Assembly (NCBI GenBank): GCA_020072645.1
Contig: JAIQGK010000003.1
Location: forward strand, 682,001-746,000
Source of the DNA: Terriglobia bacterium
GTDB taxonomy: Bacteria; Acidobacteriota; Terriglobia; Terriglobales; Acidobacteriaceae
Direction of reading: 5' to 3'
DNA: 64,000 bases
This document shows, piece by piece, positions 1 to 64,000 of this stretch. Each line of letters opens with the position of its first letter. Positions within the stretch are counted from its first letter, which is position 1. The translations under genes were made by a program, and so were the position numbers. The notes under the pieces were generated by a model. It worked only from the letters and a program-made list of their open reading frames with translations, ran no database searches and was not told the origin of the DNA.

Positions 1-5
1 TCCTC

Positions 6-2111
6 ATGAGTACATTCCTGAACGCAGAAGATAAAACCGCCAGCACGGCCAATACGCCGGCGCCTCCTCCGCCTCCCGTGGCGAAATCCATCCATACGGA
101 AAACGATATCAACGGCGGCAAGCTGGTGGACGATTACCGCTGGCTGCGCGACAAGTCGAACCCAGAGGTAGCGCAGTATCTGAACGCGGAGAACGCTTAC
201 GCAGAAGGCGTAATGAAGCCCACAGCGGCGCTCCAGCAAAAGCTTTATGACGAGATGGTGAGCCACATCAAAGAGACTGATGTGAACGTGCCATATAAAG
301 ACGGCGGATATTTTTATTATTCGCGCTGGGAAAAAGGGAAGCAGTACCAGATTTATTGTCGCAAGAAGGGGAACCTGGAAGCAGCGGAAGAGATTACGCT
401 GGACCAGAACGAATTGGCCAAAGGGCAGCCTTTCATGTCCTTGGGCGCCTATGAAATGAGCGATGACGGCAATCTTCTGGCTTACTCAACGGATAACACC
501 GGCTTTCGCCAATACAAGCTGCGGGTCCGTGATCTGCGCACGGGCAAGGATTCTGATGTTATTGCCGACAAAGTTGGGTCGGTGGCCTGGGCCAATGACA
601 ACAAGACGCTCTTTTATACGGTGGAAGATGACAAGACCAAGCGCCAATACCAGCTTTACCGGCATGAGCTTGGGGCCGCAGCAGGTAAGGACGACCTGGT
701 CTATGAAGAAAAAGACGAGCGGTTCACGGTAAACGCAGGAAAATCACGCAGCGACAAATATATTTTCCTACAGATCGGCAGCCACACCACGTCTGAAGCG
801 CGATATCTGGATGCGTCAGATCCCAAAGGTGAGTGGAAGCTGATAGCTCCGCGCCAGCAGGACGTTGAGTATTACCCGGACCATCACGCCGACCAGTTTT
901 TGATCCGCGTCAATGACAAAGGCCGGACTTACCGGCTGGTGTCAACGCCGGTGAGCGCTCCGGGAAAAGAGAACTGGAAAGAAATTGTTCCCACGCGGCC
1001 CGATGTGATGCTGAACGACATTGAAGTCTTTGAGGACTTTTACACGCTGGTGGAACGCGAGAACGGGCTGCCGCAGCTCACGATTGTAAAGTTTGCCGAC
1101 ACCAGCAAGCAGCGCATCACTTATCCCGAGCCGGTGTACACGGCTTCTGTTCAGACCAACCGCGAATACAAGACCAACAAGCTGCGCTACGCTTACCAGT
1201 CATTGGTCACGCCTGCATCAGTATTTGATTACGACGTTGAAAAGCATACGTCCACGCTGCTGAAGCAGACTGAAGTGCCCGGCGGTTACGATCCGGCGAA
1301 ATACCAGTCGGAACGCGTATGGGCCACGGCCAAAGATGGCGTTAAAGTCCCGATATCGCTTGTATATCGCAAGGACCTCAAGAAGGCTGACGGTTCCAAT
1401 CCGCTTTATGTCTACGCGTACGGCTCGTATGGCATCATTCTTCCCGTTGCGTTCGGGTCGACCCGTCTCTCGCTGCTGGACCGCGGCGTTGTGATGGCGT
1501 TTGCGCATATCCGCGGCGGCGGCGATATGGGCAAGCCCTGGCATGATGCGGGCCGGATGATGAACAAGATGAACACATTCACTGACTTCATCGCCTGCAC
1601 GGAATACCTGGTGGCAAATAAATATGGCGCGCATGACAAGATCGCCATCGAAGGCGGATCGGCGGGTGGATTGTTGATGGGCGCTGTCACGAACCTGCGT
1701 CCTGATCTGTTCAAGGCCGTGGTTTCGCATGTGCCGTTTGTCGATGTAATGAATACGATGCTGGACGCTTCATTGCCGCTCACCGTGGGCGAGTACGAGG
1801 AGTGGGGCAATCCCAATGAAAAGCCGGCTTACGATTACATGGTGAAGTATTCGCCGTATGACAATCTGAAAAAGGGAGCGTATCCCGCCATATTGGTGAA
1901 GACGTCATTCAACGATAGCCAGGTGATGTACTGGGAGCCGGCAAAATACGTGGCCAAGCTGCGCACGCTCAAGACGGACAAGAATGTGCTGCTGCTAAAG
2001 ACGAATATGGCCGCCGGACATGGCGGTTCGTCCGGACGGTATGACCACCTGAAAGAAATTGCGTTTGATTATGCGTTTATGCTGACGCAGCTGGGGGTTA
2101 GCACTCAGTAA
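6..2111 (+). CDS. Oligopeptidase B-like serine peptidase (S9A)
   Basis: Serine peptidase of the prolyl oligopeptidase family, closest to oligopeptidase B, which cleaves short peptides after basic residues. A propeller region fills roughly residues 60-430 and an alpha/beta-hydrolase domain the rest. The nucleophile is in GGSAGG (Ser552), with Asp637 (FNDSQ) and His672 (AAGHGG) completing the triad; EYEEWGNP ahead of the Asp is typical of oligopeptidase B rather than prolyl oligopeptidase. The length (701 aa) fits the family (about 690). The ATG lies 5 bases from the window edge, so a longer N terminus, for example an export signal, cannot be excluded. The last codons run into a heptamer repeat block, which probably determines the C-terminal residues. 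Confidence 0.93.
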   Translation: MSTFLNAEDKTASTANTPAPPPPPVAKSIHTENDINGGKLVDDYRWLRDKSNPEVAQYLNAENAYAEGVMKPTAALQQKLYDEMVSHIKETDVNVPYKDGGYFYYSRWEKGKQYQIYCRKKGNLEAAEEITLDQNELAKGQPFMSLGAYEMSDDGNLLAYSTDNTGFRQYKLRVRDLRTGKDSDVIADKVGSVAWANDNKTLFYTVEDDKTKRQYQLYRHELGAAAGKDDLVYEEKDERFTVNAGKSRSDKYIFLQIGSHTTSEARYLDASDPKGEWKLIAPRQQDVEYYPDHHADQFLIRVNDKGRTYRLVSTPVSAPGKENWKEIVPTRPDVMLNDIEVFEDFYTLVERENGLPQLTIVKFADTSKQRITYPEPVYTASVQTNREYKTNKLRYAYQSLVTPASVFDYDVEKHTSTLLKQTEVPGGYDPAKYQSERVWATAKDGVKVPISLVYRKDLKKADGSNPLYVYAYGSYGIILPVAFGSTRLSLLDRGVVMAFAHIRGGGDMGKPWHDAGRMMNKMNTFTDFIACTEYLVANKYGAHDKIAIEGGSAGGLLMGAVTNLRPDLFKAVVSHVPFVDVMNTMLDASLPLTVGEYEEWGNPNEKPAYDYMVKYSPYDNLKKGAYPAILVKTSFNDSQVMYWEPAKYVAKLRTLKTDKNVLLLKTNMAAGHGGSSGRYDHLKEIAFDYAFMLTQLGVSTQ

Positions 2112-2131
2112 TCAGCATTCAGTGCTCAGCT
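2100..2131. repeat. Imperfect heptamer tandem repeat, block 1
   Basis: Four units with a strict 7-base period, AGCACTC-AGTAATC-AGCATTC-AGTGCTC, then AGC. The block overlaps the last codons and stop of the oligopeptidase gene. The same unit family (reverse complement GCTRATT-like) recurs at 2236, 30638, 36431 and 61197. Confidence 0.7.
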
Positions 2132-2149
2132 ATAAGGCTCAGACAATTT

Positions 2150-2229
2150 CACCGCAACGGACGCAAAGCTCGCAAAGAAGATTTGGTAGATTTCTTCTAG
2201 TTTTGCGTCCTTGGCGCCCTTTGCGGTGA
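2150..2229. repeat. Inverted-repeat element of the CACCGCAA...GGACGCAAA type
   Basis: Two arms, 2150-2178 and 2201-2229, are inverted copies that both begin CACCGCAA and contain GGACGCAAA when read outward-in. A third copy lies at 36393-36421. The element sits between two heptamer blocks and between convergent genes, so it could also fold as a bidirectional terminator, although no T-run follows. Confidence 0.6.
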
Positions 2230-2235
2230 GTTTGG

Positions 2236-2262
2236 GCTGATTGCCGAGTGCTAATTGCTTTG
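2236..2262. repeat. Imperfect heptamer tandem repeat, block 2
   Basis: GCTGATT-GCCGAGT-GCTAATT-GCTTTG with 7-base period, placed directly before the stop codon of the convergent ferritin-like gene. Confidence 0.65.
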
Positions 2263-2264
2263 TC

Positions 2265-2915
2265 TTACGCTGCCGGTTTTCGGCCCTTCTTTAATTCTTC
2301 ATCGGTACGTTCGCGCGTTTTGCCGCTCTCTTCGCGCTTCAAGGGATCGGTGCCGGGATCCTGGCCTTCAGACTGGCCGGTTTCAGGATTGGCAATATAC
2401 AGCAGATCGGAAAGATCGCTGGCGTGCTCTTCTTCTTTGCGCAGCAGCTCTTCCACCAGGATGCGAGTGGTGGGATCATTGGTCCCGAAGTAGCGGACCA
2501 TTTCCTGGTAAACCTCAATCACCATGCGCTCAGCGATCAGGTCTTCACGAATCATCTCCGCCAGGGTCTCACCTTCAACATACTGTGAAACCGAGCGCTC
2601 CAGCAGGCCTTTGGGATCGAAATTGGGCTTGCCGCCCAGTTGCTGGATACGTTCCGCGAGCGAGTCGGCGTGTTCGCGTTCGTCATCCGCGTGCTCCTTG
2701 AATTCATCCGCCACACTCTTGGCGTGGACGCCAGTGGCCATAAAGTAATGGTGCATGTAGCGCAGCACGCAGACAATCTCCGTGGCCAGGGCTTCATTCA
2801 GGATTTCAATGGTTTTGTTTACGTCGCCTTTATAGCTTTCGGTTACGGCGCCGTCTTCCATCTTGTGAATGGCGCGCTGGCGAATCTCCTGTATATCTCT
2901 AACAAAATGTGGCAT
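2265..2915 (-). CDS. Ferritin-like (bacterioferritin-type) di-iron protein
   Basis: Four-helix ferritin-like protein of 216 aa, probably an iron-storage or DNA-protecting bacterioferritin relative in the cytoplasm. The expected metal ligands are visible: Glu46 in helix A (LATEIV), Glu79 and His82 in helix B (EREH), Glu129 in helix C (LIAERMV) and Glu161/His164 in helix D (EEEH). It is longer than classical bacterioferritin (about 158 aa): there is an extra N-terminal stretch of about 30 residues and a charged, low-complexity C-terminal tail after residue 175. The start has a GAGGA-like ribosome site. No heme-ligand Met can be assigned with confidence, so a non-heme subtype is possible. Confidence 0.85.
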   Translation of the reverse strand: MPHFVRDIQEIRQRAIHKMEDGAVTESYKGDVNKTIEILNEALATEIVCVLRYMHHYFMATGVHAKSVADEFKEHADDEREHADSLAERIQQLGGKPNFDPKGLLERSVSQYVEGETLAEMIREDLIAERMVIEVYQEMVRYFGTNDPTTRILVEELLRKEEEHASDLSDLLYIANPETGQSEGQDPGTDPLKREESGKTRERTDEELKKGRKPAA

Positions 2916-3216
2916 AAGTTTCCTCGTCGGGGCGGGATAATTTGGAAATAACAGAGATAAGATTGCCGCCAGGCAATTCAGGATGTCTCCTGCCTTGCCG
3001 GTAACAGGTCAGGAAGGCTGAACAGCTGGATTGCGCGATATTAGAAAGATTTGTGTTTTCTAATGTCTGATATCGGACTGTACATAGTACCAGTGGAGTT
3101 GCGGCCAGTTTACCTGCTATGATTTCCTCGTCCTCGACTCTGATAGACACGTCGCCTGTTAGTGCCTGCCTATTTCTGCTGAGAACCATCTTGAACGTTA
3201 GTAAAAAAGGACTTCC
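2916..3216. other. Intergenic region between divergent genes
   Basis: About 300 bases hold the promoters for the ferritin-like gene (left) and the RRM gene (right). A small perfect inverted repeat, ATTGCC-gcca-GGCAAT at 2962-2977, is the only structure I can point to. A 96-codon open frame on the minus strand here has no recognisable family or ribosome site and is not called. Confidence 0.4.
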
Positions 3217-3540
3217 ATGAAGAAGATTTTTGTAGGTAACTTTTCCTTCAGCCTTTCCGAAGACGAGCTGCGGTCTCTGTTTGCGCCGTTCGGAGCTGTT
3301 GACAGTGCGACGGTCGTAACCGACCGTGCCACTGGACGATCACGCGGCTTTGGTTTCGTGGAAATGCCGAACAACGACGAAGCGGAAAAGGCCATTGCCG
3401 CTCTGAACGGCAAGGATTCCGGCGGTCGGGCGTTGACCGTGAATGAAGCGCGGCCAAAAGTGGATCGTGGTGGTCGCGGCGGAGGCGGCAGGGACGATTA
3501 TTCCGGCCATGCGCGCCAGCCCCGCGAACCTCGCTGGTAA
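3217..3540 (+). CDS. RRM-domain RNA-binding protein
   Basis: Small single-RRM protein (107 aa) of the glycine-rich RNA-binding type found in cyanobacteria and many other bacteria, likely binding single-stranded RNA, often under cold or stress conditions. RNP2 is IFVGNF at residues 4-9 and RNP1 is RGFGFVEM at 43-50, so both aromatic RNA-contact sets are intact. The C-terminal 25 residues are Gly/Arg-rich (RGGRGGGGR), an auxiliary RNA-binding tail. The gene stands alone with its own upstream region; AAAAAGGA lies just before the start. Confidence 0.92.
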   Translation: MKKIFVGNFSFSLSEDELRSLFAPFGAVDSATVVTDRATGRSRGFGFVEMPNNDEAEKAIAALNGKDSGGRALTVNEARPKVDRGGRGGGGRDDYSGHARQPREPRW

Positions 3541-3737
3541 AAGACTCCGGAGCGCAGCAAGCTTGAATGGAAAGGTCTGCTGCGCTGATTTCAATTTCAC
3601 TCTCAAAATGATTGCTTCACGCATGATCAGGGGCGACACTCGCCCATGATCAGAGCGTTCTCGTGCGCCCAAGTTTTGGCGAACTCCCATCTCACGCACA
3701 TTCCCACACAGCTCATAGCAACGATCAATTGCTGTCC

Positions 3738-3773
3738 AAAATAAAAGCGGCCGCACCCTTTAAGGATGCGGCC
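3738..3773 (-). terminator. Intrinsic terminator of the minus-strand lipoprotein gene
   Basis: On the minus strand GGCCGCAtcc...ggGTGCGGCC forms a stem (7 perfect pairs plus two after one mismatch, 3749-3773) followed by a T-rich tail GCTTTTATTTT (3748-3738). It lies 27-60 bases beyond the stop of the gene ending at 3800. Confidence 0.75.
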
Positions 3774-3799
3774 AGTTGAGGAGCGTGCTGAGCTGTTGT

Positions 3800-5215
3800 T
3801 TAGCGGATGCGGCGGGCGATCATCTGCCATGAAGTTCCGTTCCAGAAGAGCAGACCGCGTACCTGAACGCTGCCACCGTTGGCCACTGTGACGCGGCTGT
3901 CGGTTGAAGCGTTCGTGGTCACGTGGACTACGGTCTGTCCAGAGATGATTCTCAGGGCCGAATCCGTTGCCAAGTTGATGTCAAAGGTGCTGGCTGCCTT
4001 GTTCGCAACCGTTCCGGAGACTCCCTGCTGCTGCAGGTTGATCTTGTCCGGGCTGATGGCGCCATTGGCCGGTGGCACAGCCGCGTTGGTGTCAACTTCA
4101 ATCCGCTGACCCTGGTGGATGGTCGTTGCGTCAAAGGGGAAGGTGGCGCTGGGCAGGCCGCCGCCGAAACCGTTGCCGGCTTTTACGCGGAACTTGCTGG
4201 CGCTTAGGCCGGCGATGTTCACGCTGAAGTCGACGCCGATCTTGGTGTCGTCCATGCCGTTGCCGATGCCGTCATTTGCATTCACGGTGAGCGTGGTGCC
4301 GCTGATTGCGGTGATCAGGCCTTCAACTTCTGCTCCGGTATTGCTTTCCAGTCCTTCAATTTCCTTGGCGAACAAGCTGCCGTCGGCGCGGGTGAAGCCT
4401 TCCACGGTCACAACCTGGTTGAGCAAGCTGGCGACGCTGGTGACGCCATCTTTGAACTGCGTGGTGCCGTCAGTGTTGAAAGTCATCGACGAACCGGTCT
4501 GCCCGACCTTGAAAGTGAAGCTGGAACCGTTCACGGCAGTCACTGTTCCTTGTACGTCTTCAATTTCTCCGTCATCATCCTGCTGATTGCCGGCAACTCC
4601 GGGGGCTTTGGCAGTGATGTTGAATGAGGACGAGGTGAACGCGATTCCGTTCACTACGCCGGCGGCTGTGGTGATCGAGGCGCCCACGTTCACGTCAATA
4701 TTCAAGACGAGCGGGCTGCTGCCGATCGCGAGGTTCGGGCTCAGCGGAACGGTAATGGACGCGCTGGCTGGGCCATTGATGTGCACTGCGGTGCCTGCGG
4801 CGGTGAGAAATGTGAGTTCAGAATTCGCCAAAGTGAGGTTTGCCGCAGAGAACGTGCCCTGGGGCAAGCTGCCTGTCGTGAAGGGCTCAAATTTTCCTGA
4901 AGCGTGCGTCAGTTCAATCCGGTTGCTGGCCGGGACTGCCACCGAAACCGGGGCGCCGCCACCGGCTGGTGTGAGCGACAATGACGAAACGGACACTTCA
5001 AAGGCAATTACGCTGTCGGCAGGCGCATCGCCAAAACGGACTTGTGCCGAGTTGGCCCCTACGCCGCCGGGGGTTGGTGTGGGACTGGGGTTGGAGGCGA
5101 GCGATGATCCGCCTCCGCCGCAGCCTGAGGCCAGAGCGATCAGCATTGCCAACATAAAGATGGAGGTTAACTTGGCCACCGGGCTGAGTATGTTCTTGTA
5201 ATTCTGCGTTTTCAT
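3800..5215 (-). CDS. Lipoprotein with DUF4382/DUF5666-like domains (paralog A)
   Basis: Predicted outer-face lipoprotein of 471 aa. The signal peptide ends in the lipobox LASGC, followed by a Gly-rich and Pro/Thr linker. The N-terminal domain (about 55-210) begins VRFGDAPADS, like DUF4382; the later part has repeated beta-rich VTAVNGSSFTF/VDG..FKDG units like DUF5666. Between them sits an acidic run QQDDDGEIED that may bind calcium. The ATG at 5215 is chosen over an upstream in-frame ATG because it has AGGAG spacing and directly starts the signal peptide. A paralog of similar layout lies just upstream on the same strand. No enzymatic motif is seen; a surface or adhesion role is only a guess. 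Confidence 0.8.
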   Translation of the reverse strand: MKTQNYKNILSPVAKLTSIFMLAMLIALASGCGGGGSSLASNPSPTPTPGGVGANSAQVRFGDAPADSVIAFEVSVSSLSLTPAGGGAPVSVAVPASNRIELTHASGKFEPFTTGSLPQGTFSAANLTLANSELTFLTAAGTAVHINGPASASITVPLSPNLAIGSSPLVLNIDVNVGASITTAAGVVNGIAFTSSSFNITAKAPGVAGNQQDDDGEIEDVQGTVTAVNGSSFTFKVGQTGSSMTFNTDGTTQFKDGVTSVASLLNQVVTVEGFTRADGSLFAKEIEGLESNTGAEVEGLITAISGTTLTVNANDGIGNGMDDTKIGVDFSVNIAGLSASKFRVKAGNGFGGGLPSATFPFDATTIHQGQRIEVDTNAAVPPANGAISPDKINLQQQGVSGTVANKAASTFDINLATDSALRIISGQTVVHVTTNASTDSRVTVANGGSVQVRGLLFWNGTSWQMIARRIR

Positions 5216-5537
5216 TAGTATCTCTCCTGGAGGGGACCAAGCTGCTAGATTCGGGTTTCTCAGTCCGCCGTCGAAAGTTTTGAATTTTTCGGGTCTGGTG
5301 ATAGGACAAGCAACACTGCCTGCGCGGAACAACTTTTTTGACGGCTTTGGAATGCGCAAAAGATTGCAAAGCCGTGACAAATCAGCAACGGGACCGGGGA
5401 CTAAAACAAGATAGGCAATTGTTTTGTTTGCGCTAATGGCCATTACAAATGGGTGGTCAGCAAGAGGCCAACCCTCGCCTTTGAGTGCGGAAGGAAAGCC
5501 GTCTAATCGAGCCTGTCCGCGCGCCTAACTCTTTGGG
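5216..5537. other. Intergenic region between the two paralogous lipoprotein genes
   Basis: About 320 bases between the paralogs, presumably the promoter region of the gene starting at 5215. I see no recognisable RNA, repeat or short gene here. Confidence 0.35.
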
Positions 5538-6980
5538 TTACTGGGTAATCCGGCGCGCCACCATGTTGAACTGCGTTCCCGTCCAAAAAAGCGGCCCGCG
5601 CACGCGGATAGCACTGCCATTAGCTGCATTGGAGGCACGATTGTCAGTTTTTGGCTGCGAGAAAACATGGACGGTCGTTTCGCCTGAGAGCAGAGTTACG
5701 TAGGAATCGGCGGGAAGTAGCAGGTCAAAAGTTGAAGCGCCACCCGGCAAGGCAACGAAATTTGATACGGTCCCGCTGACGGCTTGCTGTTGCAGCCTTG
5801 CCTGAATCGGGACGATTGGCTGACTGGTACTCACGCCGCTTTCGGTAATGATTTCAATCCGCTGTCCTGCTTTCAGATGGGTTGAATCGAAAGGAAAATT
5901 GATGGCGGGCGAGGCAAGCCCTGACATGTCACAATCGCCAGAATCTGTGGCAAAGGCGGCGGCTGGAAGGGAAGAGATGTCCACCAGGAAATCCTGGCCG
6001 ATCTGGGCGCTGCTGAAGCCGGTACCGGTTCCATCTTGCACGGAAAATTCCAGCAAAGAGGAAATGTTGAAGCTGCCGACCGTTGTAATGGTGCCTTCCA
6101 CCTGAGAAGCGTTCTGTCCTCCGAGCGCTTCAACCTGCTGCGCGAAGAGCGTTCCGTCGGAGCGAGTGAAGCCGTCAATCTGGACGATCCGGTTCTGAAG
6201 GTCGGCCAGGCGAAGTCCATTGGGAAGCGAGGTGGTGCCATCCACCGTGAATGGCAGACGCGAGCCGCTTTGTCCAGTCTGCAATACAAATCCACTGGAG
6301 GAAACTTCAACGACTTTTCCGGTCTCGTCTTCAAATTCTCCATCATCATCCTGTTGCCGGCCCTGGATTCCGACGGGCTGCACGCTGAAGTTGAATGAAG
6401 ATTGAGTAAAGTTGGTGCCGCTTATGTTTCCCGTGCCATCAGTCACCAGAGCGGCCGCCAGGTTTATATCAAGATTGAGCACAACGGGATCATTACCAAC
6501 TACCAGCGGCGGATTAAAGTTTATCCGCACCGTTTGGTCCGCACCGTTAACCCGGTCAATCAACGTGACAGGCGCGGGAGTGAGCAAAGTCTTGGCATAC
6601 GTGAGCAAAGGGCTCTGGATTGAGATATCCGCGGCGGCATAGCTGCCCGGTTTCAACGGCATTACGGCCAGAGGCTGCATCTTTCCCGCGGTATGGCTCA
6701 GTTCCAGCCGATTCATGTTGACTGCGATCGTGGAAGGGCTGCCGCCGCCCACTGGAATCAGGCTGATGGGATTGGCGATGGTTACTTCAAAAGAGAACAC
6801 CTGGTCTGCCGGCGCATCACCCACGCGCAGTTGCGTCACGGTAGCGTTCTGGGTAGCTTGAGGTGGAACTGAAGTTGATTCCTGCCGGAGCGCACCGGTA
6901 CCGCAACCAGCCAGGAATGTGCAAAACAAAAGGCTGTATGCAATTGTTTGCATCTTCCGTGGTAAACAAAGTTTCTTCAT
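5538..6980 (-). CDS. Lipoprotein with DUF4382/DUF5666-like domains (paralog B)
   Basis: 480-aa paralog of the preceding lipoprotein in the same order of parts: signal peptide with lipobox FLAGC, LRVGDAPADQ domain entry, the conserved acidic segment QQDDDGEFED, then beta-rich repeats and the C-terminal ending VRGPLFW..T.W/FNMVARRI shared with paralog A. The two genes are tandem on the minus strand, separated by 322 bases, so they probably arose by local duplication and are transcribed separately. Function unknown; likely envelope-anchored. Confidence 0.8.
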   Translation of the reverse strand: MKKLCLPRKMQTIAYSLLFCTFLAGCGTGALRQESTSVPPQATQNATVTQLRVGDAPADQVFSFEVTIANPISLIPVGGGSPSTIAVNMNRLELSHTAGKMQPLAVMPLKPGSYAAADISIQSPLLTYAKTLLTPAPVTLIDRVNGADQTVRINFNPPLVVGNDPVVLNLDINLAAALVTDGTGNISGTNFTQSSFNFSVQPVGIQGRQQDDDGEFEDETGKVVEVSSSGFVLQTGQSGSRLPFTVDGTTSLPNGLRLADLQNRIVQIDGFTRSDGTLFAQQVEALGGQNASQVEGTITTVGSFNISSLLEFSVQDGTGTGFSSAQIGQDFLVDISSLPAAAFATDSGDCDMSGLASPAINFPFDSTHLKAGQRIEIITESGVSTSQPIVPIQARLQQQAVSGTVSNFVALPGGASTFDLLLPADSYVTLLSGETTVHVFSQPKTDNRASNAANGSAIRVRGPLFWTGTQFNMVARRITQ

Positions 6981-7179
6981 TCGGGCACCTCACCCCTCGG
7001 AGCCACTGCTAAAGCCTGCAAATGCAAGCACATGGATCCTCAGGGCCTTATAGTTTCCTCTTGCCAACCGCACTGGGAATGCGCAATTCAAGTGCCCAAT
7101 ACGGAGAACCAGCAAAGGGGGGATTGTGGAGTGGTGCTGGATTTGACCTGGCGGCAACCTGCAAGCGATAATTAAGAAT

Positions 7180-7193
7180 CGAACGAACGTTCG
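7180..7193. promoter_or_regulatory. Palindromic TetR-type operator
   Basis: CGAACGAACGTTCG ends 13 bases before the TetR gene start. It fits the pattern C-N-AACG-NN-CGTT-N-G that I recall for the Thermus phenylacetyl-CoA-responsive repressor PaaR. The position implies autoregulation and probably control of the downstream CoA operon. Confidence 0.6.
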
Positions 7194-7206
7194 GTAACCT
7201 GAATCT

Positions 7207-7911
7207 ATGGCACTGCAAAACATGGAAACCCGCTTGTCTGGCGAGGCCATAGAGGGCCGCAAGGGACGAATTGTCCTTACAGGCGGTGAAGAGGCAGCGG
7301 ATTCCCGCTTTGATCGCAGGCTGGCCAAATTGCTGGATCACGCCGCACACATCTTTTGCGAAAAAGGCTATGAGGGCGCGTCCATGCGTGATCTTTCCCG
7401 CGCCGCCGGTATGTCTCTGGCTGGTCTTTATCATTATTTTGAGTCCAAAGAAGACCTGCTTTACCTGATTCAGAAACATACGTTCCGCACGATTATCGAG
7501 CGGTTGCAGGAACGGCTAAAGGAATCAAGGGATGCGGAAGAGCGCGTTCGCATCTTCATTGAAAATCATCTTGAATACTTTCTGGCGAACAAAGAAGCCA
7601 TGAAAGTCCTGACACATGAGGATGAAACGCTCAAGAATGGCCGCGGCGCTGAGATCAGGGCCATCAAGCGCGAATACTACAAAATCTGCCTGGACCTGCT
7701 GGAAGATCTGCGGCGGGAAAAAGGACTACAATTTTCCGGGCGGCTGGCCGTGCTGGGCCTCTTTGGCATGATCAACTGGATTTACACCTGGCATAACCCG
7801 CGCGTGGATTTGGACGCCGGAGCCATGGCCGAGGAAATGAGCAACCTGTTTTTGCGCGGCGTGCTCAACCCCGGCAAACCCAAACGCAAAATCGCAAAGA
7901 CCAACGCCTGA
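7207..7911 (+). CDS. TetR-family regulator of an acyl/aryl-CoA operon
   Basis: 234-aa TetR-type repressor. The helix-turn-helix is at about residues 57-83 (ASMRDLSRAAGMSLAGLYHYF); the rest is the helical ligand-binding and dimer domain. About 30 extra residues precede the DNA-binding domain. It is followed after 51 bases by a crotonase gene and the rest of a CoA-ester catabolic cluster on the same strand, so an acyl- or aryl-CoA is the likely inducer. A palindrome directly upstream is the probable operator. FadR- or PaaR-like function is inferred from context, not from residue-level identity. Confidence 0.85.
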   Translation: MALQNMETRLSGEAIEGRKGRIVLTGGEEAADSRFDRRLAKLLDHAAHIFCEKGYEGASMRDLSRAAGMSLAGLYHYFESKEDLLYLIQKHTFRTIIERLQERLKESRDAEERVRIFIENHLEYFLANKEAMKVLTHEDETLKNGRGAEIRAIKREYYKICLDLLEDLRREKGLQFSGRLAVLGLFGMINWIYTWHNPRVDLDAGAMAEEMSNLFLRGVLNPGKPKRKIAKTNA

Positions 7912-7962
7912 CGGCGTCCTCACGAAATCAAAGATTCGAAATTCATAAGGAGCTTTTGAACC

Positions 7963-8772
7963 ATGGCGACAACCACAGCAACGGAAACCAAGACCCTGGT
8001 GAACTATCGCGTTGAAGACGGAATAGCGGTGATCGAGCTTTGCGATCCGCCGGCGAATACTTATACCTACGAAATGAACCGGCAACTGGATGAATGCATC
8101 CTGAAAGCCCGCATGGACAATGACGTTTATGTGCTGCTGCTCACCGGAGCGGGCGACAAATTCTTTTCCGCCGGCGCCAATATCAAGATGCTTTCCTCGG
8201 TCGATCCGACGTTTAAATATTATTTCTGCCTGCATGCCAATGAAATGCTGCTTCGTCTGGAGCACACGCCCAAGCTGGTGATCGCGGCGATCAACGGCCA
8301 CTGCGTGGGCGGTGGACTGGAAATTGCCATGGCGGCCGATATCCGCATTGCGCGTAAGGACGCAGGCAAGATCGGTTTGCCGGAAATCAATCTCGGTGTC
8401 CTGCCCGGAACCGGCGGCACACAACGACTGAGCCGCATCGTGGGCAAAAGCAAAGCCATTGAGCTGATGGTCACGGGCAACACTTTTACTTTTGAAGAAG
8501 CGAAGGAGATGGGCATCATCAACGACATTTACGAGCGCGACGGCTTCATGGAAAACATCATGGAATACGCGCGCCAGTTCACGCCGCCAAACAAAGCCGC
8601 GAAGGCCGTGGGCAATATTAAGCGCTCTGTGCAGAGTGGTTGGGAAGTCCCGATGGAGTCAGCGTTGGCCATTGAGCGCGAGCTGCAACAGCGCTTGTTC
8701 GCGAGTGACGACGCCAAAGAGGGCCTGGCTGCGTATGTAGAGAAGCGGCCGGCGACGTTTAAGGCTCGCTAA
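7963..8772 (+). CDS. Enoyl-CoA hydratase/isomerase (crotonase) 1
   Basis: Crotonase-fold protein of 269 aa that should hydrate or isomerise an unsaturated CoA ester. The oxyanion-hole segments SAGANIKML (about 69-77) and HCVGGGLE (113-120) are present. Both glutamates used for water addition can be seen, Glu120 (GGGLE) and Glu141 (GLPEINLG), so hydratase activity is plausible. Good ribosome site (AGGAGC) before the ATG. First enzyme gene after the TetR regulator and presumably co-transcribed with the genes to 13.9 kb. Substrate not readable from sequence. Confidence 0.9.
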   Translation: MATTTATETKTLVNYRVEDGIAVIELCDPPANTYTYEMNRQLDECILKARMDNDVYVLLLTGAGDKFFSAGANIKMLSSVDPTFKYYFCLHANEMLLRLEHTPKLVIAAINGHCVGGGLEIAMAADIRIARKDAGKIGLPEINLGVLPGTGGTQRLSRIVGKSKAIELMVTGNTFTFEEAKEMGIINDIYERDGFMENIMEYARQFTPPNKAAKAVGNIKRSVQSGWEVPMESALAIERELQQRLFASDDAKEGLAAYVEKRPATFKAR

Positions 8773-8773
8773 C

Positions 8774-8917
8774 ATCCCGAGCGTATCGAGGGGTCCCTAT
8801 GAGATTCCTCGCTGGTTGACGGAAGCAATCCTGTTCGATTGCGACCAAACTGTTGAGTCTTAATCAATGACCTTGAGAGCAAAGCGAGGGTAGCGATTCC
8901 TCGCTTCGCTCGGGATT
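8774..8917. repeat. REP-like palindrome pair A
   Basis: The 153-base gap between crotonase 1 and the aldehyde dehydrogenase gene holds a forward REP-like unit (8774-8803, ending GGGGTCCCTAT) and an inverted one (8891-8917, AATCCCGAGCGAAGCGAGG on the minus strand). The second unit also folds with AAGCGAGG at 8882-8889. Confidence 0.75.
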
Positions 8918-8925
8918 GAAAAATC

Positions 8926-10392
8926 ATGATTACAGCAACTAAAGCAAAAGTTTCTCCCGGCAAGCTGCTTATCGACGGCAAATGGTCGGACGGTTCAGGA
9001 AAGTCGTTTGACACCTTCAACCCCGCAACAGGCGAGGTGCTCACGCAAGTGGCTGAAGGCGGCGCCAGCGGCGTTGACCAGGCCGTCGCGGCGGCGCGCA
9101 AGGCGTTTGACGACGTGAACAGCCCGTGGCGCAAGATGTCTGCCAGCGAGCGCGGCAAGGTGCTGTGGCGCATCGCCGACCTGATTGAAAAAAATATTGA
9201 AGAGCTGGCCGAACTGGAGACGCTGAACAACGGCAAGCCGATCTTTGAGTCGCGCTACGTGGACATGCCGATGGTGGCTGACGTTTTCCGCTACTACGCG
9301 GGATGGGCCACCAAAATTCATGGCGAGACCGTCAACACCTTCAGCAACGCGTTCACTTACACGCTGCGCGATCCTGTTGGTGTGGTAGGTGCGATTGTCG
9401 CATGGAATTTTCCGCTGCTGCTGGCCAGTTGGAAGCTCGGGCCGGCGTTGGCCTGCGGCAATTGCGTGATTTTGAAACCTGCGGAGCAAACGCCGCTCAC
9501 AGCCCTACGCTTCGGCGAACTCGCGCTGGAAGCCGGACTGCCTGCCGGCGTGCTGAACATTGTTACCGGCGGACCGGAGACTGGCGCTGCGCTGGTAAGG
9601 CATCCGGGGGTGGACAAGATTGCATTTACCGGATCGACGTCCGTGGGCAAAGAGATCATGCGCAGTTCAGCTGACACACTAAAGCGCGTGACGCTGGAGC
9701 TGGGCGGCAAGTCACCAAACATTGTTTTTGCCGATTCACAAATGGACTCTGCCGTGAAAGGCGCGCTGAATGGCATTTTCTACGGCAAAGGCGAAGTATG
9801 CTGCGCCGGTTCACGCTTGTTCATCGAGAAGAAAGCCGAAGACGAATTTGTGACTAAGCTCGTTGAGTCGTCAAAGAAGATCAGGCTTGGCGATCCGCTG
9901 GATCCTAAGACAAGACTGGGCGCCATCGTCAGCGAAAAGCAGATGCAGACTGTGCTCGGCTACATCGAAGCGGGCAAGAATGAAGGCGCAAAGCTCCTGG
10001 CCGGAGGCAAGCGCGCGCAGGTCAATGGCGATCACGGCTACTTCATTGAGCCGACGATCTTCGGTGGAGTGAACAACGATATGAAGATCGCGCAGGAAGA
10101 AATTTTTGGCCCGGTGCTGGCTACGCTCACGTTCGATGACATTGAGCAGGTGGCGGAATTGGCCAACAAAAATGTCTATGGCCTGGCTGCCGCAGTCTGG
10201 ACGAATGACATCAAGAAAGCGCACCAGCTCTCGCGCCGGTTAAAGGCCGGTACAGTTTGGATTAACACCTATGGCGTGATGGATGCATCAATGCCATTTG
10301 GTGGCTATAAACAGTCAGGCTTTGGGCGCGAGCTGGGCATGCACGCGATTGAACATTACACCGAACTGAAATCAGTGTGGATGAACCTATAG
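8926..10392 (+). CDS. NAD(P)-dependent aldehyde dehydrogenase
   Basis: 488-aa aldehyde dehydrogenase of the broad ALDH1/betaine-aldehyde/phenylacetaldehyde group, oxidising an aldehyde to an acid. The general base Glu258 lies in LELGGKSPN, the nucleophile is Cys292 in GEVCCAGSR, and the cofactor loop is FTGSTSVGKE (234-243). The family member fits the step that in the aerobic benzoyl-CoA (box) pathway is done by BoxD on an aliphatic CoA semialdehyde, but sequence alone does not fix the substrate. The ribosome site is weak; the start follows the REP pair by 9 bases. Its stop TAG overlaps the GTG of the next gene. Confidence 0.9.
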   Translation: MITATKAKVSPGKLLIDGKWSDGSGKSFDTFNPATGEVLTQVAEGGASGVDQAVAAARKAFDDVNSPWRKMSASERGKVLWRIADLIEKNIEELAELETLNNGKPIFESRYVDMPMVADVFRYYAGWATKIHGETVNTFSNAFTYTLRDPVGVVGAIVAWNFPLLLASWKLGPALACGNCVILKPAEQTPLTALRFGELALEAGLPAGVLNIVTGGPETGAALVRHPGVDKIAFTGSTSVGKEIMRSSADTLKRVTLELGGKSPNIVFADSQMDSAVKGALNGIFYGKGEVCCAGSRLFIEKKAEDEFVTKLVESSKKIRLGDPLDPKTRLGAIVSEKQMQTVLGYIEAGKNEGAKLLAGGKRAQVNGDHGYFIEPTIFGGVNNDMKIAQEEIFGPVLATLTFDDIEQVAELANKNVYGLAAAVWTNDIKKAHQLSRRLKAGTVWINTYGVMDASMPFGGYKQSGFGRELGMHAIEHYTELKSVWMNL

Positions 10393-10850
10393 TGGCTGCA
10401 ACTCAGATGACGGTCGTGGAAAATGTGGATCATTACCGCAAGCTGGAGCGCATGTATCTGGCCGCTCCAATCAACGAGTTCTTTAAGCCCGCGATCCAGA
10501 TAGGGCGAGGGATGGCCGAAATCAAAGTCCACGTGGACAGCCGGTTTTTCCACGCTGCCAAAGCAGCTCACGGAGCCGTCTATTTCAAGAGCCTGGATGA
10601 CGCTGCTTTTTTTGCCGTGAGCTCGCTGGTGGAAGACCGCTTTGTTCTTACCAGCAACTTTAATTTGTACATGCTGGCGCCCGTCGCGGCGGGTGTGGTT
10701 CGCTCAGTGGGCAAGGTGGTGAGCGGCGGCGGATCGTCGTTTCTGGCGGAGTCAGTGCTGTACAACGAGCAGGAAGAAGAGATTGCCCGCGGAAGCGGGA
10801 TGTTTGTGCGAAGCAAGGTGCGGCTCGATCCCGAGATGGGATATCGCTAA
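10392..10850 (+). CDS. Hotdog-fold thioesterase (PaaI-like)
   Basis: 152-aa hotdog-fold protein likely to hydrolyse a CoA thioester. The segment AAHGAVYFKSLDDAAFFAV is the typical PaaI-type helix start with an acidic residue near its end, and the last strand EEIARGSGMFVRS fits the fold. The GTG at 10392 is chosen: it overlaps the aldehyde dehydrogenase stop as TAGTG, an arrangement for translational coupling that also occurs at mraZ/rsmH in this window. An upstream ATG at 10377 inside the previous gene or the ATG at 10407 are alternatives. In context it may remove dead-end aromatic CoA esters, as proposed for PaaI. Confidence 0.8.
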   Translation: MAATQMTVVENVDHYRKLERMYLAAPINEFFKPAIQIGRGMAEIKVHVDSRFFHAAKAAHGAVYFKSLDDAAFFAVSSLVEDRFVLTSNFNLYMLAPVAAGVVRSVGKVVSGGGSSFLAESVLYNEQEEEIARGSGMFVRSKVRLDPEMGYR

Positions 10851-10891
10851 GGCGAGCGCACGAGATTGCAAAGATATTTTAGGAGTGAATC

Positions 10892-12073
10892 ATGCCGGGA
10901 AAAATAATGAAGATTGGGTCGTTCAGTGATTGGGAAGGGCTGTTTAAGGAGTGGCGCGAGGAAATCGGCGTCAATCACGACGACATTCGCAATTTTAAAT
11001 TCGATACGCTGTACGGCGAGATTGAGACCGACGAAATTACTTTTGGCTATTACAAAGGCCGCAATAAGTGGGAGAACGTGCGCCAGATTCCTACCCAGAA
11101 CATGCGCGACGCACTGATGAACCTGATCGTTTACCAGGGCGACACGGAATTTGCCAGCGTGGAGCAGCAGCGCTGGCTGTTTGAGACCGCGCCCAGCGAC
11201 TATGACCGCTCGTCGCTGACGCGGGTGATGATCGAAGAGATGCGCCACGGCTGGCAGATGTGTGCGCTGCTGATTGACCACTTTGGCACCACGGGCAAAG
11301 TGGAAGCGCAGAAAATGCTGGAGCGCAAAGCGTACGAGAACAAGCGGTTGCTGGGATCGTTTAACGAAGAGTGCGATAACTGGCTGGACTTTTTTGCCTT
11401 CACTGACTTTGTAGATCGTGACGGCAAGTTCCAGTTGCAGATGCTGAAGTACTCAGCCTTTGCGCCGCTGGGCCGCTCCATGAGCTACATGCTGCGCGAA
11501 GAAGCCTTCCACATGGGCACGGGCAACACCGGGCTGGCTCGCATCGCCGAAGCAGGCGTAGTTCCCGGCTGGCTGATGCAAAAGTATCTCAACAAGTGGA
11601 TTTCCAGCGCATATGATTTGTTTGGCACCGATCATTCTTCTTCCGCGCATTGGGCGTATACATGGGGGCTGAAGGGCCGTTATGACGAATTGAAAAATGA
11701 AACCGCGCCCGATCTCGATAATCTGAACGACTACAACCGCCACCTTTATCGCGATGAGTGCGTGGGTCTGGTAAAGCGCATCAGCGCTGGGCAGCGCCCG
11801 GGCAGCACCGAGCTGTATTGCCCCAACATACAGTTCAACCGCATGATTGGCCGCTGGAAGGGCCAGATGTTTCATCCGCAGACCGGCGAGCCCATGGACG
11901 AAAAAGAATACAAGCAGCAACTCGAAACGTGGCTGCCCACGGGGGCGGACAAAAAGCTGCTGATGGACATTATCGGGTCAGAAAAGAAATGGATTGCGCC
12001 CAAGACGGGCGCAAAAGATCCACTGCTCACGATCGGCGAGGTAAGAAAGAGCGCGCTGAACGCGGTGCAGTAG
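10892..12073 (+). CDS. BoxB-like di-iron aryl-CoA epoxidase
   Basis: 393-aa ferritin-like di-iron protein. It matches the benzoyl-CoA 2,3-epoxidase BoxB better than phenylacetyl-CoA epoxidase PaaA: QGDTEFASVEQQR, YMLREEAFHM and FVDRDGKFQL correspond to conserved BoxB blocks. Probable ligands are Glu86, Glu116 and His119 (EEMRH), Asp175 and Glu204/His207 (EEAFH), so the centre looks complete. It is shorter than BoxB (about 470 aa), mainly in the C-terminal half. BoxB needs the reductase BoxA; none is encoded in this cluster. Ribosome site AGGAG. Its neighbours (two crotonases, aldehyde dehydrogenase, thioesterase) support a CoA-bound aromatic or related ring substrate. Confidence 0.82.
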   Translation: MPGKIMKIGSFSDWEGLFKEWREEIGVNHDDIRNFKFDTLYGEIETDEITFGYYKGRNKWENVRQIPTQNMRDALMNLIVYQGDTEFASVEQQRWLFETAPSDYDRSSLTRVMIEEMRHGWQMCALLIDHFGTTGKVEAQKMLERKAYENKRLLGSFNEECDNWLDFFAFTDFVDRDGKFQLQMLKYSAFAPLGRSMSYMLREEAFHMGTGNTGLARIAEAGVVPGWLMQKYLNKWISSAYDLFGTDHSSSAHWAYTWGLKGRYDELKNETAPDLDNLNDYNRHLYRDECVGLVKRISAGQRPGSTELYCPNIQFNRMIGRWKGQMFHPQTGEPMDEKEYKQQLETWLPTGADKKLLMDIIGSEKKWIAPKTGAKDPLLTIGEVRKSALNAVQ

Positions 12074-12079
12074 TTTTTT

Positions 12080-12213
12080 ATCCCGAACGAAGTGAGGGAA
12101 CCCTATGAGCTTAAAGAGCGTAGGGTTCCCTCAAATTTTGGTCGCCATTATTTATGATTGCTGGTCCTGAAGAGTATCGAAGGGAATAGGGCTCCCTCGC
12201 CTCGCTCGGGACA
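12080..12213. repeat. REP-like palindrome group B
   Basis: The 151-base gap after the epoxidase gene carries a forward unit (12080-12107), a partial inverted unit (12121-12135) and a full inverted unit (12186-12213). GAGGGAACCCTA (12094-12105) pairs perfectly over 12 bases with TAGGGTTCCCTC (12121-12132), loop 15. Confidence 0.8.
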
Positions 12214-12224
12214 AAGAAAAACAA

Positions 12225-12977
12225 ATGCAATACACACTCAACGAACTCATGGTCGTAGCGGCCGCGCGGGAGATCAAAGACGGCGAGATCGTCTTTGTCG
12301 GCATGCGGCTGCCGCTGATTGCATTCGTTGTCGCCAAGAAGACGCACGCGCCGAATGCTATCGGACTGTTTGAGAATGGCGTGATCCGCTCCACGCCATC
12401 GCCCGAGTTGATCTACACCATGGCTGATCCTCCAAACATCAAGGGCGCGACGCAATGCCTGGGAATGCTCGAGGTGATGAGCCTGTTGCAATCGGGCAGG
12501 GTGAGCCTCGGTTTTCTTGGCGCGGCTGAGGTGGACAAGTTCGGGAACCTGAATTCAACACAGGTGCAAGGGAAGAACGGCATGGTGCGGCTGCCGGGGT
12601 CGGGCGGAGCTTGCGACATCGCGTCGATGGCGCAGCGCTTTGTGTCATTGCTGGAGCACGGCAAGCATCGGCTGCCGCAAAAAGTGAGCTACGTTACCAG
12701 CCCGGGGAACGGCGACGGCACTGGCTGGCGCAGGCGAGTGGGGCTACTACGGGGCGGGCCTTCAGCGGTGATCACCACAAAATGTGTTCTGCGATTTGGC
12801 GACGACGCTGAAGCATTTCTCTCAACCTATCATCCGGGAGTGAGCGTGGATGATGTATTGGCAAATACCGGATGGAAGTTGAAAGTCGCTCCCGATGCGA
12901 AGCCGACGCCGGAGCCGAACGCGGAGGAGTTGAAGGCGATAAGGGAGTACGATACCAAGGGGTTCTGGACGAGCTAG
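12225..12977 (+). CDS. CoA-transferase beta subunit (GctB/IpdB-like), orphan
   Basis: 250-aa class I CoA-transferase beta-type subunit, like glutaconate CoA-transferase GctB or the ring-opening hydrolase subunit IpdB. The catalytic-type glutamate is in LFENG (Glu50). GFLGAAEVDKFGNLN and PGSGGACDIA are the usual glycine-rich CoA-site segments. These enzymes work with an alpha subunit of about 270-320 aa that is normally encoded next door; none is present on either side here. It may pair with a distant alpha subunit or have another role. The start has only a weak ribosome site and sits 11 bases after a REP unit. Confidence 0.82.
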   Translation: MQYTLNELMVVAAAREIKDGEIVFVGMRLPLIAFVVAKKTHAPNAIGLFENGVIRSTPSPELIYTMADPPNIKGATQCLGMLEVMSLLQSGRVSLGFLGAAEVDKFGNLNSTQVQGKNGMVRLPGSGGACDIASMAQRFVSLLEHGKHRLPQKVSYVTSPGNGDGTGWRRRVGLLRGGPSAVITTKCVLRFGDDAEAFLSTYHPGVSVDDVLANTGWKLKVAPDAKPTPEPNAEELKAIREYDTKGFWTS

Positions 12978-12987
12978 CTTTTTCCTC

Positions 12988-13112
12988 GTCCCGAGCGAAG
13001 CGAGGGAGCCCTACTCTCTAAATGAGGTGCGGTAGGGCAGGAGGAGACCTCAGCCCACTCATATCTTGGAAGGGAATAGGGATCTTTCACGCGCAAAGCC
13101 GCGCGTTCGGGA
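12988..13112. repeat. REP-like palindrome pair C
   Basis: Forward unit 12988-13014 (canonical, CCCGAGCGAAGCGAGGG plus AGCCCTA) and a degenerate inverted unit 13075-13112 with an enlarged GCGCAAAGCCGCGC middle, filling the 150-base gap before crotonase 2. Confidence 0.7.
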
Positions 13113-13127
13113 TTTCAGAAAGAAGCT

Positions 13128-13889
13128 ATGATTTGCACCGCTCTTGAAATCCACGGCCAGCTTGCCCGCATCACACTCAGCCATCCGCCGCTGAATGTGA
13201 TCGATTTCCAGATGATGGATGAACTGCTGGCGGCCTTACAGCAACTAGAGCAGCGTCGGGAAATATCAGTCGCGATCATCACCGGCGGGAATCGAGCTTT
13301 TTCTGCCGGGGTCGACGTGGCGGTGCACACGCCCGACCTGGTCCAGATCATGTTGCAGAAATTTCACAGCGTGATTCTTGCGTTAACTAAGTTTCCCAAG
13401 ATCACGATTGCTGAAATTCACGGCGCCTGCCTGGGCGGCGGCGCTGAGCTGGCGATGGCCTGCGACATGTGCTTTACCACCCCGGATGCCAAATGGGGAT
13501 TTCCCGAGATTACGCTGGGATGTTATCCGCCGGTGGCGTGTACGGCGCTAGCATCGCTGGTGGGACAGAAGCGCGCGGCCGATCTGGTTTTTACCGGACG
13601 AACGTTCAGCGGCGAAGAAGCCGCCGAATGGGGGCTGGCGAATGAGTCGCATCCTGAAGACAAATTGCAGGCAGCGATTCAGACGACGGTCGATCACTTG
13701 TTGAAGCTGAGCCCAGCGGCGCTGGCTGTGGCCAAGAAAGCATTTTATGCGTGGGATTCCATGCATCTGGACAAAGGTCTGGCGCGGGCGGAAAAGATCT
13801 ATCTGGAAGAGCTGATGCAGACCGAAGACGTAATAGAAGGAATCGCGGCATGGATGGAGAAGCGGAAACCGGTGTGGAAAGGCAAATAG
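13128..13889 (+). CDS. Crotonase 2, cyclohexadienoyl-CoA hydratase-like
   Basis: 253-aa crotonase-fold protein with both catalytic glutamates, Glu107 (LGGGAE) and Glu127 (GFPEITLG). The N-terminal HPPLNVIDFQMMDEL resembles cyclohexa-1,5-diene-1-carbonyl-CoA hydratases of aromatic degraders more than ordinary short-chain enoyl-CoA hydratases. Expected to add water to a ring or ring-derived CoA ester. Last gene of the CoA cluster; AAAGAAG ribosome site. The specific substrate call is from memory of the family pattern and needs a tree. Confidence 0.82.
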   Translation: MICTALEIHGQLARITLSHPPLNVIDFQMMDELLAALQQLEQRREISVAIITGGNRAFSAGVDVAVHTPDLVQIMLQKFHSVILALTKFPKITIAEIHGACLGGGAELAMACDMCFTTPDAKWGFPEITLGCYPPVACTALASLVGQKRAADLVFTGRTFSGEEAAEWGLANESHPEDKLQAAIQTTVDHLLKLSPAALAVAKKAFYAWDSMHLDKGLARAEKIYLEELMQTEDVIEGIAAWMEKRKPVWKGK

Positions 13890-13899
13890 CCTTTCTAAA

Positions 13900-14022
13900 A
13901 TCCCGAACCGCCGATTTTGCGGTGAGGGAGCCCTATGATCTTCTGAACTCTGAAAGCTTGTTAATCTTGCACCATCCCAAAAATTCTTGTTGTGATAGGG
14001 TTCCCTCACTCCGCTCGGGATA
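13900..14022. repeat. REP-like palindrome pair D
   Basis: Forward unit 13900-13938 in which the inner stem is enlarged (ACCGC-cgatttt-GCGGT) but the CCCGA...GAGGG frame is kept, and inverted unit 13994-14022. They occupy the 138-base gap between convergent genes. Confidence 0.75.
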
Positions 14023-14027
14023 AAAAA

Positions 14028-15182
14028 TCACGGCAACACTTCCAGCAGCACTCTCACCACGTTTTCTCCCATAATCTTGTGAATATCCTGTTCGGAAATT
14101 CCTTCCTGCAGCAGCGCGTCGGTGAGCAGCGCCCAGCCACTGGAGTCGAAGGGCGCGGTGATGCCGCCGTCGAAATCGGAGCCAAGAGCGACGTGGTCAG
14201 CGCCGACGATATTTACCGCGTAATGAATGGCGCGGGCAGCGGCGCGCGCGTCAGAGCCGCACGTTGCTGTATCCCACAGGCCAATACCGATAACGCCGTT
14301 GGTATGAGCCACGGCGCGAAGTTCATCGTCTGACAAATTGCGCGGATTGTTGCAGGTGCCTTTCACGCCGGTGTGAGAGACGATCAGCGGATGCGTTGCC
14401 ATGGCGGTGACGTCGCGCAGGGTGGCAGGCGAGGCGTGAGCCAGATCGATGAGCATGTGATGGGATTCCATGGCCCGGACCCACTGGCGGCCAAGAGTGG
14501 TAAGCCCGTCTTTTTTCATGCCTGCGGCAGCGCCGGCGATGGCTGTGTCAGTAAAGTGCGTAGGCGCCATCATGCGGAGGCCCGCAGCGTAAAGTTCATC
14601 GAGATTTTCCAGACGGCCCTCAATCGGCTGCGCGCCTTCAGCTCCCAGGAATCCTGCAACAGCGTGCGTGGAACCACGCGTGGTGAGAAATTTCTGTACG
14701 TCTGAACGGGAGCGCAAGATGACGAGCGCGCCTTTGGATTGATCGGCAAACTTTTGCAATCGCTCGGCCTGATAGAGCGCGCGTTGTTTAGGGCTGTTCC
14801 ATGTGCGCGGAGGCCAGCCTTCAAAGATGGCGATATTACGGACCTGGTCAGTGGAATCAGAGTTCTGGAAGATATTGAGTTTGCGCGGCGCGGTGGTGAC
14901 TACTGTAAACGCCTGGATGGAGACATTGCCGTCGATGAGTCGCGGGAGATCTATATGACCGCTGCTGCTGCGGCGAAGCAGGTTGCGTCCCCAGAGCAGG
15001 CTGTCGGCGTGAAGATCTGCAACGGTAAGGGCGCGATGCAAAGCCTGAGCCTTTGCGGATGGCTGGTAAGGCGGCGGGTGCAGGGTGCGGTTGAATCGGC
15101 GCTCCACGATGCCGGGCAACGCGAACCATGCGGCCACCAGGACTATGACGAGCGGCAGGAGAATCCAGCGCCAGCGTTTCAT
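14028..15182 (-). CDS. Membrane (renal-type) dipeptidase, M19
   Basis: 384-aa zinc dipeptidase of family M19. The metal-site motif HxD is His58-x-Asp60 (ADLHAD); the bridging acid is in LGAEGAQP; later histidines are in LIDLAH and IVSHTG; GSDFDG closes the barrel. An N-terminal hydrophobic stretch (about 6-24) preceded by KRWR suggests a membrane anchor with the enzyme outside the cytoplasm. Likely to hydrolyse dipeptides, including peptidoglycan-derived or D-amino-acid ones. Transcribed alone, convergent with the CoA operon. Confidence 0.92.
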   Translation of the reverse strand: MKRWRWILLPLVIVLVAAWFALPGIVERRFNRTLHPPPYQPSAKAQALHRALTVADLHADSLLWGRNLLRRSSSGHIDLPRLIDGNVSIQAFTVVTTAPRKLNIFQNSDSTDQVRNIAIFEGWPPRTWNSPKQRALYQAERLQKFADQSKGALVILRSRSDVQKFLTTRGSTHAVAGFLGAEGAQPIEGRLENLDELYAAGLRMMAPTHFTDTAIAGAAAGMKKDGLTTLGRQWVRAMESHHMLIDLAHASPATLRDVTAMATHPLIVSHTGVKGTCNNPRNLSDDELRAVAHTNGVIGIGLWDTATCGSDARAAARAIHYAVNIVGADHVALGSDFDGGITAPFDSSGWALLTDALLQEGISEQDIHKIMGENVVRVLLEVLP

Positions 15183-15305
15183 AAAGCCTGAAGCATACCA
15201 TTTTTATTAACCGCTCTCGCGGAGGCTGACCGGCTAGCATTTCGGTTATGGCGATTGTCCAAACGATTGATGGAAAGGTTAGATGGGACGTCCGTTGAAG
15301 TTCGC

Positions 15306-16457
15306 CTAGTCTTTGAATGAAAACACGAGAGGGCTTTGAAAAAGGTCCGCTAATTCCGCAGCGCGATCTTTTATCTTCTTGGACATGCGCGGGCCAACCC
15401 GGGTGAAGAGTTCAACTTCGATCTCAAGTGTTTTGCGGGACGGCTTATAACTCCACACACCAGCAATCTCTCCATTGATCAGAACCACCGGTGAGATCCA
15501 GCCTTGATTGCGGTAAACGCGCTTATAGAACTGCGGTTTCAGGAAATGCTCTTTGAAGCGATGGGCCAGCAGGTAGACATCGAAATAAGGAAGCAGGTGG
15601 ACAGAATCTGTTTCGGGGGAAGCGGCCTGCAGCGCTTTCATGTCTTCGCGCAAAAGCAGCAGGCCATTGTGTTCTGCAATCTCTGAATCCAACAGAGGAC
15701 GAAGGGCCTTCACCTCCGCCATGGAGATGAGGGACCAGTGGGCGAAATCTTTGAGCGTCGCCGGGCCATACGCGCGCAGGTATTTGCGGAACAATTCTTT
15801 TTGCGCTTCCACTTCGTCGAGCTTTGTTACATCGACCTTGGCCTGGGCCGGCAGCCAGTGCTCAGTGCGGATGAATGTTGCCTGGTTGCCTTCGCCGGGC
15901 CCGTAGCAGACCAGGCCCTCGATCACGGGCAGCCGCACAATGCTCCATACCTTGTCCATCCACACGCGCAGCCGCTTGCTGACTTTAGGACGCACGGCGG
16001 CGGTGATGGCGGCGCGCGGCGCGGGACCTGTTTTGAGTTCTTCAAGAATCAAGGCGCTCAGCCCATCAGCCTCGTCTCGCGTGATCTTGCACCTGGCCAT
16101 GATTGAGAGCACGGCTTTTGCGCGCGCGTTCTTGTGCGCGGCGATATAGAGCGGAAACTCATCCGCCGGGACAAGATGGAGCGTCTGGCGCATCAATGAG
16201 GTCTTTACCAGAGAGCGGTTCTTCCACAGCGCATCATTGACGATCGTCGGCGTAATGGCATGATTGCGCGCCCAAAGCTGAAGCTGCGCTGCGGACATGA
16301 TCTGCGCCTGAACACCGCAGACGTCGCGGCAAATGGTGACAAGGTCCTTCGCAGATTTGTCGAGGAGATGATGGCGGCGCAAACGGAAGGCGTGAATCTG
16401 TTCGGAAGAGAACGGAGCGTCGTGCGAAATCTTTGTTGCGCTGCGAGCTTTTTTCAT
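15306..16457 (-). CDS. AlkZ-like winged-helix DNA glycosylase (HTH_42)
   Basis: About 383 aa, member of the winged-helix HTH_42 (DUF1006/YcaQ-AlkZ) family, whose characterised members are DNA glycosylases that remove bulky or crosslinking base lesions. The Q-x-Q form of the catalytic motif is visible in DVCGVQAQIM, as in AlkZ rather than the Q-x-D form of YcaQ. The tail SYKPSRKTLEIEVELF and LPYFDVYLL are family-typical. I prefer the ATG at 16457; the frame stays open upstream to an ATG at 16583, but that stretch holds a promoter-like sequence and a palindrome and reads as low-quality protein. Confidence 0.78.
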   Translation of the reverse strand: MKKARSATKISHDAPFSSEQIHAFRLRRHHLLDKSAKDLVTICRDVCGVQAQIMSAAQLQLWARNHAITPTIVNDALWKNRSLVKTSLMRQTLHLVPADEFPLYIAAHKNARAKAVLSIMARCKITRDEADGLSALILEELKTGPAPRAAITAAVRPKVSKRLRVWMDKVWSIVRLPVIEGLVCYGPGEGNQATFIRTEHWLPAQAKVDVTKLDEVEAQKELFRKYLRAYGPATLKDFAHWSLISMAEVKALRPLLDSEIAEHNGLLLLREDMKALQAASPETDSVHLLPYFDVYLLAHRFKEHFLKPQFYKRVYRNQGWISPVVLINGEIAGVWSYKPSRKTLEIEVELFTRVGPRMSKKIKDRAAELADLFQSPLVFSFKD

Positions 16458-16504
16458 CGATGGGCGATTTCTGGCGAAGACCAGAGTAGCTGAACCTTTT
16501 TTGT

Positions 16505-16524
16505 AAACACTATAGCTAGTGTTT
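16505..16524. promoter_or_regulatory. Perfect 8-bp-arm palindrome in the AlkZ-like promoter
   Basis: AAACACTA-tagc-TAGTGTTT. On the minus strand it contains a TATAGT -10-like hexamer with a TTCAAC -35-like hexamer 16-17 bases upstream, placing the start of transcription before the ATG at 16457. A repressor site is likely; the regulator is unknown. Confidence 0.55.
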
Positions 16525-16600
16525 TTCTGCGTTGAATCCACAAGCCCCGGCCACGGAAACATCGAAAGCGGTTTTCCACACATGACCCTAAAAAAAGTCC

Positions 16601-16694
16601 TTGACAGACAACTGTTTAGGCCTAGAATGTGGTCTAAAGTGGTTGAAAGTGGTAAGAGCTAGATCGGTTCAAGGGGTAAGTGGTCAAAAGTAGC
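16601..16694 (+). promoter_or_regulatory. dcw promoter with MraZ boxes
   Basis: TTGACA (16601-16606), 16-base spacer, TAGAAT (16623-16628). Immediately downstream GTGGT occurs at 16629, 16639 and 16649, exactly 10 bases apart, the last two as AAAGTGG. A second phased pair, GTGGT at 16680 and GTAGC at 16690, follows. This direct-repeat layout is what MraZ proteins bind, so the cluster is probably repressed by MraZ at the transcription start. The leader to mraZ is about 180 bases. Confidence 0.8.
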
Positions 16695-16816
16695 CAAAGG
16701 GAAAATGAAGCTAAAAAATCCCCAAATTACCGTGACCGAGCCAGAAATAAAGCTAGAACTTACCGTTTTTGCCTCCTTATTACCGGTTGTAACCGGATTA
16801 GCAGCTAGAAAGAACA

Positions 16817-17257
16817 ATGTTTCGCGGCAACCATCCAACTCGGGTCGACGAGAAGGGACGTTTAAAGGTCCCCGCGGAATTCAAGCGCCTGATCGACGAG
16901 AAGTACGGCACGCAATTTTACATCACATCGCTCGATGGGAAGGTTGCTCAAGTGTATCCCTTCGAGGAGTGGCAGCGGATAGAGGAGAAGCTGGCGAAGC
17001 TCTCCAATTTCAATCCGACGAAGAAAAAGTTTTTGAACCGCACCAACTATTATGGCCAGTTGGTGGAAATCGATGGACAGGGCCGGGTGCTGATACCGGC
17101 TTTGCTGCGCGAGACGGCCAGGATTCAGGGCGAAGTGGCCGTTGTCGGCAATTTGACGTACCTCGAAGTGCAGAGCATCGAGGCTTACAAGAAGGACATA
17201 GAAGAGAACCCGTTCACGCAGGACGATGAGAAAACTCTCGACGAACTGGGCATCTAG
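16817..17257 (+). CDS. mraZ: Transcriptional regulator MraZ
   Basis: 146-aa MraZ with two AbrB/SpoVT-like half-domains, each carrying the DxxGR signature: DEKGRLKVP near residue 11 and DGQGRVLIP near residue 86. MraZ forms ring-shaped oligomers and represses its own division/cell-wall operon by binding direct repeats in the promoter; matching repeats lie upstream. The stop TAG overlaps the GTG of rsmH by one base. A longer overlapping frame beginning at 16705 is a shadow. Confidence 0.96.
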   Translation: MFRGNHPTRVDEKGRLKVPAEFKRLIDEKYGTQFYITSLDGKVAQVYPFEEWQRIEEKLAKLSNFNPTKKKFLNRTNYYGQLVEIDGQGRVLIPALLRETARIQGEVAVVGNLTYLEVQSIEAYKKDIEENPFTQDDEKTLDELGI

Positions 17258-18198
17258 TGGCGGACGAGTTTGGGCAAGACGAAGCCCCCAAGGGGGCGCA
17301 TGGCGGTGGGGAAGTTGGCCATGTATCAGTTCTTTTAAAAGAAGCGATCGACTTTTTAGTAATCCGGCGCGGCGGGACCTATATCGACGCGACCCTGGGA
17401 TTGGGCGGGCACAGTTTAGAAATCGCAAAGCGCCTAGGCCCACAGGGTCATTTGATTGGCTTCGATAAAGACACCCACGCGATCGAACTGGCGCAGCAGA
17501 GGCTTTCTCGGGTCGGAGGTGATAACCGTCCGAAGATTACCCTGCTGCACAGCTCTTACGCCGAGCTCCCCCAGCATGTTCCGTTAGCTTCTGCTGACGG
17601 ACTGCTGGCGGATCTGGGCGTAAGTTCACTGCAGTTCAGCGACGCGACGCGCGGATTCAGTTTTCAGGCGGAAGGGCCGCTCGACATGCGAATGGACCCG
17701 CAGGGAGAGCGCACCGCCGATCAAGTGGTAAATCGCATGCGCGAAGAAGACCTCGCAAATGTGATTTACGAATTCGGTGAGGAAAGGAGGTCGCGGAGAA
17801 TCGCCAGAGCCATTGTCCGGGCGCGGCCGATAAGAAGTACCGCTCATCTGGCACAAGTCATATCGGCTGCGCTCCGGTCAATGAATACCGGGGCTCATCA
17901 AAGGATTCATCCAGCGACCACAACTTTCCAGGCAATCCGAATCTTCGTAAACCGCGAACTAGAGGACCTGCAGGCGTTGATGGACGCAGCGCCTGATGTC
18001 CTGAAGAAGGGAGGCAGGCTGGTGGTGATCAGCTTCCACTCCCTGGAAGACCGCATCGTGAAAGACGCGCTGCGGGACGGAGCCAAGGCCGGCATCTTTG
18101 AAGTTTTGACAAAGAAGCCGCTCACGGCGACGCAAGAAGAGATCGATCGCAATCCACGGTCGCGCAGCGCAAAGATGCGGGCCGCGGAAAGAAAATGA
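17257..18198 (+). CDS. rsmH: 16S rRNA m4C1402 methyltransferase RsmH
   Basis: 313-aa SAM-dependent N4-methyltransferase acting on C1402 of 16S rRNA. Family segments are all present: HVSVLLKEAIDFL, the SAM loop DATLGLGGHS, DLGVSSLQF, ATRGFSF, and the C-terminal FHSLEDRIVK. GTG start within TAGTG of mraZ, indicating translational coupling; about 20 extra residues precede the conserved HVSVLL. Confidence 0.96.
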   Translation: MADEFGQDEAPKGAHGGGEVGHVSVLLKEAIDFLVIRRGGTYIDATLGLGGHSLEIAKRLGPQGHLIGFDKDTHAIELAQQRLSRVGGDNRPKITLLHSSYAELPQHVPLASADGLLADLGVSSLQFSDATRGFSFQAEGPLDMRMDPQGERTADQVVNRMREEDLANVIYEFGEERRSRRIARAIVRARPIRSTAHLAQVISAALRSMNTGAHQRIHPATTTFQAIRIFVNRELEDLQALMDAAPDVLKKGGRLVVISFHSLEDRIVKDALRDGAKAGIFEVLTKKPLTATQEEIDRNPRSRSAKMRAAERK

Positions 18199-18199
18199 A

Positions 18200-18238
18200 T
18201 TTTGCTTCGTCTGGCCGTGGTAGGCAGGCGAAGCAAAA
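18200..18238 (+). promoter_or_regulatory. Stem-loop after rsmH
   Basis: TTTTGCTTCG (18200-18209) pairs perfectly with CGAAGCAAAA (18229-18238), 19-base loop, starting 1 base after the rsmH stop. Could attenuate transcription or protect the 3' end; only a short A/T flank is present, so it is not a clear terminator. Confidence 0.55.
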
Positions 18239-18347
18239 AGTTTCCGGGGAGACGCTGCCTTCCTTTTTTGTACTTGGGCGAATTACTTCCTCTTAACGGC
18301 GCCGCCCCGGAATAAAAGATCCCTCGAGAAAAGCTGAGGACAAAACG

Positions 18348-18503
18348 ATGTTTCAAGGAACAACGATTGAAGAGCTGATCAACAGTGTGGTGCGTGCGGA
18401 AGATCACGCCCGCGAACAGGAAAAGATACAGGCTTCGGCGCTGGAGCGCCAATATCCACTGCGCCGCTTTGAATGGCGCCAGGAAATGGTTGAGGTAGCG
18501 TAA
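18348..18503 (+). CDS. 51-aa conserved-looking small protein of the dcw cluster
   Basis: Begins MFQGTTIEELINSVVRAEDHA and ends RRFEWRQEMVEVA. It has a good ribosome site (GCTGAGGA), and its TAA is followed directly, with no spacer, by the ftsL ATG, which argues strongly for translation. Predicted to be a short amphipathic helix rich in Glu/Arg; no membrane segment. I do not recognise a named family. Position between rsmH and ftsL suggests a division-related or coupling role. Confidence 0.7.
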   Translation: MFQGTTIEELINSVVRAEDHAREQEKIQASALERQYPLRRFEWRQEMVEVA

Positions 18504-18980
18504 ATGGCCGCGACGGCAATGCAGATTACGGGAATGATCACGCCGGTAGATTCGCGCGCAGCGGTGCGTCGCAGCGTGGCCGGGATCACGCCGGAATTTT
18601 ACTTTCAGAAAACCATCGACAATTCCCGGCTGGTCAAGGTGACAGATCCGCAGCGCCGGCGCGAGATCAGGATCTTTTCAGCCGCTGTGGCTGCGCTGTT
18701 CATGGTGATGATGTTTTATGCGTGGCAGCACTTCAGTTCCATTGAATATGGCTACCGCATTGAAGCGCAGAAGGCCGAGCGCGATCGCCTGACCGAGGTG
18801 AATCGCACGCTCACGCTGGAAGCGGCTTCATTGCGCGATCCCGGCAGAATTGATGCGCTGGCACGCAAGATGGGACTTGAGTCGACCCAGCCGGGGCAGG
18901 TGATCCGCCTGAATCCGGACGACGTGGGCGCTCCCATCATGGCGCAGGCAACGACCGTGGCTGTGATCACGGCGCAGTAA
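18504..18980 (+). CDS. ftsL: Cell division protein FtsL-like
   Basis: 158-aa bitopic protein: about 55 cytoplasmic residues, one membrane span at about 57-75 (FSAAVAALFMVMMFYAW), then a periplasmic leucine/coiled-coil region. The segment SLRDPGRIDALARKMGL is the recognisable end of FtsL/FtsL-like DivIC proteins. FtsL bridges FtsB/FtsQ with FtsI-FtsW in the divisome. The gene order before ftsI agrees. The C-terminal tail after residue 135 is non-conserved. Confidence 0.85.
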   Translation: MAATAMQITGMITPVDSRAAVRRSVAGITPEFYFQKTIDNSRLVKVTDPQRRREIRIFSAAVAALFMVMMFYAWQHFSSIEYGYRIEAQKAERDRLTEVNRTLTLEAASLRDPGRIDALARKMGLESTQPGQVIRLNPDDVGAPIMAQATTVAVITAQ

Positions 18981-19236
18981 CCTGGCTGCGGCATAAGTTT
19001 TGGTGGTGGACCTTGCTCCGGAGTTTCCGGTGCTCGATGGCGACTCCGGAAAAACAGCCGGGGTTGCCGTTTTTTTGCAAACCGCTTGAGATCCCTGTCC
19101 GAGCGCAATTCTTTTCTGCACCTGAGGCAAGCATCTTGCCGCGCAAGTCGGGCTCGTCCACTTCTATTTGTTTTGAAAAAAGTTTGAATTAGCTCATAGC
19201 CGCCAGCAAACATCAAGGCGACCACTTCGGGAATAA
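18981..19236. other. Intergenic gap inside the dcw cluster with a stem-loop
   Basis: 256 bases without a gene separate ftsL from ftsI, unusual for this operon. TCCGGAGT...ACTCCGGA (8 bp, about 19017-19050) forms a hairpin; a T7 run follows about 25 bases later. It could be an attenuator or separate ftsI from upstream transcription. Confidence 0.45.
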
Positions 19237-21420
19237 ATGGCTCAGTCCAATCAAATCGCCAACAAGCGTCTCTACATTCTTCTCGGCTTCCTTTTATTCT
19301 GGTTTCTTGTTATCTGCGGACGGCTGGTCTGGTTGCAGATCATCAATTACGGCGACTACACGCAGCGCGCGGCCAAGCAGCAGCAGCGCAGCATTGAAGT
19401 TTCGCCGGTGCGCGGCAATATCTATGATCGTCGCGGCAATGAGCTGGCGATGACGGTCAATGTGGATTCGGTTTTTGCAGTGCCCTCCGAAGTGCCTGAC
19501 GTTCATTCCACAGCGCAGGTGCTGGCGCGTGTGCTTAAGGCCGATGCGAGTGAGATTGAAGAGCGCATGCGCGCCTCGCATGCATTTGCCTGGATTGCAC
19601 GCAAGATTGATAACCCGACCAGCGCCCGTATCCGAGCACTGAACCTGAAGGGCATTTACTTCCAGAAAGAAGCAAAACGCTTTTATCCCAAAGGTGAACT
19701 TGCCGCCCAGGTGCTGGGCTATGTGGGACTGGACGATGATGGGCTCGGCGGAGTGGAGCGCGAGTTCCAGTCAAAGCTCACGGGCAAGCCGGGCAAGATG
19801 CTGATCACCATGGACAACAAGCGGCGCTGGCTGGGCCGCGTGGAAAAGCAACCCGATCCCGGCGAGAACGTGGTGCTCACCATCGATGAAAAAATTCAGT
19901 ACATCGTGGAGCGTGAGTTGGCGCGGGCCATCGACGATACGCATGCCGAGGCGGGCACCGTGATTGTGGAGAACCCGCATACCGGCGAAGTGCTGGCGCT
20001 GGCAAACTGGCCTACATTTAATCCGAATGTCTTTAACAAAGTAAATCCGCAGGCGCTGAAAAATCGATCGGTGAGTGATGTCTATGAGCCGGGATCGACA
20101 TTCAAGCTGGTGACGCTGGCCGCCGCGCTGGAAGAGAAGATCACGACCCCGGACGAGGTAGTTGATTGCCAGATGGGTTCGATCGTGCTGAACGGGCTTC
20201 GCATACACGATCACAAGGCGTACGGCGGGTTGACGGTGACACAAATCCTGGAAAAGTCCAGCGACGTAGGAGCAATTAAGATTGCGCTGCGCCTGGGTGA
20301 GGACCGCTTTGACCGCTACATACGCGCGTTCGGCTTTGGCGCGCAGACGCGGATTGAATTGCCGGGCGAGACTCGTGGATTGACCAAGCCGGTAAGCCGC
20401 TGGTCGAAGGTGAGCATTGGCGCTATATCCATGGGACAGGAGATTGGCGTTTCGCCGCTGCAGCTGGCGTCCATGGTTTCAACGATCGCGAATGATGGGC
20501 TGTATGTGGCTCCGCGGATTGTTGCTGGAACCACAGCGCCCCGAAGCACGCCGCAGCTGATCGCGTTTCATCCTCCGATGGGCAGGCGCGTGATTTCTCC
20601 GCTTACGGCGGCCGAAATGAAGCACATGATGGAAGGCGTGGTATTGCGGGGAACGGGCAAGAAAGCGATTCTCGATGGCTATAGTTCCGCGGGCAAGACC
20701 GGCACAGCGCAAAAGATAGATGCCAGCGGCAGATATTCGCATAGCAAGCACATCGCGTCGTTTGCGGGCTTTGCTCCGGTCAATAATCCTGCCGTTACGG
20801 TGCTGGTGGTGCTGGATTCTCCGGCGGGGGGATATCCCAAAGATGGCGGCGGAGAGGCTGCTGCTCCGGTGTTTGCTCGCATTGCACAGCAGGTGCTGGC
20901 CTATATGAGTGTGCCGCACGATGTGGAATTGCAGGATCCCAGACGCATGTGGCTGAAAGCGCACACTAAAGAAGATGACATTGCTGAAGGAGCGCCGGAT
21001 TACATTGCCAGCGCGCAAGAGAATGTAGATACCCAGGCTGCTCCGACTTCGTCACAAGGGCAGACTACGCCGCAGCAAGCGCCGGTGCAGCAGGATCCAA
21101 AGGTGCGGACCGTTGCGGCGACAAGCAAGATAGTGAAGCCGGCGGTTCCATTGATCGGTCCTACCCAACCCGCAGCGACGCTACAGAACACCGCTCTTGA
21201 GACGAACAATCCGCCGCACGGAACTGTTGTGCTTGATGTTGCCGGCGGAGTGCTGGTCCCTGATTTTCACGGCAAATCATTGCGTGCAGCGCTGGAAGAA
21301 GCCGAGTCGGCGGGACTGGAATTGGAAGTCAATGGCAGCGGAGTGGGGCAGGAACAGTCACCGGCGGCTGGATCGAGAATCCCGCCCGGCGGACATGTAT
21401 CGGTCCATTTCGGCAGGTAG
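19237..21420 (+). CDS. ftsI: Division transpeptidase FtsI (class B PBP) with PASTA domain
   Basis: 727-aa septal peptidoglycan transpeptidase. One N-terminal membrane span (about 13-33), PBP dimer domain (RGNIYDRRG at about 60), transpeptidase domain with Ser287-x-x-Lys290 (GSTFK) and Lys487-Thr-Gly. The middle motif reads Ser341-Ser342-Asp343, so Asp replaces the usual Asn of SxN. A Gln/Pro/Thr-rich linker (about 600-665) leads to one C-terminal PASTA-like domain (VPDFHGKSLRAALEEAE...). The longer, PASTA-bearing form is common outside proteobacteria. Unlike most dcw clusters, murE/murF do not follow. Confidence 0.93.
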   Translation: MAQSNQIANKRLYILLGFLLFWFLVICGRLVWLQIINYGDYTQRAAKQQQRSIEVSPVRGNIYDRRGNELAMTVNVDSVFAVPSEVPDVHSTAQVLARVLKADASEIEERMRASHAFAWIARKIDNPTSARIRALNLKGIYFQKEAKRFYPKGELAAQVLGYVGLDDDGLGGVEREFQSKLTGKPGKMLITMDNKRRWLGRVEKQPDPGENVVLTIDEKIQYIVERELARAIDDTHAEAGTVIVENPHTGEVLALANWPTFNPNVFNKVNPQALKNRSVSDVYEPGSTFKLVTLAAALEEKITTPDEVVDCQMGSIVLNGLRIHDHKAYGGLTVTQILEKSSDVGAIKIALRLGEDRFDRYIRAFGFGAQTRIELPGETRGLTKPVSRWSKVSIGAISMGQEIGVSPLQLASMVSTIANDGLYVAPRIVAGTTAPRSTPQLIAFHPPMGRRVISPLTAAEMKHMMEGVVLRGTGKKAILDGYSSAGKTGTAQKIDASGRYSHSKHIASFAGFAPVNNPAVTVLVVLDSPAGGYPKDGGGEAAAPVFARIAQQVLAYMSVPHDVELQDPRRMWLKAHTKEDDIAEGAPDYIASAQENVDTQAAPTSSQGQTTPQQAPVQQDPKVRTVAATSKIVKPAVPLIGPTQPAATLQNTALETNNPPHGTVVLDVAGGVLVPDFHGKSLRAALEEAESAGLELEVNGSGVGQEQSPAAGSRIPPGGHVSVHFGR

Positions 21421-21648
21421 TTCGCCGCAGATCTTCGCAGATAAGCGCTGATCAAAAAACAAATGCGATAGAGGCGGAAACATATAAGCGGCGAGACTTG
21501 CGCGTCGAGTCATCTCTGCAACTGATCGAAGATGTCTAGAATTCTAGTGGCTCGCCACCGGATGGCGCGTCGTAGGGTGAGTGAATCATCAGCCTCAAAC
21601 CTGCCGTAGTGGATATAGCATATCCACAAAATTCGAGACTGAAGTTGG

Positions 21649-21676
21649 TATAGGGATCCCTCGCTGCGCTCGGGAC
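21649..21676 (-). repeat. REP-like palindrome, single copy E
   Basis: Minus-strand reading TCCCGAGCGCAGCGAGGG then ATCCCTATA; same frame as the paired copies at 8.8-14.0 kb. Lies in the otherwise empty 264-base gap after ftsI. Confidence 0.7.
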
Positions 21677-21684
21677 AGGGCAAA

Positions 21685-22197
21685 TCAAATAAACATTTCT
21701 TCGTCTTCAACTTCGCCGGAATTTTTTCTGTGACGTGGGCGGTTCGATTTGAAGAAGCTCAGTCCGGCGTTGAGAGCCGTCACTATCGAGCGCACGCGGC
21801 GCATGGGCGAGAGGACTTTGTCTTGCAGCAGTTCAGTGGTGGCTTCAACTTTGTGAGCGGCGCTGATGACGAACTCGTCCAGGCGAGCGGCCTGCATGCG
21901 CGCACGCTCCGCAATTTCACTGGCGGCGTTGCCAATCTGGCCCGCGTGAGTGCGCAGGGACGCGGATGTCTCGGCCAGATTGGTAGTAATTTCGGCAACT
22001 TTCGGCTTTGCGTCGTCAAGAATCGCGGCGGCGGTGGCCAGTACCGGAGTGGCCTGCTGTTCCAGGCGTCCGGCAATGCCTTCCATACGCTCTGAGGTCC
22101 GCCGCAGCGCCATGTAGAGAGCAAGCAGAACGCCCATTTGCACCACAATGGCTACCGCGGCGACGACCACAAAGGCTGTGATGATGTGATTATCCAC
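21685..22197 (-). CDS. Membrane-anchored coiled-coil protein (DUF948-like)
   Basis: 170 aa. An N-terminal membrane span (about 7-29) is followed by a long helical region rich in Ala/Glu/Arg with heptad character (LEQQATPVLATAAAILDDAKPKVAEITTNLAETSASLR), resembling DUF948 proteins and the signalling coiled coil of chemoreceptors. The C-terminal tail is basic then acidic (RPRHRKNSGEVEDEE). Probably co-transcribed with the YtxH-like gene 17 bases upstream; such pairs are common in envelope-stress contexts. Specific role unknown. Confidence 0.72.
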   Translation of the reverse strand: MDNHIITAFVVVAAVAIVVQMGVLLALYMALRRTSERMEGIAGRLEQQATPVLATAAAILDDAKPKVAEITTNLAETSASLRTHAGQIGNAASEIAERARMQAARLDEFVISAAHKVEATTELLQDKVLSPMRRVRSIVTALNAGLSFFKSNRPRHRKNSGEVEDEEMFI

Positions 22198-22214
22198 TTG
22201 AGTATCGATTGCCT

Positions 22215-22517
22215 CTAGGAGCCTTTTTTGCCTTCTGAAGCTTCACGATACGCCTGACGAGTGGCGTCAATGGCGGCGCTGATCTTCTCCTTCTGCTGAC
22301 CGACGACGTCCTTGCCGCGATCGACCCACTGGCTCACGGTTTCCTTGGCTTCACGTCCGCGGGTCTTTATGTATTCTCCGCCTTCCTGCGCGGTGTTCTT
22401 CAGGGCATCGCGAGTTTCGCGGCCAGAGCGGGGAGCATAAAGCACGCCCATCAGCGCGCCAAAACCGAGTCCAGCAAGGAACCACAATAGACTGTTACCG
22501 CTATCTCTATCCGACAT
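22215..22517 (-). CDS. YtxH-domain protein
   Basis: 100-aa small membrane protein of the YtxH type: a glycine-rich span (FLAGLGFGALMGVLYAPRSGRETR) and a charged helical tail (KETVSQWVDRGKDVVGQQKEK). The APRSGRETR after the span is the family signature. The ATG at 22517 is chosen over one 11 codons upstream because AGGAGG lies 7 bases before it. Function is poorly defined; members are often stress-induced. Confidence 0.85.
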   Translation of the reverse strand: MSDRDSGNSLLWFLAGLGFGALMGVLYAPRSGRETRDALKNTAQEGGEYIKTRGREAKETVSQWVDRGKDVVGQQKEKISAAIDATRQAYREASEGKKGS

Positions 22518-22655
22518 CAGACAACCTCCACAAGCTAGCGATGTTATCACCGGGGCATGGGGATGACAAATGTGACAAGGTATGGACAGTGGCAGGAAAA
22601 CACATTACGCCTGTGATCTCAAAGTTCGCTGCGGTGGTAAGCGCGAACATCAAAA

Positions 22656-22694
22656 ATACTACTTGAGTAAGATAATAAGTAGTATAATTCTCCT
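22656..22694 (+). promoter_or_regulatory. Toxin-antitoxin promoter and operator
   Basis: ATACTACTT (22656-22664) and AAGTAGTAT (22677-22685) form a perfect 9-bp inverted repeat that overlaps a consensus TATAAT (22683-22688). Only six bases separate the -10 from the antitoxin ATG, so the mRNA is probably leaderless and the RHH antitoxin can block the promoter directly. Confidence 0.75.
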
Positions 22695-22928
22695 ATGAAA
22701 GAAAAGACCTCGGTCACGCTTTCCCCAGAGGTCCTGGCTGGGATCGACCGTCTGGCAGGAACGAAACACTCACGTTCAGCAATAATAGAGCGGGTATTGC
22801 GTCGTTACCTTCGCGAAAGAGAGAGAGTGGCCACCGAGGCTCGCGACCTGGCATTGCTCAATGATGCGGCAGACACCCTCAATCTGGAGGCTGCAGATAT
22901 CCTGGATTATCAAGTCGGCGACGAGTGA
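22695..22928 (+). CDS. RHH (CopG-like) antitoxin
   Basis: 77-aa ribbon-helix-helix protein: KTSVTLSPEVLAGIDRLAGTKHSRSAIIERVLRRYL gives the DNA-binding strand and two helices; the C-terminal half (ARDLALLNDAADTLNLEAADILDYQ) would wrap the toxin. First gene of a type II pair, 8 bases before the MazF gene. Expected to bind the inverted repeat upstream and autoregulate. Confidence 0.9.
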   Translation: MKEKTSVTLSPEVLAGIDRLAGTKHSRSAIIERVLRRYLRERERVATEARDLALLNDAADTLNLEAADILDYQVGDE

Positions 22929-22936
22929 CCCGGTAG

Positions 22937-23257
22937 ATGAAGCGTGGTGAAATCTATCGAGTGCACAAGCCTGGCGGCGATGCCAAGCAGCATCGTCTAT
23001 TTGTTATAGTAAGCCGGCAGGTGCTCATCGATTCAAAATTCTCCACCGTAGTCTGCGCTCCTGTGTTCTCCAATGGTCAGGCGCTCTCAACGCAAGTAGC
23101 CATCGGGCCGGAGGAAGGATTGAAACATCCAAGCTGGATCATGTGTGACAATTTGGTCAGTCTGCGGAAAACAGAGCTCTCACACTTCGTAGCACAGCTT
23201 CCTCCCGCAAAGATTGCAGACGTTGATCGTGCTCTGCGAATGGCGCTATCGATCTAG
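22937..23257 (+). CDS. MazF/PemK-type endoribonuclease toxin
   Basis: 106-aa MazF-fold toxin. KRGEIYRVHKPGGDAKQHRLFVIVSRQ is the typical first two strands with the conserved Arg, and SWIMCDNLVSLRKTEL contains the D-x-L segment near the catalytic Thr/Ser region. MazF enzymes cut mRNA at short sequence motifs when released from the antitoxin. Translationally close to the antitoxin. The cleavage specificity cannot be read. Confidence 0.9.
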   Translation: MKRGEIYRVHKPGGDAKQHRLFVIVSRQVLIDSKFSTVVCAPVFSNGQALSTQVAIGPEEGLKHPSWIMCDNLVSLRKTELSHFVAQLPPAKIADVDRALRMALSI

Positions 23258-23314
23258 CCAAAACTTCGCTAAATTTTGCGCTCAAGACAGCCGCTGTGCC
23301 ATGGAAAGCCCTTC

Positions 23315-23331
23315 TTTACACCCTCTTTACA
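23315..23331. promoter_or_regulatory. CpxR-box-like direct repeat 1
   Basis: TTTACA-ccctc-TTTACA, equal to TGTAAA-N5-TGTAAA on the other strand; 81 bases upstream of the response regulator at 23413. Confidence 0.6.
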
Positions 23332-23412
23332 TCGCGCTGCCCGCCATTTTACCCACCATGCCAAGGAAAGGTGTTCCTATAAACACAGGACGTTTTACCG
23401 AGGTGAGGACGG

Positions 23413-23853
23413 ATGGCAGCACCTGCTCAAGTGATGTTGAGAAATGAACTGGCGCAAGAAGTCTTGTGCAAACCTGATCCCAGCCGTATTCGAGCGGTTG
23501 TGGTTGATGATTCACCAACGTTCCTGCAAGTGGCTTGCGAACTGCTGGAACTTGATCCCGCAATTGATGTGGTGGCGCGCGATGGGAAAGGCGTCGAAGC
23601 CATTGAGACAGTAATGAAAACAAAACCGGACATGGTCCTGATGGACGTGAACATGCCGTATCTCGATGGGCTTACCCTGGCGTGGTTTTTCGCGCACCGG
23701 TTCCCGTCAGCGCGGGTGGTGCTCATGTCTACAGACGAATCGCCTGAGTTGCGGAAAGCTTGCGAAGAGGCGGGCGCATTTGATTTTGTCCACAAAGAGA
23801 ATTTCCGGCAGGAGTTCGGTACGGTAATGCAGCGCTTTTGCGCTGATTCATAG
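23413..23853 (+). CDS. Single-domain response regulator A
   Basis: 146-aa receiver-only protein. Acidic pocket VVDDS (31-32) and phosphoacceptor Asp78 (VLMDVNMPYLDG), switch Ser/Thr in VVLMSTDES, Lys in FVHKEN. No output domain, so it acts by protein contact or phosphotransfer. A paralog of the same size and layout lies at 24640, and both sit 81-83 bases after an identical type of TTTACA-N5-TTTACA repeat. The true start could be the internal ATG at 23437. Confidence 0.88.
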   Translation: MAAPAQVMLRNELAQEVLCKPDPSRIRAVVVDDSPTFLQVACELLELDPAIDVVARDGKGVEAIETVMKTKPDMVLMDVNMPYLDGLTLAWFFAHRFPSARVVLMSTDESPELRKACEEAGAFDFVHKENFRQEFGTVMQRFCADS

Positions 23854-23880
23854 GCAGCATTCTTCAGCAGCAAAAAGGGC

Positions 23881-23898
23881 TTTATTCATAGATTTACA
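23881..23898. promoter_or_regulatory. Weak CpxR-box-like site before the Spy-like gene
   Basis: TTTATT-catAGA-TTTACA: one exact half site and one with two changes, six-base spacer, ending 27 bases before the Spy/CpxP-like ATG. Confidence 0.35.
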
Positions 23899-23925
23899 AA
23901 GAGCATTTTCACGGAGAACACTTAA

Positions 23926-24414
23926 ATGAGAACAACCCTCTTGAAAGTAACAACCGCAGTCCTGGCCCTGGCGAGCGTTTTTGCCATGGCGCAACACGGT
24001 AATCCGCCCGACCCGGGGAAGATGGCGCAGCGCCATCTTGACTTCCTGACCAAGCAGCTGTCATTGACGCCCCAACAGCAACAGCAGGCGAACACGATTT
24101 TCAGCGACGCAGCGAGCAATGCCAAAGCAAACCATGACCAGATGCGGTCGGCGCATGACAGCCTGAAAGCGGCAATCCAGAAGAACGATAGCGCCGGGAT
24201 TGAGCAGGCGGCCAACACAATCGGCAACCTTACCACGCAGATGATTACGGCACATGCCAAGGCGCAAGCTGCGTTTTACCAGACACTTACGCCCGACCAG
24301 CAGGCCAAGATGAACGATCTTGAAAGCCATCGTGGCATGGGGATGCGTAGGCACGGCTGGGGACACGGTGGGCATGGTGGGCCCGGTGATCCGCCGCCAG
24401 GCGCTTCTTTCTAA
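23926..24414 (+). CDS. Spy/CpxP-like periplasmic LTXXQ protein
   Basis: 162 aa with a cleavable signal peptide (cut near AMA-QH, residue about 22). Two LTxxQ motifs, LSLTPQQQ (about 46) and TLTPDQQAKM (about 124), place it with Spy/CpxP/CnrX-like periplasmic proteins that bind unfolded proteins or metal and, for CpxP, inhibit a sensor kinase. The C-terminal tail is His/Gly-rich (RRHGWGHGGHGG), suggesting metal binding. Its position between regulators and a two-component pair supports an envelope-stress accessory role. Confidence 0.85.
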   Translation: MRTTLLKVTTAVLALASVFAMAQHGNPPDPGKMAQRHLDFLTKQLSLTPQQQQQANTIFSDAASNAKANHDQMRSAHDSLKAAIQKNDSAGIEQAANTIGNLTTQMITAHAKAQAAFYQTLTPDQQAKMNDLESHRGMGMRRHGWGHGGHGGPGDPPPGASF

Positions 24415-24431
24415 GTTGGCGCAGCCGCGAC

Positions 24432-24486
24432 GAAGGACAGGATCGCCTGAGGTTTTTCCTGGTTTTTTACGGGCGTCCTGTCCTTC
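24432..24486. terminator. Long hairpin after the Spy-like gene
   Basis: GAAGGACAGGA (24432-24442) pairs perfectly with TCCTGTCCTTC (24476-24486), extended inward by CGCC/GGCG with one bulge. The loop has two T-rich stretches but no T-run follows the stem. Likely a terminator or mRNA-stabilising element. Confidence 0.55.
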
Positions 24487-24539
24487 ACCTGCCTGACATA
24501 TTTGCAGATACACCTTTAAAATCCAGCCTAAGACGGTTC

Positions 24540-24556
24540 TTTACAAGAACTTTACA
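24540..24556. promoter_or_regulatory. CpxR-box-like direct repeat 2
   Basis: TTTACA-agaac-TTTACA, 83 bases upstream of the response regulator at 24640; same spacing and orientation as repeat 1. Confidence 0.6.
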
Positions 24557-24639
24557 AACCCTTGTCGGCTTGTTTACTCCGGAAGGCTCAAAGTCTGATT
24601 AATCTTTACGTTAGGGAATTTTTTCGGACGAGGTGTTGT

Positions 24640-25101
24640 ATGTCTCTGGGATCGTTAGCAATCCGTACGCAAACGGTTGAACCAGTTCCGCTGGCGCCGG
24701 TCAGGAAAAGGACGCTGGTGGTGGATGACTCGGAGACAATCCTGCACGCGATTTGCTCGCTCCTGGAACATCATGAGGTGGTGGAAGTAACTGGCCGGGC
24801 AGAGAGCGGTACACAGGCATTGGATGCCGTGCTTGAACTCAAACCGGAGCTGGTTGTGATGGACGCGGACATGCCAGGGATGAGTGGGCTAAGAACGACG
24901 CTGCTGCTCTCCCAGATGGCCCCTGGGACTGAGGTCATCCTGATGTCCATGGACACGAGCCCGCGATTTCGCGCGGCCTGTGCCGGATGCGGAGCGAAGG
25001 CGGTGATTTACAAGCCCAGATTCCTGCCGGAACTCAGCGCATTGCTGGAGCGGCCTCTGCGCCCAGGCCAGCGAGCAGAGGACATTGCGCAGCCGGAATG
25101 A
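24640..25101 (+). CDS. Single-domain response regulator B
   Basis: 153-aa receiver-only protein, paralog of the one at 23413. Acidic pocket VVDDS (29-30), phosphoacceptor Asp75 (VVMDADMPGMSG), switch MSMDTS and Lys in VIYKPR. An N-terminal extension of about 20 residues precedes the domain. The ATG at 24640 is chosen for its GAGGTG ribosome site; an in-frame ATG at 24562 would add an unlikely stretch that overlaps the promoter repeat's downstream region. Followed by the kinase gene after 81 bases. Confidence 0.87.
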   Translation: MSLGSLAIRTQTVEPVPLAPVRKRTLVVDDSETILHAICSLLEHHEVVEVTGRAESGTQALDAVLELKPELVVMDADMPGMSGLRTTLLLSQMAPGTEVILMSMDTSPRFRAACAGCGAKAVIYKPRFLPELSALLERPLRPGQRAEDIAQPE

Positions 25102-25182
25102 CGCAGACATATAATCTAATGAGGCGAGAATCGGCACGGAATATCAGGCGCGCGCTGCCTACCGTCTATCAAGTCTAAGTGA

Positions 25183-27162
25183 ATGAATAAAGCACAGGCC
25201 AGAGAACGTCTTCTGCGATGGGTGGCGATACCCGCGATGGCGGCGGTGTTGGTAGGCCTGGCCGTACTGCAATATCGGTGGAGCGGACAGGTGAGCGATG
25301 CCACACTGTCGCAGATGCTCGCCAACCTGCACACGTCTTTAGCGAGTTTCCGGCAGGATTTTAACCACGAGCTAGGCGCGGTTGCAGTTGAAATAAGGAC
25401 CATCGCGGACAGTTCTGAAGCGAGTAATCCCAAAGAGCTGAGCGACCAATTTCATCGCCTGCAACAGACCGCGGCGCATCCAAACCTGGTTTCACATATC
25501 TATCTATGGGCTGATCCCACGCACCAGCAGCCGTTGCGGTTTGACCCGGCCAGCGGGCAGTTTGAACGGAGTGCATGGCCGGCAGAATTTGATCCAATGC
25601 AACAACGGTTGTTGGAGATCACCACGGCGCATCATCCGCCAGCCGGAGGGTCTGAAGCGCATGAGCGCGTGCGGCATTCTGAGTTTGCGCCGCGACGAAA
25701 CTTTGATGGACGCCCGCGGCAAGGCTTGCGCAGAGGAACTGGAATGCGTGGGCGCATGCAGGAGATGATGATGCCCTGGGCCATTGACCAATCGATACCG
25801 GCTGTGGCATATCCCATCCGGCGGCACACGTCTTCAGACGGACCTGTGAACAGGGCCGATGTTACGTGGCTGGTCATCCAGCTAAATCCAAGCGTGCTGC
25901 AAAAAGAAATTTTTCCTGAGCTGACGCAAAAGCTTTTTGGCAGCGCATCGGGAATGGACTACTACGTTGCGGTTAAAGCGGTAAGCAATGATGGCGAGCG
26001 CGTGATTTATTCGTCCGGGCCTGGATCGGGCGAAGAGAAGGACCGGCCACCGGACGCAACTTTAAATCTGGTGGGGCCTCCTTTCGGACATACGGGACCG
26101 CCGGAAGCGGGCATGGAATTTTTTGGGCCTGCGCGGCCCCGCGCCGATCGCACGCAGCAAAGCGATGAGCAGCACATGGCGGCGCTGGAGCGGCTGCCAA
26201 GATTTGATCCATTTCATTATGCTGAAAGCCATGGCATGTGGCAGGTCACGGCCACACACAAGAGCGGATCGGTGGAAGCGGCCGTGGGCGCATTGCGGCG
26301 GCGCAACCTGATGGCAAGCTTTGGCGTGCTGGGAGTTTTGGCTATTACGATGGGGCTGATCGTTGTCGCAAGCCAGCGGGCGCGCAGGCTGGCGAGGCTG
26401 CAGATGGATTTTGTGGCGGGCGTTTCACACGAGTTGCGAACACCGCTGGCGGTTATTTCGTCGGCGGCGGAAAACATTGCCCATGGCGTGGTGGAAGACA
26501 AGCAGCAACTGGTCCGTTACGGCAACACCATCGTAAAGCAGAGCCGGCAGTTGACTCAGTTGGTAGAGCAGGTATTACTTTTTGCGGCGACGCAGCAACC
26601 GCAACGCAATCTTTCATACGGGCGGGTAGGTATCTCAGAGGTAATTGATGCCGCGCTGGAGGGCACAAGCTCTGAGGTGGCAGCGGCGGGATTCACCGTG
26701 GAACGCCGTATTGAGAGCGGATTGCCGGCGGTGAACGCCGACTTTTCCGCGCTGGTGCGCAGCTTGCAGAACCTGATTACCAATGCCGTGAAATATGGCG
26801 GAGAGAACCGGTGGCTGCGGATTTCAGCGGTCGCTGTGAAAGGCTCTGGCCGCGTTGAGGAAGTGAAATTGACCGTGGAAGACAAGGGAATCGGCATTAG
26901 CAAAGACGAGATCAAACATATCTTTGAGCCTTTTTACCGCAGCCCCGCGGTAAGTGAATCCGGAATCCATGGAACCGGCCTGGGATTGCCGCTGGCGCGG
27001 ACAATCGTGGAAGCGATGGGTGGGCGCCTTACTGCAAGCAGCGAGCTGGGCAAGGGAAGCGCCTTTACTATTCATCTTCCGGTAGCGCAGGAACGCAAGG
27101 CGGAAGAAACTCACGGCGCGACGGATAAACCGGCGGGCGCGGAGCCGGGCTTCTCCCGATGA
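25183..27162 (+). CDS. Sensor histidine kinase with large periplasmic domain
   Basis: 659-aa membrane histidine kinase. First membrane span about 13-30, an extracytoplasmic domain of about 345 residues with a His/Arg/Met-rich stretch around 160-195, second span about 376-396, then directly the HisKA helix with phosphoacceptor His416 (GVSHELRTPL) and the ATPase domain with N-box NLITNAVKYGG, G1 DKGIGISKDE and G2 GTGLGLPLA. No HAMP domain is evident between span and HisKA. Overlaps the following regulator by 4 bases (ATGA). With the Spy-like gene and GTAAA-type boxes, a Cpx-like envelope sensor is the best guess. Confidence 0.92.
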   Translation: MNKAQARERLLRWVAIPAMAAVLVGLAVLQYRWSGQVSDATLSQMLANLHTSLASFRQDFNHELGAVAVEIRTIADSSEASNPKELSDQFHRLQQTAAHPNLVSHIYLWADPTHQQPLRFDPASGQFERSAWPAEFDPMQQRLLEITTAHHPPAGGSEAHERVRHSEFAPRRNFDGRPRQGLRRGTGMRGRMQEMMMPWAIDQSIPAVAYPIRRHTSSDGPVNRADVTWLVIQLNPSVLQKEIFPELTQKLFGSASGMDYYVAVKAVSNDGERVIYSSGPGSGEEKDRPPDATLNLVGPPFGHTGPPEAGMEFFGPARPRADRTQQSDEQHMAALERLPRFDPFHYAESHGMWQVTATHKSGSVEAAVGALRRRNLMASFGVLGVLAITMGLIVVASQRARRLARLQMDFVAGVSHELRTPLAVISSAAENIAHGVVEDKQQLVRYGNTIVKQSRQLTQLVEQVLLFAATQQPQRNLSYGRVGISEVIDAALEGTSSEVAAAGFTVERRIESGLPAVNADFSALVRSLQNLITNAVKYGGENRWLRISAVAVKGSGRVEEVKLTVEDKGIGISKDEIKHIFEPFYRSPAVSESGIHGTGLGLPLARTIVEAMGGRLTASSELGKGSAFTIHLPVAQERKAEETHGATDKPAGAEPGFSR

Positions 27163-27842
27163 CCGAACGAATCCTGTTGGTGGAAGACGAAGAAGACCTG
27201 CGCATGACGCTCTCCGACCGTCTCAAGGCGGAAGGCTACGCGCTGGATACGGCATCGGACGGCGAAGAAGGTCTGCGCAAAGCCATTGAAGGCGCGTATG
27301 ACCTGGTGATCCTGGATGTGATGCTGCCGAAGAAAAACGGCAATGACGTGTGCCGCGACATTCGCAAAGCCGGGATCGCAACGCCCATCATCATGCTTAC
27401 CGCGCGCGGCCAACTGGTGGATAAAGTTCTGGGATTAAAGATCGGTGCGGATGACTACGTAACCAAGCCTTTTGAAGTGCTGGAACTGCTGGCGCGGATT
27501 GAGGCGCAGATCCGGCGTGGCGCGGTGCATCCAAAGGAAGCGGATGTATTACAGTTTGGCCCAGTGCGGATCGACCTGAAAGGCACAACTGTTTCACGTG
27601 AAGGCAAGGTGCTGCCGCTTTCCGCGCGGGAATTCCGCTTGCTCCGTTACTTTGCGCAAAATCCGGGAACCACATTGTCCCGCGAAGTGCTACTGAAAGA
27701 AGTCTGGGGCTACAGCGAAGAAACTTTCACACGCACCGTGGATGTGCACGTCGGGAGTCTGCGGCAGAAGCTGGAAAAAGATCCCAAGCAGCCTGCCATG
27801 ATCGTGACCGTTCCGGGTCTGGGCTATAAGTTTGTTGCGTGA
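27159..27842 (+). CDS. OmpR/PhoB-family response regulator (CpxR-like candidate)
   Basis: 227-aa two-domain regulator: receiver (1-120) with acidic pair in VEDEED, phosphoacceptor Asp53 (VILDVMLPKKNG) and Lys in VTKPFE; winged-helix output domain (about 130-227) ending in TVPGLGYKFVA. The recognition-helix region is ETFTRTVDVHVGSLRQKLE. OmpR-family dimers bind 10-11-bp-spaced direct repeats, which is what the TTTACA-N5-TTTACA boxes around this module offer. Partner of the overlapping kinase. Confidence 0.94.
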   Translation: MTERILLVEDEEDLRMTLSDRLKAEGYALDTASDGEEGLRKAIEGAYDLVILDVMLPKKNGNDVCRDIRKAGIATPIIMLTARGQLVDKVLGLKIGADDYVTKPFEVLELLARIEAQIRRGAVHPKEADVLQFGPVRIDLKGTTVSREGKVLPLSAREFRLLRYFAQNPGTTLSREVLLKEVWGYSEETFTRTVDVHVGSLRQKLEKDPKQPAMIVTVPGLGYKFVA

Positions 27843-27926
27843 GAGCGGCGGCTAATCTTGAAGCGACCACTATGTAAAGCAGCTTCGCGCAAGAAATCTC
27901 TCTAAGTAAATTCTGTCCATCTTCGA

Positions 27927-27943
27927 TGTAAAAAGCCTGTAAA
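27927..27943. promoter_or_regulatory. CpxR-box-like direct repeat 3
   Basis: TGTAAA-aagcc-TGTAAA, orientation opposite to repeats 1 and 2, 41 bases before the small reading frame at 27985. Another isolated TGTAAA lies about 55 bases upstream. Confidence 0.55.
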
Positions 27944-27984
27944 GCCTATGGACTTCATTGCCGACTCGGGCGAAAATCACGGCC

Positions 27985-28236
27985 ATGCACCAACAACTTT
28001 GCACACGGGGGAGGGAGCTCTTTGCCAGGGCGTCCCATGCAGATGAGTTGTTTAAAGCACGGCTGCTGGAGTTTTTTTCCAGCGCTAAAAAAGACGACAA
28101 TGAGATGCAAGAAATAGAAACCCTGGGCGACACTCACCGTGAGGCCGACGAGGCTTTCCATCGGCATAAGAGATTCTGCACGGCATGCGCTGAAGCCTCC
28201 GTTGCCGTGCTGCGGTATGCTACTGTCGCGGAGTGA
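27985..28236 (+). CDS. Small hypothetical protein downstream of a CpxR-like box
   Basis: 83-aa open frame beginning MHQQLCTRGRELFARA, predicted mostly helical and polar (KKDDNEMQEIETLGDTHREADEAF), with a Cys-rich end (RFCTACAEAS). No recognised domain, no clear ribosome site; an in-frame ATG at 27958 is an alternative. The main support is its position after the GTAAA-type repeat and the absence of any competing frame. It may be spurious. Confidence 0.35.
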   Translation: MHQQLCTRGRELFARASHADELFKARLLEFFSSAKKDDNEMQEIETLGDTHREADEAFHRHKRFCTACAEASVAVLRYATVAE

Positions 28237-28916
28237 TCGATACCGGCTTTAGTTTGGACGCTCCTACAATTCATTGCGGTCCTTGGAATGCGAGAGCGTT
28301 CTTACTCATTGAGCGGGTCGTTTCCTGATTAGATCTTCCATCAAAAGCTGCGAACAAGCCCTTTCCCGTCGCCTGGCGCGCGATGGTGCCCTGTGCGCTA
28401 AAGGAATTTGGTCCGGCAGTGACACATGCGCCAATGCACCCATCGGCATATCCCACGAGAACCGCCCTTGCTGATCCACGGTAGCATCAATGAAGTCGAG
28501 CCTGCGAGCAATAATAAATAGCGTGCTGGATATCCAACGGGTGGCGGTAACTAAGGCACCAGACTGGGAGCGGAGGGCCGCCGCCAATTGATTGGTGACC
28601 CGGGGCCTGCGGTCCGCAATTTTCTTGGCCGCTTAAGGAATTCCCGCTAGGGGACGGCCCGGGAAATGTCACATCCTTAATATTGGGAATATTGGGCAAA
28701 GCGCCCGGCATCCGAGCTTTCCCTTAATTCTCCAATCGTGCCTGTTTACTCTTCCCGTAAGTGCATGAACCTTAGAGGGGAACGGCTGATTGACAATTTC
28801 TGTCACCCGGCACACAATCGCCCTACTCAAGTTTTCCCGCTCGCCAGCGGCTGTCCCCCGGCCTCTTTGAGACATGGTGCGCTTGAGACAAATTCATCCA
28901 GGACCTGCTACTGACT
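28237..28916. other. 680-base stretch without a recognised gene
   Basis: Several short minus-strand frames (the longest 93 codons, 28306-28587) have no ribosome site or recognisable family. The last 120 bases contain the probable pilB promoter; a TTGACA lies near 28790. I looked for a cyclic-di-GMP riboswitch because pilB follows and did not find its conserved core. Confidence 0.4.
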
Positions 28917-30635
28917 ATGTCGCAAAGGCTAGGCGATCTTCTGGTCAAAGAGAAGATCATCACGCACGACCAACTCGATAAGGCGCTGAAGGCGCAGCGT
29001 GAGTCCGGCCCCAATTCACGCCTGGGTTCCACGCTGGTCCACCTGGGATTTGTAAGCGATGAGGAAGTCACGAATTTTCTCTCGCGGCAGTACGGCGTTC
29101 CCGCCATTAATCTGCAATATTTTGAAATCGATTCTTCCGTAGTCAAGCTGATTCCGGAAGAGACAGCCAAGCGCTACCAGATTCTTCCGCTCAGCCGCGT
29201 TGGCGCGTCGCTGACGATTGCCATGGTGGACCCGACGAACGTGTTTGCCATGGACGATATCAAGTTCATGACCGGCTTCAACATTGAGCCGGTGGTGGCG
29301 TCTGAATCCGCCATCATGGACGCGATTGAGAAAGCTTACGGCGGTTCGCAGCAGGAATCGAATGTGGATGAGCTGCTGGCCGCAATGGGTGACGAGGCTG
29401 ACGTTGAACTGCAAGCCGACCAGGATGAGATGGACCTGGCCGAACTGGAAAAATCGGCCGACGAAGCGCCCATCGTAAAGCTGGTGAATATTGTGATGAC
29501 GGACGCGGTGAAGCGCGGCGCCAGCGACATCCATATTGAGCCTTACGAAAAAGAATACCGCGTCCGCTTCCGCATTGACGGCGTGTTGCAGCACATTATG
29601 TCTCCGCCTATGAAATTGAAAGACGCCATCACCTCGCGCATCAAGATCATGGCCAAGATGGACATCAGCGAAAAGCGCCTGCCGCAGGACGGGCGCATCA
29701 TGCTGAAGATGCAGATTGGCGGCAAGAAAAAGCAACTCGATTTTCGCGTAAACTGCCTGCCTACGCTGTGGGGCGAAAAAGTTGTCATGCGGCTGCTGGA
29801 TAAAGAAAACCTGCGGCTGGATATGACCAAACTGGGCTTTGAGCCGGAGTCGCTGGAAAAATTCCAGCGCGCTGTGCTCAAGCCTTACGGCATGGTGCTG
29901 GTCACGGGCCCCACGGGATCAGGCAAAACCAACACTCTTTATTCTTCCGTCTCACTGCTCAACAAGCCTGACACCAACATTATTACCGCGGAAGACCCGG
30001 TAGAGTTCCAGTTGCACGGCGTCAATCAGGTGCAGATGAAGGAATCCATTGGCCTGAATTTTGCCGCGGCGCTGCGCGCCTTTTTGCGGCAGGACCCCAA
30101 CGTGATCCTAGTAGGCGAGATCCGCGACTTTGAAACCGCTGAAATTGCGATTAAGGCCGCTCTTACCGGACACTTGGTGCTTTCCACACTGCACACCAAC
30201 GGCGCGCCGGAAACCATCAGCCGTTTGATGAACATGGGCATTGAGCCTTTTCTTGTGGCGACAGCCGTGCACTTGATCTGCGCGCAGCGGCTTATCCGGC
30301 GTATCTGTGTTGAATGCCGTGAAGAAGTTCCCATGCCACCGCAGGCCAAGGTGGACGCCGGATTTACCCCAGAAGAGGCCAAGACGGTAAAGATTTTCAA
30401 GGGCAAAGGCTGCTCTGTGTGCAACGGAACAGGCTACAAAGGCCGCGCCGGATTGTATGAAGTGATGGAAGTGGACGACGAAATCCGCGAATTGATTTTG
30501 ATTGGCGCTTCCGCCGTGGAGCTAAAAAAGAAGGCCATTGAACGCGGCATGATCACGCTGCGGCGCAGCGGTTTGGTGAAAGTGAAGGAAGGCGTTACCA
30601 CGTTGGAAGAAGTGGCAAGAGAGACATTGCACTAA
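28917..30635 (+). CDS. pilB: Type IV pilus assembly ATPase PilB
   Basis: 572-aa secretion ATPase that powers pilus extension. N-terminal MshEN/GspE-N type domain (about 1-145), linker, then the ATPase core with Walker A GPTGSGKT (331-338), Walker B region ILVGEIRD (397-404) and the His box STLHTNGA. The zinc site typical of PilB/GspE is complete: Cys464-x-x-Cys467 and Cys499-x-x-Cys502. Heads a pilB-pilT-pilC-pilS-pilR cluster. Confidence 0.96.
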   Translation: MSQRLGDLLVKEKIITHDQLDKALKAQRESGPNSRLGSTLVHLGFVSDEEVTNFLSRQYGVPAINLQYFEIDSSVVKLIPEETAKRYQILPLSRVGASLTIAMVDPTNVFAMDDIKFMTGFNIEPVVASESAIMDAIEKAYGGSQQESNVDELLAAMGDEADVELQADQDEMDLAELEKSADEAPIVKLVNIVMTDAVKRGASDIHIEPYEKEYRVRFRIDGVLQHIMSPPMKLKDAITSRIKIMAKMDISEKRLPQDGRIMLKMQIGGKKKQLDFRVNCLPTLWGEKVVMRLLDKENLRLDMTKLGFEPESLEKFQRAVLKPYGMVLVTGPTGSGKTNTLYSSVSLLNKPDTNIITAEDPVEFQLHGVNQVQMKESIGLNFAAALRAFLRQDPNVILVGEIRDFETAEIAIKAALTGHLVLSTLHTNGAPETISRLMNMGIEPFLVATAVHLICAQRLIRRICVECREEVPMPPQAKVDAGFTPEEAKTVKIFKGKGCSVCNGTGYKGRAGLYEVMEVDDEIRELILIGASAVELKKKAIERGMITLRRSGLVKVKEGVTTLEEVARETLH

Positions 30636-30637
30636 GC

Positions 30638-30668
30638 AGCAATTAGCAACTAGCAATTGGCAATTAGC
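30638..30668. repeat. Imperfect heptamer tandem repeat, block 3
   Basis: AGCAATT-AGCAACT-AGCAATT-GGCAATT-AGC, 7-base period, starting 2 bases after the pilB stop. Confidence 0.7.
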
Positions 30669-30756
30669 TCAGCTAAAGCAGATGCAGGCGAGACGGGCTA
30701 AAGGCAAAGAGCAAGAGTCGAGAGCCAAGAGTCATTAGGAAGAACAGGGAATCACC

Positions 30757-31866
30757 ATGAATGTGACACTAAGCGATCTGTTAAAGAAGATGCTGGACAT
30801 GTCTGGCAGTGACCTCCACATCACCACCAACTCACCACCGCAGGTGCGCGTTCACGGGCATTTGCAGCCGCTGGATATGCCGCCGCTGACGCCGTCGGAA
30901 ACCAAGCAGCTTTCTTATAGCGTGCTCACCGATGCGCAGAAGCATCGCTTTGAAGAAACGCTGGAGCTGGATTTCTCGTTCGGATTGAAAGGGCTGGCCC
31001 GCTTCCGCGGTAACTGTTTCAATCAGCGTGGCGCCGTGGGCGCCGTTTACCGCGTAATTCCTTTTGAGATCAAAACATTCCAGCAGTTGAACCTGCCGAA
31101 CGTGATTTCCAAGTTGTGCGATAAGCCTCGCGGCCTGATTCTGGTTACTGGTCCCACGGGCTCCGGTAAGTCAACGACGCTGGCGGCCATGTTGGACAAG
31201 ATCAACACAGAGCGCCACGACCACATTATTACCATCGAAGACCCGATTGAATTTGTGCACCAGAACAAGAGCTGCCTGGTGAACCAACGCGAAGTCCATT
31301 CCGACACGCAGTCGTTTTCCAACGCGCTGCGCGCCGCGCTGCGTGAAGACCCGGACGTGGTGCTGATCGGCGAAATGCGCGACCTGGAGACGATTGAGTC
31401 GGCCCTGCGCATTGCGGAAACCGGCCACTTGACTTTTGGCACCTTGCACACGAATTCGGCGGCCTCCACAATCAACCGTATTATCGACGTTTTTCCGTCG
31501 CACCAGCAGTCGCAGATTCGCGCACAGCTTTCCCTGGTGTTGGAAGGGATTCTTTGCCAAACGCTGCTGCCGCGTGTGGGCGGACAAGGACGCGCCATGG
31601 CCATGGAGATTCTTATTCCCAACGCAGCGGTGCGCAACCTGATTCGCGAAGACAAGATCCACCAGGTTTATTCGTCGATGCAGTCAGGCCAGGATAAGTT
31701 CGGCATGCAGACGTTTAATCAGTCGCTGGCGACGCTTTATTTCCAGAAAGCCATCACGCTGGAGACCGCGTTGGCGCGTTCTTCCATGCCGGATGAGTTG
31801 CAGGACATGATTAATCGCGGAGTGCAGGCGCCGAAAGTTGCCGCGGCCACTCCGCAGCGCAGGTAA
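30757..31866 (+). CDS. pilT: Type IV pilus retraction ATPase PilT
   Basis: 369-aa hexameric ATPase for pilus retraction and twitching motility. Walker A GPTGSGKS (132-139), Walker B region VVLIGEMRD (201-209), His box FGTLHTNSA, and the PilT-specific AAVRNLIRE motif (290-298), the AIRNLIRE equivalent required for retraction. This motif separates it from PilU and PilB. Good spacing to pilB and pilC; probably one transcript. Confidence 0.96.
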   Translation: MNVTLSDLLKKMLDMSGSDLHITTNSPPQVRVHGHLQPLDMPPLTPSETKQLSYSVLTDAQKHRFEETLELDFSFGLKGLARFRGNCFNQRGAVGAVYRVIPFEIKTFQQLNLPNVISKLCDKPRGLILVTGPTGSGKSTTLAAMLDKINTERHDHIITIEDPIEFVHQNKSCLVNQREVHSDTQSFSNALRAALREDPDVVLIGEMRDLETIESALRIAETGHLTFGTLHTNSAASTINRIIDVFPSHQQSQIRAQLSLVLEGILCQTLLPRVGGQGRAMAMEILIPNAAVRNLIREDKIHQVYSSMQSGQDKFGMQTFNQSLATLYFQKAITLETALARSSMPDELQDMINRGVQAPKVAAATPQRR

Positions 31867-31937
31867 AAGTTTTTCCAGCCTCCCCCGGGGTTGGCAAGTG
31901 ATGTCGGTAGGCAAAAAGGACGAGAGGAGTTCACGGT

Positions 31938-33146
31938 ATGCCGGTATTTACATTCACAGGGACCGACCCCCAGGGCAAGAAAGTCGCCGGGGAACGGTTA
32001 GCTGACAGCAAGGCCGCGGTCACCATGCAGTTGCGCCGCGAACGCATTACCCCCGGGGCCATCAAAGAGAAGGGAAAAGAATTCGCCCTTCCGAAACTGG
32101 GCACCGGCAAAGTACCTGTCAAGGACACGGCCGTTTTCTTCCGGCAGTTTTCCGTCATGATTGACGCAGGTCTTCCGCTGGTGCAGTGCCTGGAAATTCT
32201 GGCGGCAAACCAGGAAAACCAGATCTTCCAGAAGTGCCTGACCGGCGTGCGGCAAAGCGTTGAAGGCGGTTCCACGCTGTCGAACGCGATGCGGCAGTAC
32301 CCGAAGATCTTTGACGATCTCACCACCAACATGATTGAAGCGGGTGAAGCCGGCGGTATTCTGGATACCATCCTTCAGCGCCTGGCCACTTACGTCGAAA
32401 AAGCCGTGAAGCTGAAAGCCGCGGTGAAGTCGGCGTTGATCTATCCGATTTCCGTTATCTCTATTGCCGCGCTGGTTGTGGGATGTCTGCTCAAATTCGT
32501 GGTGCCGATCTTTGCCAACATGTTCGTCAGCATGGGCGTTGATTTGCCGCTGCCGACAAAGATCGTTATCGGGCTCAGCAATTTTGTCGGACGCTTCTGG
32601 TGGCTCGTGATAGGTGGCATGGTGCTCATTTTTGTGGCAATCAGGTACATCCGCAAAGATCCCAAAGGCCGGTATATGTTCGACAAGATGCTGTTGAACC
32701 TGCCCGTCCTTGGCACAGTGCTGCGCAAGATTGCCGTGGCACGCTTTACTCGTACCCTGGGTACGCTGATCACTTCGGGCGTTCCCATTCTTGAAGGTTT
32801 AACCATTACCGCAAGAACGTCAGGAAACGCCGTTCTTGAAGATGCATTGATGAAAGTTCGGAAAGCCGTTGAAGAGGGCCGGACCATTGTTGATCCGCTC
32901 AAAGAAAGCGGCGTGTTCCCCAACATGGTTACACAGATGATTGGAGTCGGTGAAGCCACCGGCGCCATGGACGCAATGCTGCAGAAGATCGCAGATTTCT
33001 ATGAAGATGAAGTGGACTCCGCAACCAAGGACATGCTCACGCTGTTGGAGCCGATCATGATTGGCTTCCTCGGCGTCGCGGTGGGCGGCATTGTAATTTC
33101 TTTGTATATGCCGCTCTTCTCAATGATTGCGAAACTCTCCGGCTAA
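31938..33146 (+). CDS. pilC: Type IV pilus inner-membrane platform protein PilC
   Basis: 402-aa GspF/PilC-family polytopic protein with two homologous halves (about 70-195 and 275-398), each with the FFRQFSVMIDAGLPL / FTRTLGTLITSGVPI entry and membrane spans near 170-190, 215-240 and 375-398. It forms the platform that couples PilB/PilT to pilin. An N-terminal segment (FTFTGTDPQGKKVAGERLADS) is the usual cytoplasmic lead. AGGAG ribosome site. Confidence 0.95.
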   Translation: MPVFTFTGTDPQGKKVAGERLADSKAAVTMQLRRERITPGAIKEKGKEFALPKLGTGKVPVKDTAVFFRQFSVMIDAGLPLVQCLEILAANQENQIFQKCLTGVRQSVEGGSTLSNAMRQYPKIFDDLTTNMIEAGEAGGILDTILQRLATYVEKAVKLKAAVKSALIYPISVISIAALVVGCLLKFVVPIFANMFVSMGVDLPLPTKIVIGLSNFVGRFWWLVIGGMVLIFVAIRYIRKDPKGRYMFDKMLLNLPVLGTVLRKIAVARFTRTLGTLITSGVPILEGLTITARTSGNAVLEDALMKVRKAVEEGRTIVDPLKESGVFPNMVTQMIGVGEATGAMDAMLQKIADFYEDEVDSATKDMLTLLEPIMIGFLGVAVGGIVISLYMPLFSMIAKLSG

Positions 33147-33181
33147 CGATTCGCCGAACGCGAATCAAGCAACAATCGGGG

Positions 33182-33202
33182 CCCGCCTGTTCTGCAGGCG
33201 GG
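33182..33202 (+). terminator. GC-rich hairpin between pilC and pilS
   Basis: CCCGCCTG-ttctg-CAGGCGGG, 8 perfect pairs, followed by TCTTCACTC. Possibly a partial terminator that lowers expression of the regulatory genes relative to the pilus machinery. Confidence 0.55.
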
Positions 33203-33236
33203 TCTTCACTCGAAACACAACAAGAAACAGGCGAAA

Positions 33237-34892
33237 ATGGGAGACATCAGGTTTAACGAGCGGGCGTGGCTGGCATGGCTTGTGAAAGTTCGTGTCATCG
33301 TCATCTCGATTCTCCTTGCTGTTGAGCTTCTCATTGCCAAGCTGACGCCCAACAACGTCAATGTCCGCTTTTTTGAAACTGTAATTGTCGCCTGGTTTAT
33401 TGTTTCTTTCTTCTTCATGTTGCTGGCCTCGCTCTGGCAGGAATCCAAGCGCCAGGCCCTCGTGCAGATTTTTACCGATCTCGCTTTCATCACCGCGCTG
33501 GTTTACGTCACCGGCGGCATCGACACGTTTTTCAACTTCCTCTATCCTCTCGCCATTATCGTTGCCAGCATTCTGCTGCCTCGCTACTGGGCCTACGTAA
33601 CGGCGGCGGTTTCTTTTATTTGTTTCGGCGCGCTTCTGGAATTGAGTTACTTTGAGCGCATACCTTCTTTCCAATATTCCGCGCGTGGCGATCTCAAGTC
33701 TCTTCAGGTTGTTATCATCATCAATTTCTGCGCGTATCTGGCGGTGGCGCATCTCTCCAGTTCATTGTCTTCAAAGTTACGACAGGCGGGCGTGGAGCTT
33801 CGCGACAAGAGCGGCGAACTGCTCAGTCTGCAGGCGCTGCATGAAAACGTGATCCACTCCATTCGTAGCGCTCTCATCACCACAGATCTTGAAGGGCGCA
33901 TCACGTTGATGAACGCTCCCGGACAAAAAGTCCTTGAGCGCACAGCGTCTTCGGTTTACGGACGTCACATTTCTGAACTGTTTCTTGATCCGCTTCCCAC
34001 CATCAATTTGCTTTCCGTCCAGAGTGAGGTCCGCGGTCTGACGCCGTCAGGCCTGGAAAAAACTTTCGACGTAAACGTAACGGCTCTCATCGTGCCGGAG
34101 CAGGGAACCATCGGCTACGTTTATACCTTTGAGGATCGTACCGAACTGCGTCGGCTCGAAGGTGAAGTTCGCAGGCGCGATCGGCTTGCCGCCGTAGGAC
34201 GTTTGGCCGCTGGCATAGCTCATGAAATTCGTAATCCTCTCGCTTCGATTGCCGGCTCCATCAACGTGCTCGCTGAAGTCACGCCGTTCAATGAAGAACA
34301 GAAGACCCTCGTTAACATCATCACCCGCGAATCCACGCGGCTGAATGCCATCATTTCTGATTTCCTGGTTTATTCCCGCGAAAAGAGTTTCAAGTTCTCG
34401 CGCATGGATCTGATCCCCTTGATAGAAGATGCGCTGGTGCTTCTTGCCAACCGGTCGCAGACAAAAGATCTTACTATCGTGCGCGACTACGCCGTGCCTG
34501 ACGCGTTTGCAGCCGTGGATGCTGACAGGATCAAGCAGGTGTTGTGGAACCTGCTGGAAAACGCGGTGCGCGCCATGCAGGGCAAAGGGACCATCACAGT
34601 GTCTGTGCGCGAATCGGGAGATTTTCTGCGCATCGGCATTCGTGACACTGGCCCGGGCATTGCCCCCAATCTCACTGAGAAAATCTTTGAGCCATTCCAG
34701 TCTCAGTTTGAAGGCGGTACCGGCCTGGGATTGGCCATCGTTTACCAGATCGTGCAGGCCCATGGGGCCAGAATTTTTGCTCAGTCAACTTTGGGCAGCG
34801 GAGCGGAGTTTATTTTGGAAATCCTTCACGCCAGGGCCGCCTCGGTTGAGCCTGAAGAAATGCCGTTGAACCAGGAGGTCTCGCATGGCTAG
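33237..34892 (+). CDS. pilS: Membrane sensor kinase PilS-like
   Basis: 551-aa histidine kinase with a six-span N-terminal membrane domain (within about 15-185), a PAS-like domain (about 205-300), HisKA with His329 (AGIAHEIRNPLASI) and an ATPase domain with N-box NLLENAVRAM and GTGLGLAIVYQI. Six spans followed by PAS is the PilS arrangement; PilS senses pilin levels and phosphorylates PilR. Overlaps pilR by 8 bases. Confidence 0.9.
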   Translation: MGDIRFNERAWLAWLVKVRVIVISILLAVELLIAKLTPNNVNVRFFETVIVAWFIVSFFFMLLASLWQESKRQALVQIFTDLAFITALVYVTGGIDTFFNFLYPLAIIVASILLPRYWAYVTAAVSFICFGALLELSYFERIPSFQYSARGDLKSLQVVIIINFCAYLAVAHLSSSLSSKLRQAGVELRDKSGELLSLQALHENVIHSIRSALITTDLEGRITLMNAPGQKVLERTASSVYGRHISELFLDPLPTINLLSVQSEVRGLTPSGLEKTFDVNVTALIVPEQGTIGYVYTFEDRTELRRLEGEVRRRDRLAAVGRLAAGIAHEIRNPLASIAGSINVLAEVTPFNEEQKTLVNIITRESTRLNAIISDFLVYSREKSFKFSRMDLIPLIEDALVLLANRSQTKDLTIVRDYAVPDAFAAVDADRIKQVLWNLLENAVRAMQGKGTITVSVRESGDFLRIGIRDTGPGIAPNLTEKIFEPFQSQFEGGTGLGLAIVYQIVQAHGARIFAQSTLGSGAEFILEILHARAASVEPEEMPLNQEVSHG

Positions 34893-36261
34893 CATTCTTG
34901 TCTGTGATGACCAGCGCTCGATTTGCGAAATGCTGGATATTTCGCTGCGCAAAGACGGCCATCGCGTTGAGACCGTGAACGGCGGTGAAGCGGCAAAAAA
35001 GAAACTTAGCTCCGCCAATTATGAGCTTTTGATCACCGATATCAAGATGCCGCAGACGGACGGCATTGAAGTGCTGCGTTTTGCTCGCCAGTCGTCGCCG
35101 GAAACCTCCGTCATTCTTATCACCGCCGTTGAAGATTATGAAGCCGCTGTGCAGGCAGTTAAAGGCGGAGCGTTTGATTACATCCATAAAGGCCCCGGCC
35201 TGCTGGAAGAACTAAAGCTCGCCGTGGGACGCGCCCTTGAAACCCTGGTGCTTCAACGGGAAAACTTTGCTTTCAAGCGCGATGCCGCCAGCCGCAACTC
35301 ACTCGATAATTTTATTGGCAGCAGTCCGGTCATTGAAAAACTAAAAGCCACCATCCGCACCGTCGCGCCCACCGCCAGCACCGTGCTGATCTATGGTGAG
35401 AGCGGCACCGGCAAAGAACTCGTCGCCCGCGCCGTGCATTCGTGTTCCACTCGCGCCTCGGAGCCGTTCGTTTCCATCAACTGCGGCGCGTTTCCGGAAA
35501 CGCTTCTCGAAAGTGAACTCTTTGGATACGTAAAAGGCGCTTTCACCGGAGCCAGCCAGAACAAGCGCGGCCTTTTTGAAGTGGCCAGCGGCGGAACAAT
35601 TTTTCTCGATGAAATCGGCGAGATGAGCCTCGCCATGCAGGTAAAGCTGCTGCGCGTGCTCCAGGAGCGCACCATCCGTCCTGTGGGCGGCACGCAGGAA
35701 ACGCCTGTCGATGTGCGCGTGATCGCCGCCACAAATCGTGACCTGCGGGAGATGATCGCCAACGCCACTTTCCGTGAAGACCTTTATTATCGCGTGAGCG
35801 TCATCCCAATCCAGGTGCCCGCGCTGCGTGAGCGCCGTGACGATGTGGAACTGCTGGCCAACCATTTTCTTAAGAAATATTCCACGGCGGCGCAAAAGAG
35901 CATCCTGCGGATTTCGCAGGAGTCACTCGATGCGCTCAAAGCCTTTGAATGGCCCGGCAACGTGCGCCAGTTGGAAAACACCATTGAGCGCGCCGTCGCC
36001 ATGGAAACCGGCAATGAACTCCGGGTCGATCTTGAGGCTGACCGTCCGCGTGCCCGGGCCGTAGCCGCTTCCAGCAACGGCCACAGCAGCCCGGATGTTC
36101 CCAGCGATGGAATTGATTTTGAAAAGTACGTTGCTGGCGTTGAGCGCTCGCTGATTGAATCAGCCCTGCAACAGTCCGGAGGCGTTCAGATCCGCGCTGC
36201 CGAGCTGCTCAAAGTTTCCTATCGATCGTTCAGGCATCTGCTGAAGAAGTACGATATCTAG
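34885..36261 (+). CDS. pilR: NtrC-family sigma54 activator PilR-like
   Basis: 458-aa regulator with receiver (Asp52 in LLITDIKMPQ), AAA+ domain (Walker A GESGTGKE 171-178; intact sigma54-contact loop GAFTGA 218-223; Walker B IFLDEIGEM) and C-terminal Fis-type helix-turn-helix (SGGVQIRAAELLKVSYRSFRHLL). Expected to activate a sigma54 promoter such as pilA, which is not in this window. AGGAGG ribosome site inside the end of pilS. Confidence 0.93.
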   Translation: MASILVCDDQRSICEMLDISLRKDGHRVETVNGGEAAKKKLSSANYELLITDIKMPQTDGIEVLRFARQSSPETSVILITAVEDYEAAVQAVKGGAFDYIHKGPGLLEELKLAVGRALETLVLQRENFAFKRDAASRNSLDNFIGSSPVIEKLKATIRTVAPTASTVLIYGESGTGKELVARAVHSCSTRASEPFVSINCGAFPETLLESELFGYVKGAFTGASQNKRGLFEVASGGTIFLDEIGEMSLAMQVKLLRVLQERTIRPVGGTQETPVDVRVIAATNRDLREMIANATFREDLYYRVSVIPIQVPALRERRDDVELLANHFLKKYSTAAQKSILRISQESLDALKAFEWPGNVRQLENTIERAVAMETGNELRVDLEADRPRARAVAASSNGHSSPDVPSDGIDFEKYVAGVERSLIESALQQSGGVQIRAAELLKVSYRSFRHLLKKYDI

Positions 36262-36272
36262 CTTTTGCTCTT

Positions 36273-36298
36273 GTCCCGAACGGAGTGAGGGAACCCTT
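36273..36298 (+). repeat. REP-like palindrome, single copy F
   Basis: GTCCCGAACGGAGTGAGGG then AACCCTTT, 12 bases after the pilR stop; inner stem AC/GT instead of GC/GC. Confidence 0.7.
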
Positions 36299-36392
36299 TT
36301 GTTCCGAAGAATTGGTTGATGGCGAATCCTTAGCATTGCTGTTTACTGGCATCGGATTTATCGCCGCCTATCGACAATCGTGCCTCTTTTTC

Positions 36393-36421
36393 CTTTGCGT
36401 CCTTCGCGAACTTTGCGGTAA
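36393..36421. repeat. GGACGCAAAG-type repeat, second locus
   Basis: Reads TTTGCGTCCTTCGCGAAC then TTTGCGGTAA, matching the right arm of the 2150-2229 element. Only one arm is visible. It is followed after 9 bases by a heptamer block, as at the first locus. Confidence 0.55.
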
Positions 36422-36430
36422 AAAAGTTTG

Positions 36431-36451
36431 GCCAGTTGCCAATTGCTCAGG
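36431..36451. repeat. Imperfect heptamer tandem repeat, block 4
   Basis: GCCAGTT-GCCAATT-GCTCAGG; short, two good units and a partial third. Confidence 0.45.
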
Positions 36452-36680
36452 GATTCTTCGGCTTCGGTCGCGCGTAGTTATCCATCTCCGCCGTCCACTT
36501 CAAAAAACGGCAAAGCTGTTTTCTTTCCCGCACCATGAATCCCCAGAACTCCACAAAGCCGATCTTGTCCATCTTCAGGCCGGAATACGTTTCCATGCGC
36601 CAGCGCAGATAGGGGCTGCGCCATGGAGCCAGGCGATGTCCGCGAGTCGAGTTCCAGAAGAATCGTAAGAGTTCGCGCAT
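36447..36680 (-). CDS. Small Trp/Arg-rich protein, intact member of a dispersed family
   Basis: 77-aa protein beginning MRELLRFFWNSTRGHR, continuing APWRSPYLRWRMETYSG, then MDKIGFVEFWGFMVRERKQL and ending PKPKNP. Very rich in Arg, Trp and Phe; no membrane span or known motif. At least three decayed copies of the same gene, all on the minus strand, lie at 41.1, 42.2 and 46.5 kb, and they share about 25 bases before the ATG containing TTGTTTATACTCGATACCAC. A TATACT there is close enough to the ATG for a leaderless mRNA. I believe similar small proteins occur in other Acidobacteriota, but cannot name a family. Confidence 0.65.
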   Translation of the reverse strand: MRELLRFFWNSTRGHRLAPWRSPYLRWRMETYSGLKMDKIGFVEFWGFMVRERKQLCRFLKWTAEMDNYARPKPKNP

Positions 36681-36887
36681 GTGGTATCGAGTATAAACAA
36701 CCGGCTGGCCATGGCGCTTCCGAGAAGCCCGTTTCTCGGGCGTTTGGGGTCCACAGCCCTAATTGGGTTTTCTCTACACTTGCGCGTTTACCAGGACGTA
36801 TAAGTGAATTCGCTCACAAGCTACTCCGGATGAGTGAGTTGTCCTGATCTCGTCATTTCGCGATGCATCTTGACGATTTGATATTCG

Positions 36888-36909
36888 AATAACTACCATC
36901 GGTGTTATT
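36888..36909. promoter_or_regulatory. Candidate PadR operator
   Basis: AATAAC-taccatcggt-GTTATT, perfect 6-bp arms, ending 18 bases before the PadR gene. A TTGACG lies at 36870-36875. Consistent with autoregulation but not the best-known PadR motif. Confidence 0.4.
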
Positions 36910-36927
36910 GAGGGTAGAGTCTCTTCC

Positions 36928-37284
36928 ATGCCGAAAGAGTCGAAGCAACGCAGTGCCGTTCTGCAGGGAACGCTGGACATGATGATCCTGAAAACGCTTC
37001 TGTATGGGCCGGCGCACGGACATCAGATCGGCAAGCATATTCAGAGGGCCACGAATGAGTTTCTGCAGATGCAGCATGGTTCTCTTTATCCCGCCTTGCA
37101 TCGGCTGGAGAAGAGAGGGTGGGTGGTGTCCAAGTGGGAGACGGCGCCGGACCGCAACCGCGAGTTCAAGTACTACCGGTTGACGGATAAAGGCAAGAAG
37201 CAGCTTGTGGTCGAAGAATCGCAGTGGAAGCAGATGGCGGACGCGGTGGCTCGCGTGATGTGGCCTGCGGCCGAGGAGAGCTGA
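36928..37284 (+). CDS. PadR-family regulator
   Basis: 118-aa PadR winged-helix regulator without the long C-terminal coiled coil (short PadR-like type). QGTLDMMILKTLLYGPAHGHQIGKHI is the first helix and start of the HTH, QHGSLYPALHRLEKRGWV the recognition part and wing. It is followed after 1 base by the orphan permease gene, an arrangement repeated many times in acidobacterial genomes, and probably represses that operon. Confidence 0.93.
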   Translation: MPKESKQRSAVLQGTLDMMILKTLLYGPAHGHQIGKHIQRATNEFLQMQHGSLYPALHRLEKRGWVVSKWETAPDRNREFKYYRLTDKGKKQLVVEESQWKQMADAVARVMWPAAEES

Positions 37285-37285
37285 T

Positions 37286-39919
37286 ATGCGATGGTGGCCG
37301 TGGAAGAATCGGGATGAGGACCTGGCGCGAGAACTCCAGTCTGACCTTGAACTGGAAGAAGAGGAACAACAGGAGTTCGGGTTGTCCGCGGAAGAGGCCC
37401 GTTTTGCCGCCGTGCGCGCTTTCGGAAACCCTACTGTGATACGTGAGCAGACGCGGGCCGTGTGGACCTGGAACTGGCTCGAGCGATTGCTGCGCGACCT
37501 TAAATATGGCGTGCGCACGTTGTGGCGCTCGCCGAGTTTCTCGATCGTATCGGTGCTCGTGATGGCGCTCGGTATCGGCGCAACCACATCGCTGTTCACC
37601 ATTGTGCGTGCTGTGCTTCTGCGGCCCCTGCCGTTTCGCGATCCCGGCAGGCTGGTGATGCTCTACGATCATTTTCGCCACGACGAACGCGGGGATGGGT
37701 TTAGTACCGTTGCCGCCGGCGACTACCGCGACTGGCGCGCGCAGAGCCACGGCTTTGAAGACATGGCCGCCATGCGCGCATACGGAGGCATCATCTCCGG
37801 CGTGCAGAGTGAGCTACCTGAAGTTGTGCAGAGCGCTGCAGGTTCGGCCAATCTCTTTCCCCTGCTCGGCGTGTCGCCGGTTTTGGGGCGGACCTTTACT
37901 GACGCTGAAGACCAGCCGGAAGGGCAGCCCGTTGTGCTGCTGACCTGGAGCATCTTTCAGCGCCGCTTTGCCGGCGATCCGTCGATCATCGGCAAGCAGG
38001 TTCATCTGGACACGAAACCAACTACAGTCATTGGCGTGCTGCCGAGCTGGTTTACGTATCCCGATGCCAAGATTCAATTCTGGCTGCCGTATGCGCAGAC
38101 CTTCTCGTACTCGCCGGGCGACTACGGGCACGCCGACCACCAGAGCATGGTGGTGGCACGACTCAAGCCGGGTGTGAGCGCAGCGGTGGCGACGAGCGAG
38201 GTGAGTGCGCTGCAGTATCAGATCCACCTTGCCAATGCGTCGAAGCCTGTAGCCGAAGACGTGTGGTTCCGGCCGATGATCGACGATCTTGCGAAGAATG
38301 TGCGCACGCCTCTACTGGTACTGCTGGGTGCAGTGGGCTGCATGCTCCTGATTGCCTGCCTGAACCTCACCAATCTGCTGGTGGCGAGGTCGGCGACTCG
38401 GCGCAGGGAGGTTGCGGTCCGCGGTGCGCTTGGCGGCAGCCGTGTTGTTCTTATCTGCGAGCAGATGACGGAGAGTTTGCTGATCTGTCTGGCCGGTGGA
38501 GCACTGGGCCTGCTGCTGTCGCTGGCTTCGACCTACTGGCTCGCGGCACATTGGCGCAATCTGCCGCGCGCCGAGTCGGTGCATGTCGATGCGTGGGTTC
38601 TCGCGTTTACCTTGGCCCTGGTAGCCGCGGCAGCATTGCTGGCCGGCCTTGTGCCCGCAATTTCGTCCACCGGAAGAGGGCTGCTTTCCGGGCTGCGAGA
38701 TTCCTCGCGAACGATGGGCAGCAGCGCCTCCCGGGCGCGGCTGCGCAAGACGATGCTGACAGTGGAAATCGCCCTTACGGTAGTCCTGCTGATCTCGGCG
38801 AGTTTGCTGTTCAAGAGCTTCCTGCATCTACGCACAACCGATCTCGGGTGCCGCATCGACCACGTGATCACCATGAAATTCGGCCTGCCCGAAATCCAGT
38901 ACGATACGCGCGAAAAGGTCGTGCGCTTCCACGAGGCGTTGCTCGAGCGACTACGACGCCTGCCTGGCGTGCGCGGCGCGGGATTGGTTTCCGTTCCACC
39001 GGGGGCGGGCTTCTCATTTGGCCGGGTATTCAGCATCCTGGAGCGGCCCGCACCCAGCTACAGCCTTCAGTACGAAGCCATCATTTTCACTGCCGACCCG
39101 CAGTACTTCAGCGTGATGCAGATTCCACTGCTGCGCGGGCGCGTCTTCACAGAACACGAGCGACTCACTAACGATCACTACGTCGTTGTGAGCAAGACGT
39201 TCGTCGATCAGTACCTCGCGGGCGACGACCCGGTCGGCAAGCATGTCCGCGTGGACTGGGATACCGATCGGGAAGTTTACGAGATTCTCGGTGAAGTTGG
39301 AGATACGGTCTCTGACATTACCAAGCCGATTCAACCCACGATGTACTTCCCTATTTTGTCGGGCATTCCCGATTACACTTCGGAGGCGACGATCGTTGCG
39401 TACACTTCCGCTGATCCGCTGACGATGTCGATGCCGATCCAAAAACAAATCTCGGCGCTCGAACCCGAGTTGCCCGTCTATAACGCGCTGACCATGGACC
39501 AGATTCTCGGCAAGACCTCTGCCAGCCAGGGTTTCGCGGCCAATCTGGTGTTGGCCTTTGCCGCCCTGTCGCTTCTTTTGGCGGCGGTCGGCCTCTATGG
39601 AGTGCTCTCCTACCTGACCGCGCAGCGGACGGCGGATATCGGTCTTCGCATTGCGGTTGGCGCGCAGCGATCACAGCTCCTGCGGCTTGTTCTTTTCGAA
39701 GGGCTGCGCCCTGCGCTTATCGGATTGATTTTTGGCGTGGCTGCCAGCGCCCTGGCCACGCAACTGCTGCGATCAATGCTCTATGGAACCCAGCCGCTCG
39801 ATCCTGTGGCGTTTGCGGGCGCAGCGGCGATGCTGATGGCTGTCGCAGTGCTGGCCTGCTTGATCCCGGCGTGGAGGGCATCGCGCATCGATCCAATTCA
39901 GGCATTGCGAACTGAATAG
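37286..39919 (+). CDS. ADOP-type orphan permease (FtsX/MacB-like)
   Basis: 877-aa permease of the acidobacterial duplicated orphan permease type. A short soluble lead (about 1-75) is followed by two MacB-PCD/FtsX modules: span near 83-110, periplasmic domain to about 340, three spans (about 342-365, 393-415, 430-458), then a second set with span near 488-508, periplasmic domain and three spans near 757-870. There is no ATPase domain and no ABC ATPase gene beside it, which is characteristic. Paired with PadR. Substrate unknown. Confidence 0.9.
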   Translation: MRWWPWKNRDEDLARELQSDLELEEEEQQEFGLSAEEARFAAVRAFGNPTVIREQTRAVWTWNWLERLLRDLKYGVRTLWRSPSFSIVSVLVMALGIGATTSLFTIVRAVLLRPLPFRDPGRLVMLYDHFRHDERGDGFSTVAAGDYRDWRAQSHGFEDMAAMRAYGGIISGVQSELPEVVQSAAGSANLFPLLGVSPVLGRTFTDAEDQPEGQPVVLLTWSIFQRRFAGDPSIIGKQVHLDTKPTTVIGVLPSWFTYPDAKIQFWLPYAQTFSYSPGDYGHADHQSMVVARLKPGVSAAVATSEVSALQYQIHLANASKPVAEDVWFRPMIDDLAKNVRTPLLVLLGAVGCMLLIACLNLTNLLVARSATRRREVAVRGALGGSRVVLICEQMTESLLICLAGGALGLLLSLASTYWLAAHWRNLPRAESVHVDAWVLAFTLALVAAAALLAGLVPAISSTGRGLLSGLRDSSRTMGSSASRARLRKTMLTVEIALTVVLLISASLLFKSFLHLRTTDLGCRIDHVITMKFGLPEIQYDTREKVVRFHEALLERLRRLPGVRGAGLVSVPPGAGFSFGRVFSILERPAPSYSLQYEAIIFTADPQYFSVMQIPLLRGRVFTEHERLTNDHYVVVSKTFVDQYLAGDDPVGKHVRVDWDTDREVYEILGEVGDTVSDITKPIQPTMYFPILSGIPDYTSEATIVAYTSADPLTMSMPIQKQISALEPELPVYNALTMDQILGKTSASQGFAANLVLAFAALSLLLAAVGLYGVLSYLTAQRTADIGLRIAVGAQRSQLLRLVLFEGLRPALIGLIFGVAASALATQLLRSMLYGTQPLDPVAFAGAAAMLMAVAVLACLIPAWRASRIDPIQALRTE

Positions 39920-40104
39920 GCGACGGATATCCGCGAAATTGGAAAAAAGTCGATGAGCCCACCATCGCCAAATCACTTGTCGAGCCGGGATTTGTAACGG
40001 GAAGTCGGCCTGTGTAGAGTTATCGCCAAAAGGAGCCAAAACTCTCAAGAAGTCCTGTTCTGGGAGCGCAGCAGCGGATGCGCCGCCGCTTGCTCCCATA
40101 CGAG

Positions 40105-40140
40105 GCAATCCTTCCCCAAGCTGATATGAGGAAGGATTGC
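40105..40140. terminator. Hairpin between convergent genes
   Basis: GCAATCCTTCC (40105-40115) and GGAAGGATTGC (40130-40140) give 11 perfect pairs with a 14-base loop. It stands in the 288-base gap between the permease and the minus-strand transglycosylase and can serve both directions; no T-run. Confidence 0.6.
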
Positions 40141-40207
40141 TACCGATGTTGACCAGAACCAGGCGAGAGTGAATGGGGCTGCTGCATTGATAATCCCCCA
40201 GCGACGA

Positions 40208-40933
40208 TTACCATCCCATTTGGTCCATCCGCTCGAGGATGATCGTGCTGTATTTATTCATGCGCTCGGGGCGTCGCTTCAGGGGCGCGGGCAGAATTGC
40301 AGCAAGCCGTGCTGCCTCTTCCCGGCCTATATTCCGGGCTGCGGTTCCGTTGTAATAACGACACGCCGAATCTGCACCGTAAATGCCAGGACCCCATTCC
40401 ACCTCGTTGAGGTATAGCTCGAGAATGCGTTGTTTGCCGAGAACGAATTCGGCCACTGGCACCAGCGTGGCTTCTGCGCCCTTTCGGAGGAAAGAGCGGC
40501 CTGTTCCGAAAAATAAGTTTTTAATGAGTTGCTGAGTGAGGGTGGAAGCTCCACGCGTGCGTTCGCCTTCCAAATCACCTTCGGCAGCTATTTGCATCTC
40601 ATGCCAGTCAAATCCATGGTGCTGGTAAAAGTGTGCGTCCTCTGCGGCGATTACGGCGTGCTGGAGATTGGGCGAGATTTCTCTGAGTGGAACGAATTTG
40701 TAGCGTTCGTGATATGGCCTCTGGTGAATCCAGGCTTGCAAGCGACGCTGGATGTGCACCGTGGTTGTGGGCGGATTGATCCATCGGGCTGCCACAAGGA
40801 TCAGCGCGGCAAGCGACCAAAGAAGCCCCAAGCCAATGACGAACCATCGAATAAAGGGGCGGAGGCGGCGCGTCCGAAGAGGCGGCTTGACCTGAGTGAT
40901 TGGCAAGACCTGCGTAGTTGGCAATTCAGTCAC
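40208..40933 (-). CDS. mtgA: Monofunctional peptidoglycan glycosyltransferase
   Basis: 241-aa GT51 enzyme that polymerises lipid II into glycan strands. One N-terminal membrane span (about 28-48) and the GT51 domain. Catalytic Glu98 is in AAEDAHFYQHHGFDW; GASTLTQQLIKNLF and RILELYLNEVEWGPGIYGA are the next two conserved motifs. No transpeptidase domain. Expressed alone. Confidence 0.93.
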   Translation of the reverse strand: MTELPTTQVLPITQVKPPLRTRRLRPFIRWFVIGLGLLWSLAALILVAARWINPPTTTVHIQRRLQAWIHQRPYHERYKFVPLREISPNLQHAVIAAEDAHFYQHHGFDWHEMQIAAEGDLEGERTRGASTLTQQLIKNLFFGTGRSFLRKGAEATLVPVAEFVLGKQRILELYLNEVEWGPGIYGADSACRYYNGTAARNIGREEAARLAAILPAPLKRRPERMNKYSTIILERMDQMGW

Positions 40934-41119
40934 ATTTCAGAATAAAGCCTGCCGGGTTGCCTGAGTAGAATGCATACTACATTTGCGCGTGCGAGATCAT
41001 CCATCAGCGGTGACCAATGTTACGGTCAAGCTGGAGAGAAAGGGAAAACACTGAGCTAGTGGAGAAAATATACAGGCGCTGCGGGGACACATTCTCATCC
41101 GCGAGGCCTCGAACATTAA

Positions 41120-41176
41120 GGGAGCAAAGCGATGTCCTGGGGTCGAGTTCCAGAAAAATCGTAAGAGTTCGCGCAT
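41120..41176 (-). pseudogene. Truncated copy of the small Trp/Arg-rich gene (copy 2)
   Basis: Reads MRELLRFFWNSTPGHRFAP and then diverges from the intact copy. The upstream 25 bases (TTGTTTGTACTCAATACCAC) are also conserved. Only about the first 18 codons match. Confidence 0.6.
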
Positions 41177-41364
41177 GTGGTATTGAGTACAAACAACAGC
41201 GCATTCCGCCAGCTAATAGCAGCACTAATCGGCGCTAATCCATAATTCAGTGCCGATGGCCCACGATTCGCGAATGGGACTTCGAATGTCGGGAATGGAA
41301 TGGCTGAGATCGCACCCAGCAAAAGATACGCGTTCAGAGTTGATGGTCGCGGCAGGTGTTCAGT

Positions 41365-42054
41365 TTATTTCCGGACCATGGCTACCTCGTAATGGATCTT
41401 TTCCACGCTGCCGTCGTTACCGTGCAACTCCGAATCCATAACGAGTTTCACAGGACACCCTTGCGCCGTGACCCATGCTGTTCCTTTTTGAAAGCCGCCC
41501 GTGCCCAGAACGCTTTGGTAGAGCGACTTTTCCGTGTCGGTGCCCCGCGCGGTATCAATGGAATACTTGATTGCATCATAGCCGTTCATTTTTTCCGGGC
41601 CTTCGCGCACAGTCGCGGAGTTGTTCCTGACAAGCGCGATCGCGCTGGACATTCCGGAGATCCCCATCAGGCCGGACCACGCGCCTTGCCAGCTGGCCGC
41701 GTCCGAATGCACGCCATGAATCGAAGTAGACCCGCTGTTATTTTTAAAGCTGCCATCGATGGTCTGCGGGGTGATGTCTGCTTCCTCGTGCACAGGGTTC
41801 GACGATTCCTTGTTGTAGGAATAGTGGAAGGCCTCTGGCGGATTCTGGATGTGGTCCATCACGCAGTTCAGATTAATTCCCGCGTCCCCGCCGCCCTGCG
41901 CCGTCGCCGTGGAATTTGGCTGCGCGCCAGACTTCCCGTCGGTATTCTTGGCTGCCGGGCCGCACTTGCATGCGGAGACGGCCAGCAATGCCAGCCCTGC
42001 CGCCGCAAGAACACCACGCCTAAGAAATGCCCTGCCATCCGAGGAAAATGTCAT
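41365..42054 (-). CDS. Hypothetical lipoprotein
   Basis: 229 aa. Signal peptide with a twin-Arg-like FLRRGVLAAAGLALLAVSAC ending in a lipobox Cys, then a low-complexity linker (PAAKNTDGKSGAQPNSTATAQGGG) and a beta-rich domain with FHYSYNKESSNPVHEEADITPQ and a C-terminal VEKIHYEVAMVRK. Strong AAGGAG ribosome site. The pattern resembles lipid/lipoprotein-binding LolA/LppX-type beta sheets, but I cannot assign it. An antisense frame of 254 codons across it is a shadow. Confidence 0.78.
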   Translation of the reverse strand: MTFSSDGRAFLRRGVLAAAGLALLAVSACKCGPAAKNTDGKSGAQPNSTATAQGGGDAGINLNCVMDHIQNPPEAFHYSYNKESSNPVHEEADITPQTIDGSFKNNSGSTSIHGVHSDAASWQGAWSGLMGISGMSSAIALVRNNSATVREGPEKMNGYDAIKYSIDTARGTDTEKSLYQSVLGTGGFQKGTAWVTAQGCPVKLVMDSELHGNDGSVEKIHYEVAMVRK

Positions 42055-42214
42055 CTCGATTCTCCTTTATTTATCTTGCATCACAAGCGGCGCAGCCTAT
42101 TCACCGACGTGCGGAACTAACGCATTTCGTGTCACGCCATGATTGTCAGTACGACTTCACGCTCTTTGCCCGCGAGCGTTGGATCGCTCCTTGATTTGCC
42201 GAAATCTCCCCAAT

Positions 42215-42335
42215 CCGATCTTGTCCATCTTCAGGCGGAATACGTTTCCATGCGCCAGCGCAGGTAGGGTCTGCGCCACGGCGCAAGGCGATGTCCACGG
42301 GTCGAGTTCCAGAAGAACCGTAAAAGTTCGCGCAT
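42215..42335 (-). pseudogene. Frameshifted copy of the small Trp/Arg-rich gene (copy 3)
   Basis: Matches the intact gene from MRELLRFFWNSTRGHRLAPW through RWRMETYS; one lost G then shifts the frame to a stop, while the downstream LKMDKIG coding bases survive in another frame. Upstream TTGTTTATACTCGATACCAC is identical to the intact copy. Confidence 0.7.
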
Positions 42336-42496
42336 GTGGTATCGAGTATAAACAACAGGGCATTTTGCGGGTCACAAAACAGAGCTGGCACAGGCCAGTT
42401 TCCTGGTGGCGGATGCCATGACTGGAGGGCCTTGGCGCTTCCCGGAAACTCGTTTGTAGATAGTTTCCGGTTGGCCGACAACCAGTTCCCTAACAA

Positions 42497-42517
42497 TTAA
42501 TGTGCAATTCCGGGCAG
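42497..42517. repeat. Direct repeat flanking the HAF-repeat gene (left)
   Basis: TTAATGTGCAATT..GGGCAG; matches 44041-44061 at about 18 of 21 positions in the same orientation. Confidence 0.4.
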
Positions 42518-42548
42518 AATCAGCTCACATGTCAGAAATATTCTTGGT

Positions 42549-42592
42549 TGCTAAAAGAACCCGTGTGGCGTGCCGTTTATCACGCCGCACGG
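42549..42592 (-). terminator. Intrinsic terminator of the HAF-repeat gene
   Basis: On the minus strand CCGTGCGGCGTG pairs with CACGCCACACGG (one mismatch), 8-base loop, followed by GTTCTTTTAG. Confidence 0.65.
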
Positions 42593-42682
42593 ATTCATGG
42601 TTCCTAACCGGGTGTGTGCCGTCATGTCTGGGGAATCAGACTGAGCAGAGATCAGGCACATACTCGGGGGGAACAAATGCCT

Positions 42683-43960
42683 TTATCGCTCAAATCGGCC
42701 GGGGCCGAAACTCCGCAAGTGGTTGCACGCATTCCCGGACAGATTGGAATGCGGGTGTGTACGCGCGAAATCTGCCATCGACCTGCCTATGCTTGCGTCC
42801 ACTGGGGTTAAGAGAATTGAGTGGATGTCTCCCGCATGGGGTCCGGTGACCACCGTTGCCATACCCGAGATTTGTCCACGCTCATTGATATTGCTGGCAT
42901 TGATAATGAGGAGACCGGAATTTTCGGGAATTAGCGTGTTCAGGTCGGTCAGCACATGGTTCTGCCAAATAAAGCCGCCGGACCAGTTGAAGCCCGAGTC
43001 AAAGGTGCTTCCCACCACTTGGCCCTTGCTGTTGATGCCGGTGGCGCTGGAGGCACTCTCTCCCGGCAGAATGCCCAGGACTGTGAGTGTACCGTCCGGC
43101 TGCCAAAGAGAGGCGACGCGGGTTGAGCCGTCAGCGGTGCGGACTTGTCCGACACTCTGACCCAGGTTGTTAATGGCGAAACCAAAATTGGAACGCTCAA
43201 CTCCCAGGTCTTGAAGCGGGAAGGCAGTGCCGTTTCGCCACATTACGGCGTGCTTCGCTGCGAAGCAGTCTCCTGAGTAGCCCACGGCCTGGCCTAGATC
43301 GTTAATCCCAAATGCGACCCCGTCGGGATCGGCGCCTATCGTAGGAAGAGGCTGGGCTTGGCCTTTTTCCCATAATACCGGCAAGTCCGAAGGCGTAGGC
43401 GGGCATGTGGGATCGGCGTTAGCCGTTTCCGCAAATCCTACGACTTCTCCGCGGTTATTGATGGCGCTGGCCTGCCCGTTATTGCCGCCCACTGTCGGGA
43501 GAGCGCTCATTTGGCCGTCCCGCCACAGAAACGGAACGCACGTAAGGAATGTGCCGAAGCCGCAAATGTCTTCACCGTTCGGATCCGGAACAGCTGTTTC
43601 GGACATACCGACGGCCTCCCCGCGGTCGTTGATCCCACCCCAGTTGATCCAACTGTTGCCGGAGTCGGGCTTTCCAAGCGTGCCCAGGTCGATGTTGACT
43701 CCGTCGCGGTTGATCACCGCGCGGCCCCTTGCAACTGTCGTAAAAAGATTATTCTCGGGAGGGTTCACAAACCCATCCATGTTCTCCGTCCAGCCTTGAT
43801 TATTGAGGCCCATGGCCATGCTAAAGTTGTCGTTGCTTTTGTTAGTGCCCAGATCGGTCACTTTGTAGCTCACTTGAGCCACTGCATTGCTGACGCAAGC
43901 TAGAACCATCGTCGTAACCCACAGCATCCAGAAATTCCGCAACTGTTTAAAAGTGCTCAT
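42683..43960 (-). CDS. Secreted HAF-repeat protein
   Basis: 425-aa exported protein with a signal peptide ending near AVA-QV (residue 29). The mature part is built of about seven repeats of the HAF type, each with INN.GEVVG / INDLGQAVG / INSKGQVVG followed by an F-L-W element (PFLWRDG, PVLWEKG, AVMWRNG, FIWQNH), which is a probable beta-propeller. Such proteins are secreted and of unknown function, often near regulators. The last 40 residues diverge from the repeat pattern. Confidence 0.85.
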   Translation of the reverse strand: MSTFKQLRNFWMLWVTTMVLACVSNAVAQVSYKVTDLGTNKSNDNFSMAMGLNNQGWTENMDGFVNPPENNLFTTVARGRAVINRDGVNIDLGTLGKPDSGNSWINWGGINDRGEAVGMSETAVPDPNGEDICGFGTFLTCVPFLWRDGQMSALPTVGGNNGQASAINNRGEVVGFAETANADPTCPPTPSDLPVLWEKGQAQPLPTIGADPDGVAFGINDLGQAVGYSGDCFAAKHAVMWRNGTAFPLQDLGVERSNFGFAINNLGQSVGQVRTADGSTRVASLWQPDGTLTVLGILPGESASSATGINSKGQVVGSTFDSGFNWSGGFIWQNHVLTDLNTLIPENSGLLIINASNINERGQISGMATVVTGPHAGDIHSILLTPVDASIGRSMADFARTHPHSNLSGNACNHLRSFGPGRFER

Positions 43961-44326
43961 ACCTTCTCTTTTCCTCCGATAAAGTTGTGTTGCCGAGATG
44001 ACTCGCTATTGACGTGAAGTGTCACTCGGTGCTCGGACAGTTAGTGTGCAATTGAGGGCAGCATTACCTCACAACTTCACAAATTCCTGCTGAGCGGCAA
44101 CTAAAGAAGCATTTGGTGTTCCACGTCCGCAACCACTACGTGAAACAACAGGCCCAGCATTTCAGAGTTCGAAAACGAGTGACGGACTGACAGCCTCCTG
44201 AGACCATCCCACAACGGCTAGAGCGGCTGTTTCTGCAACTTTTCATATACACACTGGCGAGCGGTTACGAAATTCGGGAACATCGCAACCAAAAATCAGC
44301 TCATTGCGATTGATTTTCAGATGAAT
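43961..44326. other. Intergenic region between the divergent HAF and TetR genes
   Basis: About 365 bases. It contains the right-hand direct repeat TTAGTGTGCAATT..GGGCAG (44041-44061), about 80 bases upstream of the HAF gene. No small gene or RNA recognised. Confidence 0.35.
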
Positions 44327-44331
44327 AACAT

Positions 44332-44349
44332 ACATACTAGTTGGTATGT
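44332..44349. promoter_or_regulatory. TetR operator overlapping its own start codon
   Basis: ACATAC-tagttg-GTATGT, perfect 6-bp arms; the ATG at 44346 lies inside the right arm. Additional overlapping AACATAC/GTATGTT symmetry spans 44327-44350. Confidence 0.6.
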
Positions 44350-45029
44350 TACGTGTTGGAGACAAGAAACGACGATTGCGTGATCCAGAACGCACGCGGG
44401 AACGCTTGCTGCAAGCGGGGTTTCACGAGGTCTACAGATCGGGGTTCCAGAGCGCCAGCGTCGATACGATTCTGGCTGCCACCAATGTCACCAAGGGGGC
44501 GCTCTACCACCATTTCAATAGCAAGGAAGAACTTGGACATGCCATCATCGAAGAGATCATCGCAAAATTCACCCGCGACAAGTGGTTGCGTCCTCTGCAC
44601 CGGGCCAAGGACCCGATCAATACATTGATCGGCATTGTCCGGGCGACATCAGTGCGCCCAAAAGATATAAAGGGCGGTTGTCCTCTGGTCAATTTAACGC
44701 AGGAGATGTCTGCTCTGGACGAACAATTCCGTAAGCGGTTGGAAACCATCTTCCATGCCTGGCAAGAAGGAATTGCCACAGCTTTGCGGAGGGGGCAGGT
44801 TCAAGGAACGGTCCGCCGCGATTTGGTTCCAGAAGAGGCTGCCGGTTTTCTGATCGCGATGTACGAGGGCTACGTCATGTTAGCCAAGAATGCTCAGGAT
44901 GCGGAGGTGTGGAATGTGGGGATGAGAAATATCGTGGGATGGCTGAAGTCTCTTCATGCACCTCGTCAATCGCGTAGAGGCGGACGGCGTTTGATGTCAA
45001 AAGGGCGCGTTGTTAAGCAAGGGCAGTGA
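44346..45029 (+). CDS. TetR/AcrR-family regulator
   Basis: 227-aa TetR-type regulator; HTH at about 38-60 (ASVDTILAATNVTKGALYHHF). The ligand domain includes KGGCPLVNLTQEMSALDEQFRKRLE, a pattern common in TetR proteins related to NemR/AefR that respond to electrophiles or drugs. The C-terminal 25 residues are strongly basic. The start codon lies within a palindromic operator, implying tight autorepression and perhaps leaderless mRNA; a downstream start is possible but would remove part of the first helix. The next gene begins 20 bases later. Confidence 0.85.
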   Translation: MLRVGDKKRRLRDPERTRERLLQAGFHEVYRSGFQSASVDTILAATNVTKGALYHHFNSKEELGHAIIEEIIAKFTRDKWLRPLHRAKDPINTLIGIVRATSVRPKDIKGGCPLVNLTQEMSALDEQFRKRLETIFHAWQEGIATALRRGQVQGTVRRDLVPEEAAGFLIAMYEGYVMLAKNAQDAEVWNVGMRNIVGWLKSLHAPRQSRRGGRRLMSKGRVVKQGQ

Positions 45030-45049
45030 TTCTGGCACAGGAGGAACCG

Positions 45050-45766
45050 ATGAACCGAGCACGATTGGCAGTGATGGCTTCTCTGATTTTCGTCGTCACA
45101 CTTGGGACGATTGGAATAAAAAAATCGCAAGGACAGGCACCCAAAATATCGTATTCGAGCATGGCGCCACTCGATCAGTACCTCATGGCAGACCGAAATG
45201 CAGAGATCGCCATGGCTCGAAGCGCAGCTCCGGATGCCATATCAGGTGATGCAAAGATTCTGGTCCTTGGGCGTCATGGCTATGAAACCGCCGTCGAAGG
45301 CAAGAATGGTTTTGTATGTGTTGTCGAGCGAGGGTGGATGTCCCCCTCCGACGCGCCGGAATTTTGGAACCCTAAAATTCGAGGCCCAATCTGTTTCAAT
45401 CCGCCGGCCGCCCGGTCCATTTTGCCGGCTACTTATAAGAGAACAGAGATGGCGGTTGCAGGGCGAACGAAGGCCGAGATCATCGAGGGCAACAAAGCAG
45501 CATTTGAAAAAGGTGAGCTACCGCCGCTCGAACCAGGTGCAATGAGTTACATGATGTCGAGGAGAGCTTATCTCACCGATCGCGGTGATCACAATCTGGC
45601 CCACTTGATGTTTTATGCGCCTCCACTGGAAGGCAAGGCGTGGGGTGCCGACATGCCTAAATCGCCGGTAATGTTGATTCCACAATTCAAAGGCGTTCAA
45701 CCAATCGACGTTTTTGTGGTTTCCGTGGGCAGGTGGTCAGACGGGTCCGCTGCCCCGGTTATGTAG
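45050..45766 (+). CDS. Secreted hypothetical protein
   Basis: 238 aa with an N-terminal signal or anchor (MNRARLAVMASLIFVVTLGTIGI). The mature part contains LGRHGYETAVEGKNGFVCVVERGW and ARSILPATYKRTEMAVAGRTKAEI; no known catalytic motif. The ATG at 45050 has a perfect AGGAGG 5 bases upstream, so the in-frame ATG at 45026 is rejected. Likely co-transcribed with, and controlled by, the TetR gene before it. I do not recognise the family. Confidence 0.75.
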   Translation: MNRARLAVMASLIFVVTLGTIGIKKSQGQAPKISYSSMAPLDQYLMADRNAEIAMARSAAPDAISGDAKILVLGRHGYETAVEGKNGFVCVVERGWMSPSDAPEFWNPKIRGPICFNPPAARSILPATYKRTEMAVAGRTKAEIIEGNKAAFEKGELPPLEPGAMSYMMSRRAYLTDRGDHNLAHLMFYAPPLEGKAWGADMPKSPVMLIPQFKGVQPIDVFVVSVGRWSDGSAAPVM

Positions 45767-45857
45767 GACCATTGCATATAGAAGCAGCGCACTCGTCCGT
45801 CTGGCTTACCGTAGCACGAAGTCGAAAAACGAGAAGGGTAATGCAAGGGGTTCCATC

Positions 45858-46412
45858 ATGAGCGCCCGCGAGATTCAGGATCAGAAGGCCATTGCCGGTG
45901 AGATGTTTGTTCAACAAGCAGGGGAGTACAACCTTGAATCGACGGCGGAAAATCGGTCTTGCGAGCCCGAAGATACATCATCGCTTCCGGCAATCCGGGT
46001 TGCTGCTGCAAACCTCATGCGGGCCTTGCGGCAGTTGGAGGTTATAGCGAAACGCCATGCGCCACGAATCGCGTTCAAGGCAAAGGGTAGCATCCTGCTC
46101 TTGGATGTAGCCGACATCCTTGCAGTGCAAGCCGAAGGCAATTACGTTTCGTTGCGACACCGAACGAATCCCTATTTGGTGCGCGAGTCCCTCTCTTCCA
46201 TGGCGGAGAAGCTCAGACCCCACGGTTTTATCCGCATCCACCGCTCGGTCATCGTGAATATTTCAGCCGTCGAGGAGATCCAACCTTTACCGACGGGCGA
46301 GTACAGGCTGCGTGTAAAAGGTGGGCAGGAATACCTGGTAACACGTACATACAAACGTAACCTTAGAGATCTGGCGCAACTGTGGATAGGCTCAGAGCGC
46401 CTTCCCGGCTAA
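45858..46412 (+). CDS. LytTR-domain DNA-binding protein
   Basis: 184-aa protein with a C-terminal LytTR domain (about 80-182): RIAFKAKGSILLLDVADILAVQAEGNYVSL, FIRIHRSVIVNISAVEEI and the last strands are all typical. The N-terminal 75 residues are not a receiver domain, so this is a stand-alone LytTR regulator. Start chosen at 45858 after AAGGGG; the frame is open further upstream into the previous gene. Possible member of the TetR-secreted protein operon. Confidence 0.85.
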   Translation: MSAREIQDQKAIAGEMFVQQAGEYNLESTAENRSCEPEDTSSLPAIRVAAANLMRALRQLEVIAKRHAPRIAFKAKGSILLLDVADILAVQAEGNYVSLRHRTNPYLVRESLSSMAEKLRPHGFIRIHRSVIVNISAVEEIQPLPTGEYRLRVKGGQEYLVTRTYKRNLRDLAQLWIGSERLPG

Positions 46413-46461
46413 CAGCTTCCGCTCGCATTATGTGTGCTTAACGGAACCGCACGCTATCACG

Positions 46462-46525
46462 CAATCGTCACCGTCACCTCACTCCCTTTGTCCGCCATCG
46501 CCACGCGCGATGCTGCTGCTTTATT
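46462..46525 (-). pseudogene. 3'-terminal remnant of a SAM hydrolase gene
   Basis: 64 bases identical except for one base to 49300-49363, the last codons of the intact SAM hydrolase gene 2.8 kb away. The remnant ends abruptly at 46525 and is followed after 18 bases by decayed copy 4 of the small gene family. Confidence 0.75.
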
Positions 46526-46543
46526 CGTCTATTCTCCACAAAC

Positions 46544-46659
46544 CCGATCTTGTCCATCTCCAAGCCGGAATATGTTTCCTTTCGCCGGCGCAGATAGGGG
46601 CTGCGCAACAGAGCAAAGCGATAACAGCGGGTTAGTCCCAAAAAATCGAGTTAACGCAT
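46544..46659 (-). pseudogene. Decayed copy of the small Trp/Arg-rich gene (copy 4)
   Basis: Codon 3 is a stop, yet the later reading matches the intact gene (LLRSPYLRRRKETYSGLEMDKIG). The most diverged of the four copies. The surrounding 46413-46760 holds no other recognisable gene. Confidence 0.65.
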
Positions 46660-46760
46660 GTAGTATATGGCACCCGACTCCATTGGCAGAATCGGGTGCC
46701 ACATCACTTCTTTCATGGGCTCCGGTTGAAACGTAAGCGGCCCCAACCGTTGAGTTCCCG

Positions 46761-47831
46761 TTAAAGCGCTTGGCCCCCGGTGGTCAATTCGCTGAGCCGC
46801 TTTTCATCCACTTGCTCCAGCGACTGAGGAATTTGGGAATACTCCAACTGCGTGGACATCTGCTGTCCTGAAGTAATGATGTATTGGACGAAATCCTTCA
46901 GGGCTTCGCGCTTGTTGCGGTCTGCTGCGTCTTTCGGTATGAGAAGGTACGTCATGCCGCTTATAGGATAGGCGTTTCTGGCTGCCGGTGGCGGCTCAAC
47001 AATTGAAGACCTCAGATCGGTATCGAGCTTGTCTTTAAAAGCGTCAATTGCCGCGGTTGCTCCGCCTGTGCTGGGACTCACCCATTCCCCCGCTTTGTTC
47101 TGGACATCGGCCACAGGCAGATGGTTTTGGCTGGCATAGTTAAGCTCAACGTAGCCAATTCCTCCCTCGCTTTGCTTGACGATAGCGGTAACGCCCTCAC
47201 TGCCCTTGCCGCCAAGCCCCACGGGCCAGTTTACTGAAAGGCCTTTGCCCGCCTTCTTTGCCCATGCCGGGCTGATCTCGGTTAGATAGGTAGTGAAGAT
47301 GTTGGTTGTGCCGCTGCCGTCGGAACGGTGGACCACAACGATTGGTTCATCGGGAAATTTGACGCCGGGGTTCGATTTAACTAGGGCGGGATCTCGCCAG
47401 CTCTTGATGGTTCCCAGATAGATGCCGGACAGGACCGCCGGCGTTAACTTGAGCGGCTGTTTGAGGTCGGGAAGATTGTAAGTAACACAGACTGGTCCCG
47501 CGCTCTCGGCGATCTGAATCAGTGCTGGCATACTTTTCAGCTGCTCATCGGATAGGGCGGCGTCGCTTGCGCCGAAATCCACCAGATTGTTTTGCAGCTG
47601 CTTAATGCCGCCGCCACTCCCAATCGATTGGTAATTCACCTGCACATTCGGATGGGACTGATGATACTCATCAATCCATTTGGACATAATTGGTGTCACG
47701 AACGTACTGCCCGCGCCGGTGATTGTGATGGTCTCCGCCTTTGGAGCACCACTGGTAGAACTGCACCCCGATACGGCAATCATGACTATAGGCATAACTA
47801 AAACAACGCATCTAAGAATTATTCGCTGCAT
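46761..47831 (-). CDS. pstS: Phosphate-binding protein PstS
   Basis: 356-aa periplasmic phosphate-binding lipoprotein. Lipobox VSGC, then GAGSTFVTPIMSKWIDEY, GSGGGIKQL, DFGASDAALS and VVHRSDGSGTTNIFTTYL, which form the phosphate pocket. GAGGAGG ribosome site. No pstC, pstA, pstB or phoU is adjacent, so it is either a detached copy or serves a transporter encoded elsewhere. An upstream AT-rich TTAACA/TTAATA pair could be a Pho-type site, but this is weak. Confidence 0.95.
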   Translation of the reverse strand: MQRIILRCVVLVMPIVMIAVSGCSSTSGAPKAETITITGAGSTFVTPIMSKWIDEYHQSHPNVQVNYQSIGSGGGIKQLQNNLVDFGASDAALSDEQLKSMPALIQIAESAGPVCVTYNLPDLKQPLKLTPAVLSGIYLGTIKSWRDPALVKSNPGVKFPDEPIVVVHRSDGSGTTNIFTTYLTEISPAWAKKAGKGLSVNWPVGLGGKGSEGVTAIVKQSEGGIGYVELNYASQNHLPVADVQNKAGEWVSPSTGGATAAIDAFKDKLDTDLRSSIVEPPPAARNAYPISGMTYLLIPKDAADRNKREALKDFVQYIITSGQQMSTQLEYSQIPQSLEQVDEKRLSELTTGGQAL

Positions 47832-48016
47832 GGATTTTCCTCCTCGCCTTCATGCAAAGCTCGTGTGCATCGTAGCGACCCATTATTAAATTGATGTTAA
47901 AAAATTATTTGCGCACATCGTGGACACGTTCATTGCACCAAAGCTGATGCATGGTCCGAATGTTTGAGCTCAGGCGAAATCTTTGTTGTGAGAAGCTCTT
48001 TTATGAATTGTCCTTG

Positions 48017-49018
48017 TTAATCCGAGGGAGCGTAAAACCCTTCCTTGGCAGACACGTGTAACGGAGGAAGCCCTTTTGGTGGCAATAATTTGACTCTGAT
48101 CTTGTGCCATTTGCCGTCGTGGGGTTTTGTTGCTGGCTTGTAGGCGATGATATATTCGTTGCGGAGGGCAATGCCTATCTTCATTGCCACATCAGGCAGT
48201 TCGTCCAAATTGGAGACGGTAAAACTCTGTCCGCCGGTTATCTCTGTGATGTCAGATAGCAACTCGGGCCCGAGTCGTTCTTCTGGAGTAGTCGCAACTG
48301 CGTCGAACAACCCCATGGCGAAGATTTGCACGTCCGCTTCTTCTACGAGTGACTTTACTTCTTTCTCCGTATAGCGGCTGTGATTATCGCCGCCATCAGA
48401 AATTATCAGGAGTGCCTTGCGGCTATTTCGCGCATCTTTCATTGCCGAAAGGGCAAGATAGACGGCATCGAGTAAAGCTGTCCTGCCTTTTGGTTGCGTA
48501 AGTATGAGCCTGTCCTCGATGTTTTCGATCTTTCTGCTGAATCTGGTGGTGAGTTGCGGCCGGTCGGAGAATGTAATCAAAAAGAATTCGTCCCGCGGGT
48601 TGGCGGTTCGCAAGAATTCTGTGACCGCTTGCCGGGCTTTCAATATCTTGTCATTCATGCTCCCGCTGATATCAAGAATGATTCCGACTGAAACGGGAGT
48701 GTCTTCACTCCAGAGGGCCTGGACGCTTTCTTTCTCTTTGCCTTGATAGATTGCGAAATTATCTTTATCGAGGCCCGTCACCAGTCGGTCCATTGAATCA
48801 GTCACCGTGGCTGGCACTAGGATCAGGTTAACATCTTTGCGAAAGGGTTTAGAGTGGTTATCTCCCGTAGCCGTTGCGGGACCGGTGACCGCTCGTACAA
48901 CCGGCGGAGTGATATGGACATTAACGTCCTGACAAAAAGCTGAGGGAAGCAGGATTGTGCCGCCAGCGAGTGAGAAGAAAAATACCAGAAGTAATGTTGC
49001 GTGAATCGCTCTTTTCAT
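48017..49018 (-). CDS. Secreted VWFA-domain protein (acidobacterial type)
   Basis: 333 aa with signal peptide (cut near AFC-QD, residue 30). VWA domain about 108-300 with intact metal site: Asp116-x-Ser118-x-Ser120 (DISGSM), Thr in KGRTALLDAV and Asp in LLIISDGGDN. The lead NLILVPATVTDSMDRLVTGLDKDNFAIYQ and ending YIIAYKPATKPHDGKWHKIRVKL are typical of the VWFA-related proteins expanded in Acidobacteriota. Probably an adhesive or scaffold protein outside the cytoplasm; role unknown. Confidence 0.9.
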   Translation of the reverse strand: MKRAIHATLLLVFFFSLAGGTILLPSAFCQDVNVHITPPVVRAVTGPATATGDNHSKPFRKDVNLILVPATVTDSMDRLVTGLDKDNFAIYQGKEKESVQALWSEDTPVSVGIILDISGSMNDKILKARQAVTEFLRTANPRDEFFLITFSDRPQLTTRFSRKIENIEDRLILTQPKGRTALLDAVYLALSAMKDARNSRKALLIISDGGDNHSRYTEKEVKSLVEEADVQIFAMGLFDAVATTPEERLGPELLSDITEITGGQSFTVSNLDELPDVAMKIGIALRNEYIIAYKPATKPHDGKWHKIRVKLLPPKGLPPLHVSAKEGFYAPSD

Positions 49019-49294
49019 GGCTGCACCTTCCCTGGAACCGCACTCAAAAGCGCGCCTTAGCTACAACAGATGAATGGTTTGATTCCAGGGATTGCTCATC
49101 TTATGCCTGTTGATGTGCTTGCGATTTCTGGCCCAATAATAGGAACTTGAGTCGTGGATATCAGAAACGATTGAGGATGCACTGGCCTCAGCATCGGCCC
49201 CTCTTAATTGGTAGGCCACAAAGGGTGAGAAAACGACAAAAACCTCTACAATTTCAAGGTGGGACTTAAAGGCCATGTCTGGCCGGAAAGGCCG

Positions 49295-50098
49295 CTACCC
49301 AATCGTCACCGTCACCTCACTCCCTTTGTCCGCCATCGCCACGCGTGATGCTGCTGCTTTATTTGCGGAAATTTCCAGAAAGCCGGTGCTGCCCAGGAGT
49401 GCGAACAACTCTCCTGGCGCGCCTTCAGCGTAGCTGGAAACAAGCTTGGTGACTTCAGCTTTGCCCACGGTGATCTTGAAGGCCTTTTGCGAACCATCAA
49501 AAATCTGCGGAATATTATTGGGAGAGATATTCGTGATCAGGTTGCCGAACTTGTCTGTTTTCAGCACCAGGCCTTTCCATGAATTTTCAGAAGTTGCTTT
49601 TGGCGTGGGCGCAAGAAAACGAACGTAATCGGTAATCTCTTCTCCAAACTTGGCGGTATCCACCCCTTTGCTCAGGTAAGCCGCCACCGGCGCGAAAATA
49701 TCGCGGCCATGGAAGGTCTTGCTTACGGGATGATGAAAATAATGTTCTGAAGTGATGTGACGAACGGTTACGCGCTCCTCGCGCTCATACACCAATGAGA
49801 GCACACCGTTATCGGGCGCTACGAAAAGATATTGGCCTATCGTTGCAATGATCGGTCTCCGTGGTCCACCCACGCCGGGATCAACCACGACCACATGTAC
49901 AGTGTCCTTGGGGAAATAGTGGTACGCCTGTGAGACAGCAAGCGCGCCGTCCAGAACGTCAAAGGACTGTACGGCATTGGTGATATCCACCACTTGGGCT
50001 GTTGGATTAATGCTGTGAATAACCCCTTTCATTGCACCTACATAATGCTCCGTCAAACCGAAGTCGGTCGTGAGCGTGATCATTCGTTGAAAAGGCAC
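49295..50098 (-). CDS. SAM hydrolase (adenosine-forming, DUF62)
   Basis: 267-aa member of the SAM hydroxide adenosyltransferase / fluorinase-chlorinase superfamily (DUF62). Signature segments: ITLTTDFGLTEHYVGAMKG, VVVVDPGVGG, FVAPDNGVLS, FHGRDIFAPVAAYL and DKFGNLITNI. Non-halogenase members hydrolyse SAM to adenosine and methionine. The GTG at 50098 is preferred, with GGGAG 7 bases upstream; an ATG 5 codons later is possible. The last 64 bases have a near-identical partial copy at 46462. Confidence 0.93.
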   Translation of the reverse strand: MPFQRMITLTTDFGLTEHYVGAMKGVIHSINPTAQVVDITNAVQSFDVLDGALAVSQAYHYFPKDTVHVVVVDPGVGGPRRPIIATIGQYLFVAPDNGVLSLVYEREERVTVRHITSEHYFHHPVSKTFHGRDIFAPVAAYLSKGVDTAKFGEEITDYVRFLAPTPKATSENSWKGLVLKTDKFGNLITNISPNNIPQIFDGSQKAFKITVGKAEVTKLVSSYAEGAPGELFALLGSTGFLEISANKAAASRVAMADKGSEVTVTIG

Positions 50099-50479
50099 TA
50101 ATGTCTCCCTGCTGCGGTTGGAAAGGCTTCCCGCGAAGGTATCGCGTGGCTTCCGCTCAAGTCAAGCCAGCGTAGTTCTTTGGATAACAGCGTGAGAAAA
50201 CTCAAGAGGGCTATGTCCATCGTTACTGTAATTCGTGTAATCAATGTTCTGAAATTGGAAATTTTTAACTCAAAACGTCAAAAGAAGTGTGCGGTCGTTT
50301 ACCTTCCGAATGGTAGTTAACTTTGTAAAGCGGGAACCGTTAGCGGCGGGAACCCACGCACTTCTTTAATTAAGAGCACGACAATTAAAGCAGATTTGCC
50401 GCGCACAAGCGCGACTAGGGTATTTTTCGTCGCTGCGGATCCGGGAAGTCACACCCTTCGGGCCAAAGGAATTGAATAT
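50099..50479. other. Intergenic region between divergent genes
   Basis: About 380 bases between the SAM hydrolase and the NtrC-like regulator. The regulator frame stays open back to 50396 but that part reads as poor protein. No repeat or RNA recognised; no sigma54 -24/-12 pair found. Confidence 0.35.
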
Positions 50480-51946
50480 ATGGCTTCCAGAGTAGCGGAA
50501 AGGGAATTTATGTCGACTGCAGTGCGGGCCATCCCCCGAGTAGAAGTTTCACCAGCCGAATCTTTATTTCTCCTGATTGTTGATGCAGATCGTTGGGCCA
50601 GGGACATTTCCAGGGACGTTGCCGCCAGCATGGGCTTCAAGGTCTACACCGCCGACAACACTCGCGCGGCATTGCGACAGATGGAAGTTCAGCCTGTCGA
50701 TGTGGTCCTTCTTGACGTACGCCAGTCAAGCCAGGAGGGAGTTGATCTGCTGGCAAAGTTCAAGGAAATACATCCCCAGACTGAAATCATCATGGTCAGC
50801 GGGCAAGCCACAGTTGATTCCGTGGTTACGGCCATGAAAAGTGGCGCCTGTGACTTTATCCGTAAACCCTTCAAGAGTGAAGAATTGAAAACCCTCCTCA
50901 CCCGCGCCGCGGGACGCCTGAGAAACTCGCTGGAAGATCGAATCTCCCGCGAGCACTTGCAGGCGAGCCCCGGCTATAACGGCATGCTCGGCCACTCCCC
51001 GGAAATGCAGAAGCTGTATCGCATTGTCACCAAGGTTGCCACCAGCAGGCATCCAGTGTTGGTGCAGGGTGAAAGCGGCACGGGGAAAGAAACCGTTGCG
51101 CGCGCCATTCATGCCAATGGGCCTTTCCGTGACCGTCCTTTCCTCCTTGTGGATTGCGCGGCTACCGGCAATGGCGTTTTAGAAAATGAACTGTTTGGCC
51201 CCCTGAAGTCGGCCAACGGTTCGGCAAAATCCAGGGACGGTATGTTTGCGCTGGCCAGTGGTGGCACCGTTTTCTTCGATGAAATTGGTGAGATGCCTCT
51301 GGACATTCAAGGCAAGCTGGTTCGTGCCTTGCAGGAAAGAGAATTTCACGCGCAAGGCACTGGAAAAGCTATTCCGGTCGATGTCCGAATTGTTGCGGGT
51401 ACCAGCCGTGATCTGGAATCGGCGGTCCAGCAGGGAACTTTCCGCCGCGATCTTTTCTTCCGTCTGAACGTGGTTGGCCTCCGCCTGCCACCGCTTCGTG
51501 ATCGCAAAGAAGATATTCGTCCGCTGGCGGAAAATTTCCTCGAGCGCGTCGGTCAGGCCCGGCACATGCAGTATTCCATCAATCCTGATGCCTTAAAGCT
51601 GCTCCAGTTTTATGAGTGGCCGGGCAACGTGCGTGAACTGGAAAACTGTCTGGAACGTGCTGTGGCAATGAGTCCTGGGTCCGTGTTGCAAACCGCGGAC
51701 TTTCCTCCTCATATACGGTCGGCCTCTCTTCGCACCGTGGGTCCGGAAAAGCAAGCCAGGATACTTCCCTTGGCTGAACTGGAAAAGCAGGCCATTCTGG
51801 ATGCATTGCACCAGCTCAATGGGGATAAACTGATGACCGCGCGAGCGCTGGGAATCGGCAAGACCACTCTGTATCGCAAGCTGAAGGAATATGGAATCGC
51901 GCATTGGATTTCTTCACCAATGCAGACCCCCAACGGGATGAGGTAA
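50480..51946 (+). CDS. NtrC-like regulator lacking the GAFTGA loop
   Basis: About 488 aa. Receiver domain with Asp79 (VVLLDVRQSS), AAA+ domain with Walker A GESGTGKE (197-204) and Walker B VFFDEIGEM, R-finger region and C-terminal Fis-type HTH (NGDKLMTARALGIGKTTLYRKL). Where sigma54 activators have ELFGYxKGAFTGA, this protein reads ELFGPLKSANGSA (237-249), so the sigma54-contact loop is lost. It should therefore not activate sigma54 holoenzyme; a TyrR-like regulator of sigma70 promoters is one option. Start at 50480 chosen for AAAGGAA upstream; 50510 is an alternative. Confidence 0.88.
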   Translation: MASRVAEREFMSTAVRAIPRVEVSPAESLFLLIVDADRWARDISRDVAASMGFKVYTADNTRAALRQMEVQPVDVVLLDVRQSSQEGVDLLAKFKEIHPQTEIIMVSGQATVDSVVTAMKSGACDFIRKPFKSEELKTLLTRAAGRLRNSLEDRISREHLQASPGYNGMLGHSPEMQKLYRIVTKVATSRHPVLVQGESGTGKETVARAIHANGPFRDRPFLLVDCAATGNGVLENELFGPLKSANGSAKSRDGMFALASGGTVFFDEIGEMPLDIQGKLVRALQEREFHAQGTGKAIPVDVRIVAGTSRDLESAVQQGTFRRDLFFRLNVVGLRLPPLRDRKEDIRPLAENFLERVGQARHMQYSINPDALKLLQFYEWPGNVRELENCLERAVAMSPGSVLQTADFPPHIRSASLRTVGPEKQARILPLAELEKQAILDALHQLNGDKLMTARALGIGKTTLYRKLKEYGIAHWISSPMQTPNGMR

Positions 51947-52156
51947 TCGGCTCATCCCTGCCCGAAAAATCTTCACTTAACTTTAGAAGGCACTCCGCCG
52001 AAATGCGCATCCAATGAAAAAGGATGGGCATTGCGGCGGGGGCGTCTTGACCCTGCTTTCCGGAAAACACATTTTCCAGAGACAACTCCGCCCAGAGATG
52101 CCGCTTCTCACCTTTGGTGGTTGCTGACTGAGTTTTCCTAATTTGAAGGGGTATCT

Positions 52157-52303
52157 ATGCTTTGGACGATTTTTGCAATCCTCATTATCCTTTGGCTTCT
52201 GGGCTGGGGATTCCACGTTGCGGGCGGTCTGATCCATCTTTTGCTCGTGATCGCTCTGGTTGTTGCGGTCATCAACTTGGTCACCGGACGCAGGACTGTC
52301 TAG
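52157..52303 (+). CDS. Lmo0937-family small membrane protein (DUF5670)
   Basis: 48-aa protein beginning MLWTIFAILIILWLLG and ending INLVTGRRTV, with two hydrophobic segments separated by GWGFHVAGGLIH. This is the pattern of the lmo0937-type small membrane proteins. AAGGGG ribosome site 7 bases before ATG. Stands alone after the NtrC-like gene. Function unknown. Confidence 0.85.
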   Translation: MLWTIFAILIILWLLGWGFHVAGGLIHLLLVIALVVAVINLVTGRRTV

Positions 52304-52538
52304 CATTTCCGCCGCGAAATCGCGATTGGCAAAGGTTTTGACGAAGTGGGAGTGGGCTGCAACTATAGGCGGCTCTGCTCCCTCTTTTTACGCCAGAAAG
52401 CTCCTGCCCGTTCAGCCCGGGTTGAGAGAGGGCGCTTCTTGCGCCATGTATTGGTATTTAAAGGACATCCTAAGTTCCTCGCACCGAGTCTAATCCCCTT
52501 TGTAAGCTGCATTGGCAGCGGAAATTGGTAGTCAACAG
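52304..52538. other. Leader region of the glycan operon
   Basis: 235 bases before the methyltransferase. TTGACG (about 52340) with AACTAT 17 bases downstream is a possible promoter. No other structure seen. Confidence 0.3.
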
Positions 52539-53345
52539 ATGGTGACAACACGCGCGAACATGCCTGGAGTCGATACAGCGGCGATGCTGGACGGTAATCA
52601 GGAACTCACACGCCGTATCGCGGAAAAAGGCGATTGGTTTCACAATATCAACCTGAATGGGGTCTGGACGGCCCCTAATCACTTCCTGGGGGACTTTCCC
52701 AATGTAAAGTGGAAGCACATTGCCCCTGCGCTGCCCGCGGATCTGTCCGGCGCCAGCGTGCTTGATATCGGCTGCAATGGCGGGTTCCATTCCATTGAGC
52801 TCAAAAAGAGAGGCGCCAGACGCGTTTTGGGCGTCGATGTGGACGATCGTTACCTGGAGCAGGCGCGCTTTGCCTCTCAGGTGCTGGAACTCGACATCGA
52901 ATTTGCCAAATGCTCTGTCTATGACGTGGATTCCATCCCTGGGCAATTCGACTTTGTCCTGTTTATGGGAGTTTTTTACCATTTGCGCTATCCGTTGTTC
53001 GCGCTCGACAAGGTCGTCAAGAAGGTCGGAGGAAGTCTGATATTCCAGACCATGATTCGCGGCTCTCTCACCAGTCCTGAGCTGCGGGAGGATTATCATT
53101 TCTGGAACATGGAGATATTCAAGGACCCTGATTTTCCCTGTATGTACTTTATTGAAAAGAATTATGCGGGAGATCCCACCAACTGGTGGATCCCCAATCA
53201 CGGCGCAATGGAAGGAATGCTGCGCAGCTCAGGCCTGGAAATTACCTCTCATCCTGAACAGGAAACCTGGATCTGCGCCCCTTCTCACGTCACTAAGGAC
53301 GACGGTAAATATCTTTTGGACCACGAATTAGCGGGCACTCTGTAA
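52539..53345 (+). CDS. SAM-dependent methyltransferase (CmoB/TIGR04290-like)
   Basis: 268-aa class I methyltransferase. SAM-binding motif I is VLDIGCNGGFHSIEL (about 73-87), acidic motif II DVDDRYLEQAR, and FDFVLFMGVFYHLRYPLFALD is motif IV onward. The N-terminal HNINLNGVWTAPNHFLGDFPN and overall layout resemble the CmoB group and the TIGR04290 methyltransferases, which I recall occurring near radical SAM and glycosyltransferase genes. First gene of the glycan cluster, in the same frame as the next gene with 10 codons between stop and start. ATG at 52539 preferred; TTG at 52512 is possible. Substrate unknown; a sugar hydroxyl is likely from context. Confidence 0.82.
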   Translation: MVTTRANMPGVDTAAMLDGNQELTRRIAEKGDWFHNINLNGVWTAPNHFLGDFPNVKWKHIAPALPADLSGASVLDIGCNGGFHSIELKKRGARRVLGVDVDDRYLEQARFASQVLELDIEFAKCSVYDVDSIPGQFDFVLFMGVFYHLRYPLFALDKVVKKVGGSLIFQTMIRGSLTSPELREDYHFWNMEIFKDPDFPCMYFIEKNYAGDPTNWWIPNHGAMEGMLRSSGLEITSHPEQETWICAPSHVTKDDGKYLLDHELAGTL

Positions 53346-53375
53346 CCTGGCCCAGCTCTATGCAAAGGTGCATGC

Positions 53376-54296
53376 ATGGTTGAAGCAGTTATGTTGTGGA
53401 ATGAGCCTAACAATCTCTCGCATTGGGATTTCAAGCTTGATCCCGATTGGAAAATGTTTGCCGGCATGGTCATTGCCGCCAGCAAGGCCATTCGTCGTGA
53501 GAATCCTGAGCTGCCCATAGTGCTCGGTGGGATCTCACCCATAGACCCTCATTTTATTCAACTGCTCGGCTCTTACGGCGTGCTGGATGCCGTAGATGTG
53601 GTCTCTGTCCATGGATTTCCGCTGGATTGGAACCACTGGCAACTTCAGGATTGGCCCAAAAAGATCGAAGAAATTCGCGCCGTCACCAGCAAGCCCGTCT
53701 GGGTTTCTGAAGCTGGTGTTTCCTCTTTCGGCGCTGAAGAAGTGCAGGCCTTTGGCCTCCAGCGCACGGCTGAGCTGCTGATGCCGATTGTGGACCGCGT
53801 GCACTGGTATAGCCTGCTTGACCTGCCGGCAACGTGGTCGGCCACTACACGCCACAAAGAAGCTGAAGGCAGCGCTTATTATCGCCATTACTACATGGGA
53901 CTCTTGCGTGAAGACGGTTCACCCAAGCTGGCCGCGGAATCATTCCCCAGCGGAATGGGAATCTGCCAGTGGTTCCATTATGAAGATCCTCGTCTCGACC
54001 TCGCCGTCGATTGGTTGAAGCGCCTGGGCGTCAAGTATCTGCGCACTGGCGTAAGCTGGGCGGATTGGTACCGTGAGAACGCGGAAGCATGGTTCGATCG
54101 CCAAATGCAGGCCCTGGAACCTTTCAACACCACGCTGACGCTGTGTTTTACTCCGGAGCACATGGGGATCGCTCCCCATTACACTAGTCCGCCAAAACGC
54201 GCTGAAGACTTTGCTGAGTTTGCAGTCTGGGCCGTGCGCAAGTATGCCGCCGTAGCAGCAAGAAAAGATAATCCCGCTTTAATAGGAGCCAGGTAA
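53376..54296 (+). CDS. GH-A-like glycosidase with permuted barrel order
   Basis: 306 aa. The acid/base motif WNEPNN (Glu10) and nucleophile motif WVSEAG (Glu112) are those of clan GH-A retaining glycosidases such as GH39 xylosidases. They normally follow strands beta1-beta3, but here beta4 is at the very N terminus, beta8-like RVHWYSLLDL is near 141-150, and a beta1-beta3-like segment (MGICQWFHY...LDLAVDWLKRLGVKYLRTGVSW...TLTLCFTPEHMG) forms residues 194-265, ending in the helix that would lead into beta4. No missing first half exists upstream, where only 30 bases separate it from the methyltransferase stop. AAAGG ribosome site. Activity (trimming or transglycosylation of a glycan) is inferred. 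Confidence 0.75.
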   Translation: MVEAVMLWNEPNNLSHWDFKLDPDWKMFAGMVIAASKAIRRENPELPIVLGGISPIDPHFIQLLGSYGVLDAVDVVSVHGFPLDWNHWQLQDWPKKIEEIRAVTSKPVWVSEAGVSSFGAEEVQAFGLQRTAELLMPIVDRVHWYSLLDLPATWSATTRHKEAEGSAYYRHYYMGLLREDGSPKLAAESFPSGMGICQWFHYEDPRLDLAVDWLKRLGVKYLRTGVSWADWYRENAEAWFDRQMQALEPFNTTLTLCFTPEHMGIAPHYTSPPKRAEDFAEFAVWAVRKYAAVAARKDNPALIGAR

Positions 54297-54299
54297 GAA

Positions 54300-55418
54300 A
54301 TGGCAAAGAACATACTCATCACTGGCGGCGCAGGGTTTGTGGGATCGCACCTTGCTGACGCTCTGCTGGCCGCTGGCCACCACGTTCGCATTCTTGACAA
54401 CCTTACAGGCCAGGTCCATCGCGATGGAATTCCTGAATACCTGGCTGATGGCGTTGAGTTCATTCAAGGCGATGTTCGGGATTCAGCCGCTATGCGGCGC
54501 GCGCTAGCGGGCGTTGAGATCGTCTTTCACATGGCAGCCGCCGTGGGTGTAGGCCAGTCAATGTATGAGATTGAGCATTACATGGGTACCAACACGCAGG
54601 GCACAGCAGTACTGCTGCAGCAACTTCTGGACCGTAGATGCAGGGTGGAGAAGCTGGTGCTGGCTTCGTCCATGTCGATCTACGGCGAAGGAAAATATCT
54701 TTGCGCACAATGCGGCAGCGTGTCCCCGCAGCTTCGCACCGTCGACCAGCTCAGGCTCAAACAGTGGGAGCCAAACTGCCCCACGTGTGGTGAAGCTCTT
54801 ACGCCGATTCCAACCGATGAATCCAAGCCGCTCCAGTGCAGCTCCATTTATGCGCTTTCCAAGAAAGACCAGGAAGAAATGTCGCTGCTCTTTGGCCGGA
54901 CGTACAGCCTACCCGTAGTGGCATTGCGCTACTTCAATATCTACGGGACGCGGCAAGCGCTTTCCAATCCGTATACGGGCGTGGCCGCAATCTTCGCTTC
55001 GCGATTGATGAACGGCAATCCTCCGCTGATTTTTGAAGATGGAGCGCAGCTGCGTGACTTTGTCAGCGTGGAAGATGTTGTCCGCGCCAACCTGCTGGCC
55101 ATGGAGTCTTCGCAAGCAGACGGCATGGCGCTAAACATTGGATCGGGTGAGCCGATTTCGATTCGTGAAGTGGCGACCGAACTGGCGTGCGCTATGGACT
55201 CTGACATTGCCGCGGAGCTTACCCAGAAATACCGCGCCGGCGATGTCCGCCATTGTTTTGCCGATATCTCTGCCGCACGCAAATTTCTTGGGTACACGCC
55301 GCAAGTACGTTTTACCGATGGATTGAAAGACCTGGTGGAGTGGTTGTGCTCACAGCAGCCGCAGGACCGTGCCGCTGAAGCAGTGGCCCAACTCAGCGAA
55401 TTTGGGTTGACGGCCTAG
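54300..55418 (+). CDS. NAD-dependent sugar epimerase with zinc-ribbon insertion
   Basis: 372-aa extended SDR acting on a nucleotide sugar. NAD motif GGAGFVG (9-15), Ser in ASSMSIYGEG and the active-site YALSK. An insertion at about 133-166 carries Cys135-x-x-Cys138 and Cys160-x-x-Cys163, a likely zinc knuckle. A similar insertion, as I recall, occurs in dTDP-L-rhamnose 4-epimerases of the WbiB type, which makes a deoxysugar epimerase a reasonable guess. Starts 4 bases after the GH-A gene stop, so translation is probably coupled. Confidence 0.87.
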   Translation: MAKNILITGGAGFVGSHLADALLAAGHHVRILDNLTGQVHRDGIPEYLADGVEFIQGDVRDSAAMRRALAGVEIVFHMAAAVGVGQSMYEIEHYMGTNTQGTAVLLQQLLDRRCRVEKLVLASSMSIYGEGKYLCAQCGSVSPQLRTVDQLRLKQWEPNCPTCGEALTPIPTDESKPLQCSSIYALSKKDQEEMSLLFGRTYSLPVVALRYFNIYGTRQALSNPYTGVAAIFASRLMNGNPPLIFEDGAQLRDFVSVEDVVRANLLAMESSQADGMALNIGSGEPISIREVATELACAMDSDIAAELTQKYRAGDVRHCFADISAARKFLGYTPQVRFTDGLKDLVEWLCSQQPQDRAAEAVAQLSEFGLTA

Positions 55419-55447
55419 TCACAACGATTTTTTTTGAAGGGGGAACA

Positions 55448-56560
55448 ATGCGCAAGCAGGATACCCGCGCGGTGTTGATTTTTGGAGGAGCAGGCTTTAT
55501 CGGGTCGAACCTGGCCCACTCTCTGCTCTCCCACACCGATGCCAAGGTGCACATTTTTGATAATCTCTCCCGCGCCGGAGTGCACCACAATGTGGAATGG
55601 CTGAGAAAAATGGCAGGCAATTCCGGACGGCTCCAGGTGACGGTCGGCGATGTCCGCGATGCCCGTCAGGTTGAGAAAGCCGTGGCCCATGCGAACGAGA
55701 TTTATCATTTTGCCGCGCAGGTCGCAGTCACCACGTCTGTTGCCGATCCTCGGCATGACTTTGAAGTGAATCTCGCCGGCACATTCAATGTTCTGGATGC
55801 TGCCCGTCGGTCGGGCAATCGGCCTTTTATTCTGTTTACATCAACCAATAAAGTTTATGGCGAACTGGGCCTTGGCACGCCAGTCATCAGCGGCAAGCGT
55901 TATATAACTCCGATGCAGCAGGGCGTTTCAGAATCACAGCCGCTGGATTTCCACTCTCCTTATGGATGTTCCAAAGGCGCTGCTGATCAGTACGTGCGCG
56001 ATTTTGGCCGAATCTACGGCATGCCAACCGTTGTCTTCAGGATGTCCTGTGTGGCTGGGCCACGGCAATTTGGCACGGAAGATCAGGGATGGGTGGCCCA
56101 CTTTGTTTATTCCGCTTTGCAGGAAGAACCAGTCGTAATCTATGGCGATGGACGCCAGGTGCGCGACGTGCTTTGCGTGGACGACCTGCTGCGCGCCTTC
56201 GACGCCGCGCGCCAGAATATTGAAATTACCAGGACTGAGGTTTACAACGTGGGCGGCGGCCCGCAGAATTCCATCTCTCTCCTTGAACTGATGGATGAGA
56301 TCGCCATGTTGACCGGGCATCCAATGGAATGTGTGCTGAACGAGCGCCGCATTGGCGATCAACTGGTCTATATCACCAATAACGCCAAGATCCAGCAGGA
56401 CACTGGCTGGAGACCCGAGATCGGGCTCAAGAAGACGTTGCGGCTTTTGCAAAGCTTCTGGGAAGAGAACCATGGAGTGCTGGCCAAGCGGCGGCGTAAC
56501 ACCGCACCAGCCTTGCCGTCCTTTGAACTGGCCACCGAACTCTCCGGGAGGGCGGGATGA
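55448..56560 (+). CDS. CDP-paratose 2-epimerase-like SDR
   Basis: 370-aa extended SDR. NAD motif GGAGFIG (15-21), TSTNKVYGE, active-site YGCSK in FHSPYGCSKGAADQYVRD, and MSCVAGPRQFGTEDQGWVAHF. The last two blocks are characteristic of CDP-paratose 2-epimerase (tyvelose synthase) and its relatives, so a C2 epimerisation of a CDP- or UDP-sugar is likely. No CDP-glucose dehydratase or paratose synthase is next door. Overlaps the radical SAM gene by 4 bases (ATGA). Confidence 0.88.
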   Translation: MRKQDTRAVLIFGGAGFIGSNLAHSLLSHTDAKVHIFDNLSRAGVHHNVEWLRKMAGNSGRLQVTVGDVRDARQVEKAVAHANEIYHFAAQVAVTTSVADPRHDFEVNLAGTFNVLDAARRSGNRPFILFTSTNKVYGELGLGTPVISGKRYITPMQQGVSESQPLDFHSPYGCSKGAADQYVRDFGRIYGMPTVVFRMSCVAGPRQFGTEDQGWVAHFVYSALQEEPVVIYGDGRQVRDVLCVDDLLRAFDAARQNIEITRTEVYNVGGGPQNSISLLELMDEIAMLTGHPMECVLNERRIGDQLVYITNNAKIQQDTGWRPEIGLKKTLRLLQSFWEENHGVLAKRRRNTAPALPSFELATELSGRAG

Positions 56561-57855
56561 AGTTTGCCCTGCTCAATCCCAACTGGGACTTCAAGGGCTC
56601 AACCTATTTCGGCTGTCAGGACGCGCATACTCCGCTTGAGCTCTTGTTTGCCGCCGATCAATTGCGTATTGCTGGTCATGAATCTCTGGTAATCGATGCG
56701 CAGACGGACACTCTCAGCATCAACGAAGCGCGTCGTCGGCTCGATGCATTCGCGCCCGACTTTCTAGTGATCCCGACTGCGCCTTCATATCTCTTCTGGC
56801 GCTGTCCACCGCCGGAGCTGCGCGTGCCTATGGAATGGTTTGCCGGCTTGCGTAGCAATGCGATCAAAGTCGCTATTGGCCCGCATCCTTCGGCGACGCC
56901 CGCAGCGACTATCCGCAAGACTGGCTGTGACGTGACGCTACGTGGAGAACCCGACCAGATTCTGGCGGAACTCGCGAGCAAGCCGTGGCATGAGATTATC
57001 GGCTGCTGCTTCAGAGAAGAAGATGGGCAATTGCACATCAGCCCTGGTTCGGCCGTTACAGATATGGCCACCTTGGGACCGCTTGATTTCAAAAATTACA
57101 ACGTTGGAGCGCACTGGCATCGTCACCATGTCTTCACCAATGATCACGGTCTTGGAGCAGAACTGGAGTTTGCCCGTGGATGTCCCTGGGCATGCACCTT
57201 CTGCAACAAGACGCTTTTTCGCAATAAATTCCGCGAGCGCAGCGTGGATGCCGTTCTCCAGGAAGTGGATACGCTGATCGCGCGCGGCGTCCAATACATT
57301 TATTTCATCGATGAAATCTTCGGCGTCGGCAAGAATGTTAATCGTTTGCTGGAAGGCATTGCTGAGCGTCCGATGAAGATTGGTTTTCAGACGCGCATTG
57401 ATCTCTGGAATGAAGACACGCTGGACCTTCTGGGCCGCGCCCATTGCATTTCCATGGAATGCGGAGTGGAGTCCATCACGCCTGAAGGCCGTGAAGACCT
57501 GAATAAAAATTGCCGCATAGGCACGGACCGCATCGCGGAATTGCTGGTCTATGCTCGCGGCCGCATTCCGTGGGTGCAGGCGAATTTGATTCTCACGGAG
57601 CGGGACGATCGCGCGGAGATTCACCGCTGGCAGGAACAATTGAAGCAAAAAGGCGTCTGGGTGAGCGAGCCGGTGCCTATGTTCCCATATCCAGGGAGCC
57701 CACTTTATAACCAGACTTTTTCCGCCACGCCGGACGACATGGCCTGGGAGCGCGCCCATCGCCACTACACGTCGATGTTTGCGGACAAGGGCTATAGCGA
57801 CATTCAAGAGCAAACGCCGCTGGCGATCGAGGAATTGGAAACATGCACATCTTAG
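56557..57855 (+). CDS. B12-binding-type radical SAM protein
   Basis: 432 aa. N-terminal cobalamin-binding-like Rossmann region (about 1-135; PLELLFAADQLRIAGHESLVIDAQ) without the DxHxxG cobalamin ligand motif, as in many of this class. The radical SAM core has Cys209-x-x-x-Cys213-x-x-Cys216 (GCPWACTFCNK), then YIYFIDEIFG and SMECGVESITPEGRE. Possible reactions include C-methylation or rearrangement of a sugar or lipid-linked intermediate; it resembles the radical SAM group (TIGR04295, from memory) found with oligosaccharide genes. Overlaps both neighbours. Confidence 0.87.
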   Translation: MKFALLNPNWDFKGSTYFGCQDAHTPLELLFAADQLRIAGHESLVIDAQTDTLSINEARRRLDAFAPDFLVIPTAPSYLFWRCPPPELRVPMEWFAGLRSNAIKVAIGPHPSATPAATIRKTGCDVTLRGEPDQILAELASKPWHEIIGCCFREEDGQLHISPGSAVTDMATLGPLDFKNYNVGAHWHRHHVFTNDHGLGAELEFARGCPWACTFCNKTLFRNKFRERSVDAVLQEVDTLIARGVQYIYFIDEIFGVGKNVNRLLEGIAERPMKIGFQTRIDLWNEDTLDLLGRAHCISMECGVESITPEGREDLNKNCRIGTDRIAELLVYARGRIPWVQANLILTERDDRAEIHRWQEQLKQKGVWVSEPVPMFPYPGSPLYNQTFSATPDDMAWERAHRHYTSMFADKGYSDIQEQTPLAIEELETCTS

Positions 57856-58949
57856 TCACGGCGGATACGCTGGGCGGTGTTTGGACATACACGCGGGAGT
57901 TGGTGACGGGGCTTGTACGCCGCGGCGATCGGGTCACGCTCGTGAGCTTTGGCGACATTCCTACCGCCGCGCAAACGCGTTGGATGGACGGCCTGGCCAA
58001 TCTTGATTATCGACCCACGGCGTTCAAGCTGGAATGGATGCTCGATTCTGAAGCCGACATGGAAGCATCGTCCCAATATCTTCTGGCGACTATCGATGAA
58101 AGCCGTCCCGATCTTCTCCATTTCAGCCAGTTCTATTACGGAGCTTTGCCGTGCGATGTTCCGCGCGTCGTGGTTGCTCACAGTGATGTTGTGAGCTGGT
58201 GGATGTCCGTCCACCGGCAGTTGCCGCCGGAAACTGAATGGCTGCACTGGTATCGCCAGATAGTCACTCGCGGCTTGCATGAAGCCACAACTGTGGTCGC
58301 GCCTTCGCGCTGGATTCTGGAACAAATTGAGCTTTATTACGGCAAGCTTCGGTCCAGCGCCGTAATTCACAATGGCCGTAGCCCCGCCTTGTTTAATCCC
58401 TACATCGGCAAACAGGAAACCACCGTGACGTTGGGACGTTTGTGGGACACCGGCAAGAACGTATCCCTTCTGCTGAAACGTGAAATGCCCGGATCGGTGC
58501 GCATCGTTGGATGTGACCGCCATCCTGATTTGCAACATCATTCCTTCGTGGCTGAAACAATCAGACCCAACATTTCCCTGGATCCCCAGCAGGATGAGCG
58601 GCAGATCACGCAGACGCTGGCTCGCGCCGGAATTTATGCCGCAACTTCGCAATATGAGCCGTTCGGCCTGGCTCCGGTGGAAGCGGCGCTTTCACGCTGC
58701 GCCATCGTTGCCAGCGATATACCCTCGTTCCGCGAACTCTGGGAAGGTGCGGCAATTTTCTTCCGCAACAATGATCCGGAAAGCTTGAGTGAGGCGCTTG
58801 AACGTGTCCAACGCGACCCTGTTTTACGCCTGAGCTACGGCAACATGGCGCTGCGCCACGCGCGGCTGCATTTCACGGCTGACCGCATGGTCGCGGACTA
58901 CAAGCATCTTTATCACAAGCTGGCCCCCGCGCAGGCCCTCAGCGCATGA
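57843..58949 (+). CDS. GT4-family glycosyltransferase 1
   Basis: 368-aa GT-B enzyme. N-terminal LVTADTLGGVWTYTRELVTGL acceptor-domain start; C-terminal donor site with ATSQYEPFGLAPVEAALS (E-x7-E). The middle VTLGRLWDTGKNVSLLL is the usual link. Retaining transfer from a nucleotide sugar. Overlaps the radical SAM gene by 13 bases and the next gene by 4. Confidence 0.88.
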   Translation: MHILVTADTLGGVWTYTRELVTGLVRRGDRVTLVSFGDIPTAAQTRWMDGLANLDYRPTAFKLEWMLDSEADMEASSQYLLATIDESRPDLLHFSQFYYGALPCDVPRVVVAHSDVVSWWMSVHRQLPPETEWLHWYRQIVTRGLHEATTVVAPSRWILEQIELYYGKLRSSAVIHNGRSPALFNPYIGKQETTVTLGRLWDTGKNVSLLLKREMPGSVRIVGCDRHPDLQHHSFVAETIRPNISLDPQQDERQITQTLARAGIYAATSQYEPFGLAPVEAALSRCAIVASDIPSFRELWEGAAIFFRNNDPESLSEALERVQRDPVLRLSYGNMALRHARLHFTADRMVADYKHLYHKLAPAQALSA

Positions 58950-60067
58950 GCCAGAAGCTCAATATCGCTCTCTTTTCCCACTCCATGGTTTCTGACTGGA
59001 ACCATGGCAACGCTCACTTTCTGCGCGGACTGATGCGTGAACTGGTGCGCTTGGGCCACACTGTCCGCTGTTATGAAGAGTTGAGCTCCTGGTCGCTCAC
59101 CAACCTGATGAAGCAGGAGGGCGAGCGCGCTATTGAGGCCATAGATTCTTTCCGCCGCGCTTATCCTGAACTCGATATCCGTTTTTATAAGTCCGGTGAC
59201 GACGATTTCTCCCGGTTTCTGGAAGATGAGTTGAAAGAGACCCACGTCGTCTTGTTGCACGAATGGAATGATCCTCGAGTGGTAAATCAGGTGCTCGCGT
59301 TGAAGAAAAAGCTTGGCTTTACCGCGCTGTTCCATGACAGCCATCACCGCGCTCACACTAGCGCCGGTGAAATTCTAAAGTTTCATTTGCACCTGGTGGA
59401 TGGCGTGCTCGCGTTTGGCGAAGCCATCCGCCGTATTTATGTCGATGGCTTCGGCATTAACCGCGCATGGACTTTTCATGAAGCCGCTGACGTGGAGCAG
59501 TTCCATCCGCTCCAGCGCCGCAAAGAGATTGACGTGGTCTGGATCGGCAACTGGGGCGACGATGAGCGTTCCGCCGAACTGGATGAGTTCCTGATCCAGC
59601 CGGCGCTGGCCCTGCCGGAACTGCGCGTGGTGGCTCACGGCGTCCGTTATCCCGACTTTGCGCTGCAAAAGCTGGTCGGGGCCAACATTGAGTATCGCGG
59701 CTATTTGCCCAACTTGTTTTCTCCACAGGTTTATGCGGAAAGCGTGGTCACCTTGCATATTCCACGCCGTGAGTATGCAAATGGCCTGGCCGGTATTCCC
59801 ACCATTCGCGTGTTCGAGGCCCTGGCCTGCGGTATTCCGCTGGTCTGTTCGCCCTGGATGGATCAGGAAAATCTCTTTCGTCCCGGCGAAGATTACCTGG
59901 TAGTGAATGACGGCGTTGAGATGACGGAGCAGCTGCGGCACCTTCGCCGCGATGGAAAGGCGCGTTATCAGCTTGCCGAAAATGGATTGCAGACCATTCG
60001 TGAGCGCCATACCTGCGCTCATCGCGCGCAACAACTGATGGAAATCTGCCAGGAGATCTCGCGATGA
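58946..60067 (+). CDS. CgeB-like glycosyltransferase 1
   Basis: 373-aa GT-B protein of the CgeB/Glyco_trans_1_2 type. Starts NIALFSHSMVSDWNHGNAHFLRGLMRELV; donor half has YLPNLFSPQVYAESVVTLHIPRREY and IRVFEALACGIPLVCSPW with EDYLVV. Related in layout to the next two genes but the most divergent of the three. Overlap of 4 bases with each neighbour indicates translational coupling. Confidence 0.85.
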   Translation: MSQKLNIALFSHSMVSDWNHGNAHFLRGLMRELVRLGHTVRCYEELSSWSLTNLMKQEGERAIEAIDSFRRAYPELDIRFYKSGDDDFSRFLEDELKETHVVLLHEWNDPRVVNQVLALKKKLGFTALFHDSHHRAHTSAGEILKFHLHLVDGVLAFGEAIRRIYVDGFGINRAWTFHEAADVEQFHPLQRRKEIDVVWIGNWGDDERSAELDEFLIQPALALPELRVVAHGVRYPDFALQKLVGANIEYRGYLPNLFSPQVYAESVVTLHIPRREYANGLAGIPTIRVFEALACGIPLVCSPWMDQENLFRPGEDYLVVNDGVEMTEQLRHLRRDGKARYQLAENGLQTIRERHTCAHRAQQLMEICQEISR

Positions 60068-61146
60068 AACTTTTCGTTTTTGGCTCCAGCATCACATCTT
60101 CTTACTGGAACGGCGCGGCGACTTATTATCGCGGCATTTATAAGCAGCTTCACGTGCTGGGACATCAGATTACATTCGCCGAGCCTGACGCTTATCGCCG
60201 CCTGCAAAACCGTGATGCGGGCGATTTCAGCTACGTTGAAACCATAGTTTACAAAGATGCTGAAGAAATTCCCGCCCTGCTGAAGCAGGCCGCCGAATGC
60301 GATCTGGTGGTCAAGCACAGCGGGGTGGGCGTATTCGACGAACTGCTGGAAGAAAAAGTGTTGGAGTGCCGGTCCGATAAGACCCGGGTCGCGTTTTGGG
60401 ACGTGGATGCTCCCGCGACTTTGTCGCGCGTGGAAACAAATCCTACTGACGCATTTCGTGCGCTCATTCCCGAATACGATTTTATTTTTACTTATGGCGG
60501 CGGTGCGCCGGTTGTGGATCACTACCGGCGTCTGGGCGCGGCCAATTGCCATCCCATTTACAACGCACTAGATCCGGAAACGCATCATCCTGTCCCGCCG
60601 GATCCAGCTTTGGCCTGCGATCTGTTATTTGTAGGCCATCGCTTGCCGGACCGCGAGCGCCGCGTAGAAGAGTTTTTCTTCCGCGCAGCCGAGCTTGCTC
60701 CAGAGTTCCATTTCGCATTGGGCGGGGAAGGATGGGGCGGCAAGCGGCTTCCTGCCAATGTCCGCTGGATAGGCCACGTGGGTACGGGCGATCACAACCG
60801 CGTGAACTGTTCCGCGCACATGGTGCTGAACATCAACCGCGACTCCATGGCGGGCGTGGGATTTTCTCCGCCCACGCGCGTCTTTGAAGCCGCCGGCGCA
60901 GGGGCGTGCCTGATTACAGACCGTTGGGCGGGTATCGACCAGTTCTTTGCCCCGGAAAAAGAGATACTGGTAGCGGACTGCGCGGAAGGAATTGTTTCCT
61001 GCTTGCGGAACATCTCCGCAGCCAGAGCAAAAGAGATTGGCCAGAACATGCACGCGCGGGCGTTGCGCGACCATACGTATGCATTGCGAGCGAAAGAAGT
61101 GGATGCCATTCTTGAACCGGTGTCAGTGGGCCCTGTAACAGGTTGA
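60064..61146 (+). CDS. CgeB-like glycosyltransferase 2
   Basis: 360-aa CgeB-family protein beginning FVFGSSITSSYWNGAATYYRG, a start shared with the following paralog. Donor half: VLNINRDSMAGVGFSPPTRVFEAAGAGACLITDRW and EILVAD. The repeated DLLFVGHRLPDRERRVEEFFF is the family's second-domain entry. Sugar and acceptor unknown. Confidence 0.86.
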   Translation: MKLFVFGSSITSSYWNGAATYYRGIYKQLHVLGHQITFAEPDAYRRLQNRDAGDFSYVETIVYKDAEEIPALLKQAAECDLVVKHSGVGVFDELLEEKVLECRSDKTRVAFWDVDAPATLSRVETNPTDAFRALIPEYDFIFTYGGGAPVVDHYRRLGAANCHPIYNALDPETHHPVPPDPALACDLLFVGHRLPDRERRVEEFFFRAAELAPEFHFALGGEGWGGKRLPANVRWIGHVGTGDHNRVNCSAHMVLNINRDSMAGVGFSPPTRVFEAAGAGACLITDRWAGIDQFFAPEKEILVADCAEGIVSCLRNISAARAKEIGQNMHARALRDHTYALRAKEVDAILEPVSVGPVTG

Positions 61147-61196
61147 CGTTATCCTTGCTCGGGTCGGGAAACGGCGCATTTCACCAGCGAGATAAA

Positions 61197-61224
61197 GCTA
61201 ATTGCTGACTGCTGATTGCTGATT
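61197..61224. repeat. Imperfect heptamer tandem repeat, block 5
   Basis: GCTAATT-GCTGACT-GCTGATT-GCTGATT, four units ending one base before the ATG of the third CgeB-like gene; no Shine-Dalgarno sequence is left in this position. Confidence 0.75.
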
Positions 61225-61225
61225 T

Positions 61226-62332
61226 ATGAAAATCACTATTTTCGGTCTTTCGATCACTTCGTCCTGGGGCAACGGACACGCGACTACGTTTCGCGCCTTG
61301 TGCCAGGCGTTGCATCGTCGCGGGCACCGCATTGTGTTTTTTGAGCACAATGTGGAGTGGTACCAGAACAACCGCGACCTGCCCAATCCCCCATATTGTG
61401 AAGTAAAGATTTTTGAAAGTTGGGAAGAGATTCTTCCGTCCGTCAGGACTGAGCTGCGCGATTCCGACATCGCGATGGTCGGCTCTTATTTTCCGGACGG
61501 TATTGCCGCCTTGGAAGAGGTACTGGCGTCGAATGTCCCGATAAAGGCTTTTTATGATATCGATACGCCAATCACGGTTCGCAGCCTCCGGGAAAATGGC
61601 CGCGCTGACTATCTGCTTAAGTCGCATCTTTCTGAATTGGACATTTATTTCAGCTTTACCGGTGGCCCGCTGCTTCAGTTGATTCAGGAAGACTTAGGAT
61701 CGCCGTTTGCTGTGCCGCTCTATTGTTCGGTCGATCCGGACAAACATTGCGCGCTCTCTGTAGATCCCAGATTTGCCTGCGACATGAGCTATATGGGAAC
61801 TTATGCGCCAGACCGCCAGCCAAAGATCGACGAATTGCTGTGCGCTCCCGCCCGGAAATTGCCGGATCAGAAATTTATTGTCGCCGGCCCGCAATATCCG
61901 TCGCATATCGACTGGCCTGAGAACGTGGAGCGCACCATGCATTTGAACCCGTGCTATCACGCGCAGCTTTACAGCTCGTCGCGGATCACGCTGAATGTTA
62001 CCCGGCGAGAGATGGTGGTGGCCGGGTACTCGCCTTCCGTGCGATTGTTTGAGGCTGCTGCCTGCGGCGCGGCCATTGCTTCTGACAATTGGCCAGGGCT
62101 GGAAACTTTCTTCACTCCGGGCCGGGAAATCCTTCTGGCCACCGGAGCGGATGATATGGTTCGCTACCTAAAGAATTATGATGACGCCGAACTTCGACGC
62201 ATCGGCCGGGCCGCGCGCAACCGTGTCCTTGCCGGCCATACCAGTGATGTGCGAGCTCGGGAATTTGAGCAAGCTGTGGAAATCGCGAGCAGCTCAGCAA
62301 AACACCGCGACCCTTTGAACGCGATTAACTAA
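61226..62332 (+). CDS. CgeB-like glycosyltransferase 3
   Basis: 368-aa CgeB-family protein, start TIFGLSITSSWGNGHATTFRAL as in the previous paralog. Donor half: LNVTRREMVVAGYSPSVRLFEAAACGAAIASDNW and EILLATGADDMVRYL. Unlike its neighbours it is separated from the preceding gene by 79 bases filled in part by heptamer repeats and lacks a ribosome site, so its translation may be controlled differently. Confidence 0.86.
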   Translation: MKITIFGLSITSSWGNGHATTFRALCQALHRRGHRIVFFEHNVEWYQNNRDLPNPPYCEVKIFESWEEILPSVRTELRDSDIAMVGSYFPDGIAALEEVLASNVPIKAFYDIDTPITVRSLRENGRADYLLKSHLSELDIYFSFTGGPLLQLIQEDLGSPFAVPLYCSVDPDKHCALSVDPRFACDMSYMGTYAPDRQPKIDELLCAPARKLPDQKFIVAGPQYPSHIDWPENVERTMHLNPCYHAQLYSSSRITLNVTRREMVVAGYSPSVRLFEAAACGAAIASDNWPGLETFFTPGREILLATGADDMVRYLKNYDDAELRRIGRAARNRVLAGHTSDVRAREFEQAVEIASSSAKHRDPLNAIN

Positions 62333-62474
62333 AAAGTTCCAGCCAAATCTCCGCCCGAGCGGCGATTTAACGTCACAATGTGAAGTTCGCGACGAAAGTT
62401 GCGTGCTACATCTCTTTACTTGTGTCACCAGAGTTGGATTCCGCATCTTATTTGTATTGTTCAATTTAAACCCT

Positions 62475-63521
62475 ATGAGAGTAGCCCTTATTGCACCACC
62501 GTTCATTGCAGTGCCTCCGAAAAGATACGGTGGTACGGAGTTATTCATTGCGGAATTGGCCCACGGACTCCAGCGCCAGGGAGTCGAAGTGGTTGTGTAT
62601 ACCAACGGCGAATCCACGGTCGATGCGCCCATGCGCTGGCTTTATCCTGAAGGTGAGTGGCCGTTGAAGCATGAAGTGGAAGCCTCACTGAAAGGCTTGA
62701 ACCATTTTGCCTGGGCCATTCAAGAGGCGACGGAGCACGCCGATCTGATCCATGTGAACAGTGCTCCTGGCTTGAGTTTTTCCCGATTTACTGACGTTCC
62801 CATGGTTTACACCGTGCATCATGCGCTCGACGAGTCGCTGGCGGAGTTCTATCAGTCGTATCCGGACGTTTCTTACGTCACCATCAGTGACTTTCAGCGG
62901 GAAAAGCTCAGCATGCCGGACATGAGGACCATTCACCACGGAATTGATCCAGCGCTTTATTCCGTGCCCGACGAAAAAAGAGAGTACCTCAGTTTTTTAG
63001 GCAGAATTGCGCCGCCCAAAGGTACGCATCTGGCAATCGAAATCGCCAAGAAATCGGGTATTCCGCTCAAGATCGCCGGTGAAATCCAGCCCATTTATAA
63101 GCAGTATTGGGAAACCCAGGTCAAGCCGCACGTGGACGGCAAGTTCATTGAGTATGTGGGCGAAGTGGGAATGGAAGAGAAGGTCGAACTGCTGGGCAAA
63201 TCCCGCGCCATGCTTTTTCCCGTGCAGTGGGACGAGCCTTTTGGTCTTGTTATGATTGAAGCCATGGCCTGTGGAGCTCCTGTTCTGGCCATGCCCGGCG
63301 GATCTGTTGGAGAAGTGGTGAAGGAAGGTGTGAGCGGCAACGTGCGCAAGACCGCCGATGAGTTGGGGGAGTGCGCGCGCAATCTGGCCATGCCGGCGAC
63401 TAAGGTTCGCAGCTACATGGAAGAATTTTTTTCTGTAAAGCGGATGACCCAGGATTACATCAACCTGTATGCAGAAATTCTGCGTGATGGCGTGGCCGAG
63501 GCGGAGCAGATCGTGGCATGA
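62475..63521 (+). CDS. GT4-family glycosyltransferase 2
   Basis: 348-aa GT4 enzyme. Start MRVALIAPPFIAVPPKRYGGTELFIAEL, with the GGTE loop of the acceptor domain; donor site FPVQWDEPFGLVMIEAMACGAPV (E-x7-E); YLSFLGRIAPPKGTHLAIE links the halves. ATG at 62475 is preferred, since the 24 residues before it read as non-coding; a weak promoter may lie in the 142-base gap upstream. Overlaps the next gene by 4 bases. Confidence 0.9.
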   Translation: MRVALIAPPFIAVPPKRYGGTELFIAELAHGLQRQGVEVVVYTNGESTVDAPMRWLYPEGEWPLKHEVEASLKGLNHFAWAIQEATEHADLIHVNSAPGLSFSRFTDVPMVYTVHHALDESLAEFYQSYPDVSYVTISDFQREKLSMPDMRTIHHGIDPALYSVPDEKREYLSFLGRIAPPKGTHLAIEIAKKSGIPLKIAGEIQPIYKQYWETQVKPHVDGKFIEYVGEVGMEEKVELLGKSRAMLFPVQWDEPFGLVMIEAMACGAPVLAMPGGSVGEVVKEGVSGNVRKTADELGECARNLAMPATKVRSYMEEFFSVKRMTQDYINLYAEILRDGVAEAEQIVA

Positions 63522-64000
63522 ACGCAAAACTCCTGATACCCCAAGCCGAGCTGGTGAAGATATCTCCGCCTTATCCAGAGCCACGGCTGGTGTACCAGAA
63601 TGCGGAGCCGCGCAAGGTCAACAATCTTACTCTGATCGATGGCAAGACTTTTCTCTCCACGACTATTGCCGGGGACATCATGCCTCCGGGCGCTTCGGAT
63701 GTTGGCTTCTTCCATGATGACACCCGTTTTCTAAGCCGCCTGGAGCTTCGCGTCGATGGATACCGCACCGTGGTCCTTTCTTCCAGCACGGAACAGACTT
63801 TTGCTTCGCAGATTGAACTGACCACCGGCAAAAGCACGATGCGTGAGACGTATGAAATTCCTGAGAACACGGTCCACATCCGCCGCGAGCAGCTGCTTTC
63901 CTCTGAAACGCTGTTTGACAATTTTTCTTTTGAGAATTTCAACTTCCATGAGCTTGAACTGAATATTGAACTGGCTTATGAAGCCGATTTCATGGACGTA
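63518..64000 (+). CDS. Amylo-alpha-1,6-glucosidase/GDE-type protein, N-terminal part
   Basis: Runs off the window; 161 residues visible. DGKTFLSTTIAGDIMPPG, GFFHDDTRFLSRLELRVDG and NTVHIRREQLLSSETLFDNFSFENF match the N-terminal beta domain (GDE_N_bis type) of bacterial glycogen debranching-like proteins. The catalytic GH15-like barrel would lie beyond 64000. In this position it may trim or build an alpha-glucan rather than act on storage glycogen. Start ATG overlaps the GT4 stop as ATGA. Confidence 0.85.
   Translation, partial: MNAKLLIPQAELVKISPPYPEPRLVYQNAEPRKVNNLTLIDGKTFLSTTIAGDIMPPGASDVGFFHDDTRFLSRLELRVDGYRTVVLSSSTEQTFASQIELTTGKSTMRETYEIPENTVHIRREQLLSSETLFDNFSFENFNFHELELNIELAYEADFMDV

Follow-up and report, generated by a model that had tools for sequence, protein, structure and literature searches.

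The best match of known structure to the protein described here is PslG of Pseudomonas aeruginosa (CAZy GH39; PDB 5bx9, 9g17), a retaining endo-β-glucosidase that uses Glu165 as acid/base and Glu276 as nucleophile (PMC11912335), that likewise has its gene in a cluster for polysaccharide synthesis (PMC11912335, PMC9075953) and that is important in Psl synthesis by virtue of its hydrolytic activity (PMC9075953). A similar role, as a hydrolase within a methylated-polysaccharide cluster, is played by MmpH, which is needed for the formation of methylmannose polysaccharide in mycobacteria (PMC9883506), but as an (α/α)6 inverting endo-mannosidase of unrelated fold it offers an analogy only. Natural permutations of glycoside hydrolase (GH) barrels are rare in the literature that we searched, where they comprise GH70 relative to GH13 and the domain-order permutations of GH13_19 MalS and GH3; for a permuted clan GH-A barrel we found no precedent in the open-access literature. 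The GH70 glucansucrases are permuted (β/α)8 enzymes cut by α3, with the order α3-β4-...-β8-α8-β1-...-β3, and have known unpermuted relatives in GH13 of clan GH-H (PMC4919382).

Here we describe a protein encoded in the window (the whole 64,000-nucleotide stretch of DNA analysed) that we believe, with a probability of roughly 0.9, to be an intact GH-A type (PslG/GH39-like) barrel that is naturally circularly permuted and descends from canonical relatives (Table 1). Unlike PslG, which has the canonical strand order, about 415 residues with a further C-terminal part and a location mainly at the inner membrane/periplasm, the window protein lacks a signal peptide. It also differs from the GH70 enzymes, which start at α3, end at β3 and are large, secreted, multidomain and α-specific members of an unrelated clan, in that it starts at β4 and ends at α3 (the cut lying one element further), and in that it carries the Glu at β4 and β7 of the GH-A type rather than the Asp nucleophile at β4 of GH13/GH70. 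Judged by its sequence, the window protein would be like GH70 in topology only and not a member of that family.

Table 1. Features of the permuted gene and its cluster in the window.
Feature	Position	Strand	Basis
TIGR04290 family methyltransferase, immediate upstream neighbour	52512..53345	+	NCBIfam 349.8 bits, cut-off 300
AAAGG, likely ribosome-binding site, 7 nt before ATG	53364..53368	+	Read directly
Predicted circularly permuted GH-A type barrel gene, 306 aa	53376..54296	+	AlphaFold2 model, rotation test, 97 distinct permuted homologs
Glu10 codon, predicted acid/base (WNEPN, end of β4), equivalent to PslG Glu165	53403..53405	+	PslG alignment; invariant in 43 homologs; PslG residues per PMC11912335
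Glu112 codon, predicted nucleophile (WVSEAG, end of β7), equivalent to PslG Glu276	53709..53711	+	PslG alignment; invariant; PslG residues per PMC11912335
β1-α1-β2-α2-β3-α3 segment, residues 190-291, N-terminal in canonical relatives	53943..54248	+	Aligns to PslG 21-128 and to first 100 residues of canonical fusions
SDR1, NAD-dependent epimerase/dehydratase family	54300..55418	+	Pfam PF01370
SDR2, NAD-dependent epimerase; orthologs elsewhere with N-terminal canonical GH barrel	55448..56560	+	PF16363/PF01370; fusion orthologs
TIGR04295 family B12-binding radical SAM protein	56557..57855	+	NCBIfam 628 bits, cut-off 400
Four glycosyltransferases: one GT4-like, three of Glyco_trans_1_2 (PF13524) type	57843..62332	+	Pfam
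Further GT4-like glycosyltransferase, probably window-specific neighbour	62403..63521	+	Pfam

The initial annotation had placed WNEPN at residues 8-12, WVSEAG at 109-114 and the motifs GICQWFHY, LKRLGVKYLRTGVSW and TLTLCFTPEH in the C-terminal third, and all of these are present as described in the 306-residue translation. It had also noted that the preceding gene ends 30 bases upstream and that no first half is lost there, which holds, as the methyltransferase stop lies at 53345 and an in-frame stop is found just 10 codons 5' of the start. The ATG at 53376 directly precedes β4, and the homologs likewise begin about 7 residues ahead of WNEPN (7 residues in nearly all permuted ORFs), with an upstream in-frame stop at 2-16 codons in many of their loci, so that their N-terminus is fixed at β4. 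These stops rule out a missing first half-barrel upstream. The protein is recognised by no NCBIfam model and by no Pfam model above its cut-off, and the name 'beta-xylosidase' that its homologs bear in public records has no backing from any NCBIfam model; if our reading is right, a widespread protein that now goes under this name is explained.

With respect to fold, the initial annotation had proposed a single barrel in permuted strand order and had counted any other fold as evidence against it. An AlphaFold2 model made from a 43-sequence alignment (pLDDT 89.4, pTM 0.88) predicts one barrel of exactly eight strands (residues 2-7, 48-53, 75-80, 108-113, 142-145, 195-197, 221-227 and 251-257), with no other fold seen in it, and closed TIM barrels align to it over residues 3-291. 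The helices separate these strands as expected for β4-β8 followed by β1-β3, with α3 (276-290) coming last, such that instead of the canonical clan GH-A order from β1 to β8 the elements run β4-α4-...-β8-α8-β1-α1-β2-α2-β3-α3 and the new termini lie between α3 and β4. From the strand assignment and the whole-barrel alignments we infer that β3 and β4 would form the closing contact. VIA-align placed PslG on residues 1-220 only (27-28% identity, 2.9-3.3 Å) and placed unrelated barrels end to end (e.g. 2..293) at 4-12% identity and about 4 Å in a shifted register; on the predicted model, such alignment of PslG just to the breakpoint together with generic barrels out of register reads as the signature of a permutation. 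A Foldseek search with the model returned only generic TIM barrels, since sequential alignment is unable to follow a permutation. As in clan GH-A enzymes, Asn-Glu stands at the end of β4 (N9-E10) and Glu at the end of β7 (E112), and the permuted protein thereby keeps both catalytic Glu and the β4 Asn along with the clan-typical β2 Arg and β8 Trp.

It had further been expected that the rotated sequence would score higher than the native order, and this proved correct. In a PDB search the native profile matched PslG in two out-of-order pieces (197-293 to PslG 21-128, and 2-184 to PslG 131-319; 34.7 bits, E 1e-7), whereas the rotated profile matched it in a single piece (PslG 25-319; 45.6 bits, E 5e-11). 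The GH39 similarity of the rotated profile is to PslG, GH39 xylosidases being reached at just E 0.015-0.6, and the sequence has no Pfam GH39 match in either native or rotated form; rotation of single sequences raised the Pfam Glyco_hydro_cc score only slightly (from 16.8 to 18.3 and from 19.3 to 21.4 bits), too little to be informative. Moreover, a scan of cut points against a canonical fusion (L173) gave a score of 468 rotated and 310 native, the optimum against canonical fusions falling near residues 188-200, and the C-terminal third alone scored 172 against β1-β3 of a canonical relative, compared with 32 ± 5 for shuffled copies.

Canonical relatives were sought on plasmids by tblastn with the rotated sequence, which gave continuous matches (3-286, about 30% identity) to proteins of Rhizobium, Tistrella, Geminicoccaceae and Xanthomonas sacchari that are annotated only as 'NAD-dependent epimerase/dehydratase' (e.g. 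R. etli WP_011427519.1, Geminicoccaceae WGF90846.1). In these proteins a canonically ordered GH barrel at the N-terminus precedes the epimerase domain (SDR2), and they are hereby marked as bearing an unannotated predicted hydrolase domain. They resemble the window protein in the whole rotated barrel, the catalytic Glu and the gene cluster, which runs SDR1, GH-SDR2 fusion, optionally the TIGR04295 radical SAM protein, four glycosyltransferases and, further on, the TIGR04290 methyltransferase; they differ in that their GH has the canonical strand order and is joined to SDR2, whereas the window GH is permuted and a separate gene. In a maximum-likelihood tree of the rotated permuted and the canonical barrels, the permuted proteins form one clade (support 100/98), the fused canonical barrels are its sister and all outgroups are canonical, so that the canonical order is ancestral and the permutation arose a single time. 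As for GH70, an unpermuted family is thus found from which the permuted barrel derives, here with both a canonical sister and a canonical outgroup. The outgroup GHs (L165-L170, L149, L258), which are about 470-500 residues long, come mainly from Bacteroidota and have no epimerase fused to them, group in a well-supported branch of their own.

The initial annotation had offered either a circular permutation or two half-barrels exchanged by recombination. The first of these is borne out by model, rotation and tree, and the second is unneeded because both parts match the same canonical family. A chimera, in which half-barrels of different GH families were joined rather than one ancestor permuted, might account for the weak and mixed Pfam matches of the native-order protein (Glyco_hydro_cc, GH53, GH113 and Cellulase), but we consider it very unlikely given that both parts match one fusion family from the same cluster and are continuous once rotated, and that the tree places the rotated whole beside that family as its fully supported sister.

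In a scan of species genomes we obtained 80 homologous loci (60-97% identity), and with later searches this grew to a permuted set of 140 ORFs, 97 of them distinct, from at least nine phyla (Acidobacteriota, Pseudomonadota, Bdellovibrionota, Myxococcota, Bacteroidota, Verrucomicrobiota, Fibrobacterota, Planctomycetota and Actinomycetota). All 97 are permuted and have the same two ends, and in 43 homologs from many phyla W8, N9, E10, P11, N12, H79, W109, E112 and W144 are invariant, as are Q198, W199, R223, C257 and P260, a degree of conservation that goes beyond coincidence. We suppose that the permutation arose when a barrel was duplicated, the copies fused and the outer parts were lost. As such a route would go through a tandem stage, and as the tail after α3 is variable, the gene might instead be seen as a truncated tandem, the remnant of a duplicated barrel whose apparent β1-β3 come from a second, cut-off copy and do not make one working domain with the rest. 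This is extremely unlikely, for the same ends recur across all the distinct homologs and phyla, the catalytic and β1-β3 residues are invariant, the model is a single barrel, and no extra half-barrel, first barrel upstream or tandem-barrel intermediate was found among the 140 permuted ORFs; a full unpermuted barrel ahead of the segment in homologs was the very finding that the initial annotation had set against its own proposal. Shared ends, upstream stops and the lack of an additional half-barrel indicate that the permuted gene is a complete and conserved unit. It occurs in about 6 of 297 acidobacterial genomes, is absent from the other sampled genome of the window's genus and is common on plasmids, a patchy distribution that points to horizontal spread.

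The two forms occur together in 21 genomes (18 Hymenobacteraceae, two gammaproteobacteria and one member of Acidobacteriia), and so the mutual exclusion that the alphaproteobacterial sample would suggest, where no genome has both, does not hold. In 9 of these 21 the fused canonical domain lacks a catalytic Glu, as against none of the 29 in the canonical-only set (three of which are plasmid records, whose scope is the plasmid alone). Examples of the lost motifs are WITAAG, WIDPF and WNAPN, and in many more of the co-occurring fused domains substitutions affect neighbouring residues that are invariant elsewhere, for instance the Tyr that follows the β8 Trp. The sample was enlarged after the pattern had been noticed in the first three co-occurring cases; for the last two fusions added, losses were expected beforehand and both are dead, with WNRPD/WITATG in G1808 and WNQPDN and a missing β7 Glu in G1819. 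In G1808, the Acidobacteriia genome, the dead fusion and an intact permuted gene stand at opposite ends of one operon. A stand-alone canonical GH of 490 residues from the Bdellovibrionales (G1797) was left out of the comparison, having no epimerase fusion. By parsimony at least five independent losses of a catalytic Glu are needed, most of them within the one family Hymenobacteraceae; Fisher's test gives p = 1e-4 for 9/21 against 0/29 when ancestry is ignored, and phylogenetic sign tests, underpowered with five independent pairs, gave no significance (p 0.25-0.5 for dead and 0.125-0.5 for eroded domains). When the epimerase half of each protein is taken as its internal clock, the ratio of dN between the two halves (GH/SDR) is 7.6, 2.7 and 1.6 in three groups that have the permuted gene, and 0.93 and 1.07 where that gene is lacking. 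The dN/dS of fused domains that coexist with a permuted gene is nevertheless 0.13-0.17, well below 1, so that they are relaxed rather than neutral. In a further Hymenobacter-family genome with the permuted gene (G1705, L239, C3:5556131-5556979) the canonical GH frame stops after 354 residues, apparently severed from its epimerase half, another sign of decay.

The fused domain loses catalytic residues and is less constrained in the presence of the permuted gene, and SDR2 of the window has no GH domain; the permuted enzyme therefore probably performs the function of the ancestral fused domain and supplants it. An alternative is that the two enzymes differ in substrate, and that the relaxation reflects a change of the cluster and not replacement; it could explain why both Glu are retained by the fused domain in 12 of the 21 co-occurring genomes and why the permuted proteins have a private conserved motif (ATTRHREAEGS) after β8, and the independent pairs are few. 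We regard this as possible but rather unlikely, seeing that no canonical-only fusion has a catalytic loss, that relaxation, judged against the epimerase half as internal control, is limited to the GH half, and that SDR2 has lost its GH domain in the window, where the permuted gene alone exists. On balance we favour replacement also in its wider form, in which the permutant arose once, spread horizontally across phyla and displaces its ancestor, the fused domain decaying repeatedly and finally being deleted. If true, a permuted enzyme would here have naturally and repeatedly taken the place of the original within one and the same pathway, and to us the enzyme, its ancestor and the apparent takeover of the ancestral active site outweigh the topology alone in interest. 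With both orders in one cluster, sometimes in one operon, and the ancestor clear, the cost or benefit of a permuted barrel becomes directly testable.

Since Glu10 and Glu112 align with Glu165 and Glu276 of PslG, the permuted protein is a predicted retaining β-glycosidase that would act by double displacement; both catalysis and substrate are what we infer from sequence. As it begins directly at β4 it lacks a signal sequence, and Pfam and NCBIfam recognised neither a transporter nor a polymerase from the methyltransferase to the last glycosyltransferase, for which reasons we place it in the cytosol. There, given also the sugar-nucleotide epimerases, glycosyltransferases and methyltransferase that adjoin it, it may cleave or transglycosylate a cytosolic oligosaccharide made by the cluster, in trimming, release or primer recycling. 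By analogy with PslG and MmpH this is its most likely role, and we put at about even the chances that it hydrolyses the cluster's own product. The cytosolic, biosynthetic surroundings and the many invariant aromatic residues besides the catalytic ones would also suit a protein that is mainly a transglycosidase, or a glycan-binding regulator of the glycosyltransferases, and not a hydrolase. We think this unlikely, as the invariance of both retaining-mechanism Glu argues for catalysis, although hydrolysis and transfer are indistinguishable from sequence. Other copies adjoin an inositol-3-phosphate synthase and a UDP-glucuronate decarboxylase-like gene, a hint, useful as a lead only, of an inositol- or pentose-containing product.

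The gene order in the window is methyltransferase, permuted GH, SDR1, SDR2, radical SAM protein and glycosyltransferases, and the TIGR04290 methyltransferase lies directly upstream of the permuted gene in 66 of the 80 homologous loci; a literature search on TIGR04290, TIGR04295 and the cluster found nothing relevant. The TIGR04295 protein is present in just part of both cluster types (in the window and in L084, L086 and L256, but absent in R. etli L085, Sinorhizobium meliloti L201 and Roseomonas L202), and thus appears to be an optional step. Alphaproteobacterial clusters (L084, L201, L202) add an inositol-3-phosphate synthase and a histidine phosphatase, and some of them also a zinc-binding dehydrogenase and a Gfo/Idh/MocA oxidoreductase, additions that suggest an inositol-derived building block. 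SDR1 of the window carries at 54699-54803 (about residues 134-168) an inserted CxxC...CxxC (CAQCGSVSPQ...NCPTCGE) with weak zinc-ribbon matches, the cysteines of which are absent from the X. sacchari ortholog. A sigma-54 type response regulator (50396-51946) stands ahead of the cluster, as it does at a number of related loci in acidobacteria (e.g. L002-L004, L006, L008), and the X. sacchari cluster (L087) is also flanked by a sigma-54 regulator. At the window end, directly 3' of the last glycosyltransferase and overlapping it by 4 bases, begins a glycogen-debranching-like GH with a GDE_N_bis domain (63518-64000; also at L203:1019-3235).
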